DNA of 64,000 bases from Prevotella communis (GTDB lineage: Bacteria; Bacteroidota; Bacteroidia; Bacteroidales; Bacteroidaceae): NCBI RefSeq assembly GCF_022024115.1, contig NZ_CP091792.1, forward strand, positions 1,364,001 through 1,428,000. Reading direction: 5' to 3'. Positions 1 to 64,000 of this stretch are shown here, piece after piece. The notes under the pieces were generated by a model that ran no database searches, was not told where the DNA came from, and saw only the letters and a program-made list of their open reading frames with translations. The translations under genes were made by a program, and so were the position numbers. The first letter of the stretch is position 1; each line of letters opens with the position of its first letter.

Positions 1-535
1 TGTTGAGGATAGAGGGTATCTTCATATTACCTGAGCACTTCAGCATAGAGCCTGCCAGTCCTTCCATCTGGAAGAAGATGCCTGCCAGTCCGATGATGGC
101 AAAATAGAGTGAGGCATCACGTGCTATCTCTGTACTGCCGCCAAGCCAGTAGGGCAGGAAGGGACTGATGCCTATGCAGATGCCACTCATCACGAAACTG
201 AATATCAGGCAGCATACCAAGGCCTGACGCAACACACGACGTGCCGCCTCAAAGTCGTTGGCACCAATGAAATGGGCCACCTGTACAGAGAATCCCATCG
301 AGGCTGCAGAGGCCAGTCCGCCCATCAGCCATCCGGTGGTCTCAACCAGTCCGATGGAAGCAGAAGCCTTTGCACCCAGATGTCCCACCATGGATGCGTC
401 GATGAAGAACATCACCGTGGCGGATATCTGTGCAAGGATAGAGGGAATAGAAAGTTGCACGATGAGCCGCAACTTCTCCTGTTGCGTCATCGTGCGACCT
501 TCACGTATGTATGATAATAAGTCTTTACTTTTCAC
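1..535 (-). CDS. MATE-family efflux transporter, N-terminal part (runs off the window)
   Basis: Reading leftward from a GTG at 535 gives about 178 residues of a multidrug and toxin extrusion transporter before the window ends. The reading frame shows the family's opening features: a short cytosolic leader, then IPSILAQISATVMFFIDASMVG and the LGAKASASIG region, followed by further hydrophobic helices (ALVCCLIFSFVMSG; AIIGLAGIFFQMEG). MATE proteins export cationic compounds against Na+ or H+. The GTG start overlaps the last 11 bases of the flotillin gene, which suggests translational coupling; an in-frame ATG at 490 is the alternative start but would drop 15 residues that read like family sequence. 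The C-terminal two thirds lie outside, so substrate and subfamily cannot be judged. Confidence 0.85.
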   Translation of the reverse strand, partial: MKSKDLLSYIREGRTMTQQEKLRLIVQLSIPSILAQISATVMFFIDASMVGHLGAKASASIGLVETTGWLMGGLASAASMGFSVQVAHFIGANDFEAARRVLRQALVCCLIFSFVMSGICIGISPFLPYWLGGSTEIARDASLYFAIIGLAGIFFQMEGLAGSMLKCSGNMKIPSILN

Positions 536-2012
536 CCGTGATATTATCAACAGCATCGCGAGCCTGATCATTCAGGTTGACGTTGCGGGTAGTCTTAGCC
601 TCGATAGTGCCAGCACGCATGATGTCGGCCATATCAACGCCAGTGGCACTCTTCAGCACGTCGAAGGCCTGCTTGATGGCTACGGGCACGTTGCCGCTCA
701 TGGCAGAGATACCCTGGCCGTCACCACTGTAGATATTGACATCCTTGATGGCTGAGATAGGCTTAGCCACATTCTCTACAACCTGAGGCAGTACCTCGAT
801 CATCATCTGAACGACAGCTGCATTGTTATACTTCTTGTAAGCCTCAGCCTTCTTGTCCATAGCAAGCGCTTCGGCCTCACCTTTCTTCTGGATAGCATAA
901 GCCTCGGCCTCACCCTTGGCCTTGATACCGGCAGCCTCCTGTTCCAGACGGTAACGGGTAGCATCAGACTCGGCATTCTGGGCAAGTGCACGCTGTTCGG
1001 CCTCATACTTTTGAGCCTCAGCCACACGCTTGCGCTGTTCCAGTTCTGCGGCAGCATCACGCTCAACCTTATACTTATCGGCATCAGCCTTCTTCTCAAT
1101 CTCAGCAGACAGTTCGTTCTGCTTAATCTCAATGCGCTCCTTTGACAGGATCTGCTCACGCTTGGTCTTCTCAATCTCAGCCTCAACGGTCTTCACGTTG
1201 ATGGTCTTCTGCTGTTCCTGCTGCTGGATAGCGTATGCAGCATCGGCATCGGCCTGAGCGGTGTCGGCCTGCTGTTTCAGGGCAGCACGCTTCAAGGCGA
1301 GATCGTTGTTCTTGATAGCAATAGCGGTATCGGCATCCACGCGGGCATCATTAGACTCCTTGTCGGCCTTAGACACCTCAATCTTCACGTCGCGCTCAGC
1401 GATAGCACGGTTGATAGCGGCATCTTTCTTGATCTTGGCAGTGTTGTCGGCACCCAGGTCCTTGATAAGGCCTTCGCGGTCGGTCACGTTCTGGATGTTA
1501 CATGAGATGATGTCGATACCCAGTTTCGCCATGTCGGGTGACGCTTTAGCCATCACCTGGTCAGAGAAACCATCACGATCGGTATTCAGCGAACGCAGGT
1601 CGAGCGTACCGATAATCTCACGCATGTTACCCTGCAGGGAGTCCTGCAACTGCATGGCAATCTCGTCGGGCGTCATGTTCAGGAAGTTCTTGGCTGCCAG
1701 ACGGGTTCCCTCGCTATCGGGTGTGACACGAATCTTGGCCACGGCATCAACGTCAACATTGATGAAATCGTTGGTAGGCACGCTCTCCTCTGTCTTGATA
1801 TCTACAGTAATCTGTCCCAGGTAGACGCGGTCCAGACGCTCGAGGAACGGAATACGGAATCCGCCCTTACCAATGAGCACGCGAGGCTGCTTGGAAAGAC
1901 CTGAAATGATGAAGGCGAATGAGGGTGGTGCCTTCACATAGGATACGAAAACGAAGATGGCGAGGAAAAAGATTCCAGCGCCAATAAGAGCATACATGAG
2001 TGTTGGTTCCAT
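525..2012 (-). CDS. Flotillin-family SPFH membrane-scaffold protein
   Basis: This 495-residue protein has one N-terminal membrane segment (about residues 5-27), an SPFH/band-7 domain (about 28-190) and a long charged, Ala/Glu/Lys-rich helical region (about 190-400) with the AEA/GEAEA repeats typical of flotillins, then a C-terminal oligomerisation part. Flotillins form membrane microdomain scaffolds. Length and order match bacterial FloT/YqiK proteins. An NfeD-type partner is common beside bacterial flotillins but none is seen here; instead the gene is followed at once, with an 11-bp overlap, by a MATE transporter. A well-formed promoter lies directly upstream. The physiological role is not shown by the sequence. 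Confidence 0.9.
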   Translation of the reverse strand: MEPTLMYALIGAGIFFLAIFVFVSYVKAPPSFAFIISGLSKQPRVLIGKGGFRIPFLERLDRVYLGQITVDIKTEESVPTNDFINVDVDAVAKIRVTPDSEGTRLAAKNFLNMTPDEIAMQLQDSLQGNMREIIGTLDLRSLNTDRDGFSDQVMAKASPDMAKLGIDIISCNIQNVTDREGLIKDLGADNTAKIKKDAAINRAIAERDVKIEVSKADKESNDARVDADTAIAIKNNDLALKRAALKQQADTAQADADAAYAIQQQEQQKTINVKTVEAEIEKTKREQILSKERIEIKQNELSAEIEKKADADKYKVERDAAAELEQRKRVAEAQKYEAEQRALAQNAESDATRYRLEQEAAGIKAKGEAEAYAIQKKGEAEALAMDKKAEAYKKYNNAAVVQMMIEVLPQVVENVAKPISAIKDVNIYSGDGQGISAMSGNVPVAIKQAFDVLKSATGVDMADIMRAGTIEAKTTRNVNLNDQARDAVDNITGEK

Positions 2013-2051
2013 AATTGAATAATTTTAGAGTTCATAGATAAATTGTGTAAG

Positions 2052-2082
2052 CAAATGTACTACATTTCGGATGATTGGCAAA
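2052..2082 (-). promoter_or_regulatory. Bacteroidetes-type promoter of the flotillin gene
   Basis: On the minus strand TTTG (2082-2079) is followed after 19 bp by TACATTTG (2059-2052), matching the Bacteroidetes primary sigma consensus TTTG-N19-21-TAnnTTTG. The flotillin start codon lies 40 bp downstream. Confidence 0.75.
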
Positions 2083-2110
2083 AAAAATTCGCTATATTTA
2101 ACTAAAACGC

Positions 2111-2141
2111 TTGTCAATATGCCAGAAAAGGGTTACCTTTG
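2111..2141 (+). promoter_or_regulatory. Promoter of the helicase-exonuclease gene
   Basis: TTG (2111-2113), a 20-bp spacer and TACCTTTG (2134-2141) form a good promoter. It lies inside the longest open frame, which argues that the upstream ATG at 2071 is not used and that translation starts at 2152, only 10 bases after the -7 element. Confidence 0.7.
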
Positions 2142-2151
2142 CAATGTGGTG

Positions 2152-4806
2152 ATGACATTTAACACAGAACAACAACAAGTCATTGAGGCTACGGGGGGCT
2201 GTCATCTGGTGCTCGCCCCTCCAGGTTGCGGTAAGACGGCTGTGCTTGCCGAGCGTATCGTATGGGCTCATGAACATGGGGAGGAATTTGCCGATATGGC
2301 TTGTCTGACCTTTACTAATCGTGCCTCACGAGGCATGAAGGAACGTATCTATGAGCGTATGGGTAACGTGAAAGGACTGGATGCGCTCTTTGTGGGTAAT
2401 GTGCATCGCTTCTGCTCGCGCTTTCTGTTTGAGAACGGTATTGTGCCAGAGCATACGGCTGTGATAGATAATGACACGTCGTTTAGTATCATGGCTGATT
2501 TCCTGGGTGAGGATGAACTGAAAGTGCTGGGTGACAACAAGGACAGACAGCGCTATTCTCAGATACTGAACCTGCAACACCTGATGTATCAGTGTGAGCA
2601 TCGTTATCCGTCGAAACTGATGGTACATCGTGATGCCATGCAGCCATCGGCTTTGAAGGAATTGTGTATCGCTTTCCGTCTGCCATATACACAGGACTCG
2701 TCTATCACGCTATATCATCAAGCCAGTCTGTTCCTGGATGAGCATGCGTTGCTCAGTAGGGAGGCCGCAGCCCTCTTGTTGAGCCTGAATGCGGCCCGTC
2801 AGTATGAATTATACAAGCTGCAAAACGATCTGATGGATTTTGAGGACCTGCTCCTGAAAACCTACGATATGCTGGTGCAGTATGATGCGACAGAATCGCA
2901 TCATGCAGAACAGGTGGAAGCGCATCCTATCAAGAAACTGAAATGGCTTCAGATAGATGAGGTTCAGGATCTGAATCCGCTTCAACTGGCAATTATTGAT
3001 GGTTTTACTGATACTGAAGCAACTGTAGTGTATCTAGGTGATACTCAGCAGGCTATATTCTCTTTTATGGGTGCACAGACGGACACGCTGACGTTGTTGA
3101 AAGAGCGCTGCGGCGAGGGACATTTCCATAATTTCTTCGTCAACTACCGTTCACCCCAGTATCTGCTGGATGTCTTTAATCAGTATGGTGAACAGCAACT
3201 GGGTATAGCTCATGACCTGTTGCCATCAACGCAAAACAAGACGGAGAAGCAGGTAGGCGACCTGCAGTTTCTTGAGGCTGATACGAATGTGGATGAGGCT
3301 AACATCGTGGCGCATGAGGTACGTCGTATCTACGAACAGTATCCTGACGACACGGTGGCGGTAATCGTGGCTTTCAATAGTGATGCCGATGACGTGAGTG
3401 GTGCGTTGCAGACCTTGCCACATTTCAAGATATCTGGTATCGACTGTTTCTCTACGCCAGAGGTGCGTCTGCTGTTGGCTCATCTCAGTGTGGTGTCGAT
3501 GGAACAGAATTTCATAGCCTGGTCGCATCTGTTTACCGGGCTTCATGTCTATACTTCCAATAGTGCCTCAAGGCAGTTCGTACGTCAGGTGATGGAACTG
3601 GCCTTGTCGCCTGTTGATTTCCTGGATTATGAGGGTTCTACCTATCTGAGTGAGTTTGTCAAGGTCTATGAGAAACAGGATGTTGTGGTGTTTGATACAG
3701 AGACCACAGGCCTGAATGTCTTTGAGGATGATGTCGTGCAGATTGCAGCCGTGAAGGTCAGACAGGGTAGGGTAATAGAGGAGTTGAATATCTTCATTGA
3801 GACAGAACGTACGATTCCTGAGATGCTGGGCGAGGTGGTGAACCCGCTGGTAGAGGAGTATGCGGCACAACCGCATCTGTCGCATCAGGAGGCCTTACAA
3901 CGATTTGTGGATTTCTCCCGTGGCTGTGCTATCCTGGGACATAATGCTACTTACGACTATCAGATTATGGAGCATAACATGCAGCGATATGCACCAGACC
4001 TGTCGATGTACCGGATTTGGCCTTCTTATTTTGATAGTCTGAAGATGGCACGCCTGCTGCGTCCGCGCCTGAAGAGTTATAAGTTAAAGGACTTATTGGT
4101 ACAGCTGGGGCTTGAGGGACATAACTCGCACCTGGCTAATGATGATATACTGGCTACGAATAGTCTGATGATTTATTGCTATGATCGTGCCAGGAGTATC
4201 GTCGGACGTCAGCAGGAGTTTATCAGACGTCACCAGAAAACCATAGACCGCTTCCGTCATCTCTATGCCGACCTCTATCAGCATTCGCGTAGCAGGCTCT
4301 ATGTGCAGAGTGGTATTACACCACTCTCGGCTGAACTGCAATATACGTTTGACTATCTGCGTGACATTGGCCGTATAGGTCATATGCCAAAGCTGCCATA
4401 TATAATAAGGTATATAGAACAGGAACTGATTTCATCTGCCAGTGGACTGTCGTTGGTTGACCAGCTTCACCGGCATATCCAGGACCTGACCACCATGAAG
4501 GAGGCCGACCTCTGTGGGGCTTCCAGTATGACGGACCGTGTTTTTGTGAGTACGGTACATAAGGCAAAGGGACTGGAGTTTGACCATGTCATCGTCTATG
4601 ATGCGGTGGAAGGAAAATATCCCAGCGTCTATGCCGATACAGAGAGTGGCGGACAGGAAGAGGCACGCAAATTCTATGTGGCTATCTCACGCGCCCGCAA
4701 ACGGCTGACCATCAGCTTTTGTCATAACAGCATCACGCGCTGGGGACGCAGTTATCCCAAACAATTAACCCGTTATATGGCTTCTATCCGCCAATTCTTT
4801 GCCTGA
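2152..4806 (+). CDS. UvrD/Rep-type superfamily 1 helicase with an inserted DnaQ-like 3'-5' exonuclease
   Basis: With the start at 2152 the protein has 884 residues. Helicase motifs are complete: Walker A APPGCGKT (about 22-29), FTNRA (Ia), Walker B DEVQD (about 269-273), GDTQQAIFSFMGA (III), NYRS (IV), then after a gap VSTVHKAKGLEF (about 799-810, V) and AISRARKRL (VI). Between motifs IV and V sits a full DEDDh exonuclease: FDTETTG (about 514-520), GHNATYD (about 596-602) and HLANDD (about 660-665), so all acidic and histidine catalytic positions are kept. The likely role is DNA repair or recombination, combining unwinding with 3'-5' degradation. The start is set by the promoter and by the Q-motif (NTEQQQVI), which begins four residues in. 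It is a single-gene unit between two promoters. Confidence 0.9.
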   Translation: MTFNTEQQQVIEATGGCHLVLAPPGCGKTAVLAERIVWAHEHGEEFADMACLTFTNRASRGMKERIYERMGNVKGLDALFVGNVHRFCSRFLFENGIVPEHTAVIDNDTSFSIMADFLGEDELKVLGDNKDRQRYSQILNLQHLMYQCEHRYPSKLMVHRDAMQPSALKELCIAFRLPYTQDSSITLYHQASLFLDEHALLSREAAALLLSLNAARQYELYKLQNDLMDFEDLLLKTYDMLVQYDATESHHAEQVEAHPIKKLKWLQIDEVQDLNPLQLAIIDGFTDTEATVVYLGDTQQAIFSFMGAQTDTLTLLKERCGEGHFHNFFVNYRSPQYLLDVFNQYGEQQLGIAHDLLPSTQNKTEKQVGDLQFLEADTNVDEANIVAHEVRRIYEQYPDDTVAVIVAFNSDADDVSGALQTLPHFKISGIDCFSTPEVRLLLAHLSVVSMEQNFIAWSHLFTGLHVYTSNSASRQFVRQVMELALSPVDFLDYEGSTYLSEFVKVYEKQDVVVFDTETTGLNVFEDDVVQIAAVKVRQGRVIEELNIFIETERTIPEMLGEVVNPLVEEYAAQPHLSHQEALQRFVDFSRGCAILGHNATYDYQIMEHNMQRYAPDLSMYRIWPSYFDSLKMARLLRPRLKSYKLKDLLVQLGLEGHNSHLANDDILATNSLMIYCYDRARSIVGRQQEFIRRHQKTIDRFRHLYADLYQHSRSRLYVQSGITPLSAELQYTFDYLRDIGRIGHMPKLPYIIRYIEQELISSASGLSLVDQLHRHIQDLTTMKEADLCGASSMTDRVFVSTVHKAKGLEFDHVIVYDAVEGKYPSVYADTESGGQEEARKFYVAISRARKRLTISFCHNSITRWGRSYPKQLTRYMASIRQFFA

Positions 4807-4864
4807 TGTAACAAAATCAGAAGGATAAGACACATAATCCAAAAGTCTTGTCGCGGATTTTTGG

Positions 4865-4872
4865 TACCTTTG
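4865..4872 (+). promoter_or_regulatory. -7 element of the GH43 gene
   Basis: TACCTTTG lies 30 bp before the start at 4903. A well-spaced -33 TTTG is not evident; the nearest TTG (4848-4850) is only 14 bp upstream. Confidence 0.6.
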
Positions 4873-4902
4873 CAGTCGGAATAAAAACCTTTAACGAGTT
4901 TT

Positions 4903-6948
4903 ATGAAGAAGATCTTTTTATTAGCTGTGGCTTTCGCAGCCACAATGGGTATCAATGCCCAGAATCCCTATTTGCCATTGTGGGAACATGTGCCCGATGG
5001 TGAACCCCGTGTGTTTGAAGATCCCGATCAGCCGGGAAAGTTTCGTGCTTACATCATTGGTTCGCACGATGTGAACTATTCAGCCTACTGCGGTCCAGAT
5101 ATCCGTATGTGGTCAGCACCTGTAGAAGACCTCAGTCAGTGGCGCGATGAAGGTCCAATCTTCTCGTGGTTTGTAGATGGTCAGTGGGACACGATGTATG
5201 CGCCTGACTTGGTGGAGGTAAAGGACAGAACAACTGGTAAGAAGACTTACTACCTCTATCCTCACTCTCGTGGCTGGCGTCGCACGCCAATGGTGTGTAA
5301 GGGTGACCGCCCCAATGGTCCCTTTAAACCCATCAACCTCACAGAGGATGGTCGCCAGTGTCTGCCTGGTTCACTGATTGATTTCGACCCCTCAGTATTC
5401 ATTGAGAATATCACGGATAAGAAAGATAAGGATTATAACATCGGTTTCCGTGCTTACGTGTTCTATGGTTTCCAGCACTCTACTGCTGTAGAACTTGACC
5501 AGAACACGATGTATTCTAAGCGTCCCGGAACGGAACCCATAGATCCGTTTATTCCTGCTGTAAGTGCCGACGGTCGTCTGTTGGATAAGGCTGGCAGCGA
5601 GTATAAGGCTCTTTATAAGGGTCAGGATCCTAAAGACTTCAATTTCTTCGAGGCATCAAGTATCCGTCAGGTGGGTAATAAGTACGTGATGGTGTTCTCT
5701 GGTTACTCTGGCAAGGAGTATGGCCTGGGCAACACGAACTCAGCTCTGCGCTATGCCTATGGCGACTCTCCCCTAGGTCCCTGGCGTTCTGGTGGCGTGT
5801 TGGTTGACTCTCGTGGTGTTGTCCTGAATGAGGATGGCTCAAAGTTGATTACAACGAACGCTGGCCATAACACACACGGTTCGCTACAGGAAATCAACGG
5901 ACAGTGGTATGTGTTCTATCATCGTCCTCCACGTGGCTTTGGTAATGCTCGTCAGGCTATGGTGGCTCCTGTGAAGATTACATGGGACAAGAAGCCTGTG
6001 GCTAAGGGTGGTAAGGTGGTTATCACTGGTTATGATCCTTATAAAAAGGATAATGTGTGGACTGCAAAGGCTACCGACGGCAATGAATATACAGGTGCTG
6101 AGGTGACCAGCGAGGGCTTCCAGATTTTTGGTTTGCCTCCTTATAACTATTATAGCGCTGGTTATGCTGCCTTCATGTATGGCCCCAACGCCAACAACTG
6201 GATGCAGGACAACCACGACGTGTGGAACAACTCTATGGACCTCGCTGGTATCCAGAATGGTGGTATTGTTGGTTTCAAGTACTTTGGTTTCGGTGGACTG
6301 GCTCAGGATACCAAGGGCTGTAAGGCTTTCGAGGGAACTAAGGCTGGTGACAAGACTACACTTGGTCTCAATCTGACACCCAGTGGCAAGGGCGCCTTCA
6401 AGATTCGCGTTAAGTTGGATGATCCCTGGAAGGGTCAGGAGATTGCTGTCGTTGACGTGCCCGCTAATGCAGACCGTAAGGAGACAATGTTTTATGCTGC
6501 CGTTCCTGCTTTAGAGGGTCTTAGTGGCAAGCATGCTATCTACCTCGTGGCTGATGGTCCAGAGGTACAGCAGCCCCAGCAGCCTCAGGGACGTCCTGGC
6601 TTTGGTCGTGGTCCCCAGCAGCCTCAGCGCCCTCAGGGCTTGTTCGACCTCCACGGAATCAGTTTCTCTAAAGGTGCAGAACATACGGCTCCTGTTGTTC
6701 CTCAGCTCACTATTACTGCTGATGGCCAGAAGTTGAATATCCCCACCACACCTATCCGCTTCAACAATCAGAATGGCTATGCCGACCAGATTCGCTATCA
6801 GGTCTATGGTCCTCTGAAGGCTAATACCAAGCTGGAGGCTAAGGCTGACGTGCCAGGCGTGAAGTGCGAGATTAGTCCTATCGTTGAGGGCCGTGCTACA
6901 GTGAAGGCTACCTACAACGGTCAGACCAAGATATTCCTGATTAACTAA
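4903..6948 (+). CDS. Secreted GH43-type glycoside hydrolase with C-terminal carbohydrate-binding domain
   Basis: The 681-residue protein starts with a signal peptide ending near GINAQ. Residues about 21-360 read as a five-bladed GH43-like propeller: PRVFEDPD near the start, YAPDLVEV, FDPSVF, an acid-type glutamate in FFEASSIRQVGNKYVMVFSG, and HGSLQEINGQWYVFYHR. Residues about 390-560 look like a CBM6-type beta-sandwich (FKYFGFGG; KIRVKLDDPW; KHAIYLVADG), followed by a Gln/Pro/Gly-rich linker (about 565-590) and a short C-terminal region. GH43 enzymes cleave arabinosyl or xylosyl linkages in plant polysaccharides; substrate specificity cannot be read here. The gene stands alone, without SusC/SusD neighbours, and ends at a bidirectional terminator. 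Confidence 0.82.
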   Translation: MKKIFLLAVAFAATMGINAQNPYLPLWEHVPDGEPRVFEDPDQPGKFRAYIIGSHDVNYSAYCGPDIRMWSAPVEDLSQWRDEGPIFSWFVDGQWDTMYAPDLVEVKDRTTGKKTYYLYPHSRGWRRTPMVCKGDRPNGPFKPINLTEDGRQCLPGSLIDFDPSVFIENITDKKDKDYNIGFRAYVFYGFQHSTAVELDQNTMYSKRPGTEPIDPFIPAVSADGRLLDKAGSEYKALYKGQDPKDFNFFEASSIRQVGNKYVMVFSGYSGKEYGLGNTNSALRYAYGDSPLGPWRSGGVLVDSRGVVLNEDGSKLITTNAGHNTHGSLQEINGQWYVFYHRPPRGFGNARQAMVAPVKITWDKKPVAKGGKVVITGYDPYKKDNVWTAKATDGNEYTGAEVTSEGFQIFGLPPYNYYSAGYAAFMYGPNANNWMQDNHDVWNNSMDLAGIQNGGIVGFKYFGFGGLAQDTKGCKAFEGTKAGDKTTLGLNLTPSGKGAFKIRVKLDDPWKGQEIAVVDVPANADRKETMFYAAVPALEGLSGKHAIYLVADGPEVQQPQQPQGRPGFGRGPQQPQRPQGLFDLHGISFSKGAEHTAPVVPQLTITADGQKLNIPTTPIRFNNQNGYADQIRYQVYGPLKANTKLEAKADVPGVKCEISPIVEGRATVKATYNGQTKIFLIN

Positions 6949-6966
6949 GGGAATGCTATCATAAAA

Positions 6967-7002
6967 AATAAGAGGTGAGATTGAAACGTCTCACCTCTTA
7001 TT
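6967..7002. terminator. Bidirectional intrinsic terminator
   Basis: A perfect 14-bp inverted repeat (6967-6980 with 6989-7002, loop 6981-6988) is followed by T-rich sequence on the plus strand and by A/T on the other side. It separates the convergent GH43 and outer-membrane barrel genes and would serve both. Confidence 0.9.
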
Positions 7003-7006
7003 TTTT

Positions 7007-9838
7007 TTATTTCTTTGGTTGTTTATTGAACTTATAGGCAACGGAGAGCATCAGGTAGCGGGGGATGCAGTTGTTCCAAGTCTCTGTGCGACCTTGTGCA
7101 TTGACGCTGTATTGCTTGTTGGAAAGCTGGTGCAGCAGGTCGAAGGCCGTGAACTTCAATGTGAGTTTCTCGTTGAACAGTGAGCGTGCCAGTTCGGCAT
7201 TCCACACCAGGTCGTCGGTGTTCATCATCTCACTCTGATAGCCCCTGCGACTATACATGCGGATGTCGGTAGCGATGTTCAGTTCTACCCAGGGAATGGT
7301 GTAGCGCAGCAGTCCACCGTAGTTATAGTCGAAGGCCGAGATATTCTCGAAGTTGGCACGATGGCTGGTTGAACGGCGCCAGTCTATCTCGCCGCTGATA
7401 CCAATGGTGAGCTTGTCCTTTTGGTATTCTACACCCAGGTGCTCGTTGAGCGTCCAGTTGTGTACGGTGCTCTTCAGGAAGTCATATTCCTCAAAGGGCT
7501 TATTGGATTCATAGACCACATCGAAATCTACAGAATGGAGATAATCGACGCTGAAACGCTGTTGCAGGGTGATTCGTTTGGCACTGTCGAGTGGTTGCTC
7601 ATAGCTCGTGCCGAGGTTCCAGTTCCAGTTGCCGTTGATATTGTCCTGCATATAGGTATAGACACCTGTCGCGGTATCGTAGATGGTGCGTGTACCAATA
7701 GAGTGCTGAGTCAGCGAGGCATTACTCCACACACGGATGAAACGGCGGATGGAGTCATTGTTGAACTGAAAACCGATATTCACGTTATGTGTCAGCGTAG
7801 GTTTCAGGTCAGGGTTGTTGATGGTGGTGACCAGTGGGTTGGTTGTATCATCGACGGGCATCAGGTCTGCCAAGGATGGTCTGCTCATGTTCATGCTATA
7901 GCCTAAGCTGTTCAGGCCATTCTTCTTGCCCCAGCGCGACCAGCTGATGCTAGGCGCTATTTCCACGTAACTGCGACGGGCAATGGTGTCGAGCCCGGCA
8001 AAGTCATTATAATAAAGTCGCTCGTGTGGATTCTTGATGGGGAGTGAGAATGAGAAATACTCATTGTCGCTGGAGTGCATGACCTCTAATGTGGTACTGG
8101 CGGTACGAGTAAGCAGTTGTTGCTCGTCGCAGTTGTTAAGGTCTATCACACTCTTCAGTTCTTCATGCGTGGAAGGTAGCCATTCCGTCTGTAGTTTGTC
8201 CTCAGCCAAACGGTCCAGGCGATAACGCAGGTTATTGCTATTGTCTAACGACTGCGTATAACTGGCATTGGCGCCAATAAACCACCTGTTGAGTAGCTGG
8301 AGATAATAGCCGAATTCTGCCTCATAGCTATAATTGTCACCATGTGTGTCGGCATAGTTATGGCGCAGGTCCGTATCACTTGTCTGTGTGAAGAGTGTGC
8401 GGTTCATCGTCCAGCTGTCGCTTGGTTTCTGGCGCGTATAGCTGCCAGTCAGTCCGCCCATCAGATAATCGCCCCAGGCGAATTTATGATGTAAGCCGAT
8501 TGTACCACTTAGGTTCAGCGTGCGGTAACGTGTCAATCCGTCGTTGAAGGATTGGTTGATGAGGCTCTCGCGGTAGGTGGAGTCCTGACTGCCGTTAGTG
8601 CGATGCCCATTGGTATAGGTGACATTGAGTGTACCCCACAATGTGACAGGCTTCTTTATTTGGAAGTAGTCAAAGGCCTGAAAACGGAAATCTTTCTGGC
8701 GGCTCCATGACTCAGAGCCTCCAAGGATATTTCCGCCTGTGGCAAAGCGCTCGCTGGAAGTACGGCTCATATTATCGGCATCATCCCATGCGAAGACGGC
8801 ATCGAGGTTGGTCTCCCAGTTTTTGTCAGCATCTTCGGTCTCAATATGCAGGCCCGTCTGTTTCATAGACCTTAGTCCCTGCGGCGTATTACTGGGTGTC
8901 CATTCGCCTTCAGCTCCAGGCCTGTGGGTTTCATTCACGTTGTTGGCATTAGCAAAGACGCTTACACGTGAGTGGTCATCATAGTAGAGGCCGAACAGGC
9001 GTCCCATGTAACGTTTGTCGGTACCGTACCCGCCTTCAATATTACCCATCAGACCACGATTGTATTCGCGCTTCAGCTGCACATCCATCACGTAGTCTTT
9101 CTTCTCGACATCATGGCCAATGAGTTCACTCTGTTTGGTACTCTTGTCAAAGACTTTCAGTTCCTTCACGGTGTAGTAGGGCAGGTTGTCGAGCATTACC
9201 TTGTTCTGTCCCTTAAAGAAGTCCTTACCGTTCAGCGTGAGATAGTCCACTTTCTTGCCGTTGATATAGATGTCTCCGTTGTCCTTGAGTTCGGCACCGG
9301 GCATCTGACGAATCAGTCCGTCGAGCATAGAACCTTCTGGCAGGTTAAAGGCGGAGGCATTATACACCAGCGTGTCACCACGATAGGCCAGTTTTACCTT
9401 GGTACCTGTTACGACGACTCCTCCGAGTCCGATTTCCTTATAGATATCATCGTCGCTGCGCTGCTTCTTCTTCATGAGGATGCGAGGCAGTTCAAACCAT
9501 GAGTTGCGTGCAATATGGCGCAACTTATAGTTCATTGTGGTATCATTATATCCTTCGGCAGAGGCTTTGATGATATAGTCGGCATTCTTAGCAGGTACCT
9601 TAAACTGGTAATAAGAAGAAGTGCTCCATGTCCAACAGGTCATAGAGTCCACAAACGTAGAGTCTGAACGCATCAATGTGATGAGTGCTTTCACCTTGGC
9701 CTTGGTGAACGAGTCATAGACTTCGCCCGATAGTTCAATGGTGCGCTCTTTCTTTTTCCTAACCTGAGTGGTGTCGGCTTGTGCATAGCAAGCTAAGGCC
9801 GATAGCCAAACTGCTATTCCAACTAGTATTGTCTTCAT
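7007..9838 (-). CDS. Outer-membrane beta-barrel protein with TonB-receptor-like plug
   Basis: Start is the ATG at 9838, which opens a clear signal peptide (MKTILVGIAVWLSALACYAQ); the 36 residues further upstream in the frame are readthrough of serB sequence. The 943-residue product has an N-terminal Ig-like/carboxypeptidase-regulatory domain (about 30-130), a plug-like domain beginning GGVVVTGTKVKLAYRGDTLVYNA (about 140-260, with NLPEGSMLDGLIRQMPG), and a long barrel rich in alternating aromatic strands, ending YKFNKQPKK. This is the OMP_b-brl_3 type of outer-membrane receptor seen in Bacteroidetes. Its ATG follows the serB stop after a single base (TAATATG), so it is almost certainly translated from the serB transcript. 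The ligand is unknown. Confidence 0.85.
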   Translation of the reverse strand: MKTILVGIAVWLSALACYAQADTTQVRKKKERTIELSGEVYDSFTKAKVKALITLMRSDSTFVDSMTCWTWSTSSYYQFKVPAKNADYIIKASAEGYNDTTMNYKLRHIARNSWFELPRILMKKKQRSDDDIYKEIGLGGVVVTGTKVKLAYRGDTLVYNASAFNLPEGSMLDGLIRQMPGAELKDNGDIYINGKKVDYLTLNGKDFFKGQNKVMLDNLPYYTVKELKVFDKSTKQSELIGHDVEKKDYVMDVQLKREYNRGLMGNIEGGYGTDKRYMGRLFGLYYDDHSRVSVFANANNVNETHRPGAEGEWTPSNTPQGLRSMKQTGLHIETEDADKNWETNLDAVFAWDDADNMSRTSSERFATGGNILGGSESWSRQKDFRFQAFDYFQIKKPVTLWGTLNVTYTNGHRTNGSQDSTYRESLINQSFNDGLTRYRTLNLSGTIGLHHKFAWGDYLMGGLTGSYTRQKPSDSWTMNRTLFTQTSDTDLRHNYADTHGDNYSYEAEFGYYLQLLNRWFIGANASYTQSLDNSNNLRYRLDRLAEDKLQTEWLPSTHEELKSVIDLNNCDEQQLLTRTASTTLEVMHSSDNEYFSFSLPIKNPHERLYYNDFAGLDTIARRSYVEIAPSISWSRWGKKNGLNSLGYSMNMSRPSLADLMPVDDTTNPLVTTINNPDLKPTLTHNVNIGFQFNNDSIRRFIRVWSNASLTQHSIGTRTIYDTATGVYTYMQDNINGNWNWNLGTSYEQPLDSAKRITLQQRFSVDYLHSVDFDVVYESNKPFEEYDFLKSTVHNWTLNEHLGVEYQKDKLTIGISGEIDWRRSTSHRANFENISAFDYNYGGLLRYTIPWVELNIATDIRMYSRRGYQSEMMNTDDLVWNAELARSLFNEKLTLKFTAFDLLHQLSNKQYSVNAQGRTETWNNCIPRYLMLSVAYKFNKQPKK

Positions 9839-9839
9839 A

Positions 9840-11078
9840 TTATAGTTTGCCTTGATCACCGAGATAGGAGTCTTTAAAACCAAGGAAATAAAGCACGCCA
9901 TCGAGTCCGATGGTATTGATGCTCTGCTTGGCGTTGGCCACCACACGCGGTTTAGCGTGGAAGGCGATGCCCAGTCCGGCTTCGGATATCATAGGCAGGT
10001 CGTTGGCACCATCGCCCACGGCAATAGTCTGGGCCAGGTTCACTTTCTCTACCTGTGCAATGAGTTTCAGAAGTTCAGCCTTACGATGGCCGTCCACAAT
10101 CTCGCCCACATAGTTACCGGTGAGCTTGCCGTTCTCGTCGACCTCCAACTCGTTGGCATAGACATAGTCAATACCGTATTTGCGCTGCAGGTGTTCGCCG
10201 AAATAGGTGAATCCACCACTGAGAATGGCTATCTTATAGCCGCAGCGCTTGAGGATGGTCATCAGGCGGTCAACGCCCTCGGTGATGGGCAGATGTTCGG
10301 CAATATCTTGCATCACACTGACATCGAGACCCTTGAGCAATTTTACACGACGCGTAAAACTTTCCTTGAAATCAATCTCGCCACGCATAGCGCTCTCGGT
10401 AATGGCACGCACCTGTGCACCAACGCCAGCGCGCTCGGCCAACTCGTCGATACACTCGGTCTGGATAAGGGTGGAGTCCATATCGAAACAGATAAGGCGA
10501 CGCATACGGCGGAACATATCATCACGCTGGAAAGAGAAGTCAATCTCCATCTCGGCCGACAGTTTGAGGAACTTTGACTGCATCTCGTGACGGTTGGCGG
10601 GCTCGCCGCGCAGTGAGAATTCAATGCAGGCACGGGTGTGCTTAGCTGGGTTCTTGATACTCTTACGACCAGTTAAACGGATGATGGAGTCAATATTCAG
10701 ACCTTGATCGGCAATGACGCGTGTGGCAGCTTCAATCTGCTTGGCTTCCAACTGGCGCCCCATCACCATGAGGATATAGCGGTTCTTGCCTTGATGGCCC
10801 ACCCAGTCCTCGTATTCTTCATCGGTGATAGGGGCAAAGCCGATGTTTACGCCCAGTTCGGTAGCCTTGAACAACAGTTCTTTCATCACCTGTCCCGAGT
10901 GCTCTTCTTCCATGCGAATAAGGATGCCCAGTGACAGGGTGGCGTGGATATCGGCCTGACCGATATCTAGAATCTGTGCGTCGTATTTTGCAAGTATGCC
11001 CATCACCGATGCGGTCAGTCCAGGACGATCCTGACCAGTGATGCGTACAAGTATTTGTTCTTCTTTCTTCTGTTCCAT
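9840..11078 (-). CDS. serB: Phosphoserine phosphatase with tandem ACT domains
   Basis: The 412-residue protein dephosphorylates L-3-phosphoserine, the last step of serine synthesis. Two ACT-like domains occupy about 8-85 and 98-175 (ITGQDRPGLTASV opens the first), and a HAD phosphatase fills the rest: DMDST (199-203, with the nucleophile Asp199), SGGF (287-290), and GDGAND (355-360). Length matches the two-ACT SerB form common in Bacteroidetes. ACT domains usually bind amino acids, so feedback control by serine is an inference. It is preceded by the YjjG-like gene (10-bp gap) and followed after one base by an outer-membrane protein. Confidence 0.95.
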   Translation of the reverse strand: MEQKKEEQILVRITGQDRPGLTASVMGILAKYDAQILDIGQADIHATLSLGILIRMEEEHSGQVMKELLFKATELGVNIGFAPITDEEYEDWVGHQGKNRYILMVMGRQLEAKQIEAATRVIADQGLNIDSIIRLTGRKSIKNPAKHTRACIEFSLRGEPANRHEMQSKFLKLSAEMEIDFSFQRDDMFRRMRRLICFDMDSTLIQTECIDELAERAGVGAQVRAITESAMRGEIDFKESFTRRVKLLKGLDVSVMQDIAEHLPITEGVDRLMTILKRCGYKIAILSGGFTYFGEHLQRKYGIDYVYANELEVDENGKLTGNYVGEIVDGHRKAELLKLIAQVEKVNLAQTIAVGDGANDLPMISEAGLGIAFHAKPRVVANAKQSINTIGLDGVLYFLGFKDSYLGDQGKL

Positions 11079-11088
11079 ATGTTTAATC

Positions 11089-11817
11089 TTATAGGATGTT
11101 CATAATATCTTTTAATGCTTTTACTTCATAAGTTACAGGCTCTGTTGCAGGATATTCTGGCCAGTGATTAAAGAAAATGGTATCTAGGCCGGAATTCTTT
11201 GCACCAAGGATGTCTGTCTGGAAGTTGTCCCCAATCATGATTGTTGATGTCTTCTTGGCACCCGACTGTTTCAGTGCATATTCAAAGAATAATGGTGAAG
11301 GTTTATTGACGCCTGCATCCTCACTCAGGATGATGGTGTCGAAGTGGTTGCTTAATCCGCAGGCCTTCAGCTTCTTGTATTGTACCTCATGAAAACCGTT
11401 GCTGCACATGTGTAGCCTATAGCCTTTGTCGCGGAGATAATCCATCAGTTCGTGGGCACCATCAATGACGCCAGGCTTTGATGAGCAGTAGTCAAGGAAT
11501 ACATCGCTTATCTTGAGACAATAGTCTTCGAAGGCAGAGGCTGACTGCTCATTTTTCACTCGTAATTCTTCACTCACACAAAGTGGGTGACGGAAACGCT
11601 CAACGATAAGATAATCGCGTGTTATCTCACCCTTGGAGTAGCGTCCCCACAGGTCGATGTTGGTCTTCCAATAGTCTTCGTAAAACGCCTGTGGATCGTT
11701 GAAATAGCGGTCCAAATGAAAGTCCTCATACGTCTCAGCGAGTGCTATCACGGCATTGCCGTGGGTGTCATAAAGTGTATCGTCGAAATCTAAAAATATG
11801 TCTGTGTACTGTTTCAT
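11089..11817 (-). CDS. HAD-superfamily hydrolase of the YjjG type
   Basis: The 242-residue protein has the HAD nucleophile motif [11 protein letters not shown] (residues 8-18), a helical cap, [13 protein letters not shown] (motif II) and [15 protein letters not shown] (motif IV). This is the YjjG/TIGR02254 group, nucleotidases that remove phosphate from non-canonical pyrimidine nucleotides. Its ATG overlaps the stop of the upstream aldo/keto reductase as ATGA, so the two are translationally coupled. A segment around residues 80-95 ([17 protein letters not shown]) is encoded by sequence that resembles the AT-rich intergenic repeats of this genome and may be an in-frame insertion. Confidence 0.87.
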
Positions 11818-13163
11818 TCGTCTCTTTTCAGTTGTTCCATCAGGTCAGCAATCTTTTTCAGTTCCTGAGGAATACGTATTTTCTGAGGACAGGTCTTCAC
11901 CTCAATGCAGTGGTTACACATGATGCAGTGGTCGGGCTGACGGTCCTTGGGGATGGCACGGTCCAGACTGATGAGGTAGTTACGACGGTTCTTGCGGTAG
12001 TTCTCGTCACCTTTGTCCTTAGGCAACGTCTTTTCCACCAACCATTTATTATAATGTACGAAGATACCTGGGATATCGATACCATAGGGACAGGGCATGC
12101 AGTATTGGCAGTTGTTGCAGGGGATTGTACCCATCTCCATCATCTGTTGTGCAATCTCTGTGTCCAGGAATCGTTGCTCCTCTTCCGTCAGAGGTTCCAA
12201 CGGACAGTAGGAGAGAAGGTTATCTTTCAGATGCTCCATGAAAGTCATACCACTCAGTACGGTGAGTACACCCTCTGGGGTACCTGCATAGCGGAAGGCC
12301 CATGATGCGATTGATTTCTGCGGGTCGCGCTGTTTCAGTTCGTTGATGGCATATTGTGGCAGGTCCTTGACCAGACGGCCTCCGAGAAGAGGTTCCATGA
12401 TGACAGCTGGAATATGACGTTTCTCCAGTTCTGCATAGAGATAGGAAGCATCCACATTAAAGCTGTTAATCTCGTTGGCATAGTTCCAGTCCAGATAGTT
12501 CAGCTCAATCTGTACGAAGTCCCAGTGATACTGGTCTGTCATAGCCAATACCTCATCAAACACTTCTTTCTGACCGTGGAATGAGAAGCCCAGGTTCCGA
12601 ATCCTTCCAGCCTCGCGCTCCTGCATGAGGAAGTCCATCATGCCGTTGTCTACATAGCGTTTGTTGAACTCCTCCATACTGCCTCCGATGGCGTGCAGCA
12701 GATAGTAGTCAATATACTCAACCTGCAGTTCCTTGAACGAGTTCTGGTACATCTGCATCGATCCTTCGCGTGAAGCATCACCAAAGTTTGATAACTTCGT
12801 GGCTACGAGATATTCCTCGCGCTTATGGCGACTCAGGGCGATACCTGTGCAGCGTTCTGACAGCCCACGACAGTACACGGGCGATGTGTCGAAGTAGTTC
12901 ACGCCATGCTCCAGGGCGTAGTCTGTCTGTTGGTTGATCATATCCTGATCAAACTCTTCAGAATCAGGTAGTTGTGGCAGTCGCATCATGCCGTAGCCTA
13001 ATACGGATACCTTGTCGTTGTTCTTGGGGTTGGTCCTGTATGTCATTTGTCCCACAGGTGGCTCGCCAATGTCATTGCCGTTGTCACTCTTCTTTCCTGC
13101 ACAAGCTGCAATAGCAGCAGCTGAGCCAAGTCCCATATATTTTAAGAAATCTCTTCTATCCAT
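11814..13163 (-). CDS. Tat-exported aldo/keto reductase with C-terminal 4Fe-4S ferredoxin domain
   Basis: The 449-residue protein begins with a twin-arginine signal ([10 protein letters not shown]) followed by a hydrophobic stretch and a cysteine (AIAAC at about 17-21), suggesting a Tat-dependent lipoprotein. Residues about 40-320 form an aldo/keto reductase barrel with the usual D (FDTSP), Y97, K123 and H157 positions. The C-terminal part carries two cysteine clusters, [11 protein letters not shown] (about 349-359) and [14 protein letters not shown] (about 413-426), typical of a 2x[4Fe-4S] ferredoxin module. It probably transfers electrons between an organic substrate and iron-sulfur carriers in the periplasm. 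The gene just upstream encodes a membrane polyferredoxin, a plausible electron partner. Confidence 0.88.
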
Positions 13164-13196
13164 AATTCTTAATTCTCAAATCTCAAATCTCAAACC
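13164..13196. repeat. Short AT-rich tandem repeat spacer
   Basis: The 33-bp gap between two operon genes consists largely of imperfect copies of TCTCAAA/CCTCAAA in tandem. It contains no promoter or gene. Similar low-complexity spacers occur at 52883-52920. Confidence 0.6.
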
Positions 13197-14681
13197 TCAA
13201 ATCATCTTGTGAACCTCATGACCTTCTACGTGAATGGCCGATAGTGGGCGCACAGGACATAGGTGCTCACAGGCACCGCAACCTATGCAGGCATTCTCGT
13301 TGACTGCGGGAACAGATGGTGACAGATCGTCTTCAGGATCGCTGGGCACCATCTCAATGGCACCTACTGGACAATGACGGGCACAGTTGCCACACTCGTT
13401 TTCACCCAAAGCCGAAAGACAGAAGTCGGGATAGACCACAGCATGACCTATCTGAATACCTGACTTCTCTTCCTTGTCTATCAGTTTGATGGCACCGGCA
13501 GGACAAACCTCTGAACAACGTGTACATTCCGGACGGCAATAGCCTTTCTCGAATGACATTACGGGCTGCATCAGATTTGTGATATCCATGCTGGGACGCA
13601 AAACGTCGTTGGGACATTTTGATACGCACAGCTGACAGCCCGTACAGTGTTGTGTCATGTGCTTCAGCGAACGGGCACCTGGTGGTACTATTGGTGTCTT
13701 TCTTTCAGGCGCTTTCTTCTCGATGATATCTGCCAGTCCTCCATCAACGTGTTTCTTTTCTTGTGCTAAGGCTGCTGTAGATACAAGGGCTGTGGCAATC
13801 AAGAAAGAACGTTTGTTGGCATCGACGCTAGCATCACTAGTCGTACCAGTTTTACTGGTCCCACTAGTTTTTCTAGAATAGCTCAGTGCTCCAAACTTGC
13901 AACTCTTGATGCAGTCCCCACATACTACGCAACGACTATAATCGACCTTGTGATTCTTGAAATCTATGCAGGCCGCCTTACAGTTCTTGGTACACAGCGA
14001 ACAGTTCTTGCATTTATCCTCGTCGAAATGAATCTTCAGCAGTGAGAAACGTGAGATAAACGACAGTACCGTGCCTACAGGACAAATGGTGTTACAGTAT
14101 GTACGACCGTTTCGCCAGGCTAAGATAGCAATGATAATCAGCGTGAGCAGGGCGATGAAGAATACGGGGAGTGACTTCATCCATACGTCTACGCCATAGA
14201 ATGCATAACTCTCGTAATGCTCTGCAATTGATGCCAGTGCATTATTACCCAACATCCACAAAGGCTGCAGCAGCATGGTACAGATGCGGCCAAAGGCAGA
14301 GTAAGGAGCCAACAGCTCAATGATAGTGCCGACACCTGCCAGACAACCTGCGATGAATATAGCGAGCAGACCATATCTCAGCCACTTGTATTCTTTAGAA
14401 AAGGTGTACCTGTTTTTCTTGGATTTTTTACCCAACCATCCGAAAACATCCTGCATTACCCCCAGTGGACAGATGATGGAGCAATAGATACGTCCAAATA
14501 GAAACGTGAGTACAGCGAGCCCCGCGATGACAGCCACATTCAGTGCCAATACGGCCTCTAAAGCCTGCACTTTGGCCATCCAGCTAAGCCATTGGTGTAG
14601 TGTTCCCGTAAAGTCCAGGAACAGCAGTGACAGTCCTATGAACATCACACTGCCCAGTGTAATTCTGATTTTTCGAAGCAT
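13197..14681 (-). CDS. Membrane polyferredoxin: NapH-like part fused to NapG-like multi-[4Fe-4S] part
   Basis: The start is the ATG at 14681, since the promoter lies in the upstream part of the open frame; 494 residues. The N-terminal half has about five membrane helices with two CxxxCP motifs (CSIICPLG, CNTICPVG) and two [4Fe-4S] clusters (CKNCSLCTKNC; CVVCGDCIKSC), as in NapH/CcoG-type proteins. A Ser/Thr/Lys linker (about 275-290) leads to a hydrophobic KRSFLIATALVSTAALAQ segment, then a second half with four further cysteine clusters (CTGCQLCVSKCP; CTRCSEVCP; CGNCARHCP; CIGCGACEHLCP), like NapG. It likely moves electrons from quinol across the membrane to periplasmic acceptors. It opens the operon that includes the Tat-exported reductase. 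Confidence 0.85.
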   Translation of the reverse strand: MLRKIRITLGSVMFIGLSLLFLDFTGTLHQWLSWMAKVQALEAVLALNVAVIAGLAVLTFLFGRIYCSIICPLGVMQDVFGWLGKKSKKNRYTFSKEYKWLRYGLLAIFIAGCLAGVGTIIELLAPYSAFGRICTMLLQPLWMLGNNALASIAEHYESYAFYGVDVWMKSLPVFFIALLTLIIIAILAWRNGRTYCNTICPVGTVLSFISRFSLLKIHFDEDKCKNCSLCTKNCKAACIDFKNHKVDYSRCVVCGDCIKSCKFGALSYSRKTSGTSKTGTTSDASVDANKRSFLIATALVSTAALAQEKKHVDGGLADIIEKKAPERKTPIVPPGARSLKHMTQHCTGCQLCVSKCPNDVLRPSMDITNLMQPVMSFEKGYCRPECTRCSEVCPAGAIKLIDKEEKSGIQIGHAVVYPDFCLSALGENECGNCARHCPVGAIEMVPSDPEDDLSPSVPAVNENACIGCGACEHLCPVRPLSAIHVEGHEVHKMI

Positions 14682-14701
14682 AGTAATAGTATTTGTGGCT
14701 A

Positions 14702-14733
14702 CAAAGATACGAATAAGCAAGGAAAACACCAAA
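14702..14733 (-). promoter_or_regulatory. Promoter of the polyferredoxin-reductase-serB operon
   Basis: TTTG (14733-14730), a 20-bp spacer and TATCTTTG (14709-14702) on the minus strand match the consensus closely. The start codon at 14681 is 20 bp downstream. Confidence 0.8.
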
Positions 14734-14762
14734 TAAATTGCGTATTTTCAGGCATGAGTATT

Positions 14763-15659
14763 TTAAAATCCAATTATCAGAAACCAGTCGCGCAGAAAAC
14801 CTTTGAATCTGTTCTGTGAATCAGCAATCAGTAGCAGACGGTTTCCCTGTATCTCACAGAGTCCTTCGTAATTCGCAAACTTACGACTGGTGAGACTTAG
14901 TCGGGTGCGAAACTCTTTGACTAATCTCTTTTCTAATATGGACTTATCCGTTGGCGTAGTCTCGTAGATACGGATAATGGTGGATGCGCCCAGTTTTAGT
15001 TTTGGCACACGAATCTGACGCTCTAAAACCAATAATCGTCCGTCTTCTAATGCGCAGAGTTCCGAAACTCCATAGAAATGCTTCTTACTGATTGGTTCAT
15101 CAGGTTTATAATAGTAGCAGAACCCTGGTTTCAGGTTATCACTGAAGGATTGGATACGAAGCAGGGAGTCACCTTCCAGGAGCCTTTCACAGGTAGTATA
15201 GAATAAATGCCGTTTCCTGTCGTAGGTCAGCGATTCCAATCCGTAGTTGTGTCCTGCCTTCTTGAAGATGTCTGGCATCTCCAGGCGTTGTCCGGTTCGT
15301 TTTCCATCCAAAGTATATTCATATACCTCATTATCCTTCTCTCCAGATATGAAAACAGTATTTGTTGTGGGGCGATAGCAGATTCCCTCTACATCTCTGT
15401 TTGGCAAACCGCTGGATTGAAATCCCTCGTTCTCTAGTGATGTGATGCACCCTTTGACGCTGTCTGTCTCAATATGCAGAATAAAGAATCCCTCTGTTTC
15501 CGACTTGTCGCTCACCACGGCATATCTGTTATTCCCCAAAGCCGTTATCCCACTGTAGTTTCCTGCAGGCAACTCTTGATGAAATCTTTGTGGTTTCTGG
15601 GCTATTATGACTGAAGTCCACAATACCATCAAGTAGAGCAATACAATAGTCTTCTTCAT
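14763..15659 (-). CDS. Secreted phytase/esterase-like beta-propeller protein
   Basis: The 298-residue protein has a signal peptide (to about residue 20, SVIIAQ) and reads as the esterase-like-activity-of-phytase family (PF13449 type): SGITALGNNRYAVVSDKSE, NRDVEGICYRP, GLESLTYD, NYEGLCEIQGNRLLLIADSQ. These conserved D/E-G motifs recur once per blade region. Enzymatic activity is not established for most members. It follows tatC with a 33-bp gap and probably shares the tatAC transcript, though its own signal looks Sec-type with no twin arginine. Confidence 0.8.
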   Translation of the reverse strand: MKKTIVLLYLMVLWTSVIIAQKPQRFHQELPAGNYSGITALGNNRYAVVSDKSETEGFFILHIETDSVKGCITSLENEGFQSSGLPNRDVEGICYRPTTNTVFISGEKDNEVYEYTLDGKRTGQRLEMPDIFKKAGHNYGLESLTYDRKRHLFYTTCERLLEGDSLLRIQSFSDNLKPGFCYYYKPDEPISKKHFYGVSELCALEDGRLLVLERQIRVPKLKLGASTIIRIYETTPTDKSILEKRLVKEFRTRLSLTSRKFANYEGLCEIQGNRLLLIADSQNRFKGFLRDWFLIIGF

Positions 15660-15692
15660 CTTTGTTGTAAAGAGAATGTAAAGGTGTGGACT

Positions 15693-16439
15693 TTATCGAA
15701 TCAGTTTCACTACAAGGATACTGAACTCATAGAGCAACCAGATTGGCAGGGAGACGACCAGAAGGGTGAAAATATCAGTAGTAGGGGTGATGATGGCGGC
15801 AATGACGAGGATTGCCACGATGGCATGACGTCGATAACGACTCATGAGGCTGGAGCTGATAAGATGCAGACGGCCAAGGATTGCACATACAATGGGGAGT
15901 TCAAAAATTACGCCCATGATTAGGCTCATAGAGACAAGTGTGTCTGTATAAGACTGAAGTGTGAGCATATTCTCTACCTCTGCACTGACCTGATAGGTCC
16001 CCAGAAAACGCACGGTGAGGGGAAAAATCAGAAAATAGTTGAGCAAGGTGCCAAGAATAAACATCAGATAGCCCGTGGTGACTACCCAGAAAGCAGCACG
16101 ACGTTCGTTTTGGTAAAGTCCGGGAGAAACAAAACGGAATAGTTCGAAGATGACGTATGGGGCGGCACAGAGCAAACCTGCATAGATGGCCACACGCATG
16201 TGGGTCATAAATTGCTCCGTGAGTCCCGTGTTCATCAGGTGAATACTGAATGGCTCTACGCCCAGCCACTGAAAGGTGATGAACTCGCTAGTACGTGGAG
16301 CCAGTACAACGGCAAAGAGCCAGTCCTTCATACAGAAGGCGGCAATGCCGAAGATAGTGGTGACAACCAGCGAACGCAGGATGACCCATCGGAGCACATC
16401 AAGGTGCTGCCAGAAGGTTACCGGTTCGCTATTATTCAT
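15693..16439 (-). CDS. tatC: Twin-arginine translocase subunit TatC
   Basis: The 248-residue protein has the six-helix plan of Tat[16 protein letters not shown] at the N-terminus, an F-x-x-P-type periplasmic region, [16 protein letters not shown] and the conserved [18 protein letters not shown] region. TatC recognises twin-arginine signals of folded proteins. Its start overlaps the last 8 bases of tatA. Likely clients nearby are the Tat-signal aldo/keto reductase at 11814 and perhaps the polyferredoxin. Confidence 0.95.
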
Positions 16440-16620
16440 CCTTTTTGACCTCGTCGTTAACTTCCTTCATGCCTTCCTTGAAACTCTTAACGCCCTTGCC
16501 TAGGCCGCGCATCAGTTCGGGAATCTTGGCTCCACCGAAAAGAAGTAGCACGATGAGGGCAATGAGCAGCAACTCCTGTGCGCCCAATCCAAGGAAGAGT
16601 AATGTGTTAAGTCCAATCAT
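16432..16620 (-). CDS. tatA: Twin-arginine translocase subunit TatA/E
   Basis: With the ATG at 16620 the product has 62 residues: one membrane helix ([21 protein letters not shown]), the conserved [15 protein letters not shown] hinge and amphipathic helix, and a short charged tail. The open frame extends 10 codons further, but those codons overlap the -7 element, so 16620 is chosen. TatA forms the transport pore with TatC, which follows with an 8-bp overlap. No TatB is seen, as usual in Bacteroidetes. Confidence 0.93.
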
Positions 16621-16647
16621 AATCTGTAGGGTTTTTAATATCGGATG

Positions 16648-16655
16648 CAAATTTA
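16648..16655 (-). promoter_or_regulatory. -7 element of the tatAC operon
   Basis: TAAATTTG on the minus strand lies 27 bp before the tatA start. No clearly spaced TTTG -33 box is visible. Confidence 0.55.
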
Positions 16656-16698
16656 GGTAAAAAAAATGAGATTTGATAAGATTGTCACAAAAATTTTG

Positions 16699-16706
16699 TA
16701 CCTTTG
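16699..16706 (+). promoter_or_regulatory. -7 element of queC
   Basis: TACCTTTG lies 26 bp before the queC start, divergent from tatA. A candidate TTTG at 16672-16675 is 23 bp upstream, slightly longer than the usual spacer. Confidence 0.6.
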
Positions 16707-16732
16707 CGGCCTACTAATATAACTTTGTACGC

Positions 16733-17392
16733 ATGGAAACAAAAAAGGATACAATTTTGATATTAAGCGGTGGCATGGATAGTGTCACGTTGCTGTATGA
16801 TTACAAGGAGCGCATCGCATTGGCTATTTCGTTCGACTATGGGTCAAATCATAACGCCAAGGAGATTCCTTTTGCCCGTCTGCACTGTGAACGGCTGGGT
16901 ATAGAACATATCGTGATTCCTCTGGATTTTATGGGTAAGTATTTCGAAAGCTCGTTACTGCAAGGTTCGGAGGCTATCCCTGAGGGACATTATGCTGACG
17001 AGAACATGAAATCTACGGTGGTGCCTTTCCGTAATGGCATCATGCTGAGCATTGCCGTGGGTATGGCAGAGAGTCGCGAACTGCAGTATGTGATGATGGC
17101 AAATCATGGTGGCGACCATACGATTTATCCTGACTGCCGCCCTGATTTCGTTGCGGCTTTCGATGCTGCAGCCCATGCTGGTACATACAACGGCGTGCAT
17201 CTGATTTCGCCTTATACGAATATCACAAAAGGACAGATTGCTGCCCGTGGAAAAGAACTTGGTATCAACTATGCCGAGACATGGTCGTGCTACAAAGGTG
17301 GAGATAAACACTGTGGCAAATGCGGCACGTGCGTAGAACGAAAAGAGGCACTGGCCGATGCCGGTATTCCTGATCCAACGGAATACGAATAA
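16733..17392 (+). CDS. queC: 7-cyano-7-deazaguanine synthase
   Basis: The 219-residue protein converts 7-carboxy-7-deazaguanine to preQ0 in queuosine synthesis. It has the N-type ATP pyrophosphatase loop SGGMDS (12-17) and the C-terminal zinc-binding cysteines (WSCYKGGDKHCGKCGTC). Length is normal. It stands alone between its own promoter and a strong terminator; the other queuosine genes (queD, queE, queF) are not in this window. Confidence 0.96.
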   Translation: METKKDTILILSGGMDSVTLLYDYKERIALAISFDYGSNHNAKEIPFARLHCERLGIEHIVIPLDFMGKYFESSLLQGSEAIPEGHYADENMKSTVVPFRNGIMLSIAVGMAESRELQYVMMANHGGDHTIYPDCRPDFVAAFDAAAHAGTYNGVHLISPYTNITKGQIAARGKELGINYAETWSCYKGGDKHCGKCGTCVERKEALADAGIPDPTEYE

Positions 17393-17405
17393 AGTGAAAT
17401 TAAAA

Positions 17406-17440
17406 AAATATAGGGAGTGAATCAATCACTCCCTATATTT
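17406..17440. terminator. Bidirectional intrinsic terminator
   Basis: A perfect 15-bp inverted repeat (17406-17420 with 17426-17440) with a 5-base loop and flanking A and T runs separates the convergent queC and S9 peptidase genes. Confidence 0.9.
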
Positions 17441-17456
17441 TTATCTGTAGTTCTTC

Positions 17457-19637
17457 CTATTTCTTCAACCAGCGATCCAACCACTCAAAGTAGGTGCGTT
17501 GCCAAAGAATACCGTTCTGTGGTTTCAACACCCAGTGGTTCTCGTCGGGGAATATCAGTAACTCGGCCTCGATACCACGCATGCGGGCTGCATTGAAAGC
17601 ACTCATGCCCTGTGTCGCATTGATGCGGTAATCCTTCTCGCCATGGATGCATAGGATAGGTGTATCCCATTTATCCACAAAGCGGTGGGGAGAGTTATCG
17701 TAGGTCTTCTTAGCACGAGGCGTCTGGTCCTTGTTCCAGTAAGCATCATCATACTCCCAGTTAGAGAACCAGTTTTCCTCTGTTTCTGTGTACATAGCCT
17801 CGAGGTTGAAAGCTCCGTCATGGGCAATGAAGCACTTAAAGCGTCCGTCGTGATGACCAGCAAGGTAATAGACGCTGAAACCACCGAATGAAGCACCTAC
17901 TGCACCCAGACGGTCGCGGTCAACATAAGGCAGTTCGTCGCAGGCAAAGTCGATAGCGGCGAGATAGTCGTGCATACACTGACCTGTCCAGTCGCCAGAA
18001 ACGGCTTCAAGCCATTCCTGACCGAAGCCAGGCAGTCCGCGACGGTTGGGAGCCACGATGACATAACCCTGAGAAGCCATGATAAAGAAGTTCCAGCGAT
18101 AGCTCCAGAACTGTGACACAGGACTCTGGGGACCACCCTCACAGAAGAGCAGGGTGGGGTATTTCTTTGTCTTGTCGAAATGAGGAGGCAGAATCACCCA
18201 TGTGAGCATATCCTTACCATCGGTGGTCTTCACCCAGTACTGTTCTACAGAAGGTTTTCCAAGCTGGTCAAGGATTTCTTTGTTGACCTCGGTAATCTGA
18301 GTAATAGCTACGCCATTATCAGTATCGTTTGGTGTCACCACATAGAGATCGGCGGGTTCTGTGTAAGAATGTTTCTCTGCCAGAATCTGCTTGTCGTTCA
18401 GCATCTGCAGTGAACCGAAATCAGCCTGAAAGTTTGTCATCTGTTTTACCTCGCCCTGAAGGTTAGTGCTGTAGAGATTCTCTGTGGCGTGCCATACACC
18501 TATATAATATATGGTACGCGCGTCAGGTGCCCAACAGTAATCGTCCACGTTTGAATCAAACGACTCCGTAAGGAATGTCTTCTCACCTGTTTTCAGGTCG
18601 TAGCAGCACAGACGCATACGGTCGGCCTCATAGCCGTCTCGTGCCATAGATGTCCAAGCCAGATAGCGGCCGTCAGGTGAGAACTTAGGATTCTGGTCGT
18701 AGCCAGGCAAGTTCTTCAGATTCTCAGGGGCGTTGACTGCCTGATTAAGCATGGTTTTGGTAGGTTCGATGGCAGGCTCTACATAGTCGGCAGGCTTACA
18801 GAGATTCTTGGTCTCTTTCTTTTCTACATCATAAAGGAAAATGTCTGAGTCAGTAGAGATAGAATACTGCAGACCAGTCTTCTTCCTGCAGGTGTACGCA
18901 ATCTGTTTAGAGTCGGTGCTCCAAGCCAGTTGTTCCATACCGCCAAAGGGTTCCATTGGACATTCGAAAGGCTCGCCCTCAAGGATGTCTGTACCTTCGC
19001 TGGCAACAGAAAAATCATCGTTTACTGTGAATACGAAGGGGTGCTGGATACTCTCCACGTAGTGGTCCCAGTGACGATACATCAGGTCTGTTACCACACG
19101 GCCTGTAGTCTTTGGCAAGTCGGCAGGTTTTTCCTTGATTACCTCGTTGAAGGGGATGCTCTTCAGAATGATGACCTTTGAACGGTCGGGAGAGAACTGG
19201 AAACCCTCAACCTGACCTTCTGTCTCTGAAAGCTGTTTGCGGGCTGAGCCGTTAAGACTCATCTTCCACACTTCGCCACCCTTGATGAAGGCTACGGTCT
19301 CGTTGTCGAGCCATTGCGCATCCGTTTCATTGTCGGCATCTTCAGTAAGTTGCTTCTGTTCTGATCCATCAGCATTCATCATCCAAAGCACCTGGTGACT
19401 TTTGTTTTCTTCTACACTATAGTAGCCCATCTGGAAAACGATATGCTGTCCGTCAGGTGAAGCCTGATAACCACCGATACGACTCATAGCCCAGAGTGCC
19501 TCTGGCGTCATCTGGTCATTCTCCAACTGTATGGTTTGTTTTTGGATGTTCACTTCGTTATTGTCTTTCTGTGAGCCGCAAGCCGTGAGTAGCAGAGCTG
19601 CGGCACCAATTGCTAATAATTTATTCATAAGCGTCAT
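17457..19637 (-). CDS. S9-family prolyl-oligopeptidase-type peptidase (DPP5-like), lipoprotein
   Basis: The 726-residue product has a lipoprotein signal (LLLTACG), a seven-bladed beta-propeller (about 45-450, with repeated SPDGRY/D-x-D-x-W type strands), and an alpha/beta-hydrolase domain. Catalytic triad positions are visible: Ser583 in GASFGG, Asp in GEKDYR and His in DENHWV. It resembles dipeptidyl peptidase 5 of Porphyromonas and other Bacteroidetes, which trims dipeptides in the periplasm. The ATG at 19637 directly abuts the stop of the DUF1846 gene; the ATG at 19628 is a possible alternative. It ends the yidC operon. Confidence 0.9.
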   Translation of the reverse strand: MTLMNKLLAIGAAALLLTACGSQKDNNEVNIQKQTIQLENDQMTPEALWAMSRIGGYQASPDGQHIVFQMGYYSVEENKSHQVLWMMNADGSEQKQLTEDADNETDAQWLDNETVAFIKGGEVWKMSLNGSARKQLSETEGQVEGFQFSPDRSKVIILKSIPFNEVIKEKPADLPKTTGRVVTDLMYRHWDHYVESIQHPFVFTVNDDFSVASEGTDILEGEPFECPMEPFGGMEQLAWSTDSKQIAYTCRKKTGLQYSISTDSDIFLYDVEKKETKNLCKPADYVEPAIEPTKTMLNQAVNAPENLKNLPGYDQNPKFSPDGRYLAWTSMARDGYEADRMRLCCYDLKTGEKTFLTESFDSNVDDYCWAPDARTIYYIGVWHATENLYSTNLQGEVKQMTNFQADFGSLQMLNDKQILAEKHSYTEPADLYVVTPNDTDNGVAITQITEVNKEILDQLGKPSVEQYWVKTTDGKDMLTWVILPPHFDKTKKYPTLLFCEGGPQSPVSQFWSYRWNFFIMASQGYVIVAPNRRGLPGFGQEWLEAVSGDWTGQCMHDYLAAIDFACDELPYVDRDRLGAVGASFGGFSVYYLAGHHDGRFKCFIAHDGAFNLEAMYTETEENWFSNWEYDDAYWNKDQTPRAKKTYDNSPHRFVDKWDTPILCIHGEKDYRINATQGMSAFNAARMRGIEAELLIFPDENHWVLKPQNGILWQRTYFEWLDRWLKK

Positions 19638-21101
19638 TTATTTCTTCTTCACGGGATCGCAGGTCAGGCCGCACCCCAGTTTCTTGAATATCTTACGATC
19701 TACTTCTGAGAGCATTACGGTAGAATGTACCTGGCAGCCGCGCAGACGGGGCAACTGTTCCAATGCTTTGCGGCACTGCTCATCGTCCTTTGACAATACG
19801 CTCAGGGCTACCAGCACCTCATCAGTATGCAGACGGGGATTCTTACCTCCTAAGTATTCTATCTTAGTTTTCTGAACAGGTTCAATGAGACTCTGTGGAA
19901 TCAGTTTTGCCTCATGGCTGATGCCTGCAAGGTGTTTGGTGGCATTGAGCAGCAGAGCAGCAGAGCAACCCAGCAGGGGTGATGACTTCGCTGTGATGAT
20001 GGTGCCATCTTCCAATTCCATTGCGGCAGAGGTCTGACCAGTGAGTTCTTGTTTGGCTTGAGCAGCTACGGTGACACGACGATAAGCGGTGGTAATCTTT
20101 GCCTGATTGAAAAGCATCAGAATCTTGTTGATTTCCTTCTCGTTGTCAATACCCTCCGCCATTTTGTTGGTCGCATCGTAGTATCGACGGATAATCTCGT
20201 CGCGACTGGCCTGGCAGCATACCTCGTCATCGCTAATGCAGAAGCCCACCATGTTGACGCCCATATCTGTAGGACTCTTGTAGGGGTTCTCACCATAGAT
20301 GCCCTCAAACAGTGCGTTAAGCACAGGGAATATTTCAATGTCGCGATTATAGTTGATGGCAATCTTGTCGTAGGCTTCCAGATGGAAGGGGTCAATCATG
20401 TTCACATCGTTGAGGTCGGCGGTAGCTGCTTCATAGGCGATGTTTACAGGATGCTTCAGGGGCAGACTCCATACGGGGAAAGTCTCAAACTTGGCATAAC
20501 CAGCCTGTACACCGCGCTTATTCTCATTGTAGAGCTGACTGAGACATACTGCCATCTTGCCAGAACCTGGACCTGGAGCTGTGACGATGACGAGCTCTCG
20601 AGATGTCTCAACGTAGTCGTTCTTACCAAAGCCTTCGTCGCTGGCAATGAGTTCCACGTTATGGGGATAACCATCGATAAGGTAGTGTACATACGACTTG
20701 ATGCCCATGCGCTCCAGTCGATGACGGAACTGATCTGCTGCATTCTGACCGTTATAATGAGTGATGACGACAGATCCTACCATAAAGTCGCGATTCATGA
20801 ATTCCTCGCGCAGACGCAGCACGTCTTCATCATAGGTAATGCCCAAGTCTGCACGTACCTTATTTTTCTCGATGTCTTCGGCACTTACTACGATGACGAT
20901 TTCCAGCTGGTCACGTAACTGTGCAAACATACGTAGTTTTGAGTCTGGCTTGAAGCCTGGCAATACGCGTGATGCATGGTGGTCATCGAAGAGTTTTCCA
21001 CCCAACTCGAGGTATAGCTTACCATTAAATTTGGCAATTCGCTCTTTGATGTGCTCTGACTGGATTTTGAGATATTTCTCGTTGTCGAAACCTATTTTCA
21101 T
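19638..21101 (-). CDS. DUF1846 family protein
   Basis: The ATG at 21101 is chosen because a GGGAGAG purine run lies just upstream; the frame is open 10 codons further. The 487-residue cytosolic protein belongs to the DUF1846 (PF08903) family: it starts KIGFDNEKYLKIQSEHI, carries a P-loop-like APGPGSGKMAVCLSQLY near residue 190, and ends with a CGLTCDPVKKK tail. Structures of the family are known, but no function is established. It sits between yidC (26-bp gap) and an S9 peptidase (no gap), so is co-transcribed with them. Confidence 0.85.
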   Translation of the reverse strand: MKIGFDNEKYLKIQSEHIKERIAKFNGKLYLELGGKLFDDHHASRVLPGFKPDSKLRMFAQLRDQLEIVIVVSAEDIEKNKVRADLGITYDEDVLRLREEFMNRDFMVGSVVITHYNGQNAADQFRHRLERMGIKSYVHYLIDGYPHNVELIASDEGFGKNDYVETSRELVIVTAPGPGSGKMAVCLSQLYNENKRGVQAGYAKFETFPVWSLPLKHPVNIAYEAATADLNDVNMIDPFHLEAYDKIAINYNRDIEIFPVLNALFEGIYGENPYKSPTDMGVNMVGFCISDDEVCCQASRDEIIRRYYDATNKMAEGIDNEKEINKILMLFNQAKITTAYRRVTVAAQAKQELTGQTSAAMELEDGTIITAKSSPLLGCSAALLLNATKHLAGISHEAKLIPQSLIEPVQKTKIEYLGGKNPRLHTDEVLVALSVLSKDDEQCRKALEQLPRLRGCQVHSTVMLSEVDRKIFKKLGCGLTCDPVKKK

Positions 21102-21127
21102 TTTTTCTCTCCCTTTATATTCACTTG

Positions 21128-23020
21128 TCACTTTCTGTTCTGCTGTTGCTTCTGCATCTCGGCAGCGCGCTTCTGCATCTCCTCCAGACGGGCAGCCAAG
21201 CCACTTGCCTTCTTGGGGTTGTTCTGGTTCTCTTTGTATTTAGCCTCAAGGATAGCCAGCAGCTTCTCGTCGTCAGTTGTTTTGCGGAGTGTCCACATGA
21301 TAGCTGCAGAGAAAAACAGGGAGATGAAGTAATAGAAGTTCAGACCTGAGCCGTAGTCATTGAACATGAAGAAGAACATCACAGGCATGACGTACATCAT
21401 GTACTGCATCATCTTCATCTGCTCGGCCTGCTGTCCTACCATCTGGTCGCGTTGCTGGCGCATGGTCATATATGAATAGAGGATGTTGCTCACACAGAAC
21501 AGAATACAGGTCAGCGAGAGATGGTCACCGATACCCCATATATGCGTATCCCACTGTCCGATGAAGGGGATGGGGTCGTATGTTGACAAGTCTTCCATCC
21601 ACAAGAACGACTCACGACGCAACTGTATGGCGTTAGGTACGAAGTTGAACATCGCAATCCAGATAGGCATCTGAATCAGCATTGGCAGACAGCCACCCAG
21701 AGGAGATACTCCGTATTTTGCATAGAGTTGCATCATGGCCTGCTGCTTTTGCATCTGATCCTCGGGCTTGTTGTACTGCTTGGTTGCTTCTTCGAGTTTG
21801 GGTTTCAGAACGCGCATCTTTGCGCTTGACATATAACTCTTCTTCACCATGGGGTAGGTTATGAGCTTCAGCAGCATTGTGATGAGAATCAAAACAATAC
21901 CCATTGGCAGACCCAACTTCGTGAGCCAGTCGAAGACATACAGTGTGAACCAACGGTTGATGAAGCGGAATAGAGGCCATCCCAGGTAGACCAAACGCTC
22001 CAGCTCAAGATCCTTGCCAAACTCACTCTGGGCCTCTACATCCTGAATCAGACGGAAGTCGTTAGGACCAAGGTACATTTCAAATTCTGATGCCTGCAGA
22101 CCTGTGGGATCGAACTTCGTGGTGAGGCGTGCGTCATAGTTCTTTAGGATGCGTGTGCTCTTATCCAGAGGTGTGCTGGCTAGTTCTGCACCAGTGTTGA
22201 ATGCATCTCTTGATATGAGTACAGCTGAGAAATACTGGTTCTTGAATGCCACCCAGTCAATAGGTTCTTCGGTAGTCTCTTTCTTTTCTGATGTCTCGCT
22301 CAGGTAGTCGGTACCGCCATTGTGAAACTTATATGTCAAAGCCGAACGCTGGTTCTCGAATGTGAAACCGCGCTCCTGCTGGCGACAAGAGTCCTGCCAT
22401 AGAATAACCACTTCTTTGTTGGTGGGGTCGAGCTGGTCACCCAGTCCTACGGCCTGCATGGAAAAATGCAGCATATAGTCAGGACCCAGTCGGTATTTGA
22501 AAATCAATTGTCCGTTGCCCTGAGCCTGAGCTGTCATTGTGAGTGAACCGTCAGCTTCTTGGGTTGGCGTGAAATAAAGGTCGCGGGTGTTAATATACTG
22601 CTTCAGACCCTTGATGATGAAGTCCATGTGTTGTCCATTCTCGGTGAAGAGTTGAACGCCCATATTGTTCAAGGTGTCCTTATGGCCCAGGATACGTGCG
22701 CTGGCAATGGTACCACCCTGTGTGTTGAACGTCAATTCCAGTGAGTCGTTCTTCAATGTAACGAGACTGTTGACGCCAGCCAGTGAGTCACTCATTGAAG
22801 GGAAGAAAAGGGCAGCTGAGTCAATGGCAGCTGCAGCCTTCTGTCCCTTTAACGTATCCTGTACAATCTGTTGTTGCTCCTGAGCCATCTTGACAGCAGC
22901 AATACTGTCCTGCTCATGGTTGTAAGCATCAATCTCTGCTTGCGAGGGAGAACTCATGTAACTGAATGCAATGAGTACCACTGCAATGAGACTGAAACCA
23001 ATCAAAGTGTTTCTGTTCAT
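21128..23020 (-). CDS. yidC: Membrane protein insertase YidC
   Basis: With the ATG at 23020 the protein has 630 residues. It has an N-terminal membrane anchor (RNTLIGFSLIAVVLIAFSYM), a large periplasmic beta-domain (about 60-340), and the conserved 60KD_IMP core with several membrane helices (MGIVLILITMLLKLITYPM; GCLPMLIQMPIWIAMF), then a Gln/Lys-rich tail. It inserts inner-membrane proteins alone or with SecYEG. The upstream 15 codons of the open frame contain the promoter region, which rules out an earlier start. In many Bacteroidetes pyrG precedes yidC; here a divergent DUF3078 gene does. Confidence 0.95.
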   Translation of the reverse strand: MNRNTLIGFSLIAVVLIAFSYMSSPSQAEIDAYNHEQDSIAAVKMAQEQQQIVQDTLKGQKAAAAIDSAALFFPSMSDSLAGVNSLVTLKNDSLELTFNTQGGTIASARILGHKDTLNNMGVQLFTENGQHMDFIIKGLKQYINTRDLYFTPTQEADGSLTMTAQAQGNGQLIFKYRLGPDYMLHFSMQAVGLGDQLDPTNKEVVILWQDSCRQQERGFTFENQRSALTYKFHNGGTDYLSETSEKKETTEEPIDWVAFKNQYFSAVLISRDAFNTGAELASTPLDKSTRILKNYDARLTTKFDPTGLQASEFEMYLGPNDFRLIQDVEAQSEFGKDLELERLVYLGWPLFRFINRWFTLYVFDWLTKLGLPMGIVLILITMLLKLITYPMVKKSYMSSAKMRVLKPKLEEATKQYNKPEDQMQKQQAMMQLYAKYGVSPLGGCLPMLIQMPIWIAMFNFVPNAIQLRRESFLWMEDLSTYDPIPFIGQWDTHIWGIGDHLSLTCILFCVSNILYSYMTMRQQRDQMVGQQAEQMKMMQYMMYVMPVMFFFMFNDYGSGLNFYYFISLFFSAAIMWTLRKTTDDEKLLAILEAKYKENQNNPKKASGLAARLEEMQKRAAEMQKQQQNRK

Positions 23021-23062
23021 ATTAATTATCTTACTTTTTGTTACTTTTTTACAAACAAGGTG

Positions 23063-23070
23063 CAAAGTTA
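23063..23070 (-). promoter_or_regulatory. -7 element of the yidC operon
   Basis: TAACTTTG on the minus strand lies 42 bp before the yidC start and only 13 bp from the divergent -7 element at 23084-23091, so the two promoters overlap. Confidence 0.6.
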
Positions 23071-23083
23071 CGAAAAAAAATCA

Positions 23084-23091
23084 TAACTTTG
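23084..23091 (+). promoter_or_regulatory. -7 element of the DUF3078 gene
   Basis: TAACTTTG lies only 9 bases before the ATG at 23101, implying a leader of a few bases. No TTTG box at the usual spacing is present, so this is less secure. Confidence 0.45.
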
Positions 23092-23100
23092 CACTCGGTT

Positions 23101-24279
23101 ATGAGAAAATTAGCATTATTTATTGCTGCTGTCAGTTCAATGGGTCTTTCGGCGGCAGAGCCTCAGTTGAAAAACACTGGGCTTTATTATCGTCTTTTCG
23201 CTCCGCTGACGTTTTATCACAACGTAGCAAGTAGTCAATTTAATATTATTTCTAATGACTCTGATGAGGTGAGTCAGGCTATAGATCAGGCGCTTATGCA
23301 CGTTTATCTGAAACGCCCGGAATTGGTGAAAGTTACCGAATCTGAACAGGAAGAGGCTGGTTCCTTGCGTCAGGATATCATCGAGACACCCGTAATGCAG
23401 GAGGTAGAGATGGTGGAACAGGCAGCACCAATGCCAGAGACTCCTGAAGCTGCTCCTGTTGAGGTTGTTATAGAAAAACCAAATTTCTGGAAGTACAAAG
23501 GTGATGCGAATTTGCAATTCATGCAGAATTATGTGTCGGACAACTGGTATAAAGGCGGTGAGAGTAATCAGGCTGCAGTAGGTTCTGTGACACTTGAGGC
23601 TAATTATGACAATAAGTCAAAATGGAAGTGGGATAATAAACTGGAGATGAAGTTGGGTTTCCAGACATCACCTTCAGACACTGTTCATAAGTTCAAGACC
23701 AATGAGGACTTGATTCGTTATACGGGAAAGGTAGGATTGCAGGCTGCCAATCGTTGGTACTATACTTTACAGATGTTGGCCTACACGCAGTTTTATCATG
23801 GTTTGAAGTCAAACAATACAAAGGTGTTCTCTGACTTTATGTCGCCTTTTAACCTGAGCGTCGGTCTTGGTATGGACTATAAGGTACAGGCTCTTGCCAA
23901 TAAGCTTACGGGTACTATCAATATGTCGCCTCTCGCTGTGAACTATCGTTATGTTGACCGTGCCGATTTGGCCGCGAGTTTTGGTGTTAAGACGCCGGAC
24001 CATAGTCATTCGTTGACTGACTTCGGTTCGCAAATAACGGCGTCGCTCACTTGGCAGGTCAATGATGTGCTTTCTTGGAAGACGCGCATCTATGGATTCT
24101 CCAGTTATCACCGTTCAGAAGTGGAGTGGGAGAATACGTTTACCCTGCGTGTATCGAAGTATATCTCGGCCAACCTGTTTCTCTTCCCTCGTTTCGACGA
24201 TGCCAACAATCGTGACGAAAATCTGGGCTATTGGCAGTTCAAAGAGTACTCTTCACTGGGATTCTCTTATAATTTCTAA
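23101..24279 (+). CDS. DUF3078 domain outer-membrane-type protein
   Basis: The ATG at 23101 opens a good signal peptide (RKLALFIAAVSSMGLSAAE); the 21 codons before it overlap both promoters. The 392-residue product has a variable N-terminal region (about 20-130, acidic and proline-rich) and a C-terminal DUF3078 domain (about 145-392) starting WKYKGDANLQFMQNYVSDNWYKGG. Alternating aromatic/polar strands ending in FSYNF suggest a small outer-membrane beta-barrel. Function is not known. Confidence 0.85.
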   Translation: MRKLALFIAAVSSMGLSAAEPQLKNTGLYYRLFAPLTFYHNVASSQFNIISNDSDEVSQAIDQALMHVYLKRPELVKVTESEQEEAGSLRQDIIETPVMQEVEMVEQAAPMPETPEAAPVEVVIEKPNFWKYKGDANLQFMQNYVSDNWYKGGESNQAAVGSVTLEANYDNKSKWKWDNKLEMKLGFQTSPSDTVHKFKTNEDLIRYTGKVGLQAANRWYYTLQMLAYTQFYHGLKSNNTKVFSDFMSPFNLSVGLGMDYKVQALANKLTGTINMSPLAVNYRYVDRADLAASFGVKTPDHSHSLTDFGSQITASLTWQVNDVLSWKTRIYGFSSYHRSEVEWENTFTLRVSKYISANLFLFPRFDDANNRDENLGYWQFKEYSSLGFSYNF

Positions 24280-24297
24280 AGGTTATTCTTGATTTTC

Positions 24298-24328
24298 TTT
24301 GTATTATTCAAAATAAATACTACCTTTG
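24298..24328 (+). promoter_or_regulatory. Promoter of thrS
   Basis: TTTG (24298-24301), a 19-bp spacer and TACCTTTG (24321-24328) match the consensus well, 32 bp before the start codon. Confidence 0.8.
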
Positions 24329-24360
24329 CACCCGCTTAAACTTAAACATATATTGTAGAT

Positions 24361-26307
24361 ATGGAAATCAAAATTACTTTTCCCGACGGATCTGTTCGCT
24401 CTTATGAGCAGGGCGTAACGGGACTTCAAATTGCCGAGAGCATTTCGCCTGCTCTGGCTCGCAGCGTTTTGGCTTGCGGTGTGAATGGCGAAACGGTGGA
24501 GCTAAACCGTCCTATCAATGAGGACGCACAGATTGAGCTCTATAAGTGGGACGATGAGCAGGGTAAGCATACTTTCTGGCACACCTCTGCCCACTTGCTG
24601 GCTGAAGCACTCCAGGAATTGTATCCTGGCATTCAGTTCGGTTTCGGTCCTGCTGTAGAGAGTGGCTTCTTCTACGATGTGCTGCTGCCTAATGGTGAGA
24701 GCATCAAGGAGAGCGATTTTGCTACCATCGAGAACAAAATGCGTGAACTGGCCTCAAAGAAGGAGCCTGTGGTTCGCAAGGAAGTTGCTAAGGCTGATGC
24801 TCTGAAGGAGTTTGCTGCTAATGGTCAGACCTATAAGTGCGAACATATCGAGCAGGACCTCGAGGATGGTACTATCACCACCTATACACAGGGTGCTTTC
24901 ACCGACCTTTGCCGTGGTCCCCATTTGATGGATACGGGCGAGATTAAGGCTATCAAGCTGACCTCTGTTGCCGGTGCTTTCTGGCGTGGCGATGCCAACC
25001 GTGAGCAGATGCAGCGTCTCTATGGTATCTCTTTCCCCAAGAAGAAGATGCTCGACGAGTATCTTGTTATGTTGGAGGAGGCTAAGAAACGCGACCATCG
25101 TAAGATTGGTAAGGAGATGGAACTCTTTATGTTCTCCGACAAGGTTGGTAAGGGTTTGCCTATTTGGTTGCCAAAGGGCACGGATATGCGTCTACGCCTT
25201 CAGGATCACTTGCGTAAGGTTCAGAAACGTTATGGCTATCAGGAGGTTATAACTCCTCATATTGGTTCTAAAAATCTCTATGTTACCTCTGGTCACTGGG
25301 ATCACTATGGTAAGGATTCTTTCCAGCCCATCCAGACTCCTGAGGAGGGTGAAGAGTACCTGTTGAAGCCTATGAACTGTCCTCACCACTGCGAAATTTT
25401 TGCATGGAAACCCCGTTCATATAAGGATCTGCCTCTGCGTATTGCTGAGTTTGGTACCGTTTACCGTTACGAACAGAGTGGTGAACTTCATGGTTTGACC
25501 CGTGTTCGTTCGTTCACTCAGGACGATGCTCACCTGTTCTGCCGTCCAGATCAGGTAAAGCAGGAATTCCTCAACGTGATGGATATTATCAATGTAGTGC
25601 TTTCTGCTTTCGGCTTCAATTTCGAGGCTCAGATTTCTCTGCGTGACCCTAATAATCATGAGAAATATGTAGGAAGTGATGAAGACTGGGCCTTGGCAGA
25701 GAAGGCTATTCAGGAGGCTTGTGAGGAGAAGGGCCTGCCCGCTAAGGTGGAATACGGCGAGGCTGCATTCTATGGTCCTAAGCTTGACTTTATGATTAAG
25801 GATGCTATTGGTCGTCGTTGGCAGTTGGGTACCATTCAGGTGGACTACAACCTGCCAAAGCGCTTCCAGTTGGAATATACCGACGAGGATAATCAGAAGA
25901 AGACACCTGTAATGATTCACCGTGCTCCCTTCGGTTCTATGGAACGTTTCACCGCTGTACTCATTGAACACACCAGTGGTCACTTCCCCTTGTGGCTTAC
26001 TCCTGATCAGGTGGTTGTTTTGCCTCTGTCTGAGAAGTACAACGACTATGCAAAGAAAGTGCTCGAGCAGTTCAACCAGCAGGGTGTTCGCGGTTCTATC
26101 GATCTTCGTAACGAGAAGTTGGGTCGTAAGATTCGCGATAATGAGTTGAAACGTATTCCTTACATGGTTATTGTTGGTGAGAAGGAAGCTGCAGAGGGAC
26201 TTGTCTCTATGCGTCAGCAGGGTGGTGGCGAGCAGGCTACCATGACTATCCAGCAGTTCATCGACAAGATTAATGCTGAGGTTGCTGAGCAGACAAAGAA
26301 TTTCTAA
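24361..26307 (+). CDS. thrS: Threonyl-tRNA synthetase
   Basis: The 648-residue enzyme charges tRNA-Thr. Domains in order: TGS (about 1-62), editing domain with [11 protein letters not shown] (HxxxH), class II catalytic core with NCPHHCEIF (zinc cysteine), the [11 protein letters not shown] motif 2 and APFGSMER motif 3, and a C-terminal anticodon-binding domain ([13 protein letters not shown] onward). All expected parts are present. In many bacteria infC-rpmI-rplT follow thrS; here a strong terminator ends the unit instead. Confidence 0.97.
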
Positions 26308-26329
26308 TCTCAGAATTCTAATATAATAA

Positions 26330-26362
26330 AAAGAGGTCACTTCATGATGAGGTGACCTCTTT
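26330..26362. terminator. Bidirectional terminator between thrS and rpiB
   Basis: An 11-bp perfect inverted repeat (26330-26340 with 26352-26362) encloses a loop with a further TCATGA palindrome, with A-rich and T-rich flanks. It lies between convergent genes. Confidence 0.85.
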
Positions 26363-26381
26363 AATTTAGCATTTATTCTTC

Positions 26382-26822
26382 TCACTGAATCGCAATCTTG
26401 TCCACGCGTTTCTGGTGGCGACCGCCTTCGAAACTCGCGGTAAAGAACTCATCCATAATCTTGCGTGCCATGTTGTTGTCGATAAAACGACCTGGCATTA
26501 CCAATACGTTGGCATCGTTATGCTGACGGATAAGGTGTGCAATCTCTGGTATCCAGCAAAGACCTGCGCGTACCTGCTGGTGCTTATTCAGTGTCATAGA
26601 AATACCCTCACCACTGCCACAAATGGCAATACCAGGGTAAACCTCACCACTTTCGATGCCCTTTGCCAAAGCATGACCGTAGTCAGGATAATCTACACTG
26701 GCATCGCTCCATGTGCCATAGTCTTTCACGGGATAGCCTTTCTCCTCCAGATACTGGAGTACAAACTGTTTCAAAGCGAAGCCTGCGTGGTCGCAAGCAA
26801 CTCCAACTGTTTTTACTTCCAT
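26382..26822 (-). CDS. rpiB: Ribose-5-phosphate isomerase B
   Basis: The 146-residue protein has the RpiB/LacAB fold signatures: ACDHAGFALK (9-18), DYGTWSDASVDYPDYG, ICGSGEGISM with the catalytic cysteine, and the C-terminal GGRHQKRVDKI. It interconverts ribose 5-phosphate and ribulose 5-phosphate. It follows transketolase with a short gap that contains a stem-loop, consistent with a pentose phosphate operon. Confidence 0.95.
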   Translation of the reverse strand: MEVKTVGVACDHAGFALKQFVLQYLEEKGYPVKDYGTWSDASVDYPDYGHALAKGIESGEVYPGIAICGSGEGISMTLNKHQQVRAGLCWIPEIAHLIRQHNDANVLVMPGRFIDNNMARKIMDEFFTASFEGGRHQKRVDKIAIQ

Positions 26823-26840
26823 AGTCGTAAGATTTTAAAA

Positions 26841-26863
26841 GGCACGGACCGGAAGTCCGTGCC
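26841..26863 (-). terminator. Stem-loop in the tkt-rpiB gap
   Basis: GGCACGGAC (26841-26849) pairs with GTCCGTGCC (26855-26863). On the minus strand the hairpin is followed by TTTTAAAAT, a weak T-run, so it could be a partial terminator or an RNA-processing or stability element that lowers rpiB relative to tkt. Confidence 0.5.
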
Positions 26864-26884
26864 TGATGATTAGATTATTATAAA

Positions 26885-28897
26885 TTAACCCAGCAGGGCT
26901 TTAACCTGCTTGTAAACATTCTCTCCGGTGAAGCCGAGCTTCTCGTCGAGCACCTTGTAAGGAGCAGAGAAACCGAAGCTCTCCAGACCCCATACTGTAC
27001 CGTCGGCACCTACCAGACCCTCGAGGTTTACTGGCAGACCTGCTGTGAGACCGAATTTCTTAACGCCAGCAGGCAGGATGCTCTGCTGATACTCCTTGCT
27101 CTGGCTGCGGAACAGACCCTCAGAAGGAACGCTTACGATGCGCACCTTAACGCCATCCTCGCGGAGCAGTTTAGCACCAGCCTCGAGGGTAGAAACCTCA
27201 GAACCTGAAGCCAGCAGGATAACATCAAACTTCTCGTCTGAGCCTGCTACAACATAAGCACCCTTAGTAGCTTGGTTATAGTCGTTGCCCTCGGGCAGCA
27301 TCTCGATGTTCTGACGTGAGAAGATAAGTGCTGTAGGTGTATCTACATTTTCCATAGCCATGCGCCAGCAGACGGTTGTCTCCTCTGCATCAGCAGGACG
27401 AACTACCAATACAGAGTTCTTGCCGTGGTGGTTCTTCAGCTTCTCCATCAATCGAATCTGTGCCTCCTGCTCTACAGGCTCGTGGGTAGGACCATCCTCA
27501 CCAACACGGAAGGCATCGTGAGTCCAGATGAACTTCACGGGCAGTTCCATCAGGGCAGCCATACGAACGGCAGGCTTCATGTAGTCAGAGAATACGAAGA
27601 AGGTACCGCAAGCGGGGATGACACCACCGTGTAGAGCCATACCGATACAGCAACATGCCATGGTGAGCTCAGCAACACCAGCCTCGAAGAAGGCACCGCT
27701 GAAGTCGCCGCGAACCATATCCTTGGTCTTCTTGAGGAAGCCGTTTGTATTATCAGAGTTTGAAAGGTCGGCTGATGCACAAATCATGTTGGGCACTTGC
27801 TCAGCCAACTGACCGAGAACGGTAGCCGATGCGTTACGTGTAGCGCAACCGGGCTTCTGCTCAACCTTGCTCCAGTCGATCTTTGGAGCCTTACCGCTGA
27901 ACCACTCCTCCAACTGCTTAGCCTTCTCGGGGTTAGCCTTAGCCCACTCAGCCTTCTCAGCGTAGCGCTCTGCAACAATTTTCTTCAGCTCCTCAGCACG
28001 CTTAGCATACATCTCCTTAACCTCGGGGAAGATCTGGAATGGATTCTCAGGATCAGCACCCAGGTTCTTCATCGTGTTGATGTAAGCGTCACCACCGAGC
28101 GGTGCACCGTGAGTAGCGCAGTTGCTCTCATATGATGTGTTGTCGGCCTTACGGGCACCCTTACCCATAACGCAGTGACCGATAATCAGACTTGGACGCT
28201 CCTTCTCGGCCTGAGCCTTCTTGATAGCCTCACGAATCTGGTCAACATCGTTACCGTCGATTTTCTGTACATACCAGCCCCATGCCTCGTACTTCTTAGC
28301 TGTGTCCTCGCAGGTCACAACCTCTGTCTTTGTAGAGAGCTGGATATCGTTAGCGTCGTAGAACATGATGAGGTTGTCCAGACCCAGGTTACCGGCGATA
28401 CGACCAGCACCCTGTGAAATCTCCTCCTGCACACCACCGTCAGAGATGTATGCATAGATGGTCTGATTCATGACGTTGCCCAGACGAGCCTTCAGGAACT
28501 TAGCGGCGATAGCAGCACCAACAGCGAAACAGTGACCCTGTCCGAGAGGACCAGAGGTGTTCTCGATGCCGCGCTCAATCTCGCGCTCGGGGTGACCGGG
28601 AGTTACTGAGCCCCACTGGCGCAGGTTTTTCAGATCCTCCAATGTGAACTTGCCTATCAGAGCCAACTGGCTGTAGAGCATTGGAGCCATATGACCGGGA
28701 TCGAGGAAGAAACGGTCACGACCCTCCCATGCGGGGTTCTCGGGGTCGTAAACCAAGAACTCACTATACAGAGTGTTGATGAAGTCAGCACCACCCATAG
28801 CACCGCCGGGGTGTCCCGACTTGGCTTTTTCAACCATCGAAGCAGCGAGGATACGGATATTATCCGCTGCTTTGTTCATAACTTTGTTGTCGTTCAT
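26885..28897 (-). CDS. tkt: Transketolase
   Basis: The 670-residue thiamine-diphosphate enzyme transfers two-carbon units in the pentose phosphate pathway. Visible features: KSGHPGGAMGGADF near the N-terminus, the ThDP-binding ISDGGVQEEISQGAGRIAGNLGLDNLIMFYDAND variant of GDGxxxEGxxxEA-x-N, the central pyrimidine-binding domain (EAGVAELTMACCCIGMALHGG) and C-terminal domain. Full length. It sits between the FGGY kinase (33-bp gap) and rpiB on one strand. Confidence 0.95.
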   Translation of the reverse strand: MNDNKVMNKAADNIRILAASMVEKAKSGHPGGAMGGADFINTLYSEFLVYDPENPAWEGRDRFFLDPGHMAPMLYSQLALIGKFTLEDLKNLRQWGSVTPGHPEREIERGIENTSGPLGQGHCFAVGAAIAAKFLKARLGNVMNQTIYAYISDGGVQEEISQGAGRIAGNLGLDNLIMFYDANDIQLSTKTEVVTCEDTAKKYEAWGWYVQKIDGNDVDQIREAIKKAQAEKERPSLIIGHCVMGKGARKADNTSYESNCATHGAPLGGDAYINTMKNLGADPENPFQIFPEVKEMYAKRAEELKKIVAERYAEKAEWAKANPEKAKQLEEWFSGKAPKIDWSKVEQKPGCATRNASATVLGQLAEQVPNMICASADLSNSDNTNGFLKKTKDMVRGDFSGAFFEAGVAELTMACCCIGMALHGGVIPACGTFFVFSDYMKPAVRMAALMELPVKFIWTHDAFRVGEDGPTHEPVEQEAQIRLMEKLKNHHGKNSVLVVRPADAEETTVCWRMAMENVDTPTALIFSRQNIEMLPEGNDYNQATKGAYVVAGSDEKFDVILLASGSEVSTLEAGAKLLREDGVKVRIVSVPSEGLFRSQSKEYQQSILPAGVKKFGLTAGLPVNLEGLVGADGTVWGLESFGFSAPYKVLDEKLGFTGENVYKQVKALLG

Positions 28898-28930
28898 AAT
28901 TTGTTTAACTACTGTTTATATTATATATAC

Positions 28931-30523
28931 TTATTTCTTATTATCTACGGCAGCCTGCTCAATGGGGAGACACTGCTTGTAGTTCTCGATGTATTTCTCG
29001 AATCCTGCGACATCTTCTGGGGTGGGGGCGATGCTCACACCTGTATTGCCTGCGAATACCACTGTCTCCAGGTAATCGGCCAGTGACAATTTATTGGGGT
29101 TGTTCACCACGTAGCCAGCCAGCAGGGCGATACCCCACGCACCGCCTTCGCCAGCAGTCTCCATCACACTGATAGGACTGTTCAGGGCTGCAGCCAGCAT
29201 ACGCTGACCTACACCGGCAGTCTTAAAGTAGCCACCGTGACCAGTGATGCGATCCACGCGAATCATCTCGTCCTTAAACAGAATATCGTTACCGATTTTC
29301 AATACACCGATGGCACCGTAGAGATGGGCACGCATGAAGTTGGCCAAGTTGAACTTGTCATTAGCTGAGCGCACAAACATGGGACGACCCTCGCTGAGAC
29401 CTGTTACGGGTTCACCGCTGACGTAATTGTATGCCATCAGACCACCGCAGTCAGCATCACCCTCCAATGCCTTGTTAAACAGTTTTCCGAAAAGCTCGTT
29501 CATATCCACTTTTAAGCCCATCAGCTGTTGATATTCCTTAAATAAACCTACCCAGGCATTGATGTCTGAAGTACAGTTGTTGCAGTGTACCATAGCTACC
29601 AGACTTCCGTCAGGTGTTGTCACCATGTCAATCATCTCGTAGGGCTTTGAAAGCGGCTTTTCTAATACAATCATTGAGAAAGAAGAGGTTCCTGCGCTCA
29701 CGTTACCTGTGCGCTGCTTTACAGCATTGGTAGCTACCATACCTGTGCCGGCATCACCTTCTGGAGGACATACCGGACATCCAGGCTTCAGATGACCACT
29801 TACGTCCAGTTTCTTGGCACCTTCGGGAGTCAGGAAACCAGCGTTTTCGCCAGCATTCAGACTCTTTGGCAGAATGTCGAGTAATTTCCAGCTGAAGCCT
29901 TTGGGTGCAATCAGCTCATCGAATTTCTTCACCATCTCGGCATCGTAGGTCTTTGTGGCGGGGTCAACAGGAATCATACCTGATGCATCACCAACACCCA
30001 GTACAAACTCGCCAGTTACCTGCCAGTGCACATAACCTGCCAGTGTTGTCAGGTATTTGATGTCTTTTACGTGCTCCTCATTGTCAAGGATGCACTGATA
30101 CAGGTGTGAGATGCTCCAGCGAAGGGGAATGTTATAATTAAACAGTTCTGATAGCTTGGCAGCAGCTTTGCCTGTATTCGTGTTACGCCATGTGCGGAAA
30201 GGCACCAGAATCTGCTGGTCTTTGTTGAAGGCCATGTAGCCGTGCATCATGGCTGAGAAGCCGATGGCAGCCAGTGTCTCAAGCTCACAGTCATACTGCT
30301 TCTGCACGTCTTTGCGTAGCTCGGCATAACAGTCCTGCAGTCCATACCATACAGCCTCGGTAGAGTAGGTCCACAGTCCGTCAACGAGCTGATTCTCCCA
30401 CTCGTGTGAGCCCTGAGCAATGGGGTTGTTGTCTTGGTCGATAAGTACGGCCTTGATGCGTGTGGAACCGAATTCGATTCCCAAAATGGCTTTACCAGCC
30501 TCAATGGTTTGTTTTGCGGTCAT
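28931..30523 (-). CDS. FGGY-family carbohydrate kinase, probably a ribulokinase/xylulokinase-type enzyme
   Basis: The ATG at 30523 is used because the promoter lies in the upstream part of the open frame; 530 residues. FGGY kinase features are clear: [17 protein letters not shown] (phosphate 1), [12 protein letters not shown], the [13 protein letters not shown] and [16 protein letters not shown] region, and a C-terminal FGGY_C domain with GHGGYFKT and [14 protein letters not shown]. Such enzymes phosphorylate ketopentoses; relatives in Bacteroides lie next to transketolase and rpiB in arabinose loci, so L-ribulose is a plausible substrate, as is D-xylulose. The downstream tkt and rpiB would feed the product into the pentose phosphate pathway. 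Confidence 0.85.
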
Positions 30524-30552
30524 TGTTTTTCTAAGTTTTGAAGTTTTGACTG

Positions 30553-30584
30553 CAAAGTTAACACTTATTTTGCGAATGGCCAAA
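30553..30584 (-). promoter_or_regulatory. Promoter of the kinase-tkt-rpiB operon
   Basis: TTTG (30584-30581), a 20-bp spacer and TAACTTTG (30560-30553) on the minus strand match the consensus, 29 bp before the start codon. The 22-bp repeat array begins 75 bp upstream of the -33 box. Confidence 0.8.
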
Positions 30585-30658
30585 TTATTTCAAATAAATA
30601 ATGAAAAATGATGCTTGGTTTTAGGCGCTATGATGGTCGGTAGGAGTGCTTGATATGG

Positions 30659-30781
30659 AAATCAGTGGTTTTGACATCGTCAAGTAGGGACTTAGAGGTC
30701 GTAACCCTATGGTTTACGCATCGTAAACCTATGGTTTGTGAGTCCAAAACCTATGGTTTAGCATCTCTAAATCAGTGGTTT
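30659..30781. repeat. Six-copy array of a 13-bp palindromic repeat with 9-bp unique spacers (22-bp period)
   Basis: Copies start at exactly 22-bp steps: 30659, 30681, 30703, 30725, 30747 and 30769. The core is AAACCTATGGTTT (perfect at 30725 and 30747, one change at 30703); the two outermost copies are both AAATCAGTGGTTT and the copy at 30681 is strongly decayed. The 9-bp spacers differ (for example TGACATCGT, ACGCATCGT, AGCATCTCT). Arms of 5 bp (AAACC/GGTTT) flank a TAT centre. No coding frame fits a 22-bp period. The array lies in the 375-bp gap (30524-30898) between uxuA and the kinase gene; the rest of that gap holds the kinase promoter and a GC-rich hairpin, and I see no gene in it. Confidence 0.85.
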
Positions 30782-30830
30782 TTAAAAAGCGGCAGAATAA
30801 GGCGTTGTTTCTGTGGGGGAAATAAGGCCT

Positions 30831-30880
30831 CCCCCTCATATTGGAGTCCCCCTTATAGGGGGACGAAAATATGGAGGGGG
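30831..30880. repeat. Long GC-rich nested inverted repeat after uxuA
   Basis: An outer arm CCCCCTCATATT (30831-30842) pairs with 30868-30880 with one bulged G, and an inner arm GTCCCCC (30846-30852) pairs perfectly with GGGGGAC (30858-30864) around a TTATA loop. It lies 19 bp after the uxuA stop and probably folds in the transcript as a terminator or 3'-protecting structure; there is no U-run, so a REP/MITE-like element is equally possible. Confidence 0.7.
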
Positions 30881-30898
30881 CGAGACCTCAGAAGGGGG

Positions 30899-32152
30899 TT
30901 AGTCGAAGAAACCAGGTTGCTTGTAAGGGATACCCAATTCCCGGTCAACCGTTGCAAGGATGCCTTGAACCTGACCAAGTGCAAACATGCGTCCCAGAAG
31001 GGTGTAGCCGGCATTGTGTCCGTGACTGCTTTCGTCCATAATACCACCAGGTTCGTCAGTGAACGTCATACCGTGGTCAACACGCATAGGAAGTGCAGGG
31101 TTCTCTTTTTCGAAAATACGGCACAGCTCAATCAGATCGGCACGTCCGCCTAAGTGACTTGCTTCGGTAAAATCGCCGTTGGGGAAAATGTGGCATGAGC
31201 GGAGATGAACAAAATGGGTGCGAGAAGCAAATTCCTTTGCCAGCTCAACCACATTGTTGTAAGCACCGGCGCTCAGTGAACCTGCACAGAATGTCAGACC
31301 GTTGTGCTTGTTGGGTACTGCATTTAAGAACCAGCGAATGTCCTCTTCGGTACGTACAATACGCGGTAAACCGAGGATTTCAATTGGGGGATCGTCAGGG
31401 TGTACGCACATGTTGATATTGCACTCCTCGCAGACAGGCATGATGGCCTCAAGGAAGTATTTCATGTTTTCGCGTAACTGCTTCTTGTCTATGCCTTTAT
31501 ATAAGTCAAGGAATTCGCGGAATTTCTGGATTGGAGCTTCGTCGTTTTCGCTGAAATTACCAGATACGAAACCCTGTGTTTTGATGACGATAGTCTCTAC
31601 CAACTTGTGGTCTTTTTCGGGTGTCATGGTCTTGGCAAGCTCGTCGCATTCGGCTATGACGCTGCGACCTTCTCCCCAACCTTCGGGAAACTGGAAATTC
31701 TCCCATTCCTCGCGAGCACCAGGGCGCTTCAGGATGTAAATGTCGAAATAGGCAAATTCGGCATAGTTGAAGTAGAGGTTGGTGGCACCGTTGGGGTTGT
31801 CGTGGAATAAGTCTGTACGGGCCCAGTCAAGTACGGGCATAAAGTTGTAGCAGATGCAGTTGATGCCTTCTGCGGCAAGATTGCGCAGGCTCTCTTTGTA
31901 TACTTCAATCTGTTGGTCACGGTCAGGACCGCCATATTTGATAGTTTCGACCACGGGGAGCGATTCTACCACGCTCCAGCGCATGCCATAGCTTTCAATA
32001 TACTCGCGCAGTTCGCGAATTTTTTCACGTGTCCACACTTGGCCAAGGGGTACATCGTGCAGGGCAGTAACAATGCCCTCAACGCCAATCTGTCTCAGTT
32101 GGGCAAGCGTTATCTTGTCTTTCTTGCCAAACCATCTCCAAGTTCTTTCCAT
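30899..32152 (-). CDS. uxuA: Mannonate dehydratase
   Basis: With the ATG at 32152 the protein has 417 residues; the frame is open 13 codons further but those overlap the promoter. It dehydrates D-mannonate to 2-keto-3-deoxygluconate in hexuronate breakdown. Recognisable stretches are RTWRWFGKKDKITLAQLRQIG, ALHDVPLGQVW, NMCVHPDDPP with metal ligands, FCAGSLSAGAYNNV, VHLRSCH and the C-terminal VDHGMTF and GRMFALGQVQGI. Length is close to the family norm of about 390-400. No other glucuronate genes (uxaC, uxuB) are in the window. Confidence 0.95.
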   Translation of the reverse strand: MERTWRWFGKKDKITLAQLRQIGVEGIVTALHDVPLGQVWTREKIRELREYIESYGMRWSVVESLPVVETIKYGGPDRDQQIEVYKESLRNLAAEGINCICYNFMPVLDWARTDLFHDNPNGATNLYFNYAEFAYFDIYILKRPGAREEWENFQFPEGWGEGRSVIAECDELAKTMTPEKDHKLVETIVIKTQGFVSGNFSENDEAPIQKFREFLDLYKGIDKKQLRENMKYFLEAIMPVCEECNINMCVHPDDPPIEILGLPRIVRTEEDIRWFLNAVPNKHNGLTFCAGSLSAGAYNNVVELAKEFASRTHFVHLRSCHIFPNGDFTEASHLGGRADLIELCRIFEKENPALPMRVDHGMTFTDEPGGIMDESSHGHNAGYTLLGRMFALGQVQGILATVDRELGIPYKQPGFFD

Positions 32153-32192
32153 TTCTTTCTTTTTGTTTGTTAAAGGTTTTCGAAATTTCATG

Positions 32193-32200
32193 CAAAGGTA
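32193..32200 (-). promoter_or_regulatory. -7 element of uxuA
   Basis: TACCTTTG on the minus strand lies 40 bp before the start codon. A possible TTTG at 32227-32224 gives a 23-bp spacer, longer than usual. Confidence 0.6.
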
Positions 32201-32290
32201 CTGGAAATATTTTATATCACCATCAAAATTTGGTTCAAAATTATGTAATTTCGTTTACTTTTCGCTAAAGCGTGAATATTTGTTTCATTT

Positions 32291-32322
32291 TTTGGTGGTA
32301 TCAATTTTTCTTCGTACCTTTG
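32291..32322 (+). promoter_or_regulatory. Promoter of the ileS-lspA-rsmE run
   Basis: TTTG (32291-32294), a 20-bp spacer and TACCTTTG (32315-32322) match the consensus, 32 bp before the ileS start. No other consensus promoter is evident until the end of the DUF3256 gene at 40845. Confidence 0.8.
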
Positions 32323-32354
32323 CACGTCAAAAATAAAATAAGTACAAATAAGAT

Positions 32355-35300
32355 ATGGCAAAGAGATTCGCCGAACATAACGGCTTGAACCTGACACAGG
32401 TGAATAACGAGATTCTGGAGAAGTGGATGAAGGATGATATCTTTCATCGCAGCATTGATGAACGTGAGGGCTGTCCTCAGTTTGTATTCTTCGAGGGTCC
32501 TCCCTCTGCAAACGGTCATCCAGGTATCCACCATGTGCTGGGTCGCTCATTGAAGGATACGTTTAACCGTTATAAGACCATGCAGGGCTTCCAGGTGAAG
32601 CGTAAGGCCGGTTGGGATACTCATGGTCTGCCTGTAGAACTTGGTGTCGAAAAAGAACTGGGTATTACTAAGGCTGATATTGACAACAAGGAAAGTGATA
32701 AGTATATCTCAACGGAGGATTACAATAAGAAGTGTCGTGAAAACGTGATGAAGTTTACCGCAGAATGGCGTGAACTGACTGAGCGTATGGGCTATTTTGT
32801 AGACCTGGATAATCCTTATATCACTTACGATAATAAGTATATAGAGACTTTGTGGTACCTTTTGAAGAAATTCTATGAGAAGGGTCTACTTTATAAAGGT
32901 TATACCATTCAGCCTTACAGTCCTGCAGCCGGTACAGGCTTGTCGAGTCATGAGCTGAACCAGCCTGGTTGCTATCGTGACGTGAAGGATACTACTTGCA
33001 CGGCACTCTTCAAAATGAAGAATCCAAAGGCTGAGATGACAGAATGGGGTACACCATATTTTATGGCTTGGACAACAACGCCTTGGACGCTGGCTGCAAA
33101 CTCGGCTCTCTGTGTAGGCCCAAAGATTGATTATGTGGCGCTGCAAACCTATAATCCATATACTGCCGAGAAAATTACGGTGGTGATGGCTGAGGCACGT
33201 GTAGCTGCTTATTTTGATACTGCAGCAGAGATTACTGATGGCGGCGAGATGCCAGAATTCAAGAAGGGTGAGAAGTTCTTGCCTTATCGTGTGGTAGGTC
33301 GCTATAAAGGTACTGACCTCGTAGGTATGGAGTACGAACAGTTGTTGCCAATGATTAAGCCTATGGGCGATGCCTTCAAGGTGATTCCTGGTGACTATGT
33401 GACGACAGAGGATGGCGCTGGTATTGTGCATATCGCGCCCAACTTCGGTGCTGACGACGCCTTTGTTGCTAAGAAGGCAGGAATCTGTCCTATTGTACTG
33501 ATTGATAAGAAGGGCAACGAACGTCCTGTTGTTGATCTGCAGGGTAAGTATTTTGTACTTGAAGATCTCGATGCAGAATTCGTTAATAAATATGTAGATG
33601 TAGAGAAGTGGGGTAAATATGCTGGTCGTTATGTGAAGAACGCCTATGATGAGAACCTCACCGATAAGGATGAAACTCTTGATATTTCCATCTGCATGGA
33701 TCTTAAGGCAGAAGGCAAAGCCTTTAAGATTGAGAAGCATGTTCACAACTATCCACACTGTTGGCGTACGGATAAGCCCGTGCTCTATTATCCGCTGGAT
33801 TCATGGTTCATTAAGAGTTCTGCTTGCAAGGAGCGCATGAGCCAGTTGAATACTACTATTGGCTGGCATCCAGAGTCAACAGGTACAGGCCGCTTTGGTA
33901 ACTGGTTGGAGAATCTGAATGACTGGAACCTCTCCCGTTCACGCTTCTGGGGTACACCACTGCCTATCTGGCGTAGTGAGGATGGCGAGGAAAAATGTAT
34001 TGGCAGTCTGGAGGAACTCTACAACGAAATAGAAAAGGCTGTTGCTGCAGGTGTGATGACCTCTAATCCATTGAAGGAGAAGGGCTTCGTACCTGGTGAT
34101 ATGTCGAAGGAAAACTACGACAAGATTGATATGCACCGTCCGTACGTGGATTATATTGTTTTGGTGAGCGACAGTGGTAAGCCCATGAAGCGCGAGAGCG
34201 ACTTGATAGACGTATGGTTCGACTCTGGTTCTATGCCATATGCCCAGATTCACTACCCATTTGAGAATCGCGAGCTCATCGATAATAATAAGGCATTCCC
34301 TGCAGACTTTATCAATGAGGGCGTGGACCAGACACGAGGCTGGTTCTTCACGCTTCACGCTATTGCAACGATGATTTTCGATTCTGTTGCTTTTAAGAAC
34401 GTGATATCTACAGGTCTTGTGCTTGATGCTAAGGGAAATAAAATGTCGAAGCACGTGGGCAATGTAATCAATCCTTTCGAGATGATTGATAAGTACGGCT
34501 CTGATGCTGTGCGTTTCTATATGATTACAAACTCAGAACCTTGGGATAACCTGAAGTTCGATCCAGAGGGCGTGGCTGAAATCAGTCGTAAGTTCTTTGG
34601 TACCTTATATAATACATACTCACTCTTCGCGATGTATGCTAATGTGGATAACTTCGATCCGAAAGCTCCACAGATTCCCGTTGAGAAGCGTCCTGAGTTT
34701 GACAGATGGATTTTGTCTTGTCTGAATTCATTGGTGAAGGGCGTAGAGGAAGAGATGAATGGCTTTGATCCCACCCGTGCAGGACGACTCATAGATAAGT
34801 TTGTTGACGAGGACCTCTCTAACTGGTATGTGCGTCTGAACAAGAAACGCTTCTGGGGTAAGGAGATGGATGAGGATAAGTTGGCTGCATATCAGACGCT
34901 TTACGAGTGCTTGATGACTGTTTCTAAACTCCTGGCTCCGTTTGCTCCGTTCTTCGCAGATCGTATCTACTGTGATATGGGTGGCGAGATGGACAGCGTG
35001 CACTTGGAGAAATTCCCCGTAGCTAATATGTCATTGGTGAATGCTGACCTGGAACAGCGTATGGAGATTGCTCAGCGCATTACTACCGTTGTGCTGTCAC
35101 TGCGCAAGAAGGAAGGCATTGCCGTGAAGCAGCCTCTGCAGACCTTGATGATTCCACCCGTGGACGAGGCTCAACGCATCGCAATCGAGAGCGTGAAGCA
35201 GATTTTCCTGCAGGAAGTGAACGTGAAGGACGTGAAATTCGTTGAGGGTCAGGGTATCCTGGTGAAGAAAGTGAAGTGTAACTTCCGTACGATGGGTAAG

Positions 35301-35765
35301 AAGTTTGGCAAGGACATGAAGGCCGTTGCTGCTGCTGTTACTGACATGACACAGGAGCAGATTGCTGAACTGGAGACCAACGGAAAGGTGCAGTTGGGTA
35401 GCTATGAGATTCTGGCCGAGGACGTTGAGGTAATCAGTGAGGATATTCCTGGATGGCTGGTTGGCAACGATGGTAACCTGACTATTGCTCTCGATATCAC
35501 GCTGACTGACGAGCTGCGTGCAGAGGGTATGGCCCGTACGCTTGTGAACCGCATTCAGAACATTCGTAAGAAGAGCGGATTGGAGATTACTGACCGTATC
35601 CGCGTACAGATAGAACCCAACGCGGCTGTAATGAAGGCTGTGGAGGACTTTGGCGACTATATCGCCCGTCAGGTGCTGGCCGATGAGGTCAAGCTGGAGG
35701 CCAATGAGGGACAGTCTGTTGAATTTGATGATTTTAAACTGAATATCAATATTACTAAATCTTAA
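32355..35765 (+). CDS. ileS: Isoleucyl-tRNA synthetase, long eukaryote-like form
   Basis: The 1136-residue class I synthetase charges tRNA-Ile. The HIGH-type motif is GHPGIHH (54-60) and the KMSKS-type loop reads KMSKH (about 695-699). The CP1 editing domain begins near TTTPWTLAANSALCVG, and a long C-terminal anticodon-binding region follows. Length well above the approximately 930 of E. coli IleRS and the KMSKH loop agree with the eukaryote-like (type 2) form usual in Bacteroidetes; that form is often naturally less sensitive to mupirocin, which is an inference here. It heads a nine-gene same-strand run. Confidence 0.96.
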   Translation: MAKRFAEHNGLNLTQVNNEILEKWMKDDIFHRSIDEREGCPQFVFFEGPPSANGHPGIHHVLGRSLKDTFNRYKTMQGFQVKRKAGWDTHGLPVELGVEKELGITKADIDNKESDKYISTEDYNKKCRENVMKFTAEWRELTERMGYFVDLDNPYITYDNKYIETLWYLLKKFYEKGLLYKGYTIQPYSPAAGTGLSSHELNQPGCYRDVKDTTCTALFKMKNPKAEMTEWGTPYFMAWTTTPWTLAANSALCVGPKIDYVALQTYNPYTAEKITVVMAEARVAAYFDTAAEITDGGEMPEFKKGEKFLPYRVVGRYKGTDLVGMEYEQLLPMIKPMGDAFKVIPGDYVTTEDGAGIVHIAPNFGADDAFVAKKAGICPIVLIDKKGNERPVVDLQGKYFVLEDLDAEFVNKYVDVEKWGKYAGRYVKNAYDENLTDKDETLDISICMDLKAEGKAFKIEKHVHNYPHCWRTDKPVLYYPLDSWFIKSSACKERMSQLNTTIGWHPESTGTGRFGNWLENLNDWNLSRSRFWGTPLPIWRSEDGEEKCIGSLEELYNEIEKAVAAGVMTSNPLKEKGFVPGDMSKENYDKIDMHRPYVDYIVLVSDSGKPMKRESDLIDVWFDSGSMPYAQIHYPFENRELIDNNKAFPADFINEGVDQTRGWFFTLHAIATMIFDSVAFKNVISTGLVLDAKGNKMSKHVGNVINPFEMIDKYGSDAVRFYMITNSEPWDNLKFDPEGVAEISRKFFGTLYNTYSLFAMYANVDNFDPKAPQIPVEKRPEFDRWILSCLNSLVKGVEEEMNGFDPTRAGRLIDKFVDEDLSNWYVRLNKKRFWGKEMDEDKLAAYQTLYECLMTVSKLLAPFAPFFADRIYCDMGGEMDSVHLEKFPVANMSLVNADLEQRMEIAQRITTVVLSLRKKEGIAVKQPLQTLMIPPVDEAQRIAIESVKQIFLQEVNVKDVKFVEGQGILVKKVKCNFRTMGKKFGKDMKAVAAAVTDMTQEQIAELETNGKVQLGSYEILAEDVEVISEDIPGWLVGNDGNLTIALDITLTDELRAEGMARTLVNRIQNIRKKSGLEITDRIRVQIEPNAAVMKAVEDFGDYIARQVLADEVKLEANEGQSVEFDDFKLNINITKS

Positions 35766-35770
35766 GACTT

Positions 35771-36157
35771 ATGGCGGAAAAGACACGCTACACTGACGAG
35801 GAGCTCGAGGAGTTCCGTCAGATAATCAATGAGAAGTTGGCCTTGGCCAAACGTGACTACGACCAAATGATGGCTTCGCTGACCAATCAGGATTCTAACG
35901 ATGTGGATGACACATCACCCACCTACAAGGCATTGGAGGAGGGTAGTGCTACGCAGTCAAAGGAAGACTTGATTCAGTTTGCAGCACGTCAGCAAAAGTT
36001 TATTCAGGGACTTAAAGCTGCCCTCGTACGTATTGAGAATAAGACATATGGCATTGACCGCATCACAGGAAAACTTATTCCTGCTGAGCGTCTGCGTGCT
36101 GTACCTCATGCTACGTTGAGCGTTGAGTCAAAGCAGATTGAAAAGCAAAAGAAGTGA
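35771..36157 (+). CDS. DksA/TraR-family regulator lacking the zinc-finger cysteines
   Basis: The 128-residue protein has the family's coiled-coil N-terminal region (about 8-85) and the C-terminal hallmark GKLIPAERLRAVPHATLS (about 99-116). In zinc-binding relatives this is preceded by YGxC; here it reads YGIDRITG, and the protein has no cysteine at all, so the zinc site is lost. DksA-type proteins enter the RNA polymerase secondary channel and adjust transcription with ppGpp. The gene lies 5 bases after ileS and overlaps lspA by 4 bases, the conserved Bacteroidetes order. Confidence 0.88.
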   Translation: MAEKTRYTDEELEEFRQIINEKLALAKRDYDQMMASLTNQDSNDVDDTSPTYKALEEGSATQSKEDLIQFAARQQKFIQGLKAALVRIENKTYGIDRITGKLIPAERLRAVPHATLSVESKQIEKQKK

Positions 36158-36789
36158 ATAAGGCTAAAGAAATCGTGACTAAAGGAAGATTGGCGGTGAT
36201 ACTAATCATCGCCATCCTCCTTATTGACCAGTTTATTAAAATATGGGTGAAGACCCACATGGAGTTACATGAGAGTATCCGAGTGACCAACTGGTTCTAT
36301 ATTGCTTTTATCGAAAACAACGGTATGGCTTATGGTATGCAGATTGGTTCGAAGTTACTTCTTTCACTTTTCCGTGTAGTAGCCATAGGTGCTCTAGGGT
36401 ATTATATCTGGCTTCAATCTAAAAAAACTAATGTTCGTTGGGGATATATTGTCTGCTTGTCTATGATATTGGCAGGTGCTGCAGGCAACCTAATTGACTG
36501 TATGTTCTATGGTTTATGTTTTGATGCCTCTACTGTAGGACACGTTAGTCAGTATGTAGGTTTGGGCAATGGCTATGAGTCGTTCCTCATGGGACGGGTG
36601 GTGGATATGTTTTATTTTCCCCTCATTGTCACGACTTATCCCGATTGGTTCCCTGTTTGTGGAGGTGAGGATTTTATCTTCTTTAGTCCCGTATTTAATT
36701 TTGCCGACTCGAGTATTAGTGTTGGAGTAGTAGCTTTATTGCTGTTCTTCAGAAAAGAAATCGGTCAGATTTCATTTAGGAAGAAATGA
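36154..36789 (+). CDS. lspA: Lipoprotein signal peptidase (signal peptidase II)
   Basis: The 211-residue inner-membrane protease removes signal peptides from prolipoproteins. Four membrane helices are visible, with the catalytic aspartates in AGAAGNLIDCMFYG and FNFADSSISVG and the conserved ENNGMAYGM. The start is GTG at 36154, overlapping the DksA-like stop as GTGA; the next in-frame ATG would cut off the first helix. The product is longer than the E. coli enzyme because of an insertion around residues 115-165, common in Bacteroidetes. Many lipoproteins in this window are its likely substrates. Confidence 0.95.
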   Translation: MNKAKEIVTKGRLAVILIIAILLIDQFIKIWVKTHMELHESIRVTNWFYIAFIENNGMAYGMQIGSKLLLSLFRVVAIGALGYYIWLQSKKTNVRWGYIVCLSMILAGAAGNLIDCMFYGLCFDASTVGHVSQYVGLGNGYESFLMGRVVDMFYFPLIVTTYPDWFPVCGGEDFIFFSPVFNFADSSISVGVVALLLFFRKEIGQISFRKK

Positions 36790-37730
36790 AGAAATATCTG
36801 CTGTTTGCCGTAGGCGTTTTTACAATGATGGTTGGATGCAAACCCGGTACGCCGAGTGAATATATTCAGCCTGACGACATGGAGGATATCCTTGTTGAGT
36901 ATCATATGGCTAAAGCTATGGCCGGCCAGTATGACGGGTCATATGAGGAGCGTAATTATCAACAGGCTTTGTATATTGAGGCTGTATTGCGTAAGCATGG
37001 TGTGACTCAGGAGCAGTTTGACTCTTCACTAGTCTATTATTATCGTCGTGCTGACAGGTTTGATAAACTTTATCAGAATGTAGCCGACAGACTTGAGGAA
37101 CAGGCTTTGTCGCTTGGTGCTACAGAAGGTGAGATTGGTAAGTTTGCTTCTCTTAGTGCTACTGGTGATACGGCTAATATCTGGACAGAGCGTTCGCGCT
37201 ATGCAATGATGCCAGTCCCTCCTTATAATCGTTGGTCGTTTGAAGTATCAGTAGATACGGCTTTTTATAATGGGGATAGCTTTCTTATGCAGTTTATGTC
37301 TGACTTTATGTTCCAGGATGGTATGCGTAGTTGTACGCTAAATATCGCAGTGACCTATGATAATGACACTACAATCAGTAAAAATATAGTGTTCTCTTAT
37401 GCAGGTCTGACTCAACTGCGTATCCCTGCTTACGAAAATCATGCAGTCAAGCGTCTTCGCGGCTATTTCTATCTGGCTGGTGGTAGTGATCGTACAACGA
37501 CTACACGCCTTTTATTCCTGGATAATATTCAGTTGATACGTTTTCATAATGAACAGCATGAAGAGAATCAGAAAGATAGCGTCGAATCAGATAGTATTGG
37601 AGGACAAATCCGTCTTGACTCAGTCGGTGGTGGAAATCTCCCAAGGGGAGGTCTTAAAATGGTATCCATTGACTCAGGAGTTACCCAACACGGAATGGTT
37701 AGGCGGACAAGTTTGCCTGAGAAGAGATAA
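36786..37730 (+). CDS. DUF4296 lipoprotein
   Basis: The 314-residue product has a lipoprotein signal (MKKYLLFAVGVFTMMVGC) and an N-terminal DUF4296 domain: DDMEDILVEYHMAKAMA and a second helix ending VYYYRRADRFDKLYQNVADRLEEQ. The middle (about 120-255) is predicted beta-rich. It overlaps the lspA stop by 4 bases. The last 60 codons (from about 255) are polar and low in complexity and overlap another reading frame at 37549-37776, which looks the better conserved of the two. Function unknown. Confidence 0.82.
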   Translation: MKKYLLFAVGVFTMMVGCKPGTPSEYIQPDDMEDILVEYHMAKAMAGQYDGSYEERNYQQALYIEAVLRKHGVTQEQFDSSLVYYYRRADRFDKLYQNVADRLEEQALSLGATEGEIGKFASLSATGDTANIWTERSRYAMMPVPPYNRWSFEVSVDTAFYNGDSFLMQFMSDFMFQDGMRSCTLNIAVTYDNDTTISKNIVFSYAGLTQLRIPAYENHAVKRLRGYFYLAGGSDRTTTTRLLFLDNIQLIRFHNEQHEENQKDSVESDSIGGQIRLDSVGGGNLPRGGLKMVSIDSGVTQHGMVRRTSLPEKR

Positions 37731-37776
37731 AGATGGTGTGCTGAGGGCATACTATAATAATAAGGTAGTAGAATAA
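37549..37776 (+). CDS. Small conserved protein overlapping the DUF4296 gene out of frame
   Basis: The 75-residue frame starts inside the DUF4296 gene and runs 46 bases past its stop. Its sequence is compact and protein-like (KIASNQIVLEDKSVLTQSVV; LTQELPNTEWLGGQVCLRRD; GVLRAYYNNKVVE) and, from memory, resembles short hypothetical proteins found after DUF4296 genes in other Bacteroidales. The second ATG at 37558 may be the true start. It ends 22 bp before the transporter gene. Translation of both overlapping frames is an inference. Confidence 0.6.
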   Translation: MNSMKRIRKIASNQIVLEDKSVLTQSVVEISQGEVLKWYPLTQELPNTEWLGGQVCLRRDKDGVLRAYYNNKVVE

Positions 37777-37798
37777 ACAACTAAAAATCTATACGAAT

Positions 37799-39118
37799 AT
37801 GAATACAAAAGTGCGTTTGGCAGTAATGAACTTCTTGGAGTTCGCTGTATGGGGTGCATACCTCACTTGTATGGGTAATTATCTGGGAAAGGCTGGCCTA
37901 GGTGAAAATATTGCATGGTTTTATGCCATACAGGGTATCGTTTCCATCTTTATGCCCACACTAATGGGTATTGTGGCAGATAAATGGATACAGCCCCAGC
38001 GATTGCTTGGTCTTTGTCATCTGTTGGCTGGTGTCTTCATGCTTGGCTGTTGGTGGATGGGTGTGCAGGCTGGTTTTGGCAACGAATTGCCCAATAAGTC
38101 ACTCTTTATCGCTATGTATACCTTGAGTGTGGCATTTTTTATGCCTACCATCGCTTTGGCAAACACTGCAGCTTTCTCCATATTGAAGAAGAATGGTATG
38201 GACACCGTGAAAGACTTTCCTCCAATCCGTGTATTGGGAACAGTCGGTTTTATTGCTACAATGTGGTTTGTTAATTGCGCAGTGTGGGAAGATGGTTCGT
38301 TTTCGTTCACCCTGGCGGAAAATTCGCATAAGTTCCAGTACACCTATATGCAATTTTTTGTATCAGGTTTGTTGAGTGTCTTGCTCTGTGCTTACTGTTT
38401 TACCCTGCCTGAGTGTCCATTGAAGAAACAGGAAGATGGAAAGAACAAATCTATTGTGGAGTCTTTGGGATTGAATGCCTTTAAACTCTTCAAAACCAAG
38501 AAGATGGCTTTCTTCTTTATTTTCTCAGCTTTGCTTGGTATGTGTTTGCAAGTGACAAATGGTTATGCAGGACCTTTTATCACGAGTTTTAAGGGTAATC
38601 CGGATTTCGCAGATACTTTTGCTGCCAATAATGCAACGTTGTTGACTAGTATCTCTCAGATTAGTGAGGCATTATGTATCTTGATGATACCTTTCTTCCT
38701 GAAGCGTTTTGGTATCAAGATAGTTATGCTGATGTCTATGTTTGCCTGGGTATTCCGCTTCGGTTTCTTCGGCGTTGGTGACCCTGCTATGCCTGGTGTT
38801 ATCTTCTTTGTCCTTTCTTGTATCGTCTACGGTGTTGCTTTCGACTTCTTCAACGTGTCGGGGGGTATCTTCGTTGATCAGGAATGTGCACCCGATATAA
38901 AGGCATCAGCCCAGGGCTTGTTTATGATGATGACAAATGGTATTGGTGCTACTATCGGTACGCTGATTGCTGGCGAGGTGGTGAATTACTTCTGTCAGTG
39001 GGAAGGCGACTATCTAATGGGTGAGTGGCAGAGTTGTTGGTTTATTTTTGCTGCTTTTGCATTGGTAGTAGGCGTATCATTTGCCTTGGTTTTCAATCCT
39101 GATAAGAATAAGAAATAA
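37799..39118 (+). CDS. Nucleoside:H+ symporter-type MFS transporter (NupG/XapB-like)
   Basis: The 439-residue membrane protein has about twelve helices and the nucleoside:H+ symporter signatures: NFLEFAVWGAYLTCMGNYL at the N-terminus, GIVADKWIQPQRLL between helices 2 and 3, PPIRVLGTVGFIATMW, and FFNVSGGIFVDQECAPDIKASAQGLFMMMTNGIGA near the C-terminus. It likely imports nucleosides. It is 22 bp after the small gene and 2 bp before the DUF151 gene, within the ileS run. Confidence 0.88.
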   Translation: MNTKVRLAVMNFLEFAVWGAYLTCMGNYLGKAGLGENIAWFYAIQGIVSIFMPTLMGIVADKWIQPQRLLGLCHLLAGVFMLGCWWMGVQAGFGNELPNKSLFIAMYTLSVAFFMPTIALANTAAFSILKKNGMDTVKDFPPIRVLGTVGFIATMWFVNCAVWEDGSFSFTLAENSHKFQYTYMQFFVSGLLSVLLCAYCFTLPECPLKKQEDGKNKSIVESLGLNAFKLFKTKKMAFFFIFSALLGMCLQVTNGYAGPFITSFKGNPDFADTFAANNATLLTSISQISEALCILMIPFFLKRFGIKIVMLMSMFAWVFRFGFFGVGDPAMPGVIFFVLSCIVYGVAFDFFNVSGGIFVDQECAPDIKASAQGLFMMMTNGIGATIGTLIAGEVVNYFCQWEGDYLMGEWQSCWFIFAAFALVVGVSFALVFNPDKNKK

Positions 39119-39120
39119 GT

Positions 39121-39657
39121 ATGAAGCGTACGCTTTTGAGATTTGAGAATGTGCAGCAGGTGGTTGGTGGCGATGGGATGGCTGTCATCATACTGACCGA
39201 CGGGGAACGAAAACGTGCCTTGTCTGTGGTGTGCGACGAACCCATGAGTCAGCAACTACAGATGCGCATGGCAAATCCAAAGGCTTGCCGGACCATGTTG
39301 CCAGAGACGCTGGTGAGTCTGTTACCGGAATCCTACGAGATGCTGATTTGTGGACTTTTCGAGGGCCAGTATCAGGTTATGCTGATGAATAATATTGGTG
39401 ATAGTGTCCGTTTACGCATGAGTGATGCCGTGTTGCTGAGTCTCATATCTGATATTCCGCTTTATATTGAGGATAACTTGATGGAACGGCAGTGTTTTCC
39501 TTTCGATGAGAGGGCACAGAAGATAGCGATTCCTATTAATACGATGGACCTTTCCAGACTGCAGTCGGCTTTGGCTGATGCTGTTGAGAATGAGAATTAT
39601 GAACTAGCTTCACAATTGCGTGACGAAATAAACAAGAGACATCATGAAAGAGACTAG
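39121..39657 (+). CDS. DUF151 (bifunctional nuclease) domain protein with UVR motif
   Basis: Residues 1-135 of this 178-residue protein read as a DUF151/bifunctional-nuclease domain, and about 140-175 as a UvrB/UvrC-type UVR helix pair (LQSALADAVENENYELASQLRDEINKR). The same combination occurs widely in Bacteroidetes. Plant relatives have DNase/RNase activity; bacterial function is unsettled. Its last 14 bases overlap rsmE. Confidence 0.82.
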   Translation: MKRTLLRFENVQQVVGGDGMAVIILTDGERKRALSVVCDEPMSQQLQMRMANPKACRTMLPETLVSLLPESYEMLICGLFEGQYQVMLMNNIGDSVRLRMSDAVLLSLISDIPLYIEDNLMERQCFPFDERAQKIAIPINTMDLSRLQSALADAVENENYELASQLRDEINKRHHERD

Positions 39658-40366
39658 ATATTTCTTTGTGCCTGATGCTGCTAAGCAGATAGAATTGCCT
39701 GATGATGAAGCCGTTCATGCAGTCAGAGTGTTGCGTATGCAGGCTGGTGACGAGATGATGCTGTTGGATGGTCAAGGCTCTTTCTATCGAGCTGTTTTGA
39801 CCCTTACTACGCAGAAACGTTGTCAGTATGAGATTGTTGAGACACTGCCTCAGAAACGTCAATGGAAGGGTTGTATTCATCTGGCTATCGCTCCGACCAA
39901 ACTGATGGATAGGATAGAATGGATGGCGGAGAAAGCTACAGAGGTTGGTCTGGATAAACTGTCATTTTTGGATTGTGCTTTTTCAGAACGTAAGACGCTG
40001 AAACTTCCACGTGTTGAGAAAATCGTGGTGTCGGCAGTTAAGCAAAGTCGTAAGGCATATATGCCGGAACTGACGGAAATGACACCATTCAAGAACTTTA
40101 TTCAACAACACACTTCAGGGCATCGTTATATCGCACATTGCTATGACGAGGTGCCTCGTGTGAACCTGTTTGATGAATTGAAAGCTGTCAATGAGGATGA
40201 AGATACTTTGGTGATGATAGGTCCTGAGGGCGACTTCTCTATTGACGAAGTGCGTTTTGCTGTTGACGCTGGCTTTATTTCTGTTGATTTAGGAAAGAGT
40301 CGCTTGCGTACAGAGACGGCCGGTCTATCGGCAGTAATGATGATGCAACTTGCAAAACAATGCTGA
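39644..40366 (+). CDS. rsmE: 16S rRNA (uracil-1498-N3)-methyltransferase
   Basis: The 240-residue SPOUT-class enzyme methylates U1498 of 16S rRNA. It has an N-terminal PUA-like region (HAVRVLRMQAGDEMMLLDGQG) and the SPOUT knot signatures KATEVGLDKL, IGPEGDFSIDEV and LGKSRLRTETAGL near the C-terminus. Length is normal. It starts inside the end of the DUF151 gene. Confidence 0.95.
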   Translation: MKETRYFFVPDAAKQIELPDDEAVHAVRVLRMQAGDEMMLLDGQGSFYRAVLTLTTQKRCQYEIVETLPQKRQWKGCIHLAIAPTKLMDRIEWMAEKATEVGLDKLSFLDCAFSERKTLKLPRVEKIVVSAVKQSRKAYMPELTEMTPFKNFIQQHTSGHRYIAHCYDEVPRVNLFDELKAVNEDEDTLVMIGPEGDFSIDEVRFAVDAGFISVDLGKSRLRTETAGLSAVMMMQLAKQC

Positions 40367-40389
40367 GCAATTGGTAAAATAATGTTGAT

Positions 40390-40845
40390 ATGAAAAAACT
40401 ACTGATATTTGCGCTTCTTTTTTGTTCTCAACTATCGTTGCAGGCACAGACTGATAGTCTGAATATCCGTGAGGTCTTCAAACTGATGCCTGACAGTCTT
40501 TTGCCATATCTGACACAGAACAATAGGCTTGATATGATTGATTTCATGGATGCTAAGATGAAAGCTGCTGTAGATAATCAGTTGGGTGGCGAGAGCGAGA
40601 TGACGTATCTCTCAGACGACTCCCTTTGTATTAAGATGAATGAGTCGATGACCTTGGAATTGAAGATGCTCCGTGATGAGAAAGAGCCTATTGTCTTTAT
40701 GAAGCGCACCTATCAAATTACAGAACGCCAAAAGGAGATCCTGATTGGCAGGTATTCATCCTCTTGGCGTCCTATATCTGATGTCTCTGTAAAATCTACG
40801 CTTTTAAAACGTGATGAAGAGATGCTTGAGAAATCTTACTTTTGA
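40390..40845 (+). CDS. DUF3256 family secreted protein
   Basis: The 151-residue product has a signal peptide (LLIFALLFCSQLSLQAQ) and matches the Bacteroidales DUF3256 pattern: IREVFKLMPDSLLPYLTQNNRLDMIDFMDAKM near the N-terminus, then alternating beta strands. It is the last gene of the ileS run and its final 10 bases overlap the 3' end of the convergent gene at 40836. Function unknown. Confidence 0.85.
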   Translation: MKKLLIFALLFCSQLSLQAQTDSLNIREVFKLMPDSLLPYLTQNNRLDMIDFMDAKMKAAVDNQLGGESEMTYLSDDSLCIKMNESMTLELKMLRDEKEPIVFMKRTYQITERQKEILIGRYSSSWRPISDVSVKSTLLKRDEEMLEKSYF

Positions 40846-41330
40846 TTACCTTGCTGGCCGCGTCTTTGCTGTTGTTGCATCTGTGGCCAGTTGAACTGAG
40901 GCTTGTTGCGATTAAATCGTCTGAACACGTGGCGATAGAATTTATCCTCAGCCTTCAGCACGGCATATACTTTCGATGCAGGCAATAAATCCAAGAAACG
41001 TTCGTGGTAAGTTTTCTGTATTCGCTTCATCTCCAAATCGATATCATCACGCTCCTTGATAGCCTTCATGCATGAAGACTCGTCATTTGGCGTCATTGTA
41101 ACTAGTTTGCGCTGACAATCATACAGTCCGCGTTGTTTGTTCTGCATCTCCCTGTATACGGGGAAGAATTTCGCAGCCTCTTGTGGCGACAATTTTGCCT
41201 CGTTGATGATAAATAGATGCAGTTCTGCGTCAAATTTCTCCGGCGAGAATTTCTGCTCTTCCTGAGGTTCGTGTGCACTGATTGTCAAGGCTGCAATGAA
41301 TAGGAAAAATAACATTAATCCCTTTTTCAT
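40836..41330 (-). CDS. Periplasmic Spy/CpxP-like helical protein of an ECF sigma cassette
   Basis: The 164-residue protein has a signal peptide (LMLFFLFIAALTISAH) and a helical, charged body (KLSPQEAAKFFPVYREMQNKQRGLY; KERDDIDLEMKRIQKTYHERFLDLLPASKVYAVLKAEDKFYR) ending in a Gln/Arg-rich tail. Such LTxxQ-like proteins often accompany ECF sigma and anti-sigma genes in Bacteroidetes as envelope stress sensors or chaperones. The role is inferred from fold type and neighbours. Confidence 0.72.
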   Translation of the reverse strand: MKKGLMLFFLFIAALTISAHEPQEEQKFSPEKFDAELHLFIINEAKLSPQEAAKFFPVYREMQNKQRGLYDCQRKLVTMTPNDESSCMKAIKERDDIDLEMKRIQKTYHERFLDLLPASKVYAVLKAEDKFYRHVFRRFNRNKPQFNWPQMQQQQRRGQQGNQK

Positions 41331-41345
41331 AACTTTTCCTCCTTC

Positions 41346-41705
41346 TTACATATCAGCCAGCAGGCTGGCATAGATTTCATTGTTGTCGAACATGGCATAG
41401 TCAGTGGCTTCGTCAATGTACGAGTCATTGTATTCTGTTGCATGTTGAGAGAAATTTCCTTTCATCGTCTCGTTAGTCTGCTTGTCCAGGTTTTGGTAAA
41501 TGACCACACCAAAGACGGCTATGCAGACGCATGCAGCAGCATAGAGTAGCGGCCTCAGTCGCTTGATTAATGCGGGTTTCTGTTCCTTTTGTGCTGGTAT
41601 CTTATTCATGATATCGCCCGCCAACTGCTCAAAGTATCCTTCGGGCACCGTAAACGGGTTTTTGTTACCCATTTTGTTTCTAATGTAATCCTCTTCGTAG
41701 TTCAT
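41346..41705 (-). CDS. Small single-pass membrane protein, probable anti-sigma factor
   Basis: The 119-residue protein has a cytosolic N-terminal part (NPFTVPEGYFEQLAGDIMNKIP), a single membrane helix (about 52-68, LLYAAACVCIAVFGVVIY) and a short acidic periplasmic tail. The VPEGYFEQL motif and position directly after an ECF sigma gene are typical of Bacteroidetes anti-sigma-like membrane proteins. No zinc anti-sigma motif is present. Confidence 0.7.
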   Translation of the reverse strand: MNYEEDYIRNKMGNKNPFTVPEGYFEQLAGDIMNKIPAQKEQKPALIKRLRPLLYAAACVCIAVFGVVIYQNLDKQTNETMKGNFSQHATEYNDSYIDEATDYAMFDNNEIYASLLADM

Positions 41706-41750
41706 AGTTTCGTATCCTTTTTCTTTTTGACGTATAAAAATTATTATGGT

Positions 41751-42302
41751 TTAATCGAATTGTTTAAAAAACTCTGTTATTTTTTTGACGGCAATATGGT
41801 AGGAGGCTTTCAGTGCCCCTTCAGAGGTTCCAAGTGTCTTGCTGATATCGCTGTATTTCATATCATCGTAGTAGCGAAGCAGGAATACCGTACGCTGAAC
41901 CTCTGGGAGTGACGCGATAGCCTGTTGCAGCTGTGCTTCTTTCTCGTCACCATCAAAATATTCGTCAGCCATCAGTTGGTTGGCGATACCCGTCTCTATA
42001 TTATCGGCGCTGAGCGTTGGCCTGTTTTTCTGCTTACGTAAGAAGTCGAGCGCCTCGTTGATTGCTATTCGTGACAGCCAGGTAATCAGTTTGGAATCGC
42101 CGTGAAAACTGTCAAGCGAACTCCATGCTTTAATAAATGCGTTTTGTAGTACGTCATTACTGTCTTCATGTGTGATGACTAAACGACGTACCTGCCAGTA
42201 TAGCTGTTCGCTATATTGACGCACCATTACTTCAAATCCCTTGCGGCGTGTGGCTGGGTCTTGAAGGAGCAACTTCAGTTGGTTATCATCTGTTGTTGAC
42301 AT
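41751..42302 (-). CDS. ECF-type RNA polymerase sigma factor
   Basis: The 183-residue protein has sigma region 2 (about 25-90: YSEQLYWQVRRLV, DVLQNAFIKAWSSLDSF, TWLSRIAINEALDFLRK) and region 4 (about 125-178: LPEVQRTVFLLRYYDDMKYSDISKTLGTSEGALKASYHIAVKKI). It probably directs envelope-related transcription together with the two downstream genes. No TAnnTTTG element is seen in its 36-bp upstream gap, so it may read through from the L,D-transpeptidase gene or use its own alternative promoter. Confidence 0.92.
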   Translation of the reverse strand: MSTTDDNQLKLLLQDPATRRKGFEVMVRQYSEQLYWQVRRLVITHEDSNDVLQNAFIKAWSSLDSFHGDSKLITWLSRIAINEALDFLRKQKNRPTLSADNIETGIANQLMADEYFDGDEKEAQLQQAIASLPEVQRTVFLLRYYDDMKYSDISKTLGTSEGALKASYHIAVKKITEFFKQFD

Positions 42303-42338
42303 TGTATCTGGTGTTCGGGCTTTAGTGTTTAAGACGCC

Positions 42339-43922
42339 TTACGGCATAAAAGGTTTAATTCGACGTGCTATTTGTTTGTCGTATTCATAGCGATCAGGCC
42401 ATGCTTCCCATTTTCCCGTTTCCGGGTTGGGGTATAGGGTGTAGTAGTCGATGACTACTGGGATATGGGGTTTTACGCTGACATAGGACATCTTGATACC
42501 CTTCAGCGGATCCTCTTCGTCTGTATGTTCTCGTTGATAGCGTTTACCTTTATCACCTTCTGGACGCATATCGATGTTCATGCGTATCTTGTCAAGTGTC
42601 CACTCTTGAGCATCTGACATCAAAAATTTTACCATGTCGAATGGACGTTGTATACGTACGCATCCATGTGAGATGGTGCGCCTGTCGTAATTAAAGGCAT
42701 TCTTATTGTTTGTATCATGCAGATAGACATCAAATTGGTTGTTGAAGCGGAAAATGATACGTCCAAGTGAGTTGCGTGGTCCGCTATGCTGGGCCACACG
42801 ATAGGCTCCGCTACGCAATTGGGTACGAGTGATGTCTTTGGGCGATATGGTATCACCAGTATTTCTATGTACGATAAAATAGTCGTTTCGTGCGAAATAA
42901 GCAGAATCGCCGGCATGCTGACTTACCTCGTCGCGTAAAATGCTCCCTGGGATATTCCATTCAGGGTTTAGTTGTATCAGTCTTATCTTACTGGATAGTA
43001 AGGGCGTCTTTGTTTTCCATGCCCCGCAACAGATGCGCATTGAGAATACACTGTCAGGACGAATGGCCCATAACTGCTGTGACGGGATATTAATAAAAAC
43101 ATGCTTCTGCGTACTGTCTGTTTTTTGTGTGTGACGCCAGCGCAGACGTTCCATGTTACATAGAATGCGTTGACGTCCGTCTGGTGTGGAATCCGTTGTC
43201 AGACGCTCCTTTAGTTGATTATATACAGGGTGATGACTCTCTAGTCCTGCCAGGAAAAGCGAGGGATTCTCATCTGCAGCATGTGCAAGTGCCAGTTTTG
43301 TAAAATCTTCACTGGGTTGTTCTATGTCTACATCATAAACTATGCGGTATCCACCTTCCTTGCGCTTGTCCAGTCGGTTAAACACCTTATGAGGATTCAT
43401 AAAACCATAGCGTTGTCCTAAAGCGTAACGTATGTATGCCTTACTGAGATTTAGTTCCAGTTCAGCCATCGTCTTCGTGACGCTAGTATTGGTAGAGTCA
43501 AAGTCCAACGTGCGGAAATGCTCCAAGTCCTTTAGAATCTCTGTTGTAAAAAAAGCTTTTGGAGTAAAACCAATCTTTTGAACCTCATTTTCAAGAAAGT
43601 GAACTGTCGTCTCAGCTTTCTCTATAAAATCCTCATTTTCGTCGTTCAACCATACCCACTCATTTCCTTCCTGATAATATCTACTTACCAATCTGTCGGC
43701 CTCCAATGAGTCCGTATGACTAGAAATGAATAGCCCAAGATGCTGTTGGGCATCTTGAGCGCTATCTGCAAGTAATTGCAGTCTTAGTCTTGCGGCCATA
43801 TCTTCCTGCGACATAAAGATGTCGTTCTTGCAGGCCGTCATATTAAATAGAAGTGCGCAAGTGAAAAGACTTAACGCAATGTAATCTTTCGTACGGTTTT
43901 TCCTACTTTCAGAATGTAGCAT
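42339..43922 (-). CDS. L,D-transpeptidase (YkuD/YcbB type), lipoprotein
   Basis: The 527-residue protein has a lipobox (LLFNMTAC, Cys at about 31), a long helical N-terminal region and a YkuD catalytic domain with SHGCVR; the catalytic cysteine is residue 421. It would make 3-3 crosslinks in peptidoglycan or attach proteins to it, in the periplasm. The only plausible start, ATG 43922, lies 52 bases inside the preceding small gene in another frame; no alternative start gives a signal peptide. Size and layout agree with the YcbB-like group. Confidence 0.88.
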   Translation of the reverse strand: MLHSESRKNRTKDYIALSLFTCALLFNMTACKNDIFMSQEDMAARLRLQLLADSAQDAQQHLGLFISSHTDSLEADRLVSRYYQEGNEWVWLNDENEDFIEKAETTVHFLENEVQKIGFTPKAFFTTEILKDLEHFRTLDFDSTNTSVTKTMAELELNLSKAYIRYALGQRYGFMNPHKVFNRLDKRKEGGYRIVYDVDIEQPSEDFTKLALAHAADENPSLFLAGLESHHPVYNQLKERLTTDSTPDGRQRILCNMERLRWRHTQKTDSTQKHVFINIPSQQLWAIRPDSVFSMRICCGAWKTKTPLLSSKIRLIQLNPEWNIPGSILRDEVSQHAGDSAYFARNDYFIVHRNTGDTISPKDITRTQLRSGAYRVAQHSGPRNSLGRIIFRFNNQFDVYLHDTNNKNAFNYDRRTISHGCVRIQRPFDMVKFLMSDAQEWTLDKIRMNIDMRPEGDKGKRYQREHTDEEDPLKGIKMSYVSVKPHIPVVIDYYTLYPNPETGKWEAWPDRYEYDKQIARRIKPFMP

Positions 43923-44185
43923 CCTTTAGGCAGATTAAGTTCTACGCGTTGTGCAGGTCCTTCAATCTTGTATGATGCTACGGCTTTTCCTGTGAGGGAT
44001 ACAACTTCGAGCACCATTCCGTTTCCACCTTGCACGGTGACGGCATTCTTATCTAATTTTATAGTAGGTGTGGTTTCTTCTACTTGCTCTGCCACTCCCA
44101 TCTCAGCAATCATTGTCATTGCCTGCGCAGGTATTGCGAAAGCAAGTGATATTGCTGTTGCGATTATGAGTAGTCTTTTTTGCAT
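43871..44185 (-). CDS. Small secreted protein resembling a stand-alone T9SS C-terminal sorting domain
   Basis: The ATG at 44185 gives 104 residues with a signal peptide (QKRLLIIATAISLAFAIPAQA). After a short linker the rest (VVSLTGKAVASYKIEGPAQRVELNLPKGCYILKVGKTVRKITLR) matches the beta-sandwich pattern of Por/type IX secretion C-terminal domains, G-x-Y-x-x-K-V at the end, but with no passenger protein. The frame is open 29 codons further upstream, across the promoter. The role is unclear: a minimal sorting-domain protein or a decayed T9SS cargo. It precedes and overlaps an L,D-transpeptidase. Confidence 0.7.
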   Translation of the reverse strand: MQKRLLIIATAISLAFAIPAQAMTMIAEMGVAEQVEETTPTIKLDKNAVTVQGGNGMVLEVVSLTGKAVASYKIEGPAQRVELNLPKGCYILKVGKTVRKITLR

Positions 44186-44207
44186 AAGCGTAATATTTAT
44201 TTGGGGG

Positions 44208-44239
44208 CAAAGATAAAAAATATTTTCGAACTTTCCAAA
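44208..44239 (-). promoter_or_regulatory. Promoter of the T9SS-like protein and L,D-transpeptidase
   Basis: TTTG (44239-44236), a 20-bp spacer and TATCTTTG (44215-44208) on the minus strand match the consensus, 22 bp before the start at 44185. It lies just after the rnz stop. Confidence 0.75.
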
Positions 44240-44261
44240 TATTTTAGCGAAAAATTCGTTG

Positions 44262-45179
44262 TTATACATCAAAGACCTTCATTTCGTCGGTTAGATAGGT
44301 GTTTGGGAATATCTCTTGTGCTTCTTTCAAAAGCACCGTTTCGTCGTTATATCGTGCGCTGTAATGCCCTAATAACAGTTTCCCAGCCTGTGCGTCGCGT
44401 GCAACCATTGCAGCTTGTTGAGCCGTTGAGTGATAGTATTTTTCTGCGCCGTCTTTTTTGTCCTGTGCATAGGTGCTTTCGTGATACAGCGTGTTGACTC
44501 CCTTTACCATTTTATGTAGTTCAGGCATGTAACGTGTATCCGAGCAATAGGCATACGAACGTGGCGCATCTGCTGGCGTCACTAGTTTCTCGTGGGGAAT
44601 CAGTGTGCCGTCTGATAGGGTATAGCCTTGTCCTGACTTGATATTATTGATTTGTGACACGGGGATGTTGTACAGATCAATCATCTCGCGTCGGATATGC
44701 GGGAGTGAAGGCTTTTCACGGAAAAGATAGCCGGCACAAGGCATCCTGTGGTTCAGGGGAATTGTCTCTACCGTCAGTGAACGGTCTTCGTAAATCACCT
44801 GCTGCTTTTTGGTATCTACACCATGAAATTCCACTTTGTAGCCAATGTCATAGTTGAAAAACATATCCAGTTGGGCTTGCAGCATCGGTCTGAGTTCCTC
44901 TGGTGCATGGATGTGCAGTGTGGCAATTCGTCCTAGAAGTCCAAAAGTACTGATGATGCCGATAAGTCCGAAACAATGGTCACCGTGCAGGTGTGTAATA
45001 AAGATATGTCCCAGCTTCTCAAACGACAACCCCGAACGTCTTAGTTGTACCTGAGCGCCCTCACCACAGTCCACCATGAATAGTTTACCCCTGCATTCTA
45101 CGACCTGCATGGATGACATGTGTCGTAATGTAGGCAAGGCACTTCCACATCCTAATATATGTACGCGAAATGGTTCCAT
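44262..45179 (-). CDS. rnz: Ribonuclease Z
   Basis: The 305-residue metallo-beta-lactamase-fold endonuclease trims tRNA 3' ends. Zinc ligands are visible in THLHGDH (about 62-68), NHRMPCAGYLF, CSDTRYM, and GHYSARY; the start LGCGSALPTLRHMSS is typical. The tRNA genes in this window do not encode CCA, so their 3' ends need such trimming before CCA addition. It is the last gene of mazG-lipoprotein-rnz, 6 bp after the lipoprotein gene. Confidence 0.95.
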   Translation of the reverse strand: MEPFRVHILGCGSALPTLRHMSSMQVVECRGKLFMVDCGEGAQVQLRRSGLSFEKLGHIFITHLHGDHCFGLIGIISTFGLLGRIATLHIHAPEELRPMLQAQLDMFFNYDIGYKVEFHGVDTKKQQVIYEDRSLTVETIPLNHRMPCAGYLFREKPSLPHIRREMIDLYNIPVSQINNIKSGQGYTLSDGTLIPHEKLVTPADAPRSYAYCSDTRYMPELHKMVKGVNTLYHESTYAQDKKDGAEKYYHSTAQQAAMVARDAQAGKLLLGHYSARYNDETVLLKEAQEIFPNTYLTDEMKVFDV

Positions 45180-45185
45180 TGGCGG

Positions 45186-45866
45186 TTACATGTCAAATTC
45201 ATCGTCGTAGCCCTCGTCGAGCACAACGCCGTTAAGATCCTCTTCTGTATATTCCTCACCTGCAGGATGAGTGTATTCGTACGTCTCCTGGTCTTCGTCT
45301 GTTGATCGGAGTGTCAATTCATTGTCTGTCAGTTTGATGATATCATACACGAGAATCTCCTCTGCATCGATACCATCTTCCCTAGTTATCGTGAATTGCA
45401 ACTGTCCATTGAATATCCTCCACGATTTATAGACGATGGTACTCTGATCGATACTTTCAGCTACACCACCTCGCAGAATGCGTACGCCTGTCTCGTTGCT
45501 GCCGTCCATTGGGTTTGGCATCACCCAATCGCCGTTGAGCATGGATTTATTGATAACGAGGATTGCCTGTGTCGTGTCAGAGTTGACAATAATTGCCATC
45601 TCATCACCAATGGCATAGCCACCCAGTACCTTACCTTTCTCGTTGGCTCTTGCTGTGCTGACGGTAATGGTGTCACCACCGTCAGTAATAATCTGTAAGG
45701 TGTTCATGGCAGAGCCCTCTGCACAGAATCCATAAATAGCGGTGTCGCGTAAGAGATAGTCCACTTTTTCTTCTTCAGAATCATTGCTGTTAGATGTCCC
45801 TTTCGGTCCGCAACTGATGCATAACACAATAGCAATAATTGCTGTTATGAATAAATTTTTTTTCAT
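45186..45866 (-). CDS. Lipoprotein of unknown function (lipocalin-like)
   Basis: The 226-residue product has a lipobox (IVLCISC, Cys at about 19) and a beta-rich body: two halves with WVMPNPMDGSNETGVRIL and WRIFNGQLQFTITREDG suggest a lipocalin-like eight-stranded barrel as found in Bacteroidetes lipoproteins. The C-terminus is acidic. It lies between mazG (12-bp gap) and rnz (6-bp gap). No function can be assigned. Confidence 0.75.
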   Translation of the reverse strand: MKKNLFITAIIAIVLCISCGPKGTSNSNDSEEEKVDYLLRDTAIYGFCAEGSAMNTLQIITDGGDTITVSTARANEKGKVLGGYAIGDEMAIIVNSDTTQAILVINKSMLNGDWVMPNPMDGSNETGVRILRGGVAESIDQSTIVYKSWRIFNGQLQFTITREDGIDAEEILVYDIIKLTDNELTLRSTDEDQETYEYTHPAGEEYTEEDLNGVVLDEGYDDEFDM

Positions 45867-45878
45867 TGTTAGTCAGTT

Positions 45879-46730
45879 TTATTTTTCTTCCTTCTTTGCT
45901 TCATTCCATAGTTTATCCATTTCTTCTAACGACATCTCTGTCAGAGGTTTACCAGCCTTTATGCTATGCTCCTCTATATAGTTGAATCGATGGATAAATT
46001 TCCTGTTTGTACGTTCCAGTGCATCGTCAGGATTTAGCTTGTAGAGACGGGCTGCGTTGATGACAGAAAATAAGAAGTCACCCAGTTCGTTGGTCGATTT
46101 TTCCTTATCCTCTTTTGCCAACTCTTCCTCTAATTCTCTGAGTTCCTCGTGCACCTTGTTCCAAACATCCTCCTTCTGTTGCCAGTCGAAGCCCACGTTG
46201 CGTGCCTTGTCTTGAATACGATAAGCCTTGATGAGCGAGGGTAGGGCAGCTGGCACCCCGCTCAATACACTCTTGTTGCCGTCTTTCTCTTTCAGTTTAA
46301 TCTGTTCCCAGTTCTGCAACACCTGTTCTGATGTCTTCGCATTGGCAAACTCGCGTTCCGAGTCATCCTCACCAAAGGGCAGAGGCTTAGGGTCTGGAGC
46401 ACCCACCTGTGACGGATGATAGATATGTGGATGGCGGAAGATGAGCTTGTCTGTTTCTGTGTTCAGTACATCGGCAATATCGTAAAGCCCTTTCTCGCGT
46501 GCTATCATCGCATAGAAACACGTGTGCATCAGTACATCACCCAGTTCCTTCATCATGTCGTGCGAGTCACCGCGCATGATAGCGTCGCATAGTTCAAAGG
46601 TCTCTTCAATCGTGTTTGGTCGAAGACTTTCGCTTGTCTGTTTTTTGTCCCACGGGCATTTCTCCCTGAGTTGGTCCAGTACGTCAAGTAGACGTCCGAA
46701 GGCCTTCATTTGTTCTTCTCGTGTATGCAT
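45879..46730 (-). CDS. mazG: Nucleoside triphosphate pyrophosphohydrolase MazG
   Basis: The 283-residue enzyme hydrolyses abnormal and excess NTPs. Two MazG-type helical domains are visible, the first with CPWDKKQTSESLRPNTIEETFELCDAI and EELGDVLMH-type metal ligands (KELGDVLMHTCF), the second with EELRELEEEL and NELGDFLFSVIN. Length agrees with E. coli MazG. It opens a three-gene unit under its own promoter. Confidence 0.95.
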   Translation of the reverse strand: MHTREEQMKAFGRLLDVLDQLREKCPWDKKQTSESLRPNTIEETFELCDAIMRGDSHDMMKELGDVLMHTCFYAMIAREKGLYDIADVLNTETDKLIFRHPHIYHPSQVGAPDPKPLPFGEDDSEREFANAKTSEQVLQNWEQIKLKEKDGNKSVLSGVPAALPSLIKAYRIQDKARNVGFDWQQKEDVWNKVHEELRELEEELAKEDKEKSTNELGDFLFSVINAARLYKLNPDDALERTNRKFIHRFNYIEEHSIKAGKPLTEMSLEEMDKLWNEAKKEEK

Positions 46731-46761
46731 ACCGTTTTTGTCACGTTTTTATTTTGTGATG

Positions 46762-46792
46762 CAAAGGTACGAAAACTATTCCGAATGACAAA
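46762..46792 (-). promoter_or_regulatory. Promoter of mazG
   Basis: TTTG (46792-46789), a 19-bp spacer and TACCTTTG (46769-46762) on the minus strand match the consensus, 31 bp before the start codon. Confidence 0.78.
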
Positions 46793-46858
46793 AGATATTT
46801 TTAATTTTAAACGGATAAAAATCAGTCATTAAGTTTTCTTTGTTTCAATTTTTCTTTG

Positions 46859-46866
46859 TACCTTTG
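46859..46866 (+). promoter_or_regulatory. -7 element of valS
   Basis: TACCTTTG lies 33 bp before the valS start. A TTTG at 46839-46842 is only 16 bp upstream, shorter than usual. Confidence 0.6.
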
Positions 46867-46899
46867 CAGGCAAATTTGAGAAAGCATTATTAAATAGGT

Positions 46900-49602
46900 A
46901 TGGAAATTGCAAGTAAGTACGACCCAAAAGAGGTCGAAGGAAAATGGTATCAGTATTGGCTTGATAACAAACTGTTCAGTTCTAAACCCGATGGCCGCGA
47001 ACCCTATACAGTTGTTATCCCGCCCCCCAATGTGACGGGTGTGCTGCATATGGGCCACATGCTGAATAACACAATTCAGGATATCTTAGTTCGTCGTGCC
47101 CGTATGGAGGGCAAAAACGCTTGTTGGGTACCTGGTACCGACCACGCTTCTATTGCTACCGAGGCTAAGGTTGTGAAGAAGTTGGCTAGTCAGGGCATCA
47201 AGAAGCGCGACCTGACCCGTGAGCAGTTCTTGGAGCATGCATGGGACTGGACCAATGAACATGGAGGCATAATCCTGAAGCAGTTGCGTCGTCTGGGTGC
47301 CAGCTGCGACTGGGATCGCACCGCCTTCACTATGGACGAGAAGCGTAGTGAGAGTGTTATCAAGGTTTTCGTTGATCTTTACAATAAGGGTCTGATTTAT
47401 CGTGGTCTGCGTATGGTCAACTGGGACCCCAAGGCACTGACAGCCCTGTCAACTGAGGAGGTTATCTATAAGGAAGAGCAGAGTCATCTGTTCCACCTGA
47501 AGTATTACGTTGACGGCTTGGCATCTCTTGACAACGAAGAGGCCTTGAAGGCTGAGGGCAATGTTATCCATAAGGACGCCAAGGGCTACTATGCCGTTGT
47601 TGCCACCACTCGTCCTGAGACTATCATGGGTGATACCGCTATGTGTATCAATCCCAAGGATCCCAAGAACCAGTGGCTGAAAGGCCGTAAGGTCATCGTG
47701 CCTTTGGTGAACCGTGTTATCCCTGTAATTGAGGACCGTTATGTGGACATCGAGTTTGGTACAGGTTGCTTGAAGGTGACACCTGCCCACGATACAAACG
47801 ACTATATGCTGGGTAAAACTCACAACCTCGAGACCATCGATATCTTCAATGCAGACGGAACAATCTCTGAGCAAAGCACTCTCTATGTAGGCATGGATCG
47901 TTTTGACTGTCGTAAGCAGATTGCCAAGGACCTGCAGGAAGCTGGCCTGATGGAGAAGATTGAGGATTATGTTAATAAGGTGGGCTATTCTGAGCGTAAC
48001 CCCGATACAGCTATCGAACCCCGTCTCTCACTGCAGTGGTTCCTGAAGATGCAGCATTTTGCTGACATCGCTCTGCCTCCTGTGATGAACGATGAGTTGA
48101 AATTCTATCCCGCTAAGTATAAGAATACCTATAAGAACTGGCTGGAGAATATTCAGGACTGGTGTATCTCTCGTCAGTTGTGGTGGGGACATCGTATTCC
48201 TGCTTACTACTACAACGATAACGACGACTATGTAGTAGCTGAGACTCGTGAAGAGGCTCTTAAACTGGCTCAGCAGAAGGATGCCAGCGTGACTGATGCA
48301 GATCTGCGCCAGGACGAGGATGCCCTCGATACATGGTTCTCTTCATGGCTGTGGCCTATCTCTTTGTTCGATGGTATCAACAATCCCGGCAACGAGGAGA
48401 TAAAGTACTATTATCCCACAAGCGACTTGGTGACAGGTCCAGATATCATTTTCTTCTGGGTGGCTCGTATGATTATGGCCGGCGAGGAGTATATGGGTAC
48501 TTTCCCCTTCAAGAACGTATACTTTACTGGTATTGTTCGCGACAAGCTGGGACGTAAGATGTCTAAGTCACTGGGTAACTCACCTGACCCCATTGATCTC
48601 ATCGAAAAGTTCGGTGCCGATGGTGTGCGTATGGGTATGATGCTCTCTGCGCCTGCAGGTAATGATATCCTCTTCGACGAGGCACTATGCGAGCAGGGAC
48701 GTAACTTTAATAATAAGATTTGGAATGCCTTCCGTCTGGTTAAGGGTTGGCAGGTAGCCGATGGTGCAGTCTCTGCAACAAACAAAACAGCTGTAGCCTG
48801 GATGGAAGCACGTATCAAGCAGGCCAACGAAGAACTGAAGGACCACTTCTCCAAGTATCGTATCAACGATGCTCTGATGACGGTCTATAAACTCTTCTGG
48901 GACGAGTTCTCACAGTGGTATCTTGAGATGGTGAAGCCCGCCTATAAGGATGGCGTGCAGCAGCCTATCGATCGTGAGACCTATGATGCTACTCTGCGTT
49001 TCTTTGAGCTCCTGCTCAAGATGCTGCATCCTTTCATGCCTTTCATTACAGAGGAACTTTGGCAGGCTCTCTACGAGCGTAAAGAGGGTGAGAGCATCAT
49101 GCGCGACAGTCTCGTGCTCGAAGCTCCTACAGCTGAAGAACTGAAGCTCATTGCGAATATCGAACAGGTGAAGCTGGTCGTTTCTGGCGTACGCACCGTT
49201 CGCAGTCAGAAGAATATTGCTCCAAAGGAGCAGCTTACACTCCAGACCGTTGGTCAGAACCAGTTCGAGGCCTATAACGACGTCATCAAGAAGATGGGTA
49301 ACCTCTCTTCTATTGACGTGGTAGAGGCAAAAGACCCCTCTGCTTCTGCTTTCATGGTAGGTACTGACGAGTTTGCTGTACCTCTGGGTGACCTCATCGA
49401 CGTGGCTGCCGAGATTCAGAAGATGGAAGCACAGCTCAAACACCTTGAGGGATTCAAGGCTGGCGTTGAGAAGAAACTCTCTAACGAGCGCTTCGTTCAG
49501 AATGCGCCTGAGGCCGTGGTGGCTCTGGAGCGCAAGAAGTTGGCAGACTCAGAAGAGAAGATTGCCGCTCTGAAGGAATCAATTAATGCACTTAAGAAAT
49601 AA
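46900..49602 (+). CDS. valS: Valyl-tRNA synthetase
   Basis: The 900-residue class I synthetase charges tRNA-Val. Motifs: [13 protein letters not shown] (HIGH-type at about 50-53), editing domain region [18 protein letters not shown] (about 553-557), anticodon-binding domain ([13 protein letters not shown]) and a C-terminal coiled coil ([34 protein letters not shown]). Full length. It is followed after 18 bp by a transporter gene on the same strand. Confidence 0.97.
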
Positions 49603-49620
49603 TATTTATCAGGATAATTT

Positions 49621-51339
49621 ATGGAATGGTTTGTTAATCTATTTGCTAATACAAATTCGGTGGCGCACATCGCGTTGATATACGCCATCGTGATTGCCGT
49701 GGGCGTGTACCTCGGTAAAATAAAACTTTTTGGAATCTCATTGGGTGTCACCTTTGTGCTCTTCGCGGGTATCGTGGTGGGTCACATCTACAAGATCTAC
49801 TGTCCGGAGTCAGAATTTGCTGCTCCGGGCGACACGCTGACCTTCATTCAGGACTTCGGATTGATTCTCTTCGTCTTTATGATTGGTCTGCAGGTGGGTC
49901 CTGGCTTCTTCGAGAGCTTTGGTAAGGCAGGTCTTAAACTCAACGCACTGGCTGCTTCGGCTATCGTGCTCAACATCGTAGTGATGTTTGCCTGCTACTT
50001 TATCTTCTTCTACCAGAAGCATGATGTCAACGACCTGCCTATGATGGTTGGTACCCTTTATGGTGCTGTGACTAACACCCCTGGTCTTGGTGCTGCCAAC
50101 GAGGCCCTGAACTCAGTGTTTGGACAGTTGAACCTGCCCGTACCTCAGATTGCATCGGCCTATGCTTGTGCCTATCCTTTGGGTGTGCTTGGTATCATTG
50201 GTGCCACTATCCTGGTGCGTTATCTCTGTCGTGTGAAGCTCGAACAAGAAGAGGCTGTCCTTGAGGAGCAGGCTGGTGCCAATGCTAATCAGAAGCCTCA
50301 CCACATGCACCTTGAGGTGTCTAACAAGTATCTTGAGGGCAAGACAGTGCTTCAGGTGCACAACTTCCTGAACCGTGATTTTGTGGTATCCCGTATCCTG
50401 CACGATGGTCATGTGTCTATCCCTAATCGTGATACCGTGTTCCATGTGGGCGACCAGATGTATATCGTTTGTGCCGAGGCCGATTACGAGGCTATCGTTG
50501 CTTTCATCGGACCTGTTATCGAGGTTGACTGGGAACAGCAGGATCAGCCCCTGGTTTCTAAGCGTGTACTGGTGACCAACCCCAAGATTAACGGAAAATC
50601 ATTCGGTCAGATGCACTTCTCAAGTGTATATGGTGTCAATGTGACTCGTGTGACCCGTCACGGCATGGATATCTTCGCATCACCCAACCTTCCCTTGCAG
50701 GTAGGTGACCGTATTATGGTGGTAGGTCCTCAGGATGATGTTGACCGTGTGGCTAATATGATGGGCAACAGTATCAAGCGTCTGGATGCACCTAATATCG
50801 CTACTATTTTCGTAGGTATCATCATTGGTATCATCTTCGGCTCACTGCCCTTCATCCCTGGCATGCCTCTGATGAAGCTGGGTATCGCTGGTGGTCCGCT
50901 GATTATCGCCATCCTGATAGGTCGTTATGGCTATAAGATGAAGCTGGTGACCTATACCACCACTTCTGCTAATATGATGTTGCGCGAGATAGGACTGGTG
51001 CTCTTCCTTGCCTCTGTGGGTATTAAGGCAGGTGCCAACTTCTTTGATACGGTGATGACAGGCGATGGTGTGCTCTATGTGCTTACCGGTTTCCTTATCA
51101 CTATTATACCTATATTAATAGTAGGTCCTATTGCCCGTCGTATGAAGTTCAACTACTTCACCATCGCAGGTATGCTGGCCGGTACCTATACTGATCCCCC
51201 CGCATTGGCTTATGCCAACAGCATCTGCTCTAAGGAGGCACCCGCAGTAGGCTATTCTACGGTTTATCCGTTTGCCATGTTCCTGCGCATCCTGACGGCT
51301 CAGCTCATTGTGCTGTTCTGCTGTGGGCAACTCTTTTAA
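49621..51339 (+). CDS. AspT/YidE-type membrane transporter with two TrkA-C domains
   Basis: The 572-residue protein has the duplicated AspT architecture: five-or-so N-terminal helices with [21 protein letters not shown] and [17 protein letters not shown], two central regulatory TrkA-C-like domains (about 225-395), and a second helical half ([35 protein letters not shown]). AspT exchanges aspartate for alanine; YidE/YbjL relatives have no proven substrate. Its position before a Na+-pumping decarboxylase suggests a dicarboxylate or amino-acid exchanger, an inference only. Confidence 0.85.
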
Positions 51340-51381
51340 TGCTACGACCTATATAATAATACACGTTTAACAATTACCAAT

Positions 51382-52410
51382 ATGACAAGCTTAAGACTTA
51401 TGCTAAGTTCGCTGACATTGCTTGGCTCGGTGGCGATGTTTGGACAAGGTGCCCGCAACATCGTCATCAGCGAGGTGATGACCAGCAACACGCAGAGCAT
51501 TGAGGATGAGTTTGGTCATCGTGAGGCTTGGGTTGAGTTGGCCAATACATCTTACTCCACCTACAATGTGCGAGGTATGTATCTGACCACCAATCCCAAG
51601 GTCCTCGATGAATCGCTCTCTGCCCCTCAGCGCATCTCAATGATGAGTGTCATTCCTAATGGCGACGATCGCACCAATCTGGCTGCCCGTCATTATATGA
51701 TGCTCTTCTGCAACTCTAACCCTGCACAGGGAAAACTTCACCTCTCTCTTCCTGTAGACAGTACAGGTCCCGTATTCCTTGCTCTTTACAATGCCAATGG
51801 CGTAGAGCTCATTGACTCTGTCACTATTCCCGTATTGGGAGCCGACGAGAGTTATGCACGCATTGACGGCCATTGGACGGTATGTGGAGTAGGGGATGCC
51901 ACTCCTGGTCACGACAACAAAGTTCAGGCTAATGCTGCCAAGGGAAAGATTGAGGAGTTCAAGGATAAGGATCCCCACGGCTTCGCTATGGCAATCATGG
52001 CTATGGGTATTGTGTTTCTCTGTCTGTCGCTCTTGTGGATTTTCTTCACCGTCTTCGGCATGATTATGCGTCATATGGACACAGCTAAGAAGGTGGTTAA
52101 CCAGCAGCCTATCAAACCTATCACCAAGACTGTTGCGAAGACGGCCGAGATTGGTCATAAGACCAGCAATCTTCTTCAGGAAGGTTTCGACAAGAAAGGC
52201 ATCGATATGGAAGTCTATATGGCTGTTATCGGTATGGCACTCCGCCAATATGAGGATGATGTTCACGACGTGGAGAGTGGCATTATCACCATTAAGCCTA
52301 AGGACACCGGTTGGGATGATGAGTACACACAGATGACTCAGTTGCACGACCCGTTCCTCCCTTCCACCCCCAAAGCTCCAATTATTCCTACAACCCCAGA
52401 ATTACACTAA
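51382..52410 (+). CDS. Sodium-pump decarboxylase gamma-type subunit (OadG) with N-terminal lamin-tail-like domain
   Basis: The 342-residue product begins with a signal peptide (SSLTLLGSVAMFGQG), then an Ig-like lamin-tail domain (about 24-175: VISEVMTSNTQSIEDEFGHREAWVELAN, ESYARIDG-W), one strong membrane helix (about 200-228, FAMAIMAMGIVFLCLSLLW) and a cytosolic tail (about 230-342). The helix plus tail match OadG subunits, which assemble the decarboxylase complex. The periplasmic lamin-tail-like part is unusual for OadG outside Bacteroidetes. It is followed by the biotin-carrier gene (4-bp gap). Confidence 0.75.
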   Translation: MTSLRLMLSSLTLLGSVAMFGQGARNIVISEVMTSNTQSIEDEFGHREAWVELANTSYSTYNVRGMYLTTNPKVLDESLSAPQRISMMSVIPNGDDRTNLAARHYMMLFCNSNPAQGKLHLSLPVDSTGPVFLALYNANGVELIDSVTIPVLGADESYARIDGHWTVCGVGDATPGHDNKVQANAAKGKIEEFKDKDPHGFAMAIMAMGIVFLCLSLLWIFFTVFGMIMRHMDTAKKVVNQQPIKPITKTVAKTAEIGHKTSNLLQEGFDKKGIDMEVYMAVIGMALRQYEDDVHDVESGIITIKPKDTGWDDEYTQMTQLHDPFLPSTPKAPIIPTTPELH

Positions 52411-52414
52411 ACCC

Positions 52415-52882
52415 ATGAACAAGTATCAGTATAAAGTAAAAGGCGTGGACTACGAAGTAGAAATCGCCGAAGTAGAAGGCAATATCGCCAAGGTTAACGT
52501 CAATGGTATCCCCTTCGAGGTGGAACTGCAGAAGCCTATCAATGCTGCTAAGCATCCCACGATGGGGGCTCCCAAGGTTCAGGCTCCTCAGTCTGCTGCT
52601 CCTGCTGCCAAACCCGCAGTTGCCCAGCCAGCCGTGGCTCCAGCAGCTCCTGCTGCAGCACCTGCCGCTGGCACTTCTGTCAAGGCACCCCTGCCTGGTA
52701 CTATCACCGAAATCCGTGTGCAGGTGGGTCAGCAGGTCAATGCCGGTGATATTGTCCTGGTGTTGGAGGCCATGAAGATGCAGAATAATATCGAGGCCGA
52801 GACTACTGGTAAGGTAACCTCTATTCAGGTGAAACAAGGCGACAGTGTGATGGAAGGCTCTGTGCTGCTGACCATTGGTTAA
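52415..52882 (+). CDS. Biotin carboxyl carrier subunit of a sodium-translocating decarboxylase
   Basis: The 155-residue protein has an N-terminal domain (YKVKGVDYEVEIAEVEGN), an Ala/Pro-rich flexible linker (about 50-85) and a C-terminal biotinyl domain with the biotinylated lysine 121 in EAMKMQN. It carries CO2 from the carboxyltransferase to the membrane OadB subunit. It resembles the gamma/MmdC subunit of methylmalonyl-CoA decarboxylase. Confidence 0.93.
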   Translation: MNKYQYKVKGVDYEVEIAEVEGNIAKVNVNGIPFEVELQKPINAAKHPTMGAPKVQAPQSAAPAAKPAVAQPAVAPAAPAAAPAAGTSVKAPLPGTITEIRVQVGQQVNAGDIVLVLEAMKMQNNIEAETTGKVTSIQVKQGDSVMEGSVLLTIG

Positions 52883-52920
52883 TTGATAATTGTGAATTGA
52901 TAATTGATAATTTTTGAATT
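52883..52920. repeat. AT-rich direct-repeat spacer
   Basis: The 38-bp gap between the biotin-carrier and OadB genes is made of imperfect copies of AATTGATAATTG in tandem. No promoter or stem-loop of note is seen. It resembles the spacer at 13164-13196 in type. Confidence 0.6.
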
Positions 52921-54072
52921 ATGTTCCAGTTTATCATTGACAATTTCAACGAGTTCCTCACCTATACCGGCTTTGCCAATGCCTCGGTGGGCAACTTGCT
53001 TATGATCATAGTAGGTGCCGTCTTTATCTATCTGGCTATCAAAAAGGATTTCGAGCCCCTGCTGCTGGTGCCTATTGGCTTAGGTATCATCTTGGGTAAT
53101 ATCCCTTTCCGTGCCGATGCCGGTCTGGAGATTGGCCTCTATGAGGATAACTCCGTACTGAACATCTTCTATCAAGGCGTGCGTCAGGGTTGGTATCCGC
53201 CTCTTATCTTCCTGGGTATAGGTGCTATGACCGACTTCTCGGCTCTGCTGGCCAACCCTAAGCTGATGCTGATCGGTGCTGCTGCGCAGTTTGGTATCTT
53301 TGGTGCTTATATGCTGGCTTTGGCGTTGGGCTTCGAACCTAACCAAGCTGCAGGTATCGCTATCATCGGTGGTGCCGATGGTCCTACCGCCATCTTCCTC
53401 TCTTCAAAGCTGTCGCCCAACCTGATGGGAGCCATTGCCGTGTGTGCCTATAGCTATATGGCGTTGGTGCCACTGATTCAGCCCCCATTGATGCGACTGC
53501 TCACCACCAAGAATGAACGCGTTATCAAGATGAAACCCTCGCGTCAGGTCAGTCAGACCGAGCGCATCCTGTTCCCCATTATCGGACTCCTTATCACCAC
53601 CTTCATCGTGCCTTCAGCCTTACCCCTGTTGGGTATGCTGTTCTTTGGCAATCTGCTGAAGGAAAGTGGTAAGACCACCCGTTTGGCTAAGACGGCAGGC
53701 AATGCCTTGAATGATATCGTGGTGGTACTGCTGGGTCTCACCGTAGGTTGCTCTACGCAGGCCAGCGAGTTCCTTACACTCAACACCGTGTTTATTTTCG
53801 CCATCGGTGCCTTCGCCTTTGCTATTGCCACCGCCAGCGGCGTGTGCTTCGTGAAGTTCATGAATCTCTTCCTGCCCAAGGATAAGAAGTTGAACCCCCT
53901 GATTGGTAATGCTGGTGTCAGTGCCGTTCCTATGGCAGCTCGTATCAGTAATAATATGGGTTTGGAGTACGACCGTCACAATTTCCTCCTGATGCATGCT
54001 ATGGGTCCCAATGTGGCTGGTGTCATCGGTTCCGCCGTTGCTGCCGGTGCTCTTCTGGGTTTCCTGTCGTAA
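52921..54072 (+). CDS. Sodium-translocating decarboxylase beta subunit (OadB/MmdB)
   Basis: The 383-residue membrane protein couples decarboxylation of carboxybiotin to Na+ export. It has about ten helices and the OadB signatures: PLLLVPIGLGIILGNIPF, FLGIGAMTDFSALLANP, IIGGADGPTAIFLSSKL and NAGVSAVPMAARISN near the C-terminus. Length is at the low end of normal (about 375-430). With the OadG-type and biotin genes it forms most of a decarboxylase complex; no carboxyltransferase (alpha) gene is in the window. Confidence 0.94.
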   Translation: MFQFIIDNFNEFLTYTGFANASVGNLLMIIVGAVFIYLAIKKDFEPLLLVPIGLGIILGNIPFRADAGLEIGLYEDNSVLNIFYQGVRQGWYPPLIFLGIGAMTDFSALLANPKLMLIGAAAQFGIFGAYMLALALGFEPNQAAGIAIIGGADGPTAIFLSSKLSPNLMGAIAVCAYSYMALVPLIQPPLMRLLTTKNERVIKMKPSRQVSQTERILFPIIGLLITTFIVPSALPLLGMLFFGNLLKESGKTTRLAKTAGNALNDIVVVLLGLTVGCSTQASEFLTLNTVFIFAIGAFAFAIATASGVCFVKFMNLFLPKDKKLNPLIGNAGVSAVPMAARISNNMGLEYDRHNFLLMHAMGPNVAGVIGSAVAAGALLGFLS

Positions 54073-54095
54073 TGAAGTCAGGTACATAAAATATC

Positions 54096-54134
54096 ATGAG
54101 CCGCAATCTCGGATTATCAGGGATTGCGGCTCAT
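54096..54134 (+). terminator. Probable terminator after the decarboxylase operon
   Basis: A perfect 13-bp inverted repeat (54096-54108 with 54122-54134, loop of 13) follows the OadB stop by 23 bp. The downstream T-run is weak (CGTTTGT), so it may also act as a 3' stabilising hairpin. Confidence 0.65.
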
Positions 54135-54178
54135 CGTTTGTATGCTAATAGGGGGCTATTTTTTGAACACAAAAAAAA

Positions 54179-54204
54179 GAGGATATATCAGAAGATATAT
54201 CCTC
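54179..54204 (-). terminator. Intrinsic terminator of the 58-aa lipoprotein gene
   Basis: An 11-bp inverted repeat (54179-54189 with 54194-54204) with a 4-base loop is followed on the minus strand by a run of eight T, a textbook intrinsic terminator 22 bp after the stop codon. Confidence 0.88.
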
Positions 54205-54226
54205 ACGTTTCCTTTAGTTCGCTAAA

Positions 54227-54403
54227 TTACTCAGCAACAACAGCTGTATCAACGGCAGCGCTGTCAACAACAGTAGTGTCAACAACAGTAGTGTCAACCT
54301 CAGCGATTGAATCTGTAGCAACCTCCTCAGCGGGTTTGTTACCATTACCACCACAAGCTACGAACATAGCTGCAACTGCGAACATAAATGCAATCTTTTT
54401 CAT
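54227..54403 (-). CDS. 58-residue lipoprotein with acidic Val/Thr/Asp repeats
   Basis: The minus strand from ATG 54403 to TAA 54229-54227 encodes a 58-residue protein with a lipoprotein signal: MKKIAFMFAVAAMFVACGG, Cys17. The mature part is short, acidic and repetitive (VDTTVVDTTVVD from 36 on). It has its own -7 promoter element and terminator, which supports a real gene despite the size. Such small abundant surface lipoproteins are common in Prevotella and relatives. Function unknown. Confidence 0.8.
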   Translation of the reverse strand: MKKIAFMFAVAAMFVACGGNGNKPAEEVATDSIAEVDTTVVDTTVVDSAAVDTAVVAE

Positions 54404-54456
54404 TTCTTTTTTGCTTTTTAAATCTGTAAAACAATCATTTGTTTATTAAAACGATG

Positions 54457-54464
54457 CAAAGGTA
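54457..54464 (-). promoter_or_regulatory. -7 element of the small lipoprotein gene
   Basis: TACCTTTG on the minus strand lies 53 bp before the start codon. No clear -33 box is seen. The rest of the 258-bp AT-rich gap (54404-54661) contains only the mtaB promoter, and I see no further gene in it. Confidence 0.6.
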
Positions 54465-54633
54465 GGTATTTTTTTGATACGATGATACATTTTTTTCAAT
54501 TTTTTTTTGATGATTTTTGTAACTTTTTTGTAAATGCCTGTAAATCAGTTGGATATGAAATGTTAAAAATAGTATACAAACGACACTTAAATGAAATTAA
54601 GACAAAAAAGCGTGTTTTTCGCCAATTAATGTG

Positions 54634-54641
54634 TACCTTTG
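54634..54641 (+). promoter_or_regulatory. -7 element of the mtaB-type gene
   Basis: TACCTTTG lies 20 bp before the ATG at 54662. It falls inside the longest open frame (from 54482), showing that the first 60 codons of that frame are not translated. Confidence 0.65.
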
Positions 54642-54661
54642 CAAAACAGAAGATAAATGAT

Positions 54662-56002
54662 ATGATAGATACATCTGCCTTTCAAGGCAAAACAGCAGTA
54701 TATTATACCTTAGGGTGTAAGTTGAACTTTTCTGAGACATCAACTTTCGGTAGGATGCTTCAGGAGATGGGCGTCCGCACAGCCCATAAGGGCGAGCCAG
54801 CCGACATCTGTCTGATAAATACCTGTTCGGTGACCGATGTGGCCGATCATAAATGTCGTCAGGCTATTCATAGAATGGTACGCGAGAATCCTGGCGCTTT
54901 TGTAGTAGTGACAGGTTGCTATGCCCAGTTGGAAGCCGAGACTGTGAGTAAGATAGAGGGCGTGAGCCTGGTGTTGGGATCTAATGAGAAGGCTAATCTC
55001 GTGCAGTTCCTGTCAGAAGCTTTTGTTAACCGTAATAATATCGCGACTTACAAGACTGAGAAGACCAAAGATATCAAGACCTTTGCGCCATCGTGTTCAA
55101 GGGGAAATCGTACCAGGTATTTTCTGAAGGTGCAGGATGGCTGCGACTATTTCTGTACCTATTGTACTATACCGTACGCGCGAGGGTTCAGTCGTAACCC
55201 AACGATAGCTTCATTGGTAGCACAAGCAGAACAGGCAGCAGCAGAGGGAGGAAAGGAAATCGTGCTCACGGGTGTGAATATTGGCGACTTCGGTAAGACC
55301 ACGGGTGAGAAATTCATCGACCTGGTGAAAGCCCTTGACCGTGTAGAGGGCATCAGTCGTTATCGAATCAGCAGTCTGGAGCCCGACCTGCTCAGCGACG
55401 AACTCATTGACTACTGTGCCAGGGAGAGTCGTGCCTTTATGCCCCATTTCCATATTCCCCTACAGAGTGGCAGTGATGAAGTGTTGCGCCTGATGCATCG
55501 TCATTACGACCGACAGCTCTTTGCTGATAAGATCATGCGTATCAAGGAACAGATGCCCGATGCTTTTATCGGCGTGGATGTGATGGTGGGATGCAGAGGT
55601 GAGACACCCGAGTGCTTCGAGGATGCCTATGAGTTTGTCAAGTCCCTGCCCGTCACCCAACTGCATGTGTTCCCATACTCAGAGCGTCCAGGCACATCAG
55701 CTCTGAAGATCAACTATGTGGTGCCTGAGAAGGAGAAAAAACTGCGTAGCAAGCGATTGCTGGAACTGTCTGACGAGAAGACCATCAGTTTCTATGAACA
55801 GTATATTGGCCAGGAAGCTGAGGTACTCTTTGAGAAGGCTACGCGCGGACGTGCCATGCATGGGTTTACCAAGAATTATATTCGTGTAGAACTGTCGCCT
55901 GCAGACGCAAAACCAGAATTTGACAATGAACTGATTCGGGTGCGCATGGGTGATTTCAACCACGATAAGACCGCCTTAAAAGCCACGATTATCAATGGAT
56001 AA
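54662..56002 (+). CDS. mtaB: tRNA methylthiotransferase of the MtaB type
   Basis: The 446-residue radical-SAM enzyme adds a methylthio group, most likely to t6A37 of tRNA. The N-terminal UPF0004 domain binds a cluster through three cysteines (TLGCKLNFSE, NTCSVTDVADHKCRQ and GCYAQLE). The radical SAM motif is GCDYFCTYC (CxxxCxxC). A TRAM domain ends the protein. KCRQAIHR favours MtaB over MiaB. The start at 54662 is fixed by the promoter just upstream. It overlaps the next gene by 8 bp. Confidence 0.9.
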   Translation: MIDTSAFQGKTAVYYTLGCKLNFSETSTFGRMLQEMGVRTAHKGEPADICLINTCSVTDVADHKCRQAIHRMVRENPGAFVVVTGCYAQLEAETVSKIEGVSLVLGSNEKANLVQFLSEAFVNRNNIATYKTEKTKDIKTFAPSCSRGNRTRYFLKVQDGCDYFCTYCTIPYARGFSRNPTIASLVAQAEQAAAEGGKEIVLTGVNIGDFGKTTGEKFIDLVKALDRVEGISRYRISSLEPDLLSDELIDYCARESRAFMPHFHIPLQSGSDEVLRLMHRHYDRQLFADKIMRIKEQMPDAFIGVDVMVGCRGETPECFEDAYEFVKSLPVTQLHVFPYSERPGTSALKINYVVPEKEKKLRSKRLLELSDEKTISFYEQYIGQEAEVLFEKATRGRAMHGFTKNYIRVELSPADAKPEFDNELIRVRMGDFNHDKTALKATIING

Positions 56003-57017
56003 GTTAGCTATCGTCATATTAAACTGGAATGGCGCAAAGATGCTTCGCCAGTATCTGCCCAGCGTATTGGAATATTCAAGGGACGAGGCCGTGGTCTATG
56101 TAGCTGATAACGCCTCTACAGATGAGAGTATCACCTTGTTGAAGGAACTGTTCCCTGAAGTGAAGTTGATCCTGCTGGAAAAGAACTGGGGCTTTGCTGA
56201 GGGCTATAACAAAGCCCTGGAACAGGTTGATGCCGAGTATTATCTGCTGCTGAATAGCGATATAGAGGTAACCAAAGGATGGCTGACGCCCCTGCTTGCA
56301 TTTATGGACGCACATGCTGAGGTTGCAGCTTGTCAACCCAAACTATTGAGCATTTATCAGCGCGACAGTTTTGAGTATGCAGGTGCATGCGGTGGCTATC
56401 TGGACCGTTATGGATATCCGTTCTGCCGCGGAAGAGTCTTTGATGTCGTCGAGAAAGACCAAGGACAATATGATGAGCCTGCAAAGATACATTGGGCTAC
56501 AGGTGCAGCTCTCCTCGTGCGTGCGCGTATATATAAAGAGGTGGGCGGACTGGATGGCCGCTTCTTTGCCCATCAGGAAGAGATTGAGATGTGCTGGCGT
56601 ATGCGTATCCGCGGTTACCAGCTCTACTGCCTGCCTGAGAGTAAAGTCTATCATGTAGGAGGTGGTACGCTGCCAAAGTCGAACCCCATGAAGACCTACC
56701 TGAATTTCCGCAATAACCTGACGATGCTGTACAAGTGCCTGCCAGAGAAAGACCTGAAGCCCGTGATGCGCTCGCGTTGGTTCCTGGATTACCTGGCTGC
56801 TTTCCAGACGCTGTTGCTGAAGCGTAACGTGGGCGACTTCAAAGCCATTTTCCGAGCCCGTCGCGACTTTAAGCGCTGGCGCAGGGATTTTAAAAACGAC
56901 CGTCAGCAGATTCAGCAAAGTAGGGTAGCTGCCCATGATGCAGAGTTCGCGCCATTCCTGTTGCTTTGGCGATACTATGCAAAAGGCTGTAGGACGTTCA
57001 GTCAGTTAGGACAATAA
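55995..57017 (+). CDS. Family 2 glycosyltransferase
   Basis: The 340-residue protein has a GT-A fold: VILNWNGAKMLRQYLPSVLEY, ADNASTDES (UDP/dTDP-sugar binding), LLNSDIEV as the DxD-like motif and a HQEEIEMCWRMRIRGY acceptor-side motif, as in rhamnosyltransferases of the WbbL/RfbN type. The C-terminal 80 residues are basic, probably membrane-associated. It likely adds a sugar to a lipid-linked surface glycan. It overlaps the mtaB gene by 8 bp and ends before a bidirectional terminator; no other polysaccharide genes are near. Confidence 0.87.
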   Translation: MDKLAIVILNWNGAKMLRQYLPSVLEYSRDEAVVYVADNASTDESITLLKELFPEVKLILLEKNWGFAEGYNKALEQVDAEYYLLLNSDIEVTKGWLTPLLAFMDAHAEVAACQPKLLSIYQRDSFEYAGACGGYLDRYGYPFCRGRVFDVVEKDQGQYDEPAKIHWATGAALLVRARIYKEVGGLDGRFFAHQEEIEMCWRMRIRGYQLYCLPESKVYHVGGGTLPKSNPMKTYLNFRNNLTMLYKCLPEKDLKPVMRSRWFLDYLAAFQTLLLKRNVGDFKAIFRARRDFKRWRRDFKNDRQQIQQSRVAAHDAEFAPFLLLWRYYAKGCRTFSQLGQ

Positions 57018-57024
57018 AAACAAA

Positions 57025-57050
57025 CGGCACTCATTTTCCAATGGGTGCCG
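57025..57050. terminator. Bidirectional terminator
   Basis: An 11-bp stem (57025-57035 with 57040-57050, one G-T pair) with a TTCC loop has A and T runs on either side and separates the convergent glycosyltransferase and beta-galactosidase genes. Confidence 0.82.
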
Positions 57051-57072
57051 CTTTTGTTGTATTGCCTTTCCT

Positions 57073-60198
<3,126 letters not shown>

Positions 60199-60231
60199 TT
60201 AATGTAGTTATTGATAGTTTACTATTTCGTG

Positions 60232-60239
60232 CAAAGTTA
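60232..60239 (-). promoter_or_regulatory. -7 element of the beta-galactosidase gene
   Basis: TAACTTTG on the minus strand lies 39 bp before the start codon, divergent from the promoter at 60284. A well-spaced -33 box is not clear. Confidence 0.6.
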
Positions 60240-60283
60240 CGAAATTATTTCCGATTCTGATTCAATTTGTAGAATAATTTTTA

Positions 60284-60291
60284 TACCTTTG
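60284..60291 (+). promoter_or_regulatory. -7 element of the membrane protein-propeller lipoprotein pair
   Basis: TACCTTTG lies 23 bp before the start at 60315. A TTTG at 60266-60269 is only 14 bp upstream. Confidence 0.6.
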
Positions 60292-60314
60292 CACGCACAA
60301 TAACGAAAAATCGC

Positions 60315-62138
60315 ATGAAACATAAACTTAACATCATTCCTTTGCTCCTTGTAACGGTAGCTTTCGGCCTGATAGCGTGGGCTCTGGTGCACTATGAGGA
60401 GAACTATCTCTGGAAGGTCCAGGAGTTGAACCTGTTCCTTGATACAGCATTGTTTTTTAAGCAGCAGATGGTCGTTTCGGGTGGCATCCTGACGTATCTG
60501 GGTACCTTCTTCACCGACTTCTTCTATCACTCGTGGCTTGGCGTGCTCATCCTGTGTGCCTGGTGGGCTGTGCTGCTGGCTCTCTCGGCCCTTACCTTTA
60601 AGGTGCCGTTGAAGTGGCTCACGGTTTTGCTCGTTCCTGTGGCATTGTTGCTGCTGAGCAATGTGGAACTGGGCTATTGGATTTATTACCTGAAACTGCG
60701 AGGCTATTTCTTTGTGGCCACCATCGGTCTTACTGCCGGCATCGCCAGCGTGTGGGGCTTCAGGTGCCTGCCTAAGATGGTCCGTCCTGCGTATATCGTT
60801 GCCGGTTCGGCCGTGCTTTACCCGCTGCTGGGCTTTTATGGCTTGCTGGCAGTGGCACTCATGGGTCTGCTTTCCTGGCGCCTGAAGGACATGTCCCTGA
60901 AACTGCGACTCCTGAATACCTTCCTGGCGTTGGCCGCAATCATCGTTGTGCCGATGATCTATTATCAGCAATGCTATTATCAGACCAATTCCGAGGATAT
61001 CTATTTCACGGCTCTTCCACTCTTTGAGATGGACGATTTCTTCGCCAGCTATTACATCCCCTTCATCCTGCTCACCGTCTTCTATGCCTTGATGGCGCTC
61101 AGCTATGGCCTATGGGGCAGCGGACAGGTTCGCAAGCCTGTCATCTGGGGCCTGGTTCAATGTGTGCTGATAGGCGGTCTTGTGTATGGCGTTCAGAAAT
61201 ACTGGTATAAGGACTATAATTTCCATAAGGAACTGGCCATGAACCGTGCTATGGAGGCTGGCGACTGGAATGGCGTGATCCGTGAGGCCGCCAACCTGCA
61301 GGATGAACCTACCCGCAGCATCGTGATGATGAAGAACCTGGCGCTCTTCCGCCTGGGACGCCTGGGTGATGAGGCCTACCATTATCGTCAGGGAGCCAAG
61401 GCCAGCAACACCCCGATAGACATCCGTATGACGCAGGTCGTTGGCCGTGATATCTATTTCTATTTTGGTCAGCTTAACTTCTGTCACCGCTGGTGTCTGG
61501 AGGATGGTGTGGAGTATGGCTGGCGTGCCGTCTATCTGAAGTACATGATTCGTTGCTCGTTGATGGACGAGGAATATGAGGTGGCTGCAAAATACATCAA
61601 TATCCTGAAGCACACGCGCTATCATAAGGCGTGGGCCGAACAGCAGGAGCAGTACCTGCATCATCGTGAGAAGTTGAAGGCCAGCAAGGAATACGGCCCA
61701 TTGTTCCATCTGCGTGATTTCAAGGATCAGCTGAGTAGTGACAACGGACTGGTTGAGTATTTCCTGATGCACCTTCTGGTCAATGTTGAGACGGATGATC
61801 CTGAGATGCAGGAACTGGTGCTCTTTGCTGCCCTTTGGACCAAGGATATTCCTACCTTCTGGCCCAGGTTCAATAAGTATGCCGTTCTGCATCAGGGTAA
61901 GCTGATGCCTCGTCACTATCAGGAGGCAGCCTATCTCTATGGCAATCTGGAGCATCAGGTTGATATCAGTCGCATGCCTTTCGATGCCCAGGTCAAGGAG
62001 GACTACGAGAATTTCATGAAGCTGGCCCAGAGTTGTGCCGGCATGACGGAGGCCCAGATGCGTCCCGTCTTCTATCCCCGTTTTGGTCATACGTTCTACT
62101 ATGACTATTTCCTTATTAGAAATCAGAAGTTGTATTGA
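60315..62138 (+). CDS. Large membrane protein with C-terminal helical-repeat-like domain (DUF6057-like)
   Basis: The first half of this 607-residue protein has about ten membrane helices (IIPLLLVTVAFGLIAWALV; WLGVLILCAWWAVLLALSAL; and so on to about residue 300). The C-terminal half (about 305-590) is helical and TPR-like in character (NRAMEAGDWNGVIREAANL; YHKAWAEQQEQYLHHREKL). It recalls the Bacteroidetes DUF6057 family from memory. The next gene, 2 bp downstream, encodes a lipoprotein with a heme-binding motif, and the two probably form a functional pair. No activity can be assigned. Confidence 0.72.
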   Translation: MKHKLNIIPLLLVTVAFGLIAWALVHYEENYLWKVQELNLFLDTALFFKQQMVVSGGILTYLGTFFTDFFYHSWLGVLILCAWWAVLLALSALTFKVPLKWLTVLLVPVALLLLSNVELGYWIYYLKLRGYFFVATIGLTAGIASVWGFRCLPKMVRPAYIVAGSAVLYPLLGFYGLLAVALMGLLSWRLKDMSLKLRLLNTFLALAAIIVVPMIYYQQCYYQTNSEDIYFTALPLFEMDDFFASYYIPFILLTVFYALMALSYGLWGSGQVRKPVIWGLVQCVLIGGLVYGVQKYWYKDYNFHKELAMNRAMEAGDWNGVIREAANLQDEPTRSIVMMKNLALFRLGRLGDEAYHYRQGAKASNTPIDIRMTQVVGRDIYFYFGQLNFCHRWCLEDGVEYGWRAVYLKYMIRCSLMDEEYEVAAKYINILKHTRYHKAWAEQQEQYLHHREKLKASKEYGPLFHLRDFKDQLSSDNGLVEYFLMHLLVNVETDDPEMQELVLFAALWTKDIPTFWPRFNKYAVLHQGKLMPRHYQEAAYLYGNLEHQVDISRMPFDAQVKEDYENFMKLAQSCAGMTEAQMRPVFYPRFGHTFYYDYFLIRNQKLY

Positions 62139-62140
62139 TT

Positions 62141-63649
62141 ATGAAATATATCCATTTATTGTGCCTTGGGGCACTCCTGGCGTTGGCCTCATGTGGAACG
62201 AAGGTTCCTGACAGTTTTATCGAAGACGAGCATTTGCCTAAGATATATCCCGACTATACGGATGTGACCATTCCTGTGAATATCGCTCCGCTCTCGTTCC
62301 AGTTGGAGCAGGAGGCCGACGAGGTGGTGACGCGTTTCTCCTATGGCGATATGGAACTGGTGTGTGGCGGTGTCAAGGCCCAGCCTTCTGTTGATGACTG
62401 GCATCAGTTGACAGCTGCTGCCCAGGGCCACGATATCACCGTTGAGGTCTTTGCCTGCAATGGCGGACAGTGGAAGCGCTTCAAGCCCTTTGCCTATCAT
62501 GTGTCTGCCGACAGTATTGACGCTTATCTCTGCTATCGTCTTATCTCTCCTTCCTATGTCACCTACGAGGAACTGACGCTGAATCAGCGTTGCCTTGAGA
62601 CGTACGACGAGAAGGTGATGGTCGACAATCTGCTGTGCAGCACCGAACAGGATGGCCAATGTGTCAACTGCCACAATTTCCAGCAATATAATCCTGAGCG
62701 CATGCTCTTCCATGCCCGTCAGAATCATGGTGGCACCATCATGGTCTATGATGGCAAGGTCAGCAAGGTCAATATGCGCAACGACTCCCTGCTCTCTGCA
62801 GGTGTCTATCCCACCTGGCATCCCACATTGCCCTTGGTGGTGTTCTCTACCAACAAGACGGGACAATCGTTCCATACGCGCCATAAGAATAAGATTGAGG
62901 TGTTCGATTCCGCCAGCGATATCATAGCCTATGATGTCAGGAACAACGAGGTGACGAATATCGAGAACGACTCTACTGAGTTTGAGGTGTTCCCCTTCTG
63001 GGCACCCGATGGCAAGAGCCTCTATTATTGCAGCGCACATTTTGAGTTCCGTGATACGGTGTCCAAGGATGTAGAGGTTATCCGCCGCTATAGCGAACTG
63101 CATTATAATATCTATCGCAAGTCGTTTGATGCCGAGACGATGACCTTTGGTCCGCGCCAGCTGGTCTTCGATGCCGATACCCTTGGCAAGAGTGCCACGC
63201 TGCCTCGCATCTCGCCCGATGGACGCTTCCTGGTCTTCACCCTGGGTAACTATGGCTGCTTCCATATCTGGCACCACGAGGCTGATCTCTGGATGCTCAA
63301 TCTTGCCACGGGTGAGTGCAAGCCTATGGAGGGTATCAACTCCGACGATACTGAGAGCTATCACTCTTGGTCCAGCAATGGACGCTGGCTCGTAGTCAGC
63401 ACCCGACGCGAGGATGGTAATTTCACCCGTCCCTTCTTTGCGCATGTTGACCAGCAGGGTAGGGCATCCAAACCCTTTGCGCTGCCTCAGGCTGATCCCG
63501 ACTATCATCGTCAGTTCATGAAGAGCTATAATATCCCTGAATTCGTATCCGGACCCGTGGAAATAACACCCCAGCGTTTTGCAGATGTGCTGAAGAATGA
63601 CGAGGGTGAACCAGTAAAATACGTCCGAAAATTGAAAAATATTCACTAA
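62141..63649 (+). CDS. Beta-propeller lipoprotein with a c-type heme motif (CVNCH)
   Basis: The ATG at 62141 is chosen; the frame is also open from a TTG two codons upstream that overlaps the previous stop. The 502-residue product has a lipobox (LLALASC, Cys at about 18), a beta-rich N-terminal domain (about 25-170), a CVNCH motif in DGQCVNCHNF (about 175-184) matching the CxxCH heme-c attachment site, and a WD40/PD40-like propeller (WHPTLPLVVFSTNKTG; FPFWAPDGKSLYYCSAH; LPRISPDGRFLVFTLGNYG; YHSWSSNGRWLVVSTRR). It may be a periplasmic heme protein. It follows the membrane protein gene by 2 bp. Confidence 0.8.
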   Translation: MKYIHLLCLGALLALASCGTKVPDSFIEDEHLPKIYPDYTDVTIPVNIAPLSFQLEQEADEVVTRFSYGDMELVCGGVKAQPSVDDWHQLTAAAQGHDITVEVFACNGGQWKRFKPFAYHVSADSIDAYLCYRLISPSYVTYEELTLNQRCLETYDEKVMVDNLLCSTEQDGQCVNCHNFQQYNPERMLFHARQNHGGTIMVYDGKVSKVNMRNDSLLSAGVYPTWHPTLPLVVFSTNKTGQSFHTRHKNKIEVFDSASDIIAYDVRNNEVTNIENDSTEFEVFPFWAPDGKSLYYCSAHFEFRDTVSKDVEVIRRYSELHYNIYRKSFDAETMTFGPRQLVFDADTLGKSATLPRISPDGRFLVFTLGNYGCFHIWHHEADLWMLNLATGECKPMEGINSDDTESYHSWSSNGRWLVVSTRREDGNFTRPFFAHVDQQGRASKPFALPQADPDYHRQFMKSYNIPEFVSGPVEITPQRFADVLKNDEGEPVKYVRKLKNIH

Positions 63650-63704
63650 TAATTCAGAAAATCCAAAAAAATACACCTATTTTGAAAAAAATACCTCAAA
63701 AAAA

Positions 63705-63735
63705 TTGGTGAATATAAAAAAAGTGCGTACCTTTG
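63705..63735 (+). promoter_or_regulatory. Promoter of the tRNA-Arg pair
   Basis: TTG (63705-63707), a 20-bp spacer and TACCTTTG (63728-63735) lie 20 bp before the first tRNA. Confidence 0.75.
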
Positions 63736-63755
63736 CACCCGCAAACAAGGAACGA

Positions 63756-63829
63756 GGTTCCGTAGCTCAACTGAATAGAGCATCTGACTACGGATCAGAA
63801 GGTTGTGGGTTTGAATCCCGCCGGAATCA
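63756..63829 (+). tRNA. tRNA-Arg (anticodon ACG), copy 1
   Basis: The 74-base sequence folds as a tRNA: acceptor GGTTCCG pairs with CGGAATC (one G-T), D stem GCTC/GAGC, anticodon stem TCTGA/TCAGA with loop CTACGGA (anticodon ACG at 63790-63792, reading CGT and, after A34 deamination, CGC/CGA), and T stem GTGGG/CCCGC with loop TTTGAAT. Discriminator base A; CCA is not encoded. Confidence 0.95.
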
Positions 63830-63858
63830 CATTCAAAGGTTTGCGACAAAGGAACGGA

Positions 63859-63932
63859 GGTTCCGTAGCTCAACTGAATAGAGCATCTGACTACGGATCA
63901 GAAGGTTGTGGGTTTGAATCCCGCCGGAATCA
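63859..63932 (+). tRNA. tRNA-Arg (anticodon ACG), copy 2
   Basis: The sequence is identical to the tRNA at 63756-63829 over all 74 bases, 103 bp further on (anticodon at 63893-63895). The 29-bp spacer has no promoter, so both come from one transcript that ends at the terminator following this copy. Confidence 0.95.
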
Positions 63933-63933
63933 C

Positions 63934-63967
63934 AAAGAGAGGTATTTGAGACCTCTCTTTATTTTTT
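63934..63967 (+). terminator. Terminator of the tRNA-Arg pair
   Basis: A 10-bp inverted repeat (63934-63943 with 63951-63960) with a 7-base loop is followed by ATTTTTTT. It starts one base after the second tRNA. Confidence 0.88.
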
Positions 63968-64000
63968 TATTTATTAACAACCATAGACGCGATATTTTTA

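Follow-up and report, generated by a model that had tools for sequence, protein, structure and literature searches.

The array and its gene setting

What kind of element is a row of six short palindromes, set at a strict period in a gap between two genes of Prevotella communis, and does it serve the genes beside it? The row lies in the stretch of 64,000 nucleotides analysed here (the window), and the first-pass annotation had offered for it an operator array, a nucleoid- or replication-protein site, or a mobile repeat family with its own expansion mechanism. The features of the locus are the following.

30659..30781, no strand: the complete array of six 13-bp sites, stepped by 22 bp and separated by five 9-bp spacers ('subtype A', a label coined in this analysis)
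30659..30671, no strand: unit 1, AAATCAGTGGTTT, same letters as unit 6
30681..30693, no strand: unit 2, CAAGTAGGGACTT, decayed
30703..30715, no strand: unit 3, AACCCTATGGTTT, one change
30725..30737, no strand: unit 4, AAACCTATGGTTT
30747..30759, no strand: unit 5, AAACCTATGGTTT
30769..30781, no strand: unit 6, AAATCAGTGGTTT
30716..30724, no strand: near-palindromic spacer ACGCATCGT at the middle of the array, which as a whole forms an imperfect dyad around it
30553..30584, minus strand: likely kinase promoter, 75 bp from the array, picked by eye after the Bacteroidetes promoter motif, with TAACTTTG at 30553-30560 and TTTG at 30581-30584
28931..30523, minus strand: ORF, presumably a sugar-kinase gene (name from the first-pass annotation); listed to 30583, the ATG at 30523 being likelier, a start 136 bp from the array
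30899..32191, minus strand: ORF with its 3′ end toward the array, on the other side from the kinase gene, presumably uxuA-like (name from the same source)
30782..30898, no strand: rest of the gap on the uxuA side, with a G+C-rich 23-bp inverted repeat (arms 30831-30853 and 30857-30879)

The gap is thus bounded by the 3′ end of the uxuA-like gene on one side and the start of the sugar-kinase gene on the other, both on the minus strand. The six 13-bp sites at an exact 22-bp period that had been described were all recovered, five of them good, unit 2 decayed and the end copies identical. Tandem Repeats Finder gives 30699-30765 as a repeat of period 22 (score 74). A model-free scan for four consecutive palindromes with 5-bp arms and a 3-bp centre, run at every period from 16 to 30, had a single match in the 64 kb, the window array at period 22, the other periods being empty; such runs had 0 matches in 300 first-order Markov simulations of the 6 kb around the array. 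The 9-bp spacers had been called unique, and they do differ from one another, but they are neither unique nor random, following patterns common to the other arrays of the genome. By eye, spacers of the left half read approximately WGRSRTCST and those of the right half approximately its reverse complement, so that many arrays of this genome are imperfect long dyads. Rfam returned nothing relevant for the 6 kb around the array, with two sub-threshold chance matches. Elsewhere in the window, at 63756-63933, Tandem Repeats Finder marks two tRNA-Arg (acg) genes as a 103-bp tandem duplication with 98% matches.

The closest relative that we found (G136) is 90 to 93% identical over the genes of the window locus and carries an array in the same gap, though of another subtype. 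Its equivalent of 30782..30898 is unrelated sequence with a GGGACAG-type inverted repeat of its own, so that the gap seems to collect inserts. The array of G136 in the same gap, the 75 bp to the kinase promoter motif, and a helical phase and palindromes that suit a cooperative repressor would all agree with a local operator array bound by a regulator of the adjacent operon, here kinase-tkt-rpiB.

A dispersed family

In the window's own genome (G000, a single contig of 3,567,699 bp), a search with AAAYCWRTGGTTT gave 11 sites, several of them within further 22-bp arrays, and 0 with the reversed control. A covariance model built from five arrays of this genome (R1) had 30 matches within an E limit of 10; they fall in about 16 places (weakest E 0.7), most of which show 3 to 7 sites on a 22-bp grid. 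Copies of the window type are alike over ~126 to 129 bp, that is, over the array itself, with one pair extending to 204 bp, while other subtypes share their flanks as well, the arrays at 690k and 1736k being 99% identical over 231 bp. Along the contig, the spacing of the 16 places is uneven and that of a random distribution (CV 0.98, P 0.66). With a family this sparse and irregular, the window copy is probably a minor or relict member of it, and not a switch of the neighbouring operon. As side observations, the subtype D arrays (1917k, 690k, 1736k and 1652k) adjoin a larger dispersed repeat that recurs elsewhere in the same 3-kb loci, and the arrays at 3404k and 2433k have beside them repeats of a second family, in which GTGAGAGG/CCTCTCAC motifs abound.

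R1 matched 5 of 60 relatives (own genome counted), all inside the genus. The search of related genomes for the palindrome at 22-bp steps that the first-pass annotation had suggested did uncover a dispersed family: 35 of 299 genomes of the genus (own genome counted) contain the strict form with two units, a lower bound since the pattern misses G017 and other variants, with a maximum of 153 per genome and 0 for the reversed control. The distribution within the genus is patchy, and in a sample of the phylum the pattern was found in 1 of 345 genomes, the window's own. Among the matches listed for genomes of named species (at least 120 stretches), 110 are from Prevotella, Hoylesella, Xylanibacter or Prevotellaceae, and isolates with arrays include H. 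saccharolytica JCM 17484, H. marshii DSM 16973 and P. ruminicola KHT3. The palindrome varies by species (AAAGCTATGCTTT, AAACCTATGCTTT, AAAGCTAAGCTTT and others), with AAA/TTT ends and the 22-bp step.

Of the ten further stretches in that listing, seven were inspected. Rows of three to five units were seen in Mediterranea massiliensis, Bacteroides bouchesdurhonensis, Candidatus Bacteroides merdavium and Caecibacteroides pullorum. These appear to be genuine relatives, and the family may extend, with few copies, past the limits of Prevotellaceae. Two-unit matches in Lewinella and Lactococcus look like chance; the Lactococcus match recurs at the same locus in two species (AAAGCAAAGCTTT and AAAGCTTTGCTTT) and is probably unrelated. 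We found no earlier description of such arrays in Prevotella in the open-licence literature, and they are apparently undescribed so far, while recurring in rumen and oral relatives of Prevotella.

Placement in an array-rich genome

The anatomy of the family was read most closely in G063, a rumen MAG of ~1.6 Mb (81% complete), of which 1,145,245 bases, parts of 20 of ~60 contigs, were read. Its perfect units number 310, where the reversed consensus has 6. The first-pass annotation had named random spacing of the 13-mer as a sign against a specific function; here, all perfect units up to 200 bp apart lie at multiples of 22 bp, the pairs falling at 22 (191), 44 (127), 66 (69) and 88 bp (2) and at no other distance. 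The 96 clusters, a count that wholly decayed arrays would escape because clusters were seeded on a perfect unit, have four units in 78 cases, five in 9, three in 3, six in 1, two in 1 and one in 4. The palindrome arms are ~78 to 100% conserved per position and the inner spacer bases weakly. Enough flank to orient the array was available for 76 of the 78 four-unit arrays, and these show a one-sided flank, approximately TTGAAAATCAG-N4-TTA, in phase with the 22-bp grid.

Of these 76 arrays, 64 lie in clear gaps between genes, 8 over a predicted ORF (94 to 347 aa) and 4 at the edge of a stretch, gene calls being longest-ORF guesses made with no gene finder. The gaps are codirectional in 36 cases, convergent in 15 and divergent in 13, the corresponding numbers for background gaps of at least 100 bp being 154, 62 and 66, and neighbouring arrays have the same orientation in 25 cases and the opposite one in 24. 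Among the matches listed for named species (at least 120 stretches), 27 of the 84 with both neighbouring genes called are in convergent gaps, 41 in codirectional and 16 in divergent ones, with 19 matches over a mostly short ORF and 20 at edges.

These counts bear on the operator reading. Some genomes hold a hundred or more arrays, and in G063 the three kinds of gap are occupied at near background frequency. Neighbouring genes share no specific recurring member, since clustering gave housekeeping or large paralogous families (the largest cluster being 10 ABC-type ATPases from 7 sources), and positions are not kept between distant relatives: at 126 conserved gene adjacencies of distant species (ten overlapping genome pairs), an array was present in both genomes in 0 cases and in one of them in 7. 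The special link to the kinase-tkt-rpiB operon that had been proposed is not borne out, and we consider a local operator unlikely. From the idea of an operator array with sites for a dimer, the strict helical phase stands, as do palindromes that are held while the spacers are free.

Spacing along chromosomes

Arrays are over-regularly spaced in five of the six genomes read, with means of 5.4 to 31 kb, H. marshii (G100) being the exception. In G063, 72 gaps have a mean of 11.9 kb and a CV of 0.42 (0.56 with another script, array detection differing slightly between scripts), where random placement gives 0.92 ± 0.09; none of the gaps falls below 5 kb, and 17 ± 3 shorter than 3 kb would be expected under random placement. 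When arrays were instead placed in the real gene gaps, 0 of 1000 simulations were as regular, and gaps below 5 kb numbered 0 versus 25.

The contigs of the other five genomes were picked for having matches. G006 (383 kb) has 22 arrays, or 23 clusters with the other script, two of them 120 bp apart, with a mean spacing of 14.2 kb and a CV of 0.37 (0 of 2000 simulations); the detector controls gave 0 for periods 20, 21 and 24, 1 for period 23 and 4 for the reversed consensus. Over-regular spacing was likewise found in G228 (200 kb, 10 arrays, mean 19.7 kb, P(min gap) 0.0033, with 3 matches in the period-23 control), in G224 (199 kb, 6 arrays, mean 30.8 kb, P(CV) 0.0057, controls of periods 21 and 23 giving 1 and 2) and in G017 (60 kb, 10 arrays, mean 5.4 kb, P(min gap) 0.0007). 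No regularity was seen in H. marshii (10 arrays over 400 kb, P 0.35). Among the matches listed, the G017 genome has 2 gaps below 3 kb (1.5 and 2.6 kb) versus 11.4 expected, and in the isolate Hoylesella saccharolytica (G192) the smallest of 15 gaps is 6.6 kb (P(min gap) 0.0064), with a CV that is not unusual (P 0.14). Since the arrays are shorter than usual sequencing reads, assembly collapse is an unlikely source of the even spacing.

Insertion exclusion could produce such a pattern. Random filling of G063 with a 5-kb exclusion reproduced the CV under one detection, although under the other it failed to match the narrow centre of the distribution (P 0.0003) and came near to failing on the CV (P 0.009). 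The minimum gap scales with the mean spacing in five of the six genomes, and a single exclusion of 3.4 kb valid for all genomes fails to account for those minima (Fisher 1.6e-6). An exclusion specific to each species would fit the data. An element that excludes its own insertion is the main rival to a chromosomal anchor, the reading that we develop below.

Copying and conservation of the arrays

That rival would be a miniature non-autonomous mobile element (MITE- or REP-like), moved by a transposase or recombinase acting in trans, surviving between genes only and brought to even spacing by target immunity. Much in the sequences agrees with it. In G063, near-identical spacers occur at separate places (for example, with 1/27 spacer differences) whose flanks are mostly unrelated, and the nearest-neighbour distance between spacers is 5.72, against 7.24 ± 0.12 for shuffled columns. 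Spacer likeness there sometimes covers only part of an array, and one pair has common flanks too. G017 has ~400 matches to a ~185-bp element of about five 22-bp units with conserved flanks, 201 of them forward and 199 reverse, with 1 in the control; one conserved end of this element, TTTTTAACAGAATTATCTTTACAA, looks promoter-like. In general, the element is common to the dispersed copies and the flanks mostly are not, as in MITEs. The long identity between the 690k and 1736k arrays of the window's genome, the different subtype in the window gap of G136, the patchy distribution in the genus and the CV obtained for G063 with a ~5-kb exclusion fit as well.

Sites at orthologous positions, however, speak against it. 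An array that P. ruminicola KHT3 shares with a MAG, in a gap flanked by the same genes in both, differs at 1/52 palindrome and 10/27 spacer positions (Fisher 5e-5; differences counted by eye), so that palindromes stay while spacers change. The four matched units of the window and G136 arrays differ at 7/52 palindrome and 16/27 spacer positions (Fisher 4.7e-5), but this pair is weaker evidence of selection because the G136 array resembles a different subtype of the window's genome, as if it had been converted or replaced. As far as the sequences tell, arrays are copied or converted, while palindromes outlast spacers. An ordinary minisatellite, in which whole units are copied with their spacers, can be set aside, since spacers differ within most arrays printed, although recent unit duplications exist (for example at G006:C3:44918); the first-pass annotation was right to see the array as unlike ordinary tandem duplication, and its suggestion of a mobile repeat family holds to the extent that a dispersed family with its own spreading is supported.

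Y1 transposase genes (PF01797, all Y1 including RAYTs) show no association, being present in 9 of the 15 genomes with arrays and likewise in 9 of the 16 others; they are absent from G063 (153 pattern matches) and G192 (86) and present once in G006 (116). In addition to the lack of a recurring specific neighbour gene, the IS5-like terminal repeat of BrickBuilt elements was found within ~400 bp, at up to 1 mismatch, of 0/76 arrays in G063 and 0/14 in the window's genome. No clear target duplication emerged either: a scan of G063, in which the ends are uncertain, gave at the best boundary 16 of 76 arrays for 4 bp, 12 for 5 bp, 10 for 6 bp, 2 for 8 bp and 1 for 9 bp, and the short (4-6 bp) direct matches at the array ends are probably conserved element sequence. 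Partial arrays are few in G063 (the one two-unit and four single clusters of the 96 from perfect-unit seeds), and the scaling of minimum gaps with mean spacing also counts against a mobile element. We regard this explanation as a serious possibility, albeit one that we would rather doubt than accept.

Curvature and folding

With A/T tracts every ~11 bp, the DNA of the arrays should be curved, with all sites on one side of the helix. A wedge model predicts 90 degrees per 87 bp for the 76 arrays, against 30 ± 15 for shuffles, and 34 degrees when the steps are set to 23 bp; its optimum step is 21 bp, not 22. In G063, where five contigs were scanned, predicted curvature places 33 of 38 arrays above their overall 99th percentile, but only 9 of 38 above the one calculated for their intergenic DNA. 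The window array reaches the 99.76th percentile of its 64 kb.

Could the array act instead as a transcribed structure, a long RNA hairpin at mRNA ends or in termination? Six folded strands (from five arrays, the window array on both strands) were all below shuffles, with z from -1.8 to -5.6, and one terminator-like stem lies inside the array, but self-palindromic units pair by construction. In the sets of 78 and of 76 oriented G063 arrays, pairing within arrays was never above, and often below, pairing between arrays; the low pairing z-scores come partly from mixed orientation and from the TAT/ATA centre triplet, so we claim only an absence of support for hairpin maintenance. Convergent gaps are not clearly preferred in G063, nor do they dominate among the matches listed above. 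An RNA role thus appears very improbable, and as hairpin pairing is not maintained, DNA is likely the active form. The conserved G/C positions, seemingly not needed for curvature alone, argue for a specific protein too.

Viral arrays and a candidate binder

Of 9 viral stretches that carry the pattern, 6 have it in a DUF6291 gene or one small ORF upstream, and in one phage type the array-bearing DUF6291 gene is beside a DnaB helicase gene. These observations would suit replication-origin-type iterons (like those of the phage lambda ori), of which chromosomal arrays would be further examples or decoys. But a survey of 71 DUF6291 phage loci gave arrays in 4 rows only, all previously found, and DUF6291 genes are present in 3 of the 15 genomes with arrays and in 1 of the 16 others; a general role of DUF6291 as the binder is not borne out. 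The chromosomal arrays have no common neighbour, and a hundred regularly spaced copies are ill-suited to an origin, so that we give iterons hardly any credence as an explanation of the family. We note separately that phage contigs bear AAACC(ATA/TAT)GGTTT arrays, with the 22-bp step, inside DUF6291 genes or shortly ahead of them, which may be origin iterons, and that a 49.5-kb viral contig has two arrays, each of four identical AAAGCATAGCTTT units, ~21 kb apart.

Comparison with known systems

CRISPR repeats are 20 or more nt long and are accompanied by longer unique spacers and cas genes; with 13-bp repeats and patterned 9-bp spacers, the arrays do not belong there. Plasmid and phage iterons are short tandem sites at about two helical turns that mark one origin, whereas the arrays recur over the chromosome. 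Sites of Noc and SlmA are single and do not form 22-bp rows. They are, according to excerpts of PMC4331003 and PMC4726725, scattered over the chromosome and bound by one DNA-binding protein with a link to the nucleoid and division; the arrays are likewise scattered round the chromosome. A further likeness is to DNA that pins plectonemes: excerpts of PMC6301789 describe pinning in vitro by curvature over ~70 bp, and the predicted curvature of the arrays, over ~80 bp, is near that scale. The pinning DNA of that source lay upstream of promoters, while the curvature of the arrays is part of a dispersed, regularly placed element.

The nearest described kinds are REP/BIME and BrickBuilt elements, for each of which one defining feature was tested for and not found. 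Excerpts of PMC2817692 and PMC6907758 present REP/BIME as high-copy intergenic palindromes in composite rows, species-specific and with proposed chromosome-organising roles, BIMEs being candidate supercoil barriers. Like the REP/BIME of enterobacteria and pseudomonads, the arrays are high-copy intergenic palindromes (96 clusters in 1.145 Mb of G063); unlike them, they have a fixed 22-bp step, a mostly fixed unit number (four in G063) and no association with Y1/RAYT. They may also differ in their even spacing along the chromosome. BrickBuilt, in excerpts of PMC4596501, is an intergenic, dispersed minisatellite/MITE of Porphyromonas gingivalis with short tandem units of 23 nt without spacers, in 1 to 23 copies, with a leader and tail and IS5-like terminal repeats. 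The arrays resemble it in being dispersed rows of short tandem units between genes of Bacteroidetes, and differ in their period of 22 and in combining a palindrome with a variable spacer.

A proposed anchor, curved and putatively protein-bound

Hairpins that are not maintained, predicted curvature and conserved G/C positions together point to a curved, putatively protein-bound anchor or boundary as the best explanation. The window array would be one copy of a dispersed, helically phased family, often with four to six palindromic sites. Dimers of a putative sequence-specific protein would bind side by side along the array, and the resulting curved nucleoprotein row would pin the tip of a supercoil loop, or form a domain boundary or anchor. 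In array-rich species the arrays would stand between genes at species-typical, quasi-regular distances, and their copies would spread, and be homogenised, by copying or by gene conversion between arrays. The anatomy, period, dispersal, mostly intergenic placement, regular spacing, lesser change of palindromes than of spacers, and predicted curvature on which we build were observed or computed here.

Several points go against the anchor: no binder was found, the arrays of H. marshii and of the window's genome are irregularly placed, positions are unshared between distant species, and the curvature optimum is at 21 bp. A curved array that spreads, is putatively bound by protein and serves to anchor the chromosome or to divide it is nonetheless our best reading, held at somewhat less than even confidence. 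More tentatively, a fuller version can be proposed for some Prevotellaceae, in which curved, putatively protein-bound arrays of four to six sites would form a lattice at species-specific intervals of ~5 to 30 kb and position supercoil loops or domain boundaries, their sequences being kept alike genome-wide by gene conversion and selection acting on their spacing and not on gene position. We think this version possible, with the doubts outweighing the confidence.

In E. coli, the barriers of topological domains look randomly placed, according to excerpts of a review (PMC6907758). If the anchor reading is true, evenly spaced, sequence-marked sites would provide a direct way to ask what sets domain size, for example in Hoylesella saccharolytica; if the arrays are instead a mobile element with exclusion, they would show very clearly the mark that such exclusion leaves on a genome.
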